Source: a virus
Virus record (IMG/VR): IMGVR_UViG_3300042557_000410
Coordinates: 1-25,049 of that record
Length of the DNA: 25,049 nucleotides
Direction: 5' to 3' (one strand)
Shown in pieces: positions 1 through 25,049 of this stretch. A program made the position numbers and the translations under genes. The notes under the pieces were generated by a model that saw only the letters and a list, made by a program, of their open reading frames with translations, was not told the origin of the DNA and searched no databases. The stretch's first letter is position 1; each line of letters opens with the position of its first letter.

Positions 1-2
1 TG

Positions 3-1025
3 CACATAGCTTTTGGCAGTGCCGTTAATGACGCAGAGCTAAGGATTCAACAAACGACAAATGGCACGGCGTCTCAAATTACCATTGCAGCAAACAATGA
101 TGGTGGAGCGATTTACAATTTTATTCGTTCTGTAACTACTAGCGGCACGGAACATTGGCGCATCGGCGGAGGAGCAGCCGCATCGACAATGGCGTTTTCG
201 ACTGGTGGAACCGAACGCGCACGCATCGACAGCAGCGGCAACGTCGGCATCAACACGACAAGCCCTACGGGAGGTCGTCTTGTTATCGCACAAGCCAACA
301 GTGTTCAGCCTGCAATTCATCTGCCGACGGATGAAAGCACAATTCAAGGCCCAAATGCTGATACCCAGATTAAAATGGGCGGTAACCTTGTTTTGCAAAG
401 CGGCAATGAAACTTATGTTTCTGCAAAGAACGCATCCGGAAAAATTCTGTTCAGCACCGGCGCTACTCCAACCGAACGCGCCCGCATCGACAGCAGCGGT
501 AATCTGCTGGTGGGGACGACGAGTAAAATAGCTGGTGTAGATGCGCCAATTCAAGCCTATGCAAATGGTGGTTCAACTATTCTGGCTCAACAAGTAAGCG
601 TAACTGCGGATAATTTATCTTTGTGGAATAGTGCAAACTCAGGAAATCAAGTCTTTGCAGGTTTTTACACAGATAGTCCAAGTTCTCTAAGAGGTTCAAT
701 TACATACAATCGCGGCACTGGTCTTGTTGTTTATGGAACAACGTCTGACTATCGTTCAAAAGACATTCTTGGCCCAGTTGTTGATAGCGGTGCATTGATT
801 GATTCTGTTCCGGTTTACATGGGCAAGATGAAGGGTGCTACGCAAGAACGCCCAATGTTCATCGCTCATGAAACTCCTGCCTATGCTCACACTGGCGAGA
901 AGGATGCCGTGGATGCTGAAGGAAAACCGATCTATCAACAGATTGACACCTCTGCATTATTGCCAGTTCTATGGGCTGAAATTCAGTCGCTTCGACAACG
1001 TGTCGCGGCACTCGAATCCAAATAA
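3..1025 (+). CDS. Tail fibre protein, C-terminal part, with S74 chaperone domain
   Basis: The reading frame is open to the left edge, so the N-terminus lies outside the window; 340 residues are visible. The N-terminal two thirds are beta-rich, Gly/Ser/Thr-rich fibre sequence with the fibre motif TERARIDSSGN twice (near residues 70 and 157). From about residue 247 the sequence SDYRSKDILGPV, then MFIAHE, GEKDA, PIYQQIDTSALLPVL and a short coiled coil (SLRQRVAALE), matches the intramolecular chaperone of endosialidase (Peptidase S74) family. These domains drive fibre trimerisation and are then released by self-cleavage at the Ser of the SDxR motif; cleavage here is inferred from that motif. It probably binds the host surface receptor. 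The coding sequence looks more AT-rich than the head genes. S74 assignment is strong; receptor specificity is unknown. Confidence 0.88.
   Translation, partial: HIAFGSAVNDAELRIQQTTNGTASQITIAANNDGGAIYNFIRSVTTSGTEHWRIGGGAAASTMAFSTGGTERARIDSSGNVGINTTSPTGGRLVIAQANSVQPAIHLPTDESTIQGPNADTQIKMGGNLVLQSGNETYVSAKNASGKILFSTGATPTERARIDSSGNLLVGTTSKIAGVDAPIQAYANGGSTILAQQVSVTADNLSLWNSANSGNQVFAGFYTDSPSSLRGSITYNRGTGLVVYGTTSDYRSKDILGPVVDSGALIDSVPVYMGKMKGATQERPMFIAHETPAYAHTGEKDAVDAEGKPIYQQIDTSALLPVLWAEIQSLRQRVAALESK
210..500 (+). repeat. Direct repeat inside tail fibre gene
   Basis: A 30-nt unit beginning accgaacgcgc occurs at 210-239 and again at 471-500 with two mismatches. Both copies are in the same reading frame and encode TERARIDSSG. 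This is a protein-level repeat of a fibre motif that recurs in many S74-type fibres. It could also serve as a site for recombination between fibre genes. Confidence 0.75.
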
Positions 1026-1026
1026 C

Positions 1027-1170
1027 ATGACAACCGAACAAGCCCTCAACAACCTATACGCCGCCGCCCGCCTAGCTCCTCTGCCAGCCGAGCAACACGA
1101 AATCATCCGCAAGTCTGCGGAAGTGCTCGTCGAAGCTCTGAAGCCAAAAGAAGAGAAGAAAGCCGAATAA
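1027..1170 (+). CDS. Small helical hypothetical protein (47 aa)
   Basis: This short gene starts one base after the fibre stop codon and ends one base before the next start, which supports it as a real gene in a tightly packed operon. The product is predicted to be mostly helical, with a hydrophobic/amphipathic middle (EIIRKSAEVLVEALK) and a charged Lys/Glu tail (KPKEEKKAE). No Shine-Dalgarno site is seen; the ATG follows aataac, a context shared with several late genes here. I do not recognise a family. Its position right after the fibre could suit a fibre accessory or assembly protein, but that is position-based inference only. Confidence 0.6.
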   Translation: MTTEQALNNLYAAARLAPLPAEQHEIIRKSAEVLVEALKPKEEKKAE

Positions 1171-1171
1171 C

Positions 1172-1702
1172 ATGGCTGGCACCTCGGACACTAACTGGCG
1201 TTCTTACGTTGGCCCTGCGGACAACGGCAAGGTCGTTACGTCTGAGGATTGGCAAGCTCCAAGCGACCCTAAGCAATGGGACGACTTGTTTAAATGTTCC
1301 AATGTGGAAAACCTAACGGCTACTGGGCTGGTTATTCCTGCTAGCCGTGAGGACTCCATTGATTGTGTGCGCGGCAATGGCTATTCCTTCCAATCCTGCG
1401 TCATTCAAGGCTCAACGACGATAAAGGGAGCCATTGACGGGCTTAAGCTCAAGAACTGCGTTATAAGCGGCACAGTGGAGCTAGGTCAATATGACAACTA
1501 CTGGACTAAGGGCCGCGCCCCTACGCGCAATGTGTCCCTCATCAACTGTTGCTCGCCCGATGGGGAGCCTGTTCGCGTTAAGCTGTGGGATGCTGAGATG
1601 CCTGTGGTGCAGAATACCAATGTAAAACTGGTCAAGATACCAAAGTGGGTTTGGTTGCCGTATTTCTTGTTCCGTCGTTTGACGAATCCTAAATCTGTAT
1701 AA
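1172..1702 (+). CDS. Possible beta-helix protein of unknown function (176 aa)
   Basis: The central part (about residues 45-125) shows short beta-strand units with regularly spaced Cys/Asn/Val/Ile (FKCSNVENLTATGLVI, SFQSCVIQGSTTIKG, LKLKNCVISGTVEL, NVSLINCCS), typical of a short parallel beta-helix. The C-terminus carries an aromatic stretch, IPKWVWLPYFLFRR, that could be a membrane-associated or amphipathic segment. The gene sits between the fibre and the putative holin genes, starting one base after the previous stop. A fibre-tip, cell-surface or lysis-accessory role is possible but not shown. No signal peptide and no recognised catalytic motif are visible. Confidence 0.6.
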   Translation: MAGTSDTNWRSYVGPADNGKVVTSEDWQAPSDPKQWDDLFKCSNVENLTATGLVIPASREDSIDCVRGNGYSFQSCVIQGSTTIKGAIDGLKLKNCVISGTVELGQYDNYWTKGRAPTRNVSLINCCSPDGEPVRVKLWDAEMPVVQNTNVKLVKIPKWVWLPYFLFRRLTNPKSV

Positions 1703-1705
1703 GCC

Positions 1706-2104
1706 ATGCTCGATCTTATCACAAATGCTCTAGGTGGCGGTGCGCTCGGTGTCTTGCTCCGCATCGGCAACGGCTTTTTCGACAACTACAAGTCGGCCCA
1801 AGAGCACAAGCGTAAGCTAGAGGAGGCACGAGTCATGGCTGAGATTGCCAGCGACAAGGCGAAATGGGATGCGTTCACGGCTAGTCAGCAAGCGGCCACG
1901 CCTCCCGACAACATCTCGCCGTGGGCTGCGAACACCATCACGCTTTTTCGCCCAGTCATCACGCTGCTCCTCCTCGTGCTCGTGACCATCGTTTTCTTTC
2001 GCGTCACCGTTTCCGAGCAAGCCGACATGATTGATGAAATTCAGTTCTGCGCGTTCAACTGCATCGGATGGTGGTTTGGCGATAGGATGACCCGCAAGAA
2101 ATGA
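1706..2104 (+). CDS. Putative holin-like membrane protein (132 aa)
   Basis: The protein has an N-terminal segment with some hydrophobic character (LITNALGGGALGVLLRIGNGF), a charged helical stretch around residues 28-60 (KSAQEHKRKLEEARVMAEIA), one strong transmembrane helix at about residues 73-93 (ITLFRPVITLLLLVLVTIVFF), and a C-terminal aromatic segment ending WWFGDRMTRKK. A long helix followed by R-P-rich membrane segments and a terminal WWFG(D/T/S)R is a pattern I associate with phage 3TM holin-like proteins. Location in a run of three membrane-protein genes supports a role in lysis. Its stop overlaps the next start by 4 nt. A spanin-like or other membrane role cannot be excluded. Confidence 0.55.
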   Translation: MLDLITNALGGGALGVLLRIGNGFFDNYKSAQEHKRKLEEARVMAEIASDKAKWDAFTASQQAATPPDNISPWAANTITLFRPVITLLLLVLVTIVFFRVTVSEQADMIDEIQFCAFNCIGWWFGDRMTRKK

Positions 2105-2430
2105 GCACGGAGCCCAAAGACTTTGTTGAGGTGGCTCGCCTCTGGAAAGAAACCGGATGGCTCACGGCTGTCATCGGTGGCGCAGGAATGACCGCGCGTT
2201 TGCTGGCGAATCCGATCAAAGGTGACGTCTGGGAATCCGTTCGACGCATCGTGATGGCCGCAATCGTCAGCTCAATCGCGTGGTTCGTCGTCGAGCAAAT
2301 CGAGGTAAGCTCATTCGTGAAGGCAATTACCTACGGCGTTGCGGGCGTCATCTCTCCTGAGATTATCGACGGCATTACAAATTTAGCGAAGAAGTATTCC
2401 AAGAATCCGAGCAAGCTATTGAAGAAATGA
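2101..2430 (+). CDS. Putative holin (LydA-like, superfamily III)
   Basis: This 109-residue protein has a Trp-containing amphipathic start, a glycine-rich hydrophobic segment (WLTAVIGGAGMTARLLA, about residues 20-36), a second hydrophobic helix (VMAAIVSSIAWFVVEQI, about 50-66) and a third (VKAITYGVAGVISPEIIDGI, about 73-92), then a basic tail (KKYSKNPSKLLKK). Three short hydrophobic segments, a GG-x-x-R element and a charged C-terminus fit small phage holins of the P1 LydA type. A holin forms the inner-membrane lesion that times lysis. It overlaps its neighbours on both sides by ATGA. Which of the two membrane proteins (this or 1706-2104) is the holin and which an antiholin or accessory is not decided by sequence. 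Confidence 0.6.
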   Translation: MSTEPKDFVEVARLWKETGWLTAVIGGAGMTARLLANPIKGDVWESVRRIVMAAIVSSIAWFVVEQIEVSSFVKAITYGVAGVISPEIIDGITNLAKKYSKNPSKLLKK

Positions 2431-3035
2431 ACCCGAAGCTAATCACTGCTGCGCTCGCCGCAACTGTTGTCTGCTTTTCGGGCGTCGGAGTGATGACGGT
2501 GCAAAAGGTTTCGGAGAACATTGCGGCGAGCGACCGAGAGTTTGCGCTGACGAGTAACGTCCTGAGTCCGCTTTTCGACATTTACGGCTTGGCGATTGTG
2601 GACGGTCAGGCGAAGGCGAGCAAAAGACTGATCGACGGAAAAGAGTTTTGCGCTTCGCTGACCAAGTTGGAGAGCGAAGCCGAGCGACTAATCTTGGAGT
2701 TTGGTCAGCCTTCGGAACTCGTGGCGCAGCATAAACTCGTCAAAGCCTATTTGAAGAAAGCGCGCGAGGCGTGCGACAAGGGCGAAATCGAAACGCTGAA
2801 CTCGCCGAGCATGACCGCAGAACTTTATGGCGTCATCGAGCCAATGACCGCGCTTATTAACAAGCTCTTGCTCGACAAGCTCACCGTCTCGCGCACGCAC
2901 AAAGACGCCGCCGACTCGGCTTTGCTGACCTTTGAGCGGTTCGCCAGCGTCGCGGCTGGGCTTGGCATCGTGTTTGCGGTCGCGCCTTGGATTGGCAAGC
3001 GTCCGAAGATCGTAAAGAAGCGAGCCAAGCGGTGA
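2427..3035 (+). CDS. Membrane-anchored protein of unknown function in lysis block (202 aa)
   Basis: The N-terminus has a hydrophobic helix (LITAALAATVVCFSGVGVMTV, about residues 5-24) that could be a signal anchor. It is followed by a long predicted helical region rich in Lys/Glu/Ala and a second membrane helix near the C-terminus (about residues 172-190, containing VAAGLGIVFAVAPWIG), ending KRPKIVKKRAKR. The start overlaps the preceding holin-like gene by ATGA, so the two are probably translationally coupled. The topology would place the helical middle on one side of the membrane. An i-spanin-like or lysis-regulator role is possible given position, but no lipobox or spanin partner is visible. 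I do not recognise the family. Confidence 0.55.
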   Translation: MNPKLITAALAATVVCFSGVGVMTVQKVSENIAASDREFALTSNVLSPLFDIYGLAIVDGQAKASKRLIDGKEFCASLTKLESEAERLILEFGQPSELVAQHKLVKAYLKKAREACDKGEIETLNSPSMTAELYGVIEPMTALINKLLLDKLTVSRTHKDAADSALLTFERFASVAAGLGIVFAVAPWIGKRPKIVKKRAKR

Positions 3036-3062
3036 GCGATTTTGACGTCCGTCGCACTAGCG

Positions 3063-4004
3063 ATGGAACAAGTCATCACATTTGCAGCCTCGACCGGAGC
3101 CATTGACACCGAAGCCGGCGTCATCCGTGGCGTCTCGCTGATCACTAAAGGCCCAGCTCTCGGCCACGGCGTCATGATTGACGACAAGACCTTGGAGCAA
3201 GTGAAGACTGCCGCCGAGCAATACGCTGGCGGACTTAAGGTAAAGCTGAACCACTCTAGTGGCGCGGGCGACATTATCGGCTTTATCGACACGCTCCGCA
3301 TCGATGGCGAGAAGCTACTGGGCGACCTGCACTTGCTGCAAAACTCTCCGCATCGCTCTTACATTTTAGAGATCGCTGACCGGATTCCTGACACGTTCGG
3401 GCTTTCCATCGCGTTCTCTGGCCCATCGGAAAAATCATCCGACAAGCTAACGACTTTGCAACGCTGCTCAGAAATCTACTCGGTGGACTTGGTGGATAGC
3501 CCTGCCGCAAACCCTAGCGGATTTTTTGCCCGTAAACTGAAACAACTTCAGAGCGGTGAAGTTGAGCAACCCGAAGCAAAAATCGAAATCGAACTTCCTA
3601 TGAACGAAGAAATGAAAAAAGCCATCGAAGGCATGATTCAGTCTGCCATGATGGGCATGAATGATAAAATCGCTAAACTAGAATCCGCGCTTCCTCCTAT
3701 CGAGGACAAGCCTGCCGCTATGAGCGCGCAGAATGAAGTCGTGCAACTCGCTGCGAACACCGCCGCGCTCGCTGCCGTCAAAGAATTTGCCAAGTCGTTC
3801 GGTGCGCCTGCCGCTCCCGTCGCCTCGGCTGAGGCTCCCAAGCCTGCCGTGCAATCGCAGAAATTCGAGGAGATCGTCGCCGCCAAAGCCTCCGAGCTGA
3901 AAGGCGACAAATCTGCCGCGATCTCGTTTGCTATCAAGAATCACGCTGACCTTTACGCCGCTTATCGTGCGCGCGTGCAAGGCGGCGAAATCGTTAAACT
4001 CTAA
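3063..4004 (+). CDS. Prohead protease with scaffold-like C-terminal region
   Basis: Residues 1-160 match a phage capsid maturation protease. They include KLNHSSG with the likely catalytic His near residue 62, IADRIPDTFGLSIAFSG with the likely nucleophile Ser near residue 116, and YSVDLVDSPAANPSGFF, the conserved strand ending in VD-x-PANP seen in prohead proteases. Residues 180-313 are Ala/Glu/Lys-rich and helical, as expected of a fused delta/scaffolding domain that fills the procapsid and is degraded on maturation. I chose the ATG at 3063; a TTG at 3042 would add seven residues and has no better ribosome site. It is followed directly by decoration and major capsid genes. Unusually, no portal gene precedes it; the upstream genes are lysis-like. 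Confidence 0.85.
   Translation: MEQVITFAASTGAIDTEAGVIRGVSLITKGPALGHGVMIDDKTLEQVKTAAEQYAGGLKVKLNHSSGAGDIIGFIDTLRIDGEKLLGDLHLLQNSPHRSYILEIADRIPDTFGLSIAFSGPSEKSSDKLTTLQRCSEIYSVDLVDSPAANPSGFFARKLKQLQSGEVEQPEAKIEIELPMNEEMKKAIEGMIQSAMMGMNDKIAKLESALPPIEDKPAAMSAQNEVVQLAANTAALAAVKEFAKSFGAPAAPVASAEAPKPAVQSQKFEEIVAAKASELKGDKSAAISFAIKNHADLYAAYRARVQGGEIVKL
3600..4004 (+). CDS. Possible nested scaffolding protein (internal in-frame start)
   Basis: An in-frame ATG at 3600 (MNEEMKKAIEGMIQ) falls exactly at the junction between the protease domain and the helical scaffold-like region. Initiation there would give a 134-residue free scaffold, comparable to lambda Nu3 nested in gene C. No Shine-Dalgarno site is visible upstream, but most late genes here also lack one. 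The arrangement is seen in the sequence; independent expression is inference. Confidence 0.3.
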   Translation: MNEEMKKAIEGMIQSAMMGMNDKIAKLESALPPIEDKPAAMSAQNEVVQLAANTAALAAVKEFAKSFGAPAAPVASAEAPKPAVQSQKFEEIVAAKASELKGDKSAAISFAIKNHADLYAAYRARVQGGEIVKL

Positions 4005-4018
4005 TCCTATAACCTAAC

Positions 4019-4369
4019 ATGGCTACTTCATTCAACAACACTGGCACGTTCGTGGCTAATGCGGCTATCACCGCGTTCCGCCTCGTGTCCATTTCCGCAA
4101 ATCGTGGTGTCGGTCTTGCCGCTACCGCTTCGCTTCCTGACGGCGTTGCCGTCATCGACGCCGCCTCTGGCGATCAAGTCACCGTTCAATTCCTCGGTGG
4201 TAACACCGTCAAAGCGACCTTGCTCGCTGGCCCCGTGACCGTTGGCGATACGCTTTTCAGCGTCGCTTCCGGCCAAGTCGCCATCACTGGCACCGTCACC
4301 GTTGGCAAATCGCTGACCACCGCGTCTGACGCTGGTGCGATCATCGAGATGCTGCCTAAGAACATCTAA
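4019..4369 (+). CDS. Head decoration / capsid cement protein (DUF2190-like)
   Basis: This 116-residue protein is rich in Ala, Val, Gly and Thr with regular beta-strands. It resembles the DUF2190 family of capsid-stabilising proteins: an N-terminal V-A-N-A-A-I-T-A-F-R-L-V-S segment, a central GVAVIDAASGDQVTVQFLG, and GDTLFSVASGQVAITG preceding a terminal AGAIIEMLP. Such proteins bind the outside of the expanded capsid. Its place between protease and major capsid protein is the usual one. No Shine-Dalgarno site is present; the leader reads cctataacctaac before ATG. Confidence 0.8.
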   Translation: MATSFNNTGTFVANAAITAFRLVSISANRGVGLAATASLPDGVAVIDAASGDQVTVQFLGGNTVKATLLAGPVTVGDTLFSVASGQVAITGTVTVGKSLTTASDAGAIIEMLPKNI

Positions 4370-4392
4370 TCTCAACAATCTACTAAACTAAC

Positions 4393-5358
4393 ATGTATAC
4401 TAATTCTGCTGCAATCTTCCGTGGCGACATCGCTGGCGTGCTCGAACAAGCTAAGGACTGGGAGTCCGGTTTGATCGGTACGGCTGTGATGCCCGTCCTC
4501 AACGTTCCTGTCCGCGCTGGTCAGTATCCGTCTTTCGTTCTGAAAGAAGGCCAACTGCTCAAGTCCGAGGTCAAGAACCGCGCGCCTTACAGCACCTACG
4601 CTCGCGGCACGCGTTCTTTCAATCAGGACACCTACACTGCGCTCGAATACGGATACGAGGAAGCAGTCGACGATACCGTAACTCTCGACGTTGCTCGATT
4701 CTTCGACGCCGAGACGATTGCCGCCAAGCTCGCTAAACGTAAACTGCTCCTCGCTCACGAACTCCGCGTCGCTGGCGCGATGTTCAACAGCTCGAACTTC
4801 ACCTCGACGAACTCTGCCACGGCTTACACCACGGCAAACATCGCCACCTTCGACGCAGCTGCCGACGTTCAAGACGCGCTCGACCGTATGCTTTCCAAGG
4901 GCGAATCCACGAGCAACTGCAAGGTCGTGATCCCATTCCCAGTCTGGACGCGCCTGCGCGCCTCTACTAAATTCCAGAACCGCTTGCGTGGCACTGGTTT
5001 AAGTAGCGACACCATCCTCAACGCCTCGACGCAAGCTGCTGCCGAAGTGTTCGGCGTTGCCGAAGTGTTGATCGGTCGCGCTGCCTATGACTCCGCTCCC
5101 GAAGGCGTGGCATTCAGCTCCAGCAACGTCTGGGCGAACACCTACATCTGGGTCGGTAACGTCACCGAGGCCTCCGCTGGCTTCTTCGGTGGTGGCGCTG
5201 GCTTCACGCTCAACTGGTCTGAATACGGCCCAGCCATCGGCGTCAGCACCTACCGCGACGAGTCGATCAAATCGAACATCGTCCGCGCTTCGCACTACAC
5301 CGCCGAGAAGGTTGTGAACACGAACGCTGGTCAGCTCATCGCTACCCAATACAGCTAA
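4393..5358 (+). CDS. Major capsid protein (HK97-fold)
   Basis: At 321 residues this is the right size for a major capsid protein without an internal scaffold domain. The sequence shows an N-terminal arm, the region PVRAGQYPSFVLKEGQLLKSE, an A-domain-like region with YEEAVDDTVTLDVARFFDAE followed by a long spine-helix-like segment, and a C-terminal part (VWANTYIWVGNVTEASAGFF, then FTLNWSEYGPAIGVSTYRDE and KSNIVRASHYTAEKVVNTNAG) typical of capsid proteins of this type. Position after protease and decoration protein supports the call. The 5' leader is SD-less. A strong intrinsic terminator directly downstream suggests that abundant capsid message ends here. Confidence 0.88.
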   Translation: MYTNSAAIFRGDIAGVLEQAKDWESGLIGTAVMPVLNVPVRAGQYPSFVLKEGQLLKSEVKNRAPYSTYARGTRSFNQDTYTALEYGYEEAVDDTVTLDVARFFDAETIAAKLAKRKLLLAHELRVAGAMFNSSNFTSTNSATAYTTANIATFDAAADVQDALDRMLSKGESTSNCKVVIPFPVWTRLRASTKFQNRLRGTGLSSDTILNASTQAAAEVFGVAEVLIGRAAYDSAPEGVAFSSSNVWANTYIWVGNVTEASAGFFGGGAGFTLNWSEYGPAIGVSTYRDESIKSNIVRASHYTAEKVVNTNAGQLIATQYS

Positions 5359-5381
5359 TCCTTAAACGGATTTTAGTTCTA

Positions 5382-5412
5382 AAGCCTCACGCCTAACCGC
5401 GTGGGGCTTTTT
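5382..5412 (+). terminator. Intrinsic terminator after major capsid gene
   Basis: An 11-bp stem (aagcctcacgc at 5382-5392 with gcgtggggctt at 5399-5409, one G-U pair) closes a 6-nt loop and runs into TTTTT at 5408-5412, followed by a further T-rich stretch. This is a textbook rho-independent terminator 24 nt after the capsid stop. It would lower expression of the glycosyltransferase and tail genes relative to capsid, or require antitermination. Confidence 0.9.
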
Positions 5413-5461
5413 GTTTTGACGGTTCGCGCGCCTTCTATTGACCGAAGCAAAACACACGACC

Positions 5462-6847
5462 ATGACGATCTCACTCTGCGTAATTTGTGGCAACGAGGCG
5501 CACCACATCGAGGCAATGCTCAAATCGTTCGTCGGACTGATCGACGAACTCTCACTCGTCCGCGCCATCGGCTCAAAGGAGCCGGACAACACCGAGCGAA
5601 TTGCGCGCGGGTGGTGCATCGAAAACGGCGTCAATTTCGTTTTCAGCGAGTATCACAACGGAGTCACGGCGCAGGCTTGGAAGCACGTCGATTCGTTCGC
5701 CAAGGCACGCAATCAGGCTTTCGCGTATGCGACCGGCGATTGGCTAGTCTGGGCGGACTGCGACGACGTCTTGGCCGAAGCCGACGATCTCAAAAGCAAG
5801 CTCGCCGAACTCTCCGAGGAGGTGCTGATGGTGCGCTGTCCTTACGACGTGCGCGGCACCGGAAAGAAGCTGCAACGCGAGCGGTTCATCCGTCGCAGCG
5901 CGTTTCAATCTGGGCGTGTCTGGCATCACGACGTGCACGAAAACCTTCTGCTGTTGCCCAACGACCGTCACGTCGAATGGTCGACGCCGGTCTGGAGGCA
6001 TGAGCCAGCTTGCATAAAACAAGATAACCGCAAGCGTAACCTTGCTATTCTAGGTCGCAGCGTAGGCGAAGCGGCGACCCAGTATTTTTATATCCACCAA
6101 GAGCACTACTGCTCCGGCAATAAACCAGCCGCCGAACAGTTCGGGCGCATCGCGCTTTCGTTTCCGAACCTCGATGACTCTTTCCGGTACGAGGTTCAGC
6201 TCAACCTTGCGCGCATCTCGGCGAGTCGTCGCGAGTCCATGCAGTTCGCAATGGGAGCGCACGGCGTCTTTCCGTGGTGCCGCGAAGCCATCGCCTCAAT
6301 TATCATGCTGGCGTTTGAGAAGAACGACGGCAAGCGCGCGGCGTGGTGGGCGTCTCGGATGCTGACCTTGCCCGAACCGGCGCAGAAAGATCGTCCGTGG
6401 ACGCACGAATCGAAGTGGTACGGCTGGGCTGGGCATGATCTCGCCGCGCGTGCATATCGCTTGGCTGGCATGGTGGCGGACGCGAACGCGCTCCAACTGG
6501 TTTATCATAAGCACACCGAGCCGACCATCCGCATCACGCAAAAGACGCTCGGCAACTCGACGCGTTCTGTTTCATTCCGCGACGCTTGGCTCTCGACCGC
6601 GGCACGGCCTGAAATCGTCGAACACTATTTCCAGATCAAGGCCGACGACGCCGAGACGTTGGCGATGGCGAAGCAGTTCTTGCATTACGTCGGCGAGCCT
6701 ACTGAAACGCCTCGCGCCGTGATTCGCGTGAACGTCGAGGACGGCATGGTGCCGCCGAACAACTGGGACGAACGCGTGCTGACGTGCGGAGAAACCGTGA
6801 TTGATGCGGAGAACATCGAGCGAATCCTTGGAGCTAAAAAGCCATGA
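5462..6847 (+). CDS. Family 2-type glycosyltransferase with helical-repeat C-terminus
   Basis: Residues 1-110 match a GT-A family 2 glycosyltransferase: ISLCVICGNEAHHIEAML (the usual I-S-L-C-x-I-x-x-x-N-E start), KARNQAFAYATGDWLVWADCDDVL with DCDD as the metal-binding DxD motif near residue 100, and then an R-R-x-x-x-x-G-x-x-W-H-H-D-V-H-E-N-L element typical of family 2 enzymes that carry TPR domains. The rest (about 190-440) is helical-repeat-like. It should transfer a sugar from a nucleotide sugar; the acceptor is not known. It lies between the capsid terminator and the neck genes, an unusual place suggesting a virion protein as acceptor, though DNA or host glycans are alternatives. I use the ATG at 5462; an in-frame TTG at 5438 is less likely. 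The stop overlaps the next start by ATGA. Confidence 0.8.
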   Translation: MTISLCVICGNEAHHIEAMLKSFVGLIDELSLVRAIGSKEPDNTERIARGWCIENGVNFVFSEYHNGVTAQAWKHVDSFAKARNQAFAYATGDWLVWADCDDVLAEADDLKSKLAELSEEVLMVRCPYDVRGTGKKLQRERFIRRSAFQSGRVWHHDVHENLLLLPNDRHVEWSTPVWRHEPACIKQDNRKRNLAILGRSVGEAATQYFYIHQEHYCSGNKPAAEQFGRIALSFPNLDDSFRYEVQLNLARISASRRESMQFAMGAHGVFPWCREAIASIIMLAFEKNDGKRAAWWASRMLTLPEPAQKDRPWTHESKWYGWAGHDLAARAYRLAGMVADANALQLVYHKHTEPTIRITQKTLGNSTRSVSFRDAWLSTAARPEIVEHYFQIKADDAETLAMAKQFLHYVGEPTETPRAVIRVNVEDGMVPPNNWDERVLTCGETVIDAENIERILGAKKP

Positions 6848-7488
6848 TTCCAGAACCCGCAATCGTCGTCTGCACGAAGAACGCGCGTTGCCTCGACGTG
6901 ATGAGAGCGTCGATCAAAGCCTACGTTCCGCACGGCATCCGCACCTACGTTTCGCACGGACTCGGCCCGACCTTCGGCGAGGCTTACAACGAGGCGGCGC
7001 GCATCGCGTTCAAGGAACACGATCAACTCGTGATCTGCAACGACGACATTGTTTTCACTCCGACGACGTGGGCAAAGCTCATGGGCGACGTGAAATTACT
7101 TCGCGAGCATTATCCAGACCTCGGCTGGGTGGCGACTCGCTCGGACTACGCGCGCGGCGAACAGAACATCCGCAGCGGACGCGGGCAAATTGACTTCCTG
7201 CGGTTCACGTCGGAGCGAAACATTATTCAAGCAAGCGTCATCGCGCCAATCTGCGCGTGGATTCACCGCGACGCATGGGTGGATTTCCCTCCGCTCAACT
7301 GGTTCTCCGACGACGTGCAATGCCTCGACATGAAGCGACCGCATTTTATCTCGCGCGCCTACGTTCACCACGTTGGAAGCCAGACCTGCGGCAACGACGC
7401 CAAGAAGTGCATGGACGACGCCGAACCTTGGTTGCGCGAGAATCGGCCCGAGTTGCACGCGCGGTGGTATTTAACGAAAGGCGCATAA
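6844..7488 (+). CDS. Second glycosyltransferase-like protein (GT-A fold)
   Basis: This 214-residue protein starts with a short beta strand, AIVVCTKNARCLDVMRASIKAY, and has LGPTFGEAYNEAAR followed by DQLVICNDDIVFTPTTWAKLM. That arrangement (helix with N/E, hydrophobic strand, then NDDI as the DxD-like metal site near residue 61-64) is found in GT-A glycosyltransferases of family 2 type. Later residues include WIHRDAWVDFPPLNWFSDDVQCLDM and HHVGSQTC, matching the acceptor-side Asp and C-terminal His of that fold. It is translationally coupled (ATGA) to the preceding larger glycosyltransferase, so the pair likely acts in one pathway, for example addition of successive sugars. Substrates cannot be read from sequence. 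Confidence 0.7.
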   Translation: MIPEPAIVVCTKNARCLDVMRASIKAYVPHGIRTYVSHGLGPTFGEAYNEAARIAFKEHDQLVICNDDIVFTPTTWAKLMGDVKLLREHYPDLGWVATRSDYARGEQNIRSGRGQIDFLRFTSERNIIQASVIAPICAWIHRDAWVDFPPLNWFSDDVQCLDMKRPHFISRAYVHHVGSQTCGNDAKKCMDDAEPWLRENRPELHARWYLTKGA

Positions 7489-7490
7489 GT

Positions 7491-7811
7491 ATGGCCGCAG
7501 TCCGAGACTTTGACCCGACTCAGATCAATGCAGATTTCTCCGCAATCTTGGAGCAAGCTGGCATCGCGTTCACCTACCAAGGCAACAGCATCACTGGCGT
7601 CTGGTCTGCCTCGCGCGACGCGTTCGCAGACTTTGAAGATCAGCGCCGCGACGATTCCAAGTTCACCGTGTTTCTTTTGACGACGAGCGTGAGCGCGACG
7701 CCGAAGGTCACGCAGACGCTTTCGCGCGCGGGCATTACCTATTTCATCGAACGCGTGACGCTCGACGCCGAGGGCGCGGGCTGCGAAATCGGAGTTTGCA
7801 AAGCGATATGA
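7491..7811 (+). CDS. Head-tail connector, stopper-like (gpFII-like)
   Basis: The 106-residue product has an N-terminal helix (INADFSAILEQAGIAFTYQG), a central beta region (TGVWSASRDAFADFED then KFTVFLLTTSV) and a C-terminal AGITYFIERVTLDAEGAGCEIGVCKA. This layout resembles lambda gpFII and related stoppers, which end in an L-x-I-x-x-x-x-F-x-V-x-R-V-x-x-D-x-x-G type segment. The stopper closes the portal channel and receives the tail. Position before the neck and tail-terminator genes agrees. The family assignment rests on pattern and order, not on a strong motif. The stop overlaps the next start (ATGA at 7808). Confidence 0.55.
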   Translation: MAAVRDFDPTQINADFSAILEQAGIAFTYQGNSITGVWSASRDAFADFEDQRRDDSKFTVFLLTTSVSATPKVTQTLSRAGITYFIERVTLDAEGAGCEIGVCKAI

Positions 7812-8722
7812 TTTTTATCGGAACAGATACGACGAAGCTGGATTTCGCATTGGCGCGTCTAGCTGCTGCTGCAAACGTCGATCTCGGTTTAGTGATAAAG
7901 CAAGAGGGCGGAAATCTCGCAAAAACTATCATGCAAATCACTCCTCCGACTGGCGAGAAAACCAGCGGAGGTGATATGGTTCGCATGGTTGGCGGTGGAT
8001 TTATTCAAAAAGCAAAGGCCAGCGGACTCAGCAAAAACGCGCAGCAACAAGGAGAGAACGCAATCAAAGGCGATTTGTTTGGTGGAAAAAATCTAGGCAA
8101 GGAAGTAAACATCGGTTTATTCCAGCGCATCGGTAACTCAAAAGAGATTCCGCCAAAGAGAAAACGAAGCGAATTTGCTTACATCAAACTTGGTAACGAA
8201 TTTGAAAACAACAAGCGCATTGGTATCTATCGAAAGTTTTGGAGAGAAGGTGCTTCAATTTCCGAAATGGAAACGTGGCACAAGCAAAACTTAAATTCTC
8301 GCGGACGACCAAAAGCAGTTTCACGCAGCAAAGTTGGACGCTGGCAGGTTCAAGATCAGATGTGGATTTCAGATCAATCGGCTGATGCTTATTTAAAATA
8401 CGTTCAAGCAAAAGTCGGCTGGGGAAAAGCTGGTTTCGCGTCTGCTGCGTTGTCTTGCGGTATTCGCGTTCCCGCATGGATTCGTAAATTCTCGTCAAAG
8501 GCCGGTCGAGTTCAGTCGAATTTCAAAACCAATCCTTATGTCATTGCCTCAACTTCTGGGAATAAGATTCCCGATTTGCAGCGCGCGGTTGATAGTGCGT
8601 TTCGTATTCGTGAAAAAATCACTCTCTCAAAAGTGAACGCGATTCTTGTCAATCGAGCCGTGAACTTAGGCTTTGCCAAAATTTCATCCTCTGGAGTCGT
8701 GACCTATAACAAAGAAGCATGA
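7808..8722 (+). CDS. Neck / minor structural protein of unknown family (304 aa)
   Basis: The ATG at 7808 overlaps the preceding stop; an upstream in-frame TTG at 7796 is possible but less likely. The N-terminus (FIGTDTTKLDFALARLAAAANVDLGLVI) resembles the helix that starts many HK97 gp10-like neck proteins, and the slot between stopper and tail terminator is where such proteins are encoded. At 304 residues it is about twice the usual gp10 size, with a Lys/Arg-rich middle (PPKRKRSEFAYIK, NSRGRPKAVSRSKVGRW). Codon usage is visibly more AT-rich than the flanking genes. It may be a neck protein with an added basic domain or a separately acquired gene. Confidence 0.5.
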   Translation: MIFIGTDTTKLDFALARLAAAANVDLGLVIKQEGGNLAKTIMQITPPTGEKTSGGDMVRMVGGGFIQKAKASGLSKNAQQQGENAIKGDLFGGKNLGKEVNIGLFQRIGNSKEIPPKRKRSEFAYIKLGNEFENNKRIGIYRKFWREGASISEMETWHKQNLNSRGRPKAVSRSKVGRWQVQDQMWISDQSADAYLKYVQAKVGWGKAGFASAALSCGIRVPAWIRKFSSKAGRVQSNFKTNPYVIASTSGNKIPDLQRAVDSAFRIREKITLSKVNAILVNRAVNLGFAKISSSGVVTYNKEA

Positions 8723-9150
8723 GCACACGCACAAACATTCGCAACGCCACAGCAACCGCACTAACGTCCGCTCTAGTCGTGCCAACGGCGAACATCCTGC
8801 GCGGGCGCAACAACACGCTCGCGAGCATTAGCTTTCCATCTGCCGCCGTCTATGCCGTCACCGAGCAAATCGAAGTTCGCACGCTCGGCCCAAGCAACCG
8901 CACGCAGTACCGCCAGCTTCAACTCGTCGTCGATTACTTCACGGCAGAGAGCGGCACTTACCTTATCGACGATCTTTTCGACACTGGCTCCGCTGCCGTC
9001 GAAGCGGCAGTCTTGGCTGACGTTACGCTCGGCGGCGCTTGCCAAGACCTTCATTTGACGAATGTCGAATATGTGATCGAGCCTGACGAGTCATCTCGTT
9101 GGGGAAGTGCTCGTCATACCTTTAACGCAATTTATCTAACAACTGACTAA
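8719..9150 (+). CDS. Tail terminator protein (gpU-like)
   Basis: The protein starts with RNATATALTSALVV and continues SFPSAAVYAVTEQIE, YRQLQLVVDYFTAES, LIDDLFDTGSAAVEAAVLAD and ends SSRWGSARHTFNAIYLTTD. This order (helix, central strand with S/D-F-P-A-I/A-V-Y, strand of alternating hydrophobics, helix with D at the V-E-A region, and a C-terminal W-x-S-A-x-x-x-F/Y-x-x-x-Y-x-T strand) matches lambda gpU, the hexameric ring that stops tail-tube growth and joins tail to head. The gene sits directly before the tail-tube gene, the expected order. It overlaps the upstream stop by ATGA. Confidence 0.75.
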   Translation: MSTRTNIRNATATALTSALVVPTANILRGRNNTLASISFPSAAVYAVTEQIEVRTLGPSNRTQYRQLQLVVDYFTAESGTYLIDDLFDTGSAAVEAAVLADVTLGGACQDLHLTNVEYVIEPDESSRWGSARHTFNAIYLTTD

Positions 9151-9151
9151 T

Positions 9152-9538
9152 ATGGCTACCAAACTTGGCCGCGATGGCCTTATCAAAATCTCGACCACCA
9201 CCATCGGTGAACTCCGCAATTACTCGCTCTCGCACTCCTCTGACACCGTCGAGGACAGCGTGATCGGCGACGTCTATCGCACGCGCCAAGGCTCGATGAA
9301 GACTTGGTCTGCATCTGGCGATCTCTACTGGGACGAAGCCGACGCCGGCCAACTCCTGATCACCATCGGCTCGACCGTTACGCTCAACCTTTACCCAGAA
9401 GGCGCGACGTCCTCCGACGTTTATTACAGCGGCTCGGCTATCGTCACGAAGTTCGACGTGTCGGCCAGCTTTGACGGGCTGGTCGAAGGCTCGATTGCCT
9501 TTGAGGGCAACGGCGCGCTCTCGACCCTTACCGTTTAA
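9152..9538 (+). CDS. Major tail tube protein
   Basis: This 128-residue, beta-rich protein begins MATKLGRDGLIKISTTTIGELRNYSL in two strands and continues with TVEDSVIGDVYRT, TWSASGDLYWDEADAGQLLI, TVTLNLYPEG, SGSAIVTKFDVSASFDGLVEGSIAFEGNGALS. The pattern W-S-A-S-G-D-L-Y and the closing FDGLVEGSIAFEGNGALS are typical of short siphophage tail-tube proteins, in which the last strands give a hexamer ring. Position between gpU-like and gpG-like genes agrees. No Shine-Dalgarno site precedes it. It should be the second most abundant virion protein after the capsid. Confidence 0.85.
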   Translation: MATKLGRDGLIKISTTTIGELRNYSLSHSSDTVEDSVIGDVYRTRQGSMKTWSASGDLYWDEADAGQLLITIGSTVTLNLYPEGATSSDVYYSGSAIVTKFDVSASFDGLVEGSIAFEGNGALSTLTV

Positions 9539-9567
9539 CGCTAGGAAAAACACAAAACAAAACACAC

Positions 9568-9891
9568 ATGGAAGCCATTGACCTCGTCCGCGAACACTTC
9601 AACAACCTCGGCACTAAACGAATCGAAGTTCCTGAATGGAAACTCGTGATCTTCTCGTCGCCAATGACCTTGGCCGAAAAGAACCGAGTTTATAAAAAGT
9701 CTCAGAACAACGATATGGATTTGCTCGTGGACATTCTGATTATGAAGGCCACGGACGAGAGCGGTAAGAAGCTGTTCACCATCGAGCACAAACCAACCTT
9801 GCTTAACAAGGCCGACAGCAACGTGGTTGCTCGCGTCGCCAATGAGATTCTTGCGGACAGCTCCGCGAAGCTCGACGACTTAAAAAACTAA
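9568..9891 (+). CDS. Tail assembly chaperone gpG-like (zero-frame product)
   Basis: This 107-residue protein is the unshifted product of the tail chaperone gene. It has mixed helix and strand with an EWKLVIFSSPMTLAEKNRVYK region resembling small tail assembly chaperones, and it ends in KLDDLKN at a stop that sits right after the slippery heptamer A AAA AAC. It lies between the tail tube and tape measure genes, the invariant position of gpG. It binds the tape measure protein during tail assembly and is not part of the virion. The leader is A/C-rich and SD-less. Confidence 0.8.
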   Translation: MEAIDLVREHFNNLGTKRIEVPEWKLVIFSSPMTLAEKNRVYKKSQNNDMDLLVDILIMKATDESGKKLFTIEHKPTLLNKADSNVVARVANEILADSSAKLDDLKN

Positions 9892-10052
9892 TCGGCGGCG
9901 ATGAAGGTGCCGACCTCCTCGCCGTCTATGCCATCGCTGAACGTCTCGGCAAATTCGCTCACGAAGTCCTCGCAATGCCAGCCGACGAAATGAACGGCTG
10001 GCTTGCTTATATTAACCACCAAAATCGACTGAGAAAACAACATGGCAGCTGA
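9568..10052 (+). CDS. Tail assembly chaperone gpGT-like fusion by -1 frameshift
   Basis: If the ribosome slips by -1 at 9882-9888, translation continues from the codon at 9888 without a stop to the TGA at 10050-10052, adding 54 residues (total about 161). The added part reads LIGGDEGADLLAVYAIAERL and then ends with MPADEMNGWLAYINHQNR, matching the gpT-type extension in which M-x-x-x-E-x-x-x-W-x-A-Y is typical. The extension ends 11 nt inside the tape measure gene. In lambda the same frameshift gives gpGT, which links gpG to tail proteins. The open second frame plus its gpT-like content is direct evidence that the frameshift is used. Confidence 0.78.
9882..9926 (+). promoter_or_regulatory. -1 programmed ribosomal frameshift signal
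   Basis: The heptamer A AAA AAC at 9882-9888 is in the correct phase (tta aaa aac in zero frame), with the zero-frame TAA directly next. After a 5-nt spacer an 8-bp stem follows (ggcggcga at 9894-9901 with tcgccgtc at 9919-9926, one G-U pair). It encloses a second hairpin aggt-gccg-acct at 9905-9916. Slippery site, adjacent stop and stable stem at the usual distance together form a complete frameshift element. Confidence 0.8.
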
Positions 10053-11394
10053 AGCTACATTTACACTCAGGGCGGTGGACGCAACGCGTCAGGCTTTTGC
10101 GAGCGTGCAAAACTCGCTGCAAAAAATTCATGGAACGACGAGAAGCATTTCGCTGGGTCTTAAAGGATTCTTTGGTCTCGGTGCAGTTGTTTCTATGGGC
10201 AGAAGCCTTAACACAACTCTCGAGGACATTGAGGCTAACTCCAAAAAGTTTGGTTTAAGTTCCGAGGAAGTTAATAAAGTAACACGCGCAACCGGAGCGG
10301 TTGATGACGTAATGAACTTTTTTAAGGGAACAATCGTTGGAACGATTAACAAAGTTTTAGATTTAAAGGATGCGTTAATGGGTGTTTCAAAAGCCCAAGC
10401 ATTTTCTATTGCTGATAAAATTCTACTAGATCGCGATCTTCCAAAAATTGAAGATGCGAAAAAACAAATGGATGAATTGAAAAAGAGTTTTGATGCAATC
10501 GGTCAAACTCCTGCTCAAAAGTTTCAACAGCTATTCAAGACTTTTCAAGAAATTAAAGGAAGGCCAAGCGATCCGGCAAAAAGCTCTCAGTTAAATGCTT
10601 TAGAAAAAGATTTAGAAATTCAAAGATTAATTAACGATCAGCGAACTATTGCGACAGATCAATTCGATCAATATACAAAAGCTGTTTTAGATCATAACAA
10701 AATTTATGATGAATACAATTTTTCGTTAAAAACCGAAAAAGAACAGCAAATGCAAATTGAAGGGCAGTTGCGTAATTTAATAACATTGCGACGTGCAGAC
10801 GAAGATTTGTTGAAAAATTTTGATCCTGCAAAAGCAACTGTCGCTCAACTTGAGGCAATGGATCGGATGCTTATTGCACTTCCTAAAATCAACGAACTAC
10901 TTGCAAAAAGAAAAGTCATTGAAACCGATCTTCAAGTTATAGCAAAAAATGCTGGAGATATAATTGCCTCTGGTTTTGAAGATGCAATTTTTAGCGGTCA
11001 AAAACTCAGCGAAACGATCAAAGCAATTGGCATGGATTTGCTTCGTATGGTTTTTCAACATACCATCACCGCTCCTCTAGCAAAAGGAATCAGCACCGCA
11101 ATTTTGGGTATGCGCGCTATGGGTGGCCCAGTCTCGGCAAACAGTCCTTATATCGTCGGCGAAAAAGGCCCAGAACTATTCGTGCCACACGCCAGCGGCT
11201 CTATCGTTTCAAACTCCAACATGAACCAAGGAGGCGGCTCCGCTGGCCCTTCGATCAATGTGAACTACAACATTGCCGCTGGCGTCACGCGCAATGAACT
11301 TGGCCCGATCTTGGAACAAGAACGTCGTCGCCTTAAAGCCGAGATTCCTGATATGGTTCGACGTGGTGGCGCGTATCGTTCAGCCTTCGCCTAA
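10042..11394 (+). CDS. Tail tape measure protein
   Basis: The protein has 450 residues, starting FTLRAVDATRQAFASVQNSL, a usual start for lambda-type tape measures, then a hydrophobic segment near residues 37-50 (LGLKGFFGLGAVVSMG), a long helical, Gln/Lys/Asp-rich middle, and the conserved tape-measure C-terminus: SGFEDAIFSGQKLSETI, TITAPLAKGISTAI, then MGGPVSANSPYIVGEKGPELFVPHASGSIV. The last block is diagnostic. It is short for the class; using about 1.5 angstrom per residue it predicts a tail near 65-70 nm. The start overlaps the frameshifted chaperone end by 11 nt. The middle (about 10200-11060) is much more A/T-rich than the ends, suggesting a mosaic origin. Confidence 0.88.
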   Translation: MAAEATFTLRAVDATRQAFASVQNSLQKIHGTTRSISLGLKGFFGLGAVVSMGRSLNTTLEDIEANSKKFGLSSEEVNKVTRATGAVDDVMNFFKGTIVGTINKVLDLKDALMGVSKAQAFSIADKILLDRDLPKIEDAKKQMDELKKSFDAIGQTPAQKFQQLFKTFQEIKGRPSDPAKSSQLNALEKDLEIQRLINDQRTIATDQFDQYTKAVLDHNKIYDEYNFSLKTEKEQQMQIEGQLRNLITLRRADEDLLKNFDPAKATVAQLEAMDRMLIALPKINELLAKRKVIETDLQVIAKNAGDIIASGFEDAIFSGQKLSETIKAIGMDLLRMVFQHTITAPLAKGISTAILGMRAMGGPVSANSPYIVGEKGPELFVPHASGSIVSNSNMNQGGGSAGPSINVNYNIAAGVTRNELGPILEQERRRLKAEIPDMVRRGGAYRSAFA

Positions 11395-11399
11395 TCCTC

Positions 11400-11981
11400 A
11401 TGGCTATCTCCTATCCACTCACGCCGCCCGCTGCGCTTGAAGCCTCGCGCCTATCAATGACTGGGATGAGCGCGATCTCGCGCAACATCTCACCGTTCAC
11501 GATGCAGGTGCAACAATACAACTGGTCTGGTCAAGGCTGGCTTGGAACAGTTGAATGTCCGCCAATGACGCGCGCTGCTGCGGAACAGGTCGTGTCATTC
11601 CTGCTCATGGCCCAGCGCGGCACGTTCTACTTTCAAGACTTCGCAAACCCGACGCCACGCGGAAACGTGACCGGCACTCTCACTGTGTCCTCGGCTACGG
11701 CCAACGGAACGACTCTCGGCATCAGCGGCGCAACCGGCTCCTTCGCTGCGGGCGATTGGCTGCAAATCTCGACTTCGCTTTACAAGGTCGTGCAAGTAAA
11801 CTCGTCGTCATCGGTGGACGTGTTTCCAGTCTTGCGCTCATCCTACGCTGGCGGAACCGCGATTACTTACAACAACGCCAAGGGCGTGTTTCGTCTTACA
11901 GATACTTCTACGCAGTGGAGCATCGACACGGCCAAGTTCTACGGCGTTTCGTTTAACGTGATGGAGGACGTCGCGCAATGA
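11400..11981 (+). CDS. Minor / distal tail protein (Dit-like)
   Basis: This 193-residue protein contains SPFTMQVQQYNWSGQGWLGTVECPPMTRAAAEQVVSFLLMAQRGTFYFQD and a later strand-rich half with a C-terminal WSIDTAKFYGVSFNVMEDV. The W-x-x-x-x-x-P-x-M-T-R-A-x-A-x-x-x-x-x-F segment followed by a beta insert is common in the first protein after the tape measure in this class of siphophages, where it forms the distal ring joining the tube to the baseplate or tip. Position after the tape measure and before the hub-like gene agrees. It ends in an ATGA overlap. Confidence 0.6.
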   Translation: MAISYPLTPPAALEASRLSMTGMSAISRNISPFTMQVQQYNWSGQGWLGTVECPPMTRAAAEQVVSFLLMAQRGTFYFQDFANPTPRGNVTGTLTVSSATANGTTLGISGATGSFAAGDWLQISTSLYKVVQVNSSSSVDVFPVLRSSYAGGTAITYNNAKGVFRLTDTSTQWSIDTAKFYGVSFNVMEDVAQ

Positions 11982-12610
11982 GTATCACCACCGCAGGACG
12001 CTCTCTAAGCAACGACATGACGACGCAGGTCAGCGCGTCGCAACTCTCGCCGATCATTCTCGCGTCGCTTGCTTTTCAGACTCCGCTCAATCTTTGGAGC
12101 GGTTACGGCACGATCACTTATAGCGGCACAGGCTATCTCGGCATTGGCACGCTCGGCACGATCTCGCCAGTCGAGGAGACGACCGACCTTGCTGCCCGTG
12201 GTATCTCGATGCAGTTGTCAGGCGTGCCGACCGCTTTGATTGCCGTAGCTCTTACCGAGAACTACCAAGGCAAGGCTTGCTCGATCATGTTTGGCGCGCT
12301 CGATTCCAGCGGCTCGCTTGTCTCGACTCCGATCACGATCTTTTCTGGTCGCATGGATGTCATGTCGATTAACGATGACGGACAAAACGCGACCATTGGC
12401 ATGACTGCCGAAAATAAGCTCGTGGATTTTCGGCGTCCGCGCGAGGTTCGTTATACCGACGAGGAGCAGAAAAACCTTTACCCGATAGACAAGGGCTTGG
12501 AGTTCGTGAACTCGATTCAAGAAAAACAAATTTATTGGGGCAACGCAAAACTCGCAGCTCCAGTTGATGATAACAGTGGTGGAAATTACGGCCCGACAAC
12601 TTACGATTAA
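11978..12610 (+). CDS. Tail hub-like minor tail protein
   Basis: The protein (210 aa) contains TPLNLWSGYGTITYSGTGYLGIGTLGTISPVEETTDLAARGISMQLSGVP, ALTENYQGKACSIMFGALDS, TIFSGRMDVMSINDDGQNATIGMTAENKLVDFRRPREVRYTDEEQ. This is a well-known minor tail protein arrangement in siphophages: W-S-G-x-G, then E-E-T-x-D-x-x-A-x-G-I-x-x-x-L-S-G-(I/V)-P, then a G-R-x-D-V segment and an R-P-R-x-x-R-Y-T-x-(E/D)-(E/D)-Q tail end. It is thought to be part of the tail-tip hub. Order between the distal tail and peptidase genes agrees. Confidence 0.7.
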   Translation: MSITTAGRSLSNDMTTQVSASQLSPIILASLAFQTPLNLWSGYGTITYSGTGYLGIGTLGTISPVEETTDLAARGISMQLSGVPTALIAVALTENYQGKACSIMFGALDSSGSLVSTPITIFSGRMDVMSINDDGQNATIGMTAENKLVDFRRPREVRYTDEEQKNLYPIDKGLEFVNSIQEKQIYWGNAKLAAPVDDNSGGNYGPTTYD

Positions 12611-12612
12611 CG

Positions 12613-13035
12613 ATGCCGACTCGCTGTGAAAACTGGCCCGAAGCTCTCGCCGCCTACATCGACCGCAAACGCAACGAGCCTTTCGCTTGGGGCGTGAACG
12701 ATTGCTGTTTGTTCGGTGCTGACTGGATTCAGCTTTGCACCGGACTCGACCCAGCGGCGACCTTGCGCGGCACTTATGACCGTGCGCTTTCTGGCGTGCG
12801 CGTGCTAGAAAAAAACGGTGGGCTGATCGGAACTATTCAAATGCAAATGGAGCCGCTAGGATTCAAAGCAATCGGCCAAGGATTTGCTGCGCGCGGCGAC
12901 ATTGTAATTTTCGACACAGGAAATGGAGACTCTGCTGGAATAAACCTCGGAAATCATTCGGCGTTTGTTTCTAAAAACGGTCTGATCTTTGCACCAAACG
13001 CAGAGATTAAAAATTCAATCTGCTGGAAAATCTAA
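12613..13035 (+). CDS. Tail peptidase-like protein (NlpC/P60-like, DUF6950 type)
   Basis: The 140-residue product contains EPFAWGVNDCCLFGADWIQ with a likely nucleophile Cys near residue 31 of the N-D-C motif, then RGTYDRA, ARGDIVIF and GNHSAFV with a candidate catalytic His near residue 115. This Cys-then-His layout is that of NlpC/P60-like cysteine peptidases carried in phage tails just before the tip protein (compare lambda gpK). It likely cuts peptidoglycan cross-links during DNA entry. The exact family (DUF6950) is from memory of the F-x-W-G-x-x-D-C pattern. The gene directly precedes the gpJ-like gene, as in lambda. Confidence 0.68.
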   Translation: MPTRCENWPEALAAYIDRKRNEPFAWGVNDCCLFGADWIQLCTGLDPAATLRGTYDRALSGVRVLEKNGGLIGTIQMQMEPLGFKAIGQGFAARGDIVIFDTGNGDSAGINLGNHSAFVSKNGLIFAPNAEIKNSICWKI

Positions 13036-13041
13036 ACTACA

Positions 13042-16000
13042 ATGGCTGAATCAATCGCAATTTGGCTTTTCACTGCTTACGCTACTGCCACTGGCACCAC
13101 AGTTGTTGTCAGCGCAACGACTTTAGCGTTCGTTACTGGCGTTGTAACTTTCGTTGCGGTCACCGCAGCTTCGATGGCCGCATCAAAACTACTGGCTCCA
13201 AAGCCTCCGAGTTTTTCTGACTCATCATTAACTAATCGCTCTCAGATGGTGCGCTCTCCGATTTCGGCGCGCAACATGGTTTATGGTCGTTGTCGCGTTT
13301 CTGGAACCATCGTTTATTTGTCCACGACCGGAAGCAAAAATGAATGGCTTCACATTGTTGTTACGTTGGCCGGCCACGAGATCGAGGAAATCGAGGAGGT
13401 GTATTTCAACGACGAACTCGTGCCGCTCGTCAGCAACACGCCGACCGGATTTTACAACGGCGTCGCACGCGTAAACAAGCATCTCGGCGTGAGCGGTCAG
13501 ACGGCGGATACCGATCTAATCAATGACACGGCCAGCCTGACGGACGGCAAGTGGACGAGCGATCACAAGCTTTCTGGCATCGCTTACGTTTATGTCCGCC
13601 TCACTTGGGACACAGAGAAATTTCCGTCTGGTATTCCGAACATCTCGGCGGTCATCAAAGGCAAAAAGGTTTACGACCCACGCACGACGACGACGGTTTA
13701 CTCGGCAAACGCCGCGCTGTGCTTACGCGACTATCTCACCGACTCGGCGCTCGGCATGGGATTAACCTCTGCCGAAGTGGACGACACCGCGATCACCGCA
13801 GCCGCGAACATCTGCGACGAGCAAGTGCAGATTCTTCCGCTCTCTCCGACGACCTACGAAAACCGCTACGAGGCGAACGGCGTCATCGCCACGAGTGCGT
13901 CGCCCGACGAGAACATCGGCAAGCTGCTCTCAGCGATGGGCGGACTCATCGCATACTCCGGAGGCAAGGTCGTTCCTTACGCTGGCGGCTATCGCATCCC
14001 AACGGTGACGTTTACCGAAAAGCACTTCGTCGGCCCGCTAAACATCCAGACGCGCACGAGCGCGCGCGACCGCGTAAACTCGGTGAAAGGCGTTTACGTC
14101 AGCGAAGGCAACGGCTGGCAAGTGTCGGACTTTCCGACGATCTCGTCGGCGACCTACGTCACGAACGACAACAACACGCGCTATTACCGCGACGTTGTGC
14201 TGCCGTTCACGACCTCGTCATCCTGCGCTCAACGCTTGGCCGTCATCGAGCTGCGCCGCGCGCGCGAAGAAATCACATTCACCGCCCGCTTTCGTCTTGA
14301 AGCGATGCAAGTTCGCGCGGGCGACACGGTCATGATCACCAACGCAAAGCTCGGTTGGTCGTCGAAAGTTTTCGAGGTGATGGAGTGGCACTTTGCGACT
14401 GACGGAAATCCTCCGCAGATATACATCGACATGACGCTGCGCGAGACCGCGTCGTCGGTTTATTCGTGGAGTGTTTCAGACGATCAAATTTACGTTCCAG
14501 ACGCACCCAACACCACGTTGCCGAATCCGTTCACGTTGTCCGCGCCTTCCGCTCTCGCGCTGACCGCAGACGGCACCACGCAATTCATCCAAGCCGACGG
14601 CACCGCGGTTCCGCGCATCAAAGTAAAGTGGACGCCGCCAGCCGAGGAGTTCATCCAAAGCGGTGGCGCCGTCGTCATCGAATACAAGCCGAGCACGAGC
14701 ACGACCTACCTAACGTGGAGCCGAGTCGAAGGCGCGCAGACCGAAGATTACATCAGCTCCGACGTGAAGATCGGCACCAACTACGACGTGCGAATCTTCG
14801 GCGAATCGTATTTCAAGATCAGCACGAGCTACGTCACTAGCTCGGTCACGGTCGCGCCTGACACGACGCCGCCAGCGACTCCAACCGGACTGACGGCCAT
14901 CGCCGGAACTGGGCAAATCATATCACTCGACTGGGACGACAACACCGAGCCTGACTTCGGCGAGTACGGAGTTTGGCGTAACACGAGCAACGATTCCGGC
15001 GGCGCGACGAAGATTGCCGAGACGCGCGCGAGCCGATTCGTGGACGTCAATCTCACGCTCGGCACGACGTATTACTATTGGATTTCAGCCTACGACCGCA
15101 GCGAGAATCAAAGCGCAAAGAGCACCGGCGCGAGCGCGACCGCGGTGGCCGTGACCGCTGGGCAAACTGACAGCACGCCGCCAGCCGACCCAAGCGCGCC
15201 AACGGTAAACACGACCGGAACTTACTTGAGCGGCGACGGAACCACGCTCGCCCGTATCGTAGTCAATGTGCCAGCGTTCACAACGCGCTGCGTCATCATG
15301 AACGTGCTTTACCGCAAGAGCGGAACGGCGGGATGGATTGTCGCAGACCAGCGCAGCACCGGCGGCAGCACGTCCTCAATCGACGATCTAACGCCGAACG
15401 TGACTTACGAAATTGCCGTTCAAGCGTTCAGCGCGTTCGGCATCGCAAGCAACATCGTAAGCGGTGGTACGCAGACCGCGCCGAACAACTCGACGGCTCC
15501 TGCTACTCCGAGCGGTTCAGGTCTGACGAACGTCGGCGTTACGCCAAAGCTGATCGAGAGTACCCGTCAGTATTACTTTGGCTCACGCGCTTATTGGAAC
15601 GCAAACACCGAGACTGATTTTGATCACTACGAAATCAAAGCGACCGCGACAAACAGCAGCAGCGCGACAGACTACAACTGGTTTGGAGAATCCGGCGTCA
15701 ATGGTTTGGTTTTAACCAAGGCAACGACGATGTGTTTCTACAACACGTTTCCGACGAGCGGATTCACTTTCTTGCGCGCGGTTAATCGCAGCGGCGTCGC
15801 GTCGTCTTGGGTTTATCTTGGATTCTGCGCCGACAATGCAGCGTATGGAGCGGGCGACATCTCATCACAAGATCGAGACGACGTGACCGTGAGCGGAATC
15901 AAGACTGGTGCGACCGCTGCATCGAGCGTGCGCCAAGTCGCCGCCGTGTTTCAAGCATCGCACGTCGTCGCGCTCTCAGGTGGTTCGCCAACAGAGACGT

Positions 16001-16209
16001 TCTCGGTGGACATTTCAAACCGTGGATTCTCGACCAAGCCAGACGTGGGCGTCGGCGGTTGCGTCAATGCTGACCTGCTCACGGCTTACGATTTCGACAA
16101 CGGCTCAAATAGTTCCTCGACTGCTTACGTTCGCGCCTCGACCTTGGACGGTAGCAACATTGGTGCAGGCAATTACCGGTTCAATCTCGACTTCACCGAA
16201 TACAATTAA
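13042..16209 (+). CDS. Tail tip / central fibre protein (gpJ-like)
   Basis: At 1055 residues this is the largest gene in the window. The N-terminus has a hydrophobic stretch (about residues 8-45), followed by SPISARNMVYGRCRVSGTIV, the conserved start of gpJ-like tip proteins, and the usual tip core through about residue 490. From about residue 496 come several fibronectin type III-like domains, recognisable by their boundaries: near 609 (PPATPTGLTAIAGTGQIISLDWDDN), near 712 (PPADPSAP), and a further one around 820-930. The C-terminal 110 residues are beta-rich and may contact the receptor. It should lie at the tail tip and determine host binding with the separate S74 fibre. Translation starts one codon-length after the previous stop with no Shine-Dalgarno site. 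Confidence 0.85.
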   Translation: MAESIAIWLFTAYATATGTTVVVSATTLAFVTGVVTFVAVTAASMAASKLLAPKPPSFSDSSLTNRSQMVRSPISARNMVYGRCRVSGTIVYLSTTGSKNEWLHIVVTLAGHEIEEIEEVYFNDELVPLVSNTPTGFYNGVARVNKHLGVSGQTADTDLINDTASLTDGKWTSDHKLSGIAYVYVRLTWDTEKFPSGIPNISAVIKGKKVYDPRTTTTVYSANAALCLRDYLTDSALGMGLTSAEVDDTAITAAANICDEQVQILPLSPTTYENRYEANGVIATSASPDENIGKLLSAMGGLIAYSGGKVVPYAGGYRIPTVTFTEKHFVGPLNIQTRTSARDRVNSVKGVYVSEGNGWQVSDFPTISSATYVTNDNNTRYYRDVVLPFTTSSSCAQRLAVIELRRAREEITFTARFRLEAMQVRAGDTVMITNAKLGWSSKVFEVMEWHFATDGNPPQIYIDMTLRETASSVYSWSVSDDQIYVPDAPNTTLPNPFTLSAPSALALTADGTTQFIQADGTAVPRIKVKWTPPAEEFIQSGGAVVIEYKPSTSTTYLTWSRVEGAQTEDYISSDVKIGTNYDVRIFGESYFKISTSYVTSSVTVAPDTTPPATPTGLTAIAGTGQIISLDWDDNTEPDFGEYGVWRNTSNDSGGATKIAETRASRFVDVNLTLGTTYYYWISAYDRSENQSAKSTGASATAVAVTAGQTDSTPPADPSAPTVNTTGTYLSGDGTTLARIVVNVPAFTTRCVIMNVLYRKSGTAGWIVADQRSTGGSTSSIDDLTPNVTYEIAVQAFSAFGIASNIVSGGTQTAPNNSTAPATPSGSGLTNVGVTPKLIESTRQYYFGSRAYWNANTETDFDHYEIKATATNSSSATDYNWFGESGVNGLVLTKATTMCFYNTFPTSGFTFLRAVNRSGVASSWVYLGFCADNAAYGAGDISSQDRDDVTVSGIKTGATAASSVRQVAAVFQASHVVALSGGSPTETFSVDISNRGFSTKPDVGVGGCVNADLLTAYDFDNGSNSSSTAYVRASTLDGSNIGAGNYRFNLDFTEYN

Positions 16210-16211
16210 TC

Positions 16212-16544
16212 ATGGCTCTCCAAAAAACAATCGCTCTGCCGTCCGGTATCTCTGGCAATTATATTCGCCTCACGTCGTATCGCTACGACCGTTCAACGCT
16301 GGAAGCGTCGGCGATCTTCGCGCTCTATCTCGACGCAGCACACGCGCAGGCCGGTGCCGATTACCTCGTGCCAGTCATCGCCAAGCTGCGACTCAGCGGC
16401 GCGAAGTTCACGCAGTATCTCGGAGCGGCCGCACTCGCTGACCACCAAGTCCTCGCTCAACTCTACGTTGCAGCCAAGGCCGAGACGTTGCTTGCTGGCG
16501 GTGGGCTTACCTCGATCGACCTAAGCGACGCACTCGATGTCTAA
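16212..16544 (+). CDS. Small tail-associated protein of unknown function (110 aa)
   Basis: The protein starts LQKTIALPSGISGNYIRLTSYRYD, a beta-rich segment, and continues with an Ala/Leu-rich helical part (AHAQAGADYLVPVIAKLRLSGAKFTQYLG, then LAQLYVAAKAE). It starts two bases after the stop of the tip gene and ends inside the metallophosphoesterase start (8-nt overlap), so it belongs to the same transcript. Comparable small proteins follow the tip gene in many siphophages. I do not recognise a function; a tip accessory is the simplest guess from position. Confidence 0.55.
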   Translation: MALQKTIALPSGISGNYIRLTSYRYDRSTLEASAIFALYLDAAHAQAGADYLVPVIAKLRLSGAKFTQYLGAAALADHQVLAQLYVAAKAETLLAGGGLTSIDLSDALDV

Positions 16545-17286
16545 AGGCGCACAACGCTTCATCGTCGTCAGCGACAATCATGGCGACATGGCTGATGAGG
16601 CGAGCGTCGGCGCACTCTGGTCGTTCATGAAAGAGTGGAAGCCTGAGATACGCGTCCACGCTGGCGACAACTACGACTTCCGCAATCTACGCAAGGGCGC
16701 GAGCGACGAGGAGAAAGCCGCATCGCTGGCCGACGACTGGGAGGCGGGCAACGATTTCCTGCATCGCTTCTTCGACGGCGGCACGAGCAATCATTTTCTG
16801 CGCGGCAATCACGACGAGCGAATTTATGACTTTGCTGGCAACGCGACTGGCGTGATTCGCGACTACGCCAACGACGGCATCAAACAGCTAGAGGCGACGG
16901 TGAAGAAGTGCCGCGCGAAGATGCTGCCTTACGATTCCGATCTCGGCGTGCTCGATCTCGGCAAGCTCTCGGTGCTGCACGGATTCCATGCGGGCGTCGG
17001 CGCGTGTCGAACGCACGCGGCAATTTACGGCAACGCAATTTTCGGCCACGTTCACACCATCGAGACGGCGTCCGTGGCATCGCGCGAACCCGCCGAGGCG
17101 CGCAGCATTGGTTGCCTCTGCAAACGCGACATGGATTATGTGAACAAGAAAACCGGAAAGCTACGTTGGGCGCAGGGCTGGGCGTACGGTCTTTTATTTC
17201 CAGACGGCACCTATCAGCTTTTCCAGACACGAAACATCGGAGGACAATTTTATGCCGCGACAGAAATCAAAACCTTCGCCGCTTAA
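16537..17286 (+). CDS. Calcineurin-like metallophosphoesterase
   Basis: All the usual metal-binding motifs are present in order: D-N-H-G-D near residue 13, A-G-D-N near 42, G-N-H-D-E near 90, H-G-F-H near 147 and G-H-V-H near 170. The enzyme should hydrolyse a phosphoester with two metal ions. The substrate could be DNA, a nucleotide, an RNA end or a signalling nucleotide; sequence does not decide. The first motif is D-N-H rather than the common D-x-H with other spacing, still normal for the fold. It overlaps the tail protein before it and the DNA-binding-like gene after it (35 nt), so it is co-expressed with late genes. A host defence counter-role is speculation. Confidence 0.85.
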   Translation: MSKGAQRFIVVSDNHGDMADEASVGALWSFMKEWKPEIRVHAGDNYDFRNLRKGASDEEKAASLADDWEAGNDFLHRFFDGGTSNHFLRGNHDERIYDFAGNATGVIRDYANDGIKQLEATVKKCRAKMLPYDSDLGVLDLGKLSVLHGFHAGVGACRTHAAIYGNAIFGHVHTIETASVASREPAEARSIGCLCKRDMDYVNKKTGKLRWAQGWAYGLLFPDGTYQLFQTRNIGGQFYAATEIKTFAA

Positions 17287-17530
17287 CTGGGCGCACGAAC
17301 TGCGCGAAGTGCTCACCGCGAAAACGCGCGAGCCAAAAGGCGAAGGCTGGATGACGACGGAGGAGTTTGCCGAGTCGCTAGAGATAGCCATCGGCACCGC
17401 GCACAAATACCTTCGACGCGGACTCGCTTCGGGGCATCTGGAAAAGTTCACCGGCACCGCAATTTCTCCCGCAGGAATCAGGATTCAGACGTGGCATCGG
17501 CCAGTTATGGTTAAGAAAGAAAAGTCATAA
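17252..17530 (+). CDS. Small winged-helix-like DNA-binding protein (92 aa)
   Basis: The middle of the protein, GWMTTEEFAESLEIAIGTAHKYLRRGLASGHLEKF, fits a helix-turn-helix followed by a wing (about residues 33-67): a T-x-x-E-F-A-E-S-L first helix, a turn, and an A-H-K-Y-L-R-R recognition helix. Basic N- and C-termini support DNA binding. It starts 35 nt inside the metallophosphoesterase gene but has a good Shine-Dalgarno site, ggagga at 17239-17244 with a 7-nt spacer, which decides the start. It may regulate transcription of the late or lysis genes around it. No autoregulatory site is proven. Confidence 0.6.
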   Translation: MPRQKSKPSPLNWAHELREVLTAKTREPKGEGWMTTEEFAESLEIAIGTAHKYLRRGLASGHLEKFTGTAISPAGIRIQTWHRPVMVKKEKS

Positions 17531-17532
17531 GT

Positions 17533-17588
17533 CTTTGATTATCAAAGGCAACGGGCAGCGTTGAGAAAGATAAGAAGAAAAGTCTTCT
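17533..17588. promoter_or_regulatory. Two short inverted repeats upstream of the 71-aa gene
   Basis: The 126-nt gap 17531-17656 contains two perfect inverted repeats: ctttga-tta-tcaaag at 17533-17547 and agaaga-aaag-tcttct at 17573-17588. A looser one, aggg-aattaa-ccct, lies further down. None is followed by a T-run, so they look more like operators or mRNA hairpins than terminators. They could be binding sites for the small helix-turn-helix protein encoded just upstream; this is inference. Confidence 0.4.
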
Positions 17589-17656
17589 AATCAGGACGGA
17601 GTTGTGATTTGGTATTCACATCGAAGGGAATTAACCCTGAGAGAAAAAACCAAAAC

Positions 17657-17872
17657 ATGAAAACGATCAAATCAGAACAAGTTCTCAAAGCCCGCAGCAT
17701 TACGGATTACGACTGCATCTTTTCGGTTCAAGTCTTAGAGCGCAAAGGTTCATTCGTAACCGTTAAAGCTCAAGGCAACGTCAGCCGCATGAAGGTTTAT
17801 TCCGACAGCTTAGGCGAATACATTTACGGCTTGGGCAAGTATTCGATGGCTCCGATTTTCCGTGCTATCTAA
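17657..17872 (+). CDS. Conserved-looking small protein (71 aa), own transcription unit
   Basis: The product begins MKTIKSEQVLKARSITDYDC, then FSVQVLERKGSFVTVKAQGNVSRMKVY and ends in GEYIYGLGKYSMAPIFRAI. The strand-rich middle (FSVQVLERKGSFVTVK) and the terminal Y-I-Y-G-L-G-K-Y-S-M-A-P-I-F-R-A block look like a conserved small protein I have seen in phage genomes, but I cannot name a function. The ATG at 17657 follows aaaac with no clear Shine-Dalgarno site. It has 126 nt of hairpin-containing DNA before it and a terminator right after it, so it appears to be expressed alone rather than as part of the flanking operons. Confidence 0.65.
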   Translation: MKTIKSEQVLKARSITDYDCIFSVQVLERKGSFVTVKAQGNVSRMKVYSDSLGEYIYGLGKYSMAPIFRAI

Positions 17873-17878
17873 TCAAAC

Positions 17879-17908
17879 GCGCCGAAGTCACTAAGGCGCA
17901 TTTTTTTT
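17879..17908 (+). terminator. Intrinsic terminator after the 71-aa gene
   Basis: A 5-bp G/C stem (gcgcc at 17879-17883 with ggcgc at 17895-17899) closes an 11-nt loop and is followed by eight T residues at 17901-17908. The U-tract is strong though the stem is short. It starts 7 nt after the stop and ends just before the ATG of the next small gene at 17910. Confidence 0.8.
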
Positions 17909-17909
17909 A

Positions 17910-18074
17910 ATGAACTCCACCACCGCACTCACCCACGCTCTAGTCCTCGCGCTGCTTGCGCCCGACCAAGCTCGCGCCGACAAGGCCGTTGCTCTCGCCG
18001 AATCAATCGCCGCAGACTGCACCGCAAAACAAATCGCCCAAGCGAAACGCAACGCAGCTAAACTCGCAAAATGA
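17910..18074 (+). CDS. Small alanine-rich helical protein (54 aa)
   Basis: This short gene starts two bases after the terminator T-run and ends with ATGA overlapping the start of the endolysin-like gene. The product is Ala/Leu-rich and helical (ALTHALVLALLAPDQARADK, then AVALAESIAADCTAKQIAQAK), with no clear membrane span because of internal Asp/Glu/Arg. The tight coupling to the downstream lysis enzyme and clean reading frame argue that it is real. Because its start abuts the terminator, its mRNA must arise by read-through or from a promoter within the preceding gene. Function unknown. Confidence 0.55.
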   Translation: MNSTTALTHALVLALLAPDQARADKAVALAESIAADCTAKQIAQAKRNAAKLAK

Positions 18075-18454
18075 AATCCACTCTCCTCCTCCTCGCGCTC
18101 ACTCTCACCGCCCAAGCCGCGCCCGATGCTTCTTTCTTCCGCGCTCTGCACATCGTCGAGACAAGCGGCAAGCTCGGCCCGACAATCGGCGACAACGGCA
18201 AGGCACTCGGCCCGCTTCAAATCCACCGCGGTTACCACGCCGACAGTCGCGTTGCCGGTGACTACTCGCGGTGCGCCGATCTCGATTACTCGAAGCGCGT
18301 CGTGACCGCTTACCTTAAACGCTACGCGCCGAAGGCTTGGGCTGCGGGCGACGTCGAAGTGCTGGCCCGCGTGCACAACGGGGGCTTGAAAGGTGCGACG
18401 AAACCAGCAACCAAGGGTTACGGCGTGCGCGTCAAAGCCTTAATGAAAAAATGA
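18071..18454 (+). CDS. Putative endolysin, lysozyme/transglycosylase-like, with signal peptide
   Basis: The N-terminus, MKSTLLLLALTLTAQAAPDA, is a typical signal peptide with an A-Q-A-A cleavage site near residue 17. The mature part begins FFRALHIVETSGKLGPTIGDNGKALGPLQIH, where the Glu of VETSGK near residue 30 and the following G-x-x-x-G-P-L-Q-I match the catalytic Glu and substrate strand of lysozyme-like muramidases or transglycosylases; later YSKRVVTAYLKRYAP, VLARVHNGG and GYGVRVKAL fit the fold. At 127 residues it is a compact single-domain enzyme. It should degrade peptidoglycan; a signal peptide suggests Sec export, so lysis may not depend wholly on the holins at the other end of the window. 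It overlaps both neighbours by ATGA. Confidence 0.72.
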   Translation: MKSTLLLLALTLTAQAAPDASFFRALHIVETSGKLGPTIGDNGKALGPLQIHRGYHADSRVAGDYSRCADLDYSKRVVTAYLKRYAPKAWAAGDVEVLARVHNGGLKGATKPATKGYGVRVKALMKK

Positions 18455-18648
18455 GCCGCCCAAGCAACCCGCGCAACCGCCCGCGTATTATCTCGGCAAT
18501 CAATCGAGGCGAGTCCATGAAGGTCGCAGCCTACGAGCTGGGCATCTCGACCGGCTACGCCTACCGCATCGCGCAAGACCTCGGCTATGTCGCGCGGCTG
18601 GTGAACACTTCCGAAATCAAACTCTTGCAGAAACTCAGAAACAAATGA
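18451..18648 (+). CDS. Small helix-turn-helix-like protein (65 aa)
   Basis: The 65-residue product is basic and contains SMKVAAYELGISTGYAYRIAQDLGY, which reads as a helix-turn-helix (V-A-A-Y-E-L-G-I-S-T-G-Y-A-Y-R-I-A), followed by a second helix with ISEIKLLQK-like character. It is coupled by ATGA to the endolysin before it and to the next gene after it. It may be a small transcription factor, or a DNA-binding component. There is no recognisable dimerisation domain. Function inferred only from the motif. Confidence 0.55.
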   Translation: MSRPSNPRNRPRIISAINRGESMKVAAYELGISTGYAYRIAQDLGYVARLVNTSEIKLLQKLRNK

Positions 18649-19046
18649 CACCCGAACAACACAACGAAATTCTCGTCGAGCTGCGCGCAATCCGTGCCGC
18701 TCTCGAAACCAAACCACGCGCGGTCGCCACGGCACCGAGCACCAGCACGTCGAGCGCAACGTCGCTCCCGCCACCCGACCAAGTGATCGAAGGCGCGGCC
18801 AGCGTAACGGTTCACTTCGGCAAGAATAAGGGCGTGGCGATTGGCTCGCTCACCGAGAAACAGCTTCTCTGGTATGGTGCAGACCGTGAGCCTCAGTTGA
18901 AAAATGACGGCACGCCATTTCCTCCGCGCGCCGAGGACACGCTACTCAAGAACGCTTGCCGCACGCTCTGGCACGACCGAGTCGCAGGAGCCGCGACCTA
19001 CGTTGCCGCGAGCGCGCCAACCGGAAGCGACGAAGTGCCGTTCTAA
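18645..19046 (+). CDS. Protein with GKNKG-type domain and SSB-like C-terminal tail (133 aa)
   Basis: Residues 1-22 form a helix (QHNEILVELRAIRAALE), then a Ser/Thr/Pro-rich linker to about residue 48. Residues 50-115 contain VTVHFGKNKGVAIGSLTEKQLLWYGAD, a pattern resembling small domains at the C-terminus of exonuclease X-like and DUF3820-like proteins (F-G-K-x-K-G-x-x-(L/I)-G-x-L-x-x-x-x-L-x-W). The protein ends GSDEVPF, an acidic-hydrophobic tail like the D-D-x-I-P-F tip of single-stranded DNA-binding proteins that recruits repair enzymes. It precedes the recombination operon. A recombination or replication accessory role is inferred; no OB-fold is evident. Confidence 0.55.
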   Translation: MTPEQHNEILVELRAIRAALETKPRAVATAPSTSTSSATSLPPPDQVIEGAASVTVHFGKNKGVAIGSLTEKQLLWYGADREPQLKNDGTPFPPRAEDTLLKNACRTLWHDRVAGAATYVAASAPTGSDEVPF

Positions 19047-19136
19047 TTTGTCGCCGGTAACGACGTAAACCAGAACCCTCCGACGGCGCTCGTGCCGGTG
19101 CGAAAATACGCGAGCAACAATTTCCCAAAAGGAAAA

Positions 19137-19162
19137 CCGCCCACCGACTTAACGATGGGCGG
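19137..19162. promoter_or_regulatory. Perfect 7-bp hairpin upstream of RecT-like gene
   Basis: ccgccca at 19137-19143 pairs perfectly with tgggcgg at 19156-19162 around a 12-nt loop, in the 149-nt gap 19047-19195 that otherwise has no gene. No T-run follows on the + strand. The sequence just before it (ccaaaaggaaaa) would read as a T-rich run on the - strand, so it could be a terminator for - strand transcription, an operator, or an mRNA structure. The rest of the gap is A/C-rich leader. Confidence 0.45.
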
Positions 19163-19195
19163 CAAAACACAAAACAAAACAGAACCGATAACACA

Positions 19196-19852
19196 ATGGA
19201 CACGAACGTAAAAACTGAAACTCAAGTCGCGGTTCAAGACACCGCTCCGAAAGCTCAAATCAGCTTCGGCAATCAGGGCGTGCAACTCGCCAGCATCGAC
19301 GAGGCTTTCCGCTTCGCCAAGGCAGTCGTCGCAAGCGGCTTCGCTCCGCGCGGCATGGAGAAACCGGAGAGCGTTATGATTGCGATTCAGCTCGGCATGG
19401 AGCTAGGCCTGACGCCAATGGCCGCGCTGCAAAACACGGCGGTCATCAACGGACGGCCCGCGATCTACGGTGACGCCGCTCTCGCTCTGGTTCGCGCCAG
19501 CGGCCAGCTCGAAAGCTACGCCGAGCAAGAGATCGGCGAGGCCGGCAAAGATTCGCACGGCTACAAGATCACTGTGAAGCGCAAAGGATTCGACGCCGCC
19601 TCGGAGACGTTTACGACCGCCGACGCCAAGAGTGCGAAGCTCTGGGGCAAGGCTGGCCCTTGGTCAGACTTCCCGAAACGGATGCTCAAGTTCCGCGCTC
19701 GCGGCTTTATCCTTCGTGATCAGTTCGGCGACATTCTGAAAGGCTTACGCACAGTCGAGGAAGCGCGCGACATCGCGCCCGAGATTAACGTGACGCCGCT
19801 CGCCGAGAAAGTCGCAGGCGGATTGAGCGACGCGATTGGAGGTGCGGCATGA
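19196..19852 (+). CDS. RecT-like single-strand annealing protein
   Basis: The protein (218 aa) contains GVQLASIDEAFRFAKAVVAS, then ESVMIAIQLGMELGLTPMAALQNTAVINGRPAIYGDAALALVRASG, KSAKLWGKAGPWSDFPKRML and KFRARGFILRDQFGDILKGLRTVEEARD. The I-Q-x-G-x-E-L-G-(L/M)-(T/S)-P-M-x-A-L-Q-x-x-x-V-I-N-G-R-P core and the L-K-x-R-A-R-G-F-x-L-R-D block are typical of a phage protein group commonly assigned to RecT-like annealing proteins. It binds ssDNA and anneals complementary strands. It opens the recombination operon with RecE-like nuclease and RusA-like resolvase downstream, which supports the role. The leader is long, A/C-rich and SD-less. Exact subfamily is uncertain. Confidence 0.68.
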   Translation: MDTNVKTETQVAVQDTAPKAQISFGNQGVQLASIDEAFRFAKAVVASGFAPRGMEKPESVMIAIQLGMELGLTPMAALQNTAVINGRPAIYGDAALALVRASGQLESYAEQEIGEAGKDSHGYKITVKRKGFDAASETFTTADAKSAKLWGKAGPWSDFPKRMLKFRARGFILRDQFGDILKGLRTVEEARDIAPEINVTPLAEKVAGGLSDAIGGAA

Positions 19853-20109
19853 GCACACCAATCGATGATGGTGGGCCAGCGTTTCCTCGCGCAGGATTTC
19901 TTTCAGAGATTGAAACACCCGAGCAAGTAATCGCCCAGTATGAAAACAAACCCGAACAGGGCATGACCTTGCGAGATTACTTTGCTGGTCAGGCTTTAGC
20001 TGGCATCCTTTCGTCTGACAACAAACCAGAATGTGACGACAGAAAAGCCGAATGGGCATATAGTCTAGCCGACTCCATGCTATTCTTTCGCAAGGAGGCC
20101 AACACATGA
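19849..20109 (+). CDS. Conserved small phage protein of unknown function (86 aa)
   Basis: The sequence DDGGPAFPR near the start, then QGMTLRDYFAGQALAGIL and a C-terminal WAYSLADSMLFFRKE, is a recurrent composite in small phage early proteins (G-G-x-A-F-P with M-T-L-R-D-x-F-A-x-x-A-L). No biochemical function is known to me. A good Shine-Dalgarno site, ggaggt, precedes the ATG by 6 nt, and the start overlaps the annealing gene by ATGA. It belongs to the recombination operon. Confidence 0.7.
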   Translation: MSTPIDDGGPAFPRAGFLSEIETPEQVIAQYENKPEQGMTLRDYFAGQALAGILSSDNKPECDDRKAEWAYSLADSMLFFRKEANT

Positions 20110-20327
20110 ACGTCCTTGGCCAAGCCATCCGTCGCTCTGACGTGTACGACCGGAGCCGACTCTACAAACCCGAGCGGCGCGTCCTTGAACGGATGAAGTC
20201 GCATCACACAAACGAGAAAGGCGAGCGCGTAGATTCACACGGTCGATACGTTGGCCACGGTGACATTGACCGCGGACTCAACTTTTTTTTCAGCAAGCGA
20301 ATCCACAATCAATCGAAAGAAACATGA
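20106..20327 (+). CDS. Small basic hypothetical protein (73 aa)
   Basis: The product is rich in Arg, Lys and His (RRSDVYDRSRLYKPERRVLERMKSHH) with KGERVDSHGRYVGHGDIDRGL and a terminal FFFSKRIHNQSKET. Basic charge suggests nucleic-acid contact, but I recognise no family. The start has one of the best Shine-Dalgarno sites in the window, aaggagg at 20092-20098 with a 7-nt spacer. ATGA overlaps link it to both neighbours. A run of eight T (20283-20290) inside the gene encodes Phe residues. Confidence 0.5.
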   Translation: MNVLGQAIRRSDVYDRSRLYKPERRVLERMKSHHTNEKGERVDSHGRYVGHGDIDRGLNFFFSKRIHNQSKET

Positions 20328-20620
20328 ACGACAACGATCTCAAACAAGCAGCAGTTATTAACGCGGCCACGGAACAATTCCGAGGCTTGCTCGAAACGCA
20401 CTTCAAACAAATCGCTAAGGCGGCGCAAGAGTCCTTCATCGAGGACGAGAATCAGACCGAGCCGAAAGCCAAGTGCGCTTTCTCGGTGGAGTGGGACAGC
20501 CTCGCGGCGGCGCCAAAGATCAACGTCAAGGTCAGTTGGTCGGTGCGCTTCAAAGACGAAGCAGAGTGCGAAATCGACCCGCTGCAATCTAAGTTTAAAC
20601 TGGAGGACGCCGATCTGTGA
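20324..20620 (+). CDS. Hypothetical protein (98 aa)
   Basis: The N-terminal half is helical (LKQAAVINAATEQFRGLLETHFKQIAKAAQESF) and the C-terminal half is strand-rich (KCAFSVEWDSLAAAPKINVKVSWSVRFKDEAEC), ending DPLQSKFKLEDADL. No known motif is visible. It is coupled to the previous gene by ATGA and to the next by GTGA. It is between the annealing and exonuclease genes, so a recombination accessory role is possible from position alone. Confidence 0.5.
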   Translation: MNDNDLKQAAVINAATEQFRGLLETHFKQIAKAAQESFIEDENQTEPKAKCAFSVEWDSLAAAPKINVKVSWSVRFKDEAECEIDPLQSKFKLEDADL

Positions 20621-20739
20621 ACTCAATCCGCAGACTGCTCGGCTGGCTTTGCGAATGGGCAACGCTCATTCTATTCTCGATTTTGCTCATCGTGATCTGG
20701 CCGTTCATCTGCGACTCCGAGGACAAAAAAGATGAATGA
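20617..20739 (+). CDS. Very small membrane protein (40 aa)
   Basis: The product has a single hydrophobic helix at about residues 9-31 (LCEWATLILFSILLIVIWPF) flanked by Arg residues before and an Asp/Glu/Lys tail after (CDSEDKKDE), which predicts an inner-membrane protein. The GTG start at 20617 is supported by a ggagg site at 20602-20606, 10 nt upstream, and by the 4-nt overlap with the previous stop. It ends 8 nt inside the exonuclease gene. Function unknown. Confidence 0.5.
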   Translation: MNSIRRLLGWLCEWATLILFSILLIVIWPFICDSEDKKDE

Positions 20740-21559
20740 ATCAATCCAAGACTACCACTCAAACACGGCAATCAGTCACTCGAAACTAGAGTGCTACCGC
20801 CGCCGACCCGCGCTCTACTACAAGAAGTATATCGCCAAGACGCTCGCCCAACCGGACGAGTCCACGGCATTTCGACTAGGCAGCGCGGTTCATTGCGCCA
20901 TCCTAGAGGAGAAAGAGTTTGCTGCGCGCTACGTTCAGAAACCCGATCTCGACCGACGCACAAAGGAAGGCAAGGCGGCATACACCGAGTTTGCAGCGCA
21001 GCACGAGGGCAAAACTCTGCTCGATGCCGACGAACTGGCGCAGGTCGTGGCGATGCGCGAGGCCGTGGCGGCACATCCAATCGCCTCGCAGCTCCTCGCG
21101 GATGGTATGCCAGAAGTGACATGGCGCAAGGAACAGAAGAACGCTCTTGGCGCGCTGCAATGCCGCACGGACTGGTTCAGCTCGGTGGGCTGCGAACTAA
21201 CGAACGGCGAGCCTTACGTGCTCGACGTGAAGACCGTCGAGAGTTTGGACAGCGACGCGTTCCGCAACTTCGAGCGCGCCGCGTTCTCCTACGGCTACCA
21301 CCGGCAAGCTGGGTTTTATTTGCCGCTCATCAACGAAGTCTATGCGCGGCCAGTCTCTCGGATGTATTACGTGGCTGTGGAAAAGTGCGAACCCTACGGC
21401 GTCGCGGTCTATAAACTCAGCGACGATGCAATCGCCCGCGGGCAAGACGAGAACATCGCCGATCTGATTCGCCTCAAGCGCAGCATCGAGGATAACAACT
21501 GGCCCAACATTGAACCAGTCCTGCACGAACTCGCGCTGCCGGCGTGGTACAAGTCATGA
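20732..21559 (+). CDS. Exonuclease VIII / RecE-like nuclease (PD-(D/E)XK)
   Basis: The start, YHSNTAISHSKLECYRRRPALYYKKYI, with FRLGSAVHCAILEEKEF and PDLDRRTKEGKAAYTEF, is typical of the RecE C-terminal nuclease family (DUF3799/exonuclease VIII). The catalytic core is visible: Asp of RTDW near residue 146 and the D-V-K-T motif near 166, followed by YGYHRQAGFYLPLI. It should degrade one strand of dsDNA ends to expose ssDNA for the RecT-like protein. It is 275 residues, about the size of the minimal RecE domain. Start ATG 20732 has gagga 9 nt upstream. Its stop overlaps the next start by ATGA. Confidence 0.82.
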   Translation: MNESIQDYHSNTAISHSKLECYRRRPALYYKKYIAKTLAQPDESTAFRLGSAVHCAILEEKEFAARYVQKPDLDRRTKEGKAAYTEFAAQHEGKTLLDADELAQVVAMREAVAAHPIASQLLADGMPEVTWRKEQKNALGALQCRTDWFSSVGCELTNGEPYVLDVKTVESLDSDAFRNFERAAFSYGYHRQAGFYLPLINEVYARPVSRMYYVAVEKCEPYGVAVYKLSDDAIARGQDENIADLIRLKRSIEDNNWPNIEPVLHELALPAWYKS

Positions 21560-21750
21560 TCACCGCAATCGCAGTCACCGCGCTTTGCTCGGTCGCCGTC
21601 GTACTCTCCTACTTTGTCGGACGAGCGGATGGAATCGCGCGAGGAAGAAACGAACAATGGCTTGAGGATTATTTCGACAACCTAAAAAAGCTGCGCGCGC
21701 TCAGAGATGAGCTGGGCAGATTCAAGCACAAGAAACCAAAGCACAAATGA
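21556..21750 (+). CDS. Small membrane-anchored protein (64 aa)
   Basis: Residues 3-20 (TAIAVTALCSVAVVLSYFVG) form a transmembrane helix, followed by RADGIARGRNEQWLEDYFDN and a Lys-rich tail (HKKPKHK). The basic C-terminal half probably lies in the cytoplasm. It starts by ATGA overlap with the nuclease gene and ends by ATGA overlap with the next gene. The sequence does not resemble a holin. Function unknown. Confidence 0.5.
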   Translation: MITAIAVTALCSVAVVLSYFVGRADGIARGRNEQWLEDYFDNLKKLRALRDELGRFKHKKPKHK

Positions 21751-21959
21751 AGAACACCCGATATGAACAAGACATACTCAACGCAGAAACCGACCGTCGG
21801 CTTTTGGAATTTCAAACGCCAAAGGAGATCGTCATGAGCATCAAAACATCGACCGCTAACGTATTCCGACGCGCTGAAATGCTCGGACTTTATCAGCACC
21901 GAATCACGCAAGAGGAGCGCGACCATTTGCTCGTGCGACGGAAGGAGGTTACAAAATGA
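21747..21959 (+). CDS. Small helix-turn-helix-like protein (70 aa)
   Basis: The sequence contains QTPKEIVMSIKTSTANVFRRAEMLGLYQHRITQEERDHLL, which reads as a possible helix-turn-helix (S-T-A-N-V-F-R-R-A-E-M-L-G-L) within a basic, helical small protein. It is coupled on both sides by ATGA. It might bind DNA and regulate or assist the recombination and replication genes. The motif is weak. Confidence 0.45.
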   Translation: MKNTRYEQDILNAETDRRLLEFQTPKEIVMSIKTSTANVFRRAEMLGLYQHRITQEERDHLLVRRKEVTK

Positions 21960-22426
21960 GACCGACTCAAATGACCTTCTTAATCTACGGCGACCCGAAA
22001 GGCCAACCTCGTGCGAGAGCGTTTGCCCGCAAGATGGGCGCGAAGTACGTCGCGAGAATGTATGACAGCGACGTTGCCGACGATTGGAAGCGCGCGGTCA
22101 ATTTTGCGCTCGTTAAAGCGATCAATGAGCACAAGCCAGAATACAACAAGGACGGAGCGTTTGAAGTCGTTGCGACGTTCTGGATGCGACGACCAAAGTC
22201 GCACTTCAACGCCCACGGCTTCGTGAAACCATCGGCTCCAGTTAGGCACGCGCAGAAGCCGGACGCGGACAACATGGTTAAGCTCATCCTTGATCGCGTT
22301 ACGCGCACCAAGGCAATCTGGCGCGATGACTCGCAGGTGACTTACATGACGGTTGCGAAATACTGGGCGCAGAGTGAACAAGAAGTCGGTTGTAATTTTA
22401 CTTTACAGCTGTTTTCGGAGTCGTAA
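21956..22426 (+). CDS. RusA-like Holliday junction resolvase
   Basis: The 156-residue protein begins with TFLIYGDPKGQPRARAF, the RusA start with P-K-G-x-P-R-x-R, and contains KPDADNMVKLILDRVTRTKAIWRDDSQVTYMTVAKYW near residues 101-137. The Asp residues of KPDADN and WRDD are the usual catalytic acids. RusA cuts Holliday junctions at the end of recombination or before packaging. The start has a near-perfect Shine-Dalgarno site, aaggaggt at 21942-21949 with a 6-nt spacer. It closes the recombination operon before the large hairpin. Confidence 0.88.
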   Translation: MRPTQMTFLIYGDPKGQPRARAFARKMGAKYVARMYDSDVADDWKRAVNFALVKAINEHKPEYNKDGAFEVVATFWMRRPKSHFNAHGFVKPSAPVRHAQKPDADNMVKLILDRVTRTKAIWRDDSQVTYMTVAKYWAQSEQEVGCNFTLQLFSES

Positions 22427-22460
22427 CCAAAGCGAAGGCCGTGAAAAGCCTAAGACCACA

Positions 22461-22553
22461 ATGACAATTCAAACTTTAGCCAGCCAGTCGCGCAGAGGCA
22501 TTTCGTGGTGCCAATTTTCACCTGCGCGGTTGGTTGGCTTTTTGAATTTATGA
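22461..22553 (+). CDS. Possible 30-aa leader ORF through hairpin
   Basis: An ATG at 22461 opens a 30-codon frame (MTIQTLASQSRRGISW ... GFLNL) that runs through the whole large hairpin and ends at TGA 22551-22553, overlapping the ATG of the replication gene by 4 nt, exactly as most genes here are coupled. There is no Shine-Dalgarno site for it. Translation of this frame would unfold the hairpin and deliver ribosomes to the downstream start. The overlap is seen; real translation is unproven. Confidence 0.35.
   Translation: MTIQTLASQSRRGISWCQFSPARLVGFLNL
22466..22548 (+). terminator. Large hairpin / terminator-like inverted repeat before replication gene
   Basis: An 18-bp stem pairs 22478-22495 (agccagccagtcgcgcag) with 22522-22539 (ctgcgcggttggttggct), with three G-U pairs; a further 8 bp (aattcaaa at 22466-22473 with tttgaatt at 22541-22548) extend it after a small internal loop. 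A small apical hairpin (ggca/tgcc) tops it. The right arm runs into TTTTT at 22539-22543, so it looks like an intrinsic terminator. It ends just before the ATG at 22550, so it would act as an attenuator for the next gene. Other roles (operator, replication structure) are possible. Confidence 0.65.
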
Positions 22554-23449
22554 ACTGGATAAACATTCAAACCAACACTCTGCGCTCGCCAGAGTTCATC
22601 GGCTCCGACCCGATCTCTCGCGGCACTTGGCTCTCGGTGCTTGGCTACTGCTACGAGCAAGAAAACGGTGGGCTGATTACCGACTGCAAGAACTGGAAAG
22701 ACCGACAATGGCAGCAGATTTGTGGCGTCACGCGCGAGGAGATCGACGGCTCGACGCATCTCATGCAATGGCGAGATAACGACTTGCTGGTCTGGAATTA
22801 CCCCACCGAGACGGAGGACGAGATCAGGCGCAAGCGCGAAGCCGGACGCAAGGGAGGCCAAGCACGAACCCAAGCAAAGATCGAAGCAGCAAAGGCCAAC
22901 GGAGCGAAGCATAACCCAAGCACAACCCAAGCAGAACCCAAGCAGGAACCCAACGAAATAGAAAAGAAAAGAAAAGAAAAGAAAGCAGAGAGCGAGGCTT
23001 CCGCCCCGCCGCCCGCCTTTTCTCTGGAAAACGATTCCGACGATGACAAGAAACCACAAAAGCAACCCAAGCAGACCGACGCCGAATGGCTCGCCGACCT
23101 TGCGACCTCGCCAGCATACCGCGGCATCGACATTCGACGCGAGCACGCCAAGGCACTTGTCTGGGCTGCGGCCAACAAGAAAACGATGAGTCGGCGCCGT
23201 TTCGTGAATTGGATTAACAAGTGCGAGCCAACCATGGGGCAGCAAACGACCAGCGCATCAATTTCGACCTCGTTGCCAGAACCGAACGGCTGGCGCGCAT
23301 GGGTGAACGACAACGCGCCTGATTCCGTTTACGCGCGAGGCGGCACACGCGAGGGCGAGCAATGGTCGGCCTTAGACCGCACGACGCAGGACTGGCTCAC
23401 GAAGCAGACCGCGCGAGCGGAACAATTTCAGCACAGGAAACAAAACTAA
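22550..23449 (+). CDS. Replication-organiser-like protein, contains candidate origin
   Basis: Starting at ATG 22550 the protein has 299 residues. The N-terminus (TLRSPEFIGSDPISRGTWLSVLGYCYEQENGGLI) and a following helix-rich part (QWQQICGVTREEIDG) resemble the winged-helix start of phage replisome organisers and related replication-initiation proteins; then RRKREAGRKGGQARTQ is basic. The middle (about residues 105-180) is low complexity, Lys/Glu/Pro-rich. The C-terminal third contains DAEWLADLATSPAYRGIDIRRE and a Trp-rich end (GWRAWVNDNAPDSVY) that could contact a helicase loader. The call comes from layout plus iteron-like repeats in the gene, as in lambda O; no catalytic motif identifies it. 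No Shine-Dalgarno site. A further upstream in-frame GTG at 22505 is less likely because it lies in the hairpin. Confidence 0.55.
   Translation: MNWINIQTNTLRSPEFIGSDPISRGTWLSVLGYCYEQENGGLITDCKNWKDRQWQQICGVTREEIDGSTHLMQWRDNDLLVWNYPTETEDEIRRKREAGRKGGQARTQAKIEAAKANGAKHNPSTTQAEPKQEPNEIEKKRKEKKAESEASAPPPAFSLENDSDDDKKPQKQPKQTDAEWLADLATSPAYRGIDIRREHAKALVWAAANKKTMSRRRFVNWINKCEPTMGQQTTSASISTSLPEPNGWRAWVNDNAPDSVYARGGTREGEQWSALDRTTQDWLTKQTARAEQFQHRKQN
22867..23073 (+). repeat. Iteron-like direct repeats (candidate replication origin)
   Basis: The 10-mer aacccaagca occurs exactly at 22867-22876, 22913-22922, 22924-22933, 22935-22944 and 23064-23073, with a degenerate copy (aacccaacga) at 22947-22956. The middle copies are spaced 11, 11 and 12 nt. 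Exact copies lie in all three codon phases of the host gene, encoding different residues (for example NPS, TQA, PKQ), so selection is at the DNA level. This resembles the iterons of lambda ori inside gene O. Confidence 0.65.
22955..22985 (+). other. Purine-rich (GAAAA)n tract beside iterons
   Basis: Directly after the iteron cluster is a purine run with one T (22959) that contains four tandem GAAAA units at 22961-22980 and then gaaag. It encodes Lys/Glu residues. An A-rich tract next to iterons is where the lambda origin unwinds; the same role is proposed here. It also could be simple low-complexity coding. Confidence 0.5.
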
Positions 23450-23451
23450 AC

Positions 23452-24027
23452 ATGAAATCACAAAGACTAAACCAATCCGACACCATCGCCTTGCGCGCCA
23501 CGTATCAATACGCGGTTCGCAAGTCGTCAGACATCAACGAGCATCTGCCGATGCTTTCTTTTCTTGCCGAGCAATGTGATCACGTCACCGAGTTCGGCGT
23601 GAGGACAGGCGAGAGCACGCTTGCGTTCCTGCACGGGCTGCGGGGCAAGTATTCCGCGCGCCTTCGCTCCTACGACATCAACGATGATTACAACGTGAAT
23701 CAGTTTCACTCGATGACTCTGACTGACTGGGTTTTTGTTTTGGCAAGCACGCTGACCATTCCAAAGATCGAACCGACCGATTTGCTTTTCATCGACACGC
23801 TGCACAGCTACACGCAGGTCTCGCAGGAACTCGCGCTGCACGGCGACCAAGCGAAACGCTGGATTGCGTTTCACGACACCGAGACTTTCGGAACCGTAGG
23901 TGATGATCGTGGCGAAGGAATCAACAAGGCGATTCAAGAGTTTATGGCCGCAAGACCTGAGTGGCGTGTCGTGTATCACACGCATCGAAACAACGGGCTG
24001 ACCGTCATCGAGCGCGAGGTTGCCTAG
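23452..24027 (+). CDS. Class I SAM-dependent methyltransferase (Methyltransf_24-like)
   Basis: The 191-residue protein has the SAM-binding signature VTEFGVRTGESTLAFLHGL near residues 45-63, a Y-D-I-N acidic residue after the second strand near 75, DLLFIDTLHSYTQVSQELALHG near 104-125 (F-I-D-x-x-H-x-Y, typical of the Methyltransf_24 group), IAFHDTETFG near 139-148 and a C-terminal strand GLTVIERE. The acceptor is unknown; relatives often modify sugars or small molecules. ATG 23452 is preceded by aaaactaaac with no Shine-Dalgarno site. It lies next to the replication gene, though a link to the glycosyltransferases is conceivable. Confidence 0.75.
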   Translation: MKSQRLNQSDTIALRATYQYAVRKSSDINEHLPMLSFLAEQCDHVTEFGVRTGESTLAFLHGLRGKYSARLRSYDINDDYNVNQFHSMTLTDWVFVLASTLTIPKIEPTDLLFIDTLHSYTQVSQELALHGDQAKRWIAFHDTETFGTVGDDRGEGINKAIQEFMAARPEWRVVYHTHRNNGLTVIEREVA

Positions 24028-24186
24028 GGATAAGCGTTTGAAAAAAGATTGACACAAGCGCGCAAACGTCAAAGCCGAGTCCGTGGCAAAGACACTACCA
24101 ACAAAACCAAAACTGATTTCGAGCCATGCGTGGGCGAAGCACCACAAACTGTCCGCGCAAGGCCCGAAGAAAAAACAAAAACGCAA
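24028..24186 (+). other. 159-nt gap: possible N-terminal extension and TTGACA box
   Basis: Between the methyltransferase stop and the ATG at 24187 an in-frame TTG at 24049 would add 46 Lys/Arg/Thr-rich residues to the next gene (MTQARKRQSRVRGKDTTNK...). The same spot holds ttgaca at 24049-24054, a perfect -35 consensus, but no -10-like hexamer at 16-18 nt spacing is visible. I cannot decide between the two; no other feature is seen here. Confidence 0.3.
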
Positions 24187-24459
24187 ATGCCCTCCAACGG
24201 AAATCATGAACTGGAATTGAAGGAACTCGAAGCCCTGCGCTTCTCGGCCCGCGCAGCACGCGCCATCACCACGCTGGAAGTTCAGCGCAAGACGATAACG
24301 CGCGAATACGGCGAGCGCATTAAGAAGATCAAGGCCCTCATTCTTTTGCTGCAACAGCGCGAGAGCATAGGGCAACTCAGCATCGAGGGCATGGATGCCA
24401 TCGAGATCACGCCAGAACTTCGAAAGCTGATTTACAACCCAGTCGGCGACCTCTCGTGA
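24187..24459 (+). CDS. Coiled-coil hypothetical protein (90 aa)
   Basis: From ATG 24187 the product has a heptad-like helix (ELELKELEALRFSARAARAI, then TLEVQRKTITREYGERIKKIKALILLLQQRE) and a short C-terminal IEGMDAIEITPELRKLIYNP. It probably forms a coiled coil. I recognise no family. A TTG start at 24049 would lengthen it to 136 residues. It overlaps the next gene by GTGA. Confidence 0.5.
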   Translation: MPSNGNHELELKELEALRFSARAARAITTLEVQRKTITREYGERIKKIKALILLLQQRESIGQLSIEGMDAIEITPELRKLIYNPVGDLS

Positions 24460-24878
24460 TCACCTACACGATCAACCGCCAGCCTGTCTATACCGCCGTT
24501 TACGACGGCGCAAGCGACTCGGCTAAGCTCACGGCTGAGGTCATGGAGCGGCTGGTTGAGATCGAGGAGTGCGAGGTTAGAAGCGCAGCCGACCTATGCC
24601 GGCGATTGGCGACGCTAGCCGACCTATCTCCGACGATGTTTATGGTTGTCTTGCGTGTTGGGTCAGGTGATGTCAGCGCGGTCACCCAATCGTTCAGCGA
24701 GATGGCCGAGAAGACCGGACGGACGCGGCAAGCCCTGCACTACGAGTTCGGCAAGGAGGTGGCGAAGGTCGCCATCGTATTCCCTAAGCTCGCGACGCTC
24801 ATGCTCGACTACCGGCAGACCATCGACCACCACGAGGACGCGAGGAGCGACGCGGACGGATTGAAGGGCGACGCATGA
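24456..24878 (+). CDS. Helix-turn-helix-like protein (140 aa), function uncertain
   Basis: GTG start at 24456 overlaps the previous stop. The N-terminal half contains ITYTINRQPVYTAVYDGASD and helices with EIEECEVRSAADLCRRLA. Residues 84-112 (SFSEMAEKTGRTRQALHYEFGKEVAKVAIVF) have a good helix-turn-helix pattern (S-E-M-A-E-K-T-G-R-T-R-Q-A-L-H-Y). Small terminase subunits and regulators both fit such a layout; terminase genes could follow at the right edge, which would make terminase small subunit plausible, but this is not shown. The stop overlaps the next ATG. Confidence 0.5.
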   Translation: MITYTINRQPVYTAVYDGASDSAKLTAEVMERLVEIEECEVRSAADLCRRLATLADLSPTMFMVVLRVGSGDVSAVTQSFSEMAEKTGRTRQALHYEFGKEVAKVAIVFPKLATLMLDYRQTIDHHEDARSDADGLKGDA

Positions 24879-25049
24879 TGACAAGCATTAACAATAACTT
24901 GAAGGAGTGCGATACCCTAGGCAAGGGCGAGGACTGGGCAATGGCTACGGAACGCGAGCTGACGACGCTAGCCACGATGCTCCTAGGCCGCCGTCCTTTG
25001 CGATTTGGCGCGATTTGCGACGAAATGCAGGGTATGGGTGGGGGCGGGG
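24875..25049 (+). CDS. Partial gene running off the right edge
   Basis: ATG 24875 overlaps the preceding stop by ATGA and stays open to the window end, giving 58 visible residues (MMTSINNNLKECDTLGKG, then DWAMATERELTTLATMLLGRR and a Gly-rich run at the edge). aaggg lies about 8 nt upstream as a possible ribosome site. The visible helical part does not identify the product. The gggtgggggcgggg at the extreme right could be coding Gly or sequence-end noise. Confidence 0.45.
   Translation, partial: MMTSINNNLKECDTLGKGEDWAMATERELTTLATMLLGRRPLRFGAICDEMQGMGGGG

Follow-up and report, generated by a model that had tools for sequence, protein, structure and literature searches.

A probable origin of phage replication within the coding region of its putative initiator

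Can a row of short direct repeats inside a phage gene be the place where replication starts, or does it only reflect the protein that the gene encodes? This question was raised by a stretch of 25,049 nucleotides from a virus (IMG/VR record IMGVR_UViG_3300042557_000410, positions 1 to 25,049), which is called the window here. A sequence-only reading had noticed repeated 10-mers within one gene, and had regarded them as the phage replication origin and the gene product as the iteron-binding initiator. From comparison with relatives and from structure prediction, we consider it very probable that an origin of phage replication lies in the window, inside the gene that encodes its own initiator.

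We searched the 25,049-base record for the unit AACCCAAGCA. Five exact copies were found, all on the plus strand (22867, 22913, 22924, 22935 and 23064), together with a degenerate sixth at 22947; all lie inside the gene, where the sequence-only reading had placed them, and the rest of the record contains none. When one mismatch was allowed, there were 7 matches against 1.4 expected, a number equalled by none of 100 dinucleotide shuffles. The array was also the sole cluster of the record with at least three exact 9-mers in 250 nt. The core spacings are 11, 11 and 12 nt, and the claimed 11-nt spacing of three copies was thus found at 22913, 22924 and 22935. The five copies lie at 1, 2, 1, 0 and 0 modulo 3 in a gene whose frame is 2 (ATG at 22550), so all three codon phases are represented. 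Redrawing the codons synonymously with the protein fixed gave five copies in 0 of 20,000 genes, with a maximum of 3, and the claim that the copies are no protein repeat was thereby upheld. The units are 9–10 nt direct repeats without an inverted partner.

The GAAAA tract described by the same reading does follow the array directly (22955–22985). The 30 bp from 22955 are the least stable in the gene and rank 42 of 25,019 in the record. The AACG junction (AACG-GAAAGG) between array and tract recurs in much of the family, and 67 of 71 family members have the purine maximum of the whole gene within their linker. The coordinates are collected in Table 1.

Table 1. Features of the putative initiator gene and of the proposed origin within it.
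Feature	Position	Strand	Basis or remark
Putative initiator gene, 299 aa (N-terminal domain, linker, C-terminal module)	22550..23449	+	ORF; structure predictions; family architecture
N-terminal winged-helix domain (predicted), codons 1–95	22550..22834	+	AlphaFold2; proposed iteron-binding domain; no Pfam family
Outlying upstream copy, AACCCAAGCA	22867..22876	+	exact; possible auxiliary iteron
Iteron unit 1, AACCCAAGCA and 1-nt spacer	22913..22923	+	9 core positions invariant in 20 sequences
Iteron unit 2, other codon phase	22924..22934	+	11 nt downstream of unit 1
Iteron unit 3, third codon phase	22935..22945	+	11 nt downstream of unit 2; looser conservation than units 1–2
Terminal degenerate unit, AACCCAACGA (terminal AACCCAACG)	22947..22956	+	at junction to purine tract
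A-rich purine tract (GAAAAG repeats)	22955..22985	+	low stability; proposed DNA unwinding element
Outlying downstream copy, AACCCAAGCA	23064..23073	+	beside C-terminal module
C-terminal module, exchangeable in the family	23072..23446	+	one N-terminal family is joined to several unrelated C-terminal groups

Conservation differed among the copies. The terminal copy at 22947 is looser in relatives than units 1–2. The 22867 copy is kept only partly: it reads AGCCAAGCT in one relative (L026), is absent in another (L041) and is sometimes shifted by 12 nt. The 23064 copy is present also in L005–L008, which have another N-terminal domain and lack the array. Because this copy follows the C-terminal module, it is probably not an iteron and not part of the origin, and the reading of all five exact copies as one origin was rejected for 23064. 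The likely core is formed by the units at 22913, 22924 and 22935, the terminal unit and the purine tract.

Within the N-terminal clade of the window gene, the repeats are kept along with the protein. This clade (SH-aLRT 96), which was chosen without the motif, contains 15 rows, and the array was found in all 15. In units 1–2 (codons 122–128), synonymous changes occurred in 0 of 662 codon comparisons, compared with 34% in codons 1–95. When five more distant members, which were picked by the motif, were added, the values were 0 of 1,190 and 39%; both totals count pairwise comparisons and not independent events. Only the eleventh base of each unit varies freely, and it is the second base of a codon in unit 1, the first in unit 2 and the third in unit 3. 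Hence the amino acid may change where the DNA core permits it, and within the core even silent changes are missing. Because the core shows no synonymous change while the spacer varies even at non-synonymous positions, these alignments indicate that selection on units 1–2 acts on the DNA. In the records of 11 relatives, the 9-mer was found at the same gene and nowhere else. Many other subfamilies have repeats that keep the reading frame, spaced 12 nt, and selection on DNA and on protein are not separable there; for 31 of the 71 family members, no more than 5 of 100 synonymous shuffles did as well as the actual repeats.

The protein was then compared with known families and folds. Its start (MNW) is conserved in relatives. 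The N-terminal 115 residues, folded by AlphaFold2 with an alignment of 45 sequences, gave a predicted winged helix (pLDDT 92.6) with helices at 21–37, 51–58 and 62–67 and wing strands at 72–75 and 78–81. Residues 120–173 of the low-complexity linker are predicted to be disordered in the full-length model, and array and purine tract are the coding sequence of this segment. The pattern is thus one of helically phased 11-nt direct repeats followed by a purine-rich tract of low stability, both within the coding region of a linker predicted to be disordered. The 299-aa product had no significant match in Pfam or PHROG, a Pfam scan of 48 aligned N-terminal domains (E 0.1) gave only weak low-complexity matches, and a sequence search of the PDB with the protein gave nothing meaningful. 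By structure, the N-terminus showed only weak winged-helix similarity to the PDB (best Foldseek E-value 0.13). The N-terminal domains of the staphylococcal plasmid Rep proteins 4pql, 5kbj and 4pt7 were among the top rows, with Z of 4.4–5.5, tied with unrelated winged helices. Among viral structure models, the N-terminus matched phage helix-turn-helix proteins, a ‘replisome organizer’, DUF1376 and Lin1244. The C-terminal module is proposed to be the contact with the helicase or primosome.

Relatives of the gene are encoded in 126 viral-contig stretches, in three genomes that are all Verrucomicrobiota MAGs, and in three Akkermansia phages. For two of these phages, Chambord and Chantilly, a published list gives induction as prophages of A. 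muciniphila (PMC10197239). The hosts of the window phage are probably Verrucomicrobiota bacteria. The next gene in relatives often encodes a DnaB helicase, an IstB/DnaC-like AAA+ protein or a Toprim primase-helicase, and the neighbour is DnaB-like in two Akkermansia prophages that are listed as induced. The gene of the window is followed by a methyltransferase gene, not by that of a helicase or loader; a methyltransferase gene lies downstream in L004 too.

By analogy with lambda ori (PMC7466680) and pSK41 Rep (PMC5703833), a mechanism can be proposed. The N-terminal domain would bind to adjacent AACCCAAGC units along the same face of the DNA helix, and the bound complex would melt the adjacent A-rich tract. 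The C-terminal module may then bring in the replicative helicase or its loader, and theta replication would start at the array and tract. Because no helicase or loader gene adjoins the gene of the window, the helicase must be assumed to come from the host or to be encoded elsewhere in the incomplete genome. The sequence-only reading is thus supported in its main part, that of origin and initiator, by the predicted winged helix, the switching of repeats described below and the neighbouring genes, and probably fails for the 23064 copy. Of the checks it had suggested, the expected frequency of the unit spoke for it, and GC skew over the window showed no clear switch and was uninformative on the origin. 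The sequence-level findings that it had named as refuting did not turn up: the rest of the record has no 10-mer, and the 15 clade members with this N-terminus all retain the array.

We also scanned the viral contigs for the repeat itself, using two units 11 nt apart as the query to avoid selection by protein. There were 59 stretches with this pattern, compared with 1 for the reversed pattern and 8 when the distance was set to 13 nt; since some contigs are near-copies, not every one of the 59 counts as independent. The family of the window gene accounts for 40 of them. Another 11 fall in other phage initiator genes: three are DUF1376 by Pfam (L125, L137 and L154), five more are of the DUF1376 sequence type by eye, one is Lin1244 (L128), and two belong to PHROG replication-initiation or DnaD-like families (L124 and L127). 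The remainder consists of two contig-edge fragments of similar genes (L151 and L159) and six unrelated stretches. As a separate observation, a long 11-nt array of ATACCCATGGG/ATAACCCACGG follows two AACCCAAGC units in the different phage replication protein of L124 (1507–1700).

The array could instead be an operator, through which the protein or another regulator controls its own or downstream genes without any start of replication. Iteron-type sites are frequently autoregulatory as well, and the winged-helix domain occurs in regulators such as CRP. However, the array is some 360 nt into the gene and not at a promoter, and is followed by the purine tract of low stability; in relatives the gene stands beside that of a helicase, loader or primase, and most of the repeat pairs found beyond the family belong to other genes of phage replication initiation. 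We consider an operator without origin function improbable.

If the array is an origin bound by the N-terminal domain, then the type of repeat should depend on this domain. In five distant relatives (L039, L040, L046, L049 and L053) the unit is of the CAAAGC type, with register and 11-nt spacing unchanged; the copies have thus changed together, and the linker peptide is almost wholly altered. Nine others (L005–L008 and L107–L111) have a C-terminal module close to that of the window and a different N-terminus. Their AACCCAAGC array is absent, and GTAAC units spaced 12, 12, 12 and 11 nt are found; in L108 this array was equalled by 0 of 20,000 shuffles. Conversely, L030–L034 have an identical N-terminus with two different C-terminal modules, and the array is kept. 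These sequences indicate that the repeat type goes with the N-terminus; binding of the repeats by this domain would lead to such a pattern. An exception is L096, which has AACCCAAGC units although its N-terminus groups in a clade mostly with another repeat type. Since the array lies in the linker, the recognition domain and its target move together as one cassette.

Several other repeat forms were seen in the family. Palindromic AACCNACGTNGGTT-like sites occur in the linkers of L022, L023, L059, L097 and L101, Akkermansia phages included, and GAAGCACAGCTTC-like 12-nt repeats in other subfamilies; the half-sites AACC and AAGC recur across repeat types. At about 4388–4430 of L036, and similarly in L030–L038, TAATAG repeats (AACGTAATAGTAATAGTAATAG...) stand after the array in a shifted reading frame, and they resemble the DnaA-trio, an element of TAG/TAA trinucleotides.

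The exchange of domains suggests another explanation, namely that the repeats are a recombination boundary for domain swaps between phages, maintained through frequent exchange and not through protein binding. Domain swaps do happen at the linker. However, the repeats are part of the N-terminal side and differ where it differs, unlike a shared exchange sequence, and both the concerted change and the preference for 11-nt spacing (59 stretches against 8 at 13 nt) favour protein binding, which makes this explanation very unlikely. The chance that a repetitive protein linker or slippage during replication produced the repeats as a by-product is negligible: the linker is indeed of low complexity and predicted to be disordered, but the copies encode three different peptides, and for the core array of the window clade this explanation was ruled out by the codon phases, the synonymous shuffles and the variable non-synonymous spacer. 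It may still apply to the subfamilies with in-frame 12-nt repeats.

The embedded origin that we prefer resembles known systems in several respects. In lambda, the central part of gene O contains iterons together with an AT-rich tract used for unwinding (PMC7466680). The window is similar in that repeated sites are kept as DNA inside the coding region of a putative initiator, that an A/T-rich tract of low stability stands directly beside the iterons, and that a helicase or loader gene follows in many relatives. However, the printed sequences of lambda-type iterons (PMC7466680) show inverted symmetry and a length of about 18 bp, whereas the units of the window are 9–10 bp direct repeats 11 nt apart without dyad, and a methyltransferase gene takes the place of the loader or helicase gene next door. 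No significant O-like match in Pfam or PHROG was found for the window protein, and profile models may miss a distant relative.

The Rep protein of pSK41, a staphylococcal RepA_N plasmid, has a winged-helix N-terminus that binds boxes central in its own rep gene; the segment encoded by these boxes is a linker, and the C-terminus contacts primosome parts (PMC5703833). A predicted winged-helix N-terminus, central repeats in the gene and a linker there are also found in the window. In the chimera pPR9, N-terminus and origin were replaced as a unit (PMC5703833), which is a direct precedent for the swaps of N-terminus and array in this family. However, neither the window protein nor any of the 48 aligned N-terminal domains matched the RepA_N model of Pfam (PF06970, E 0.1), the similarity to the RepA_N fold is weak at the Z values given above, and the system of the window stands in a phage context. 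The DUF1376 and Lin1244/Lin1753-type phage replication proteins are alike in the structure matches of the N-terminus among viral models, and the linkers of some DUF1376/Lin1244-type members contain the same AACCCAAGC pair with its 11-nt spacing; however, the Pfam models of DUF1376 (PF07120) and Lin1244 miss the N-terminal family of the window. A literature search on in-gene origins tied to DUF1376 or Lin1244 found nothing relevant, which does not exclude that such work exists. Without being a demonstrated member of lambda O or RepA_N, the window protein most likely works like them.

A general rule could be that the linkers of several phage initiator families, which are polar, of low complexity and often read NP-TQ-KP and then ERKGKER-like runs, are three-frame readings of embedded origins, with an 11-bp phased AACCCAAGC core shared across the unnamed Verrucomicrobiota-phage family, DUF1376, Lin1244 and DnaD-like proteins; we are slightly inclined to accept it. 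If it is true, the origins and compatibility groups of uncultured phages would be readable from sequence alone. If the shared AACCCAAGC iteron holds, it would account for the odd repetitive linkers in many phage replication proteins and would give a simple search rule for phage origins. For the present family, a probable replication origin is placed in an uncultured phage group from its letters only, a function is proposed for proteins annotated as hypothetical even in isolated Akkermansia phages, and the joint swap of recognition domain and origin would be a natural experiment on the co-evolution of initiator and target.

Some other genes of the window were noted. A RecT-like annealing protein and an exonuclease VIII-like gene (19196–21559), upstream of RusA and the putative initiator, form a recombination module adjoining the replication module. 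Two glycosyltransferase-like ORFs (5438–7488) were recognized by eye among the head and tail genes.
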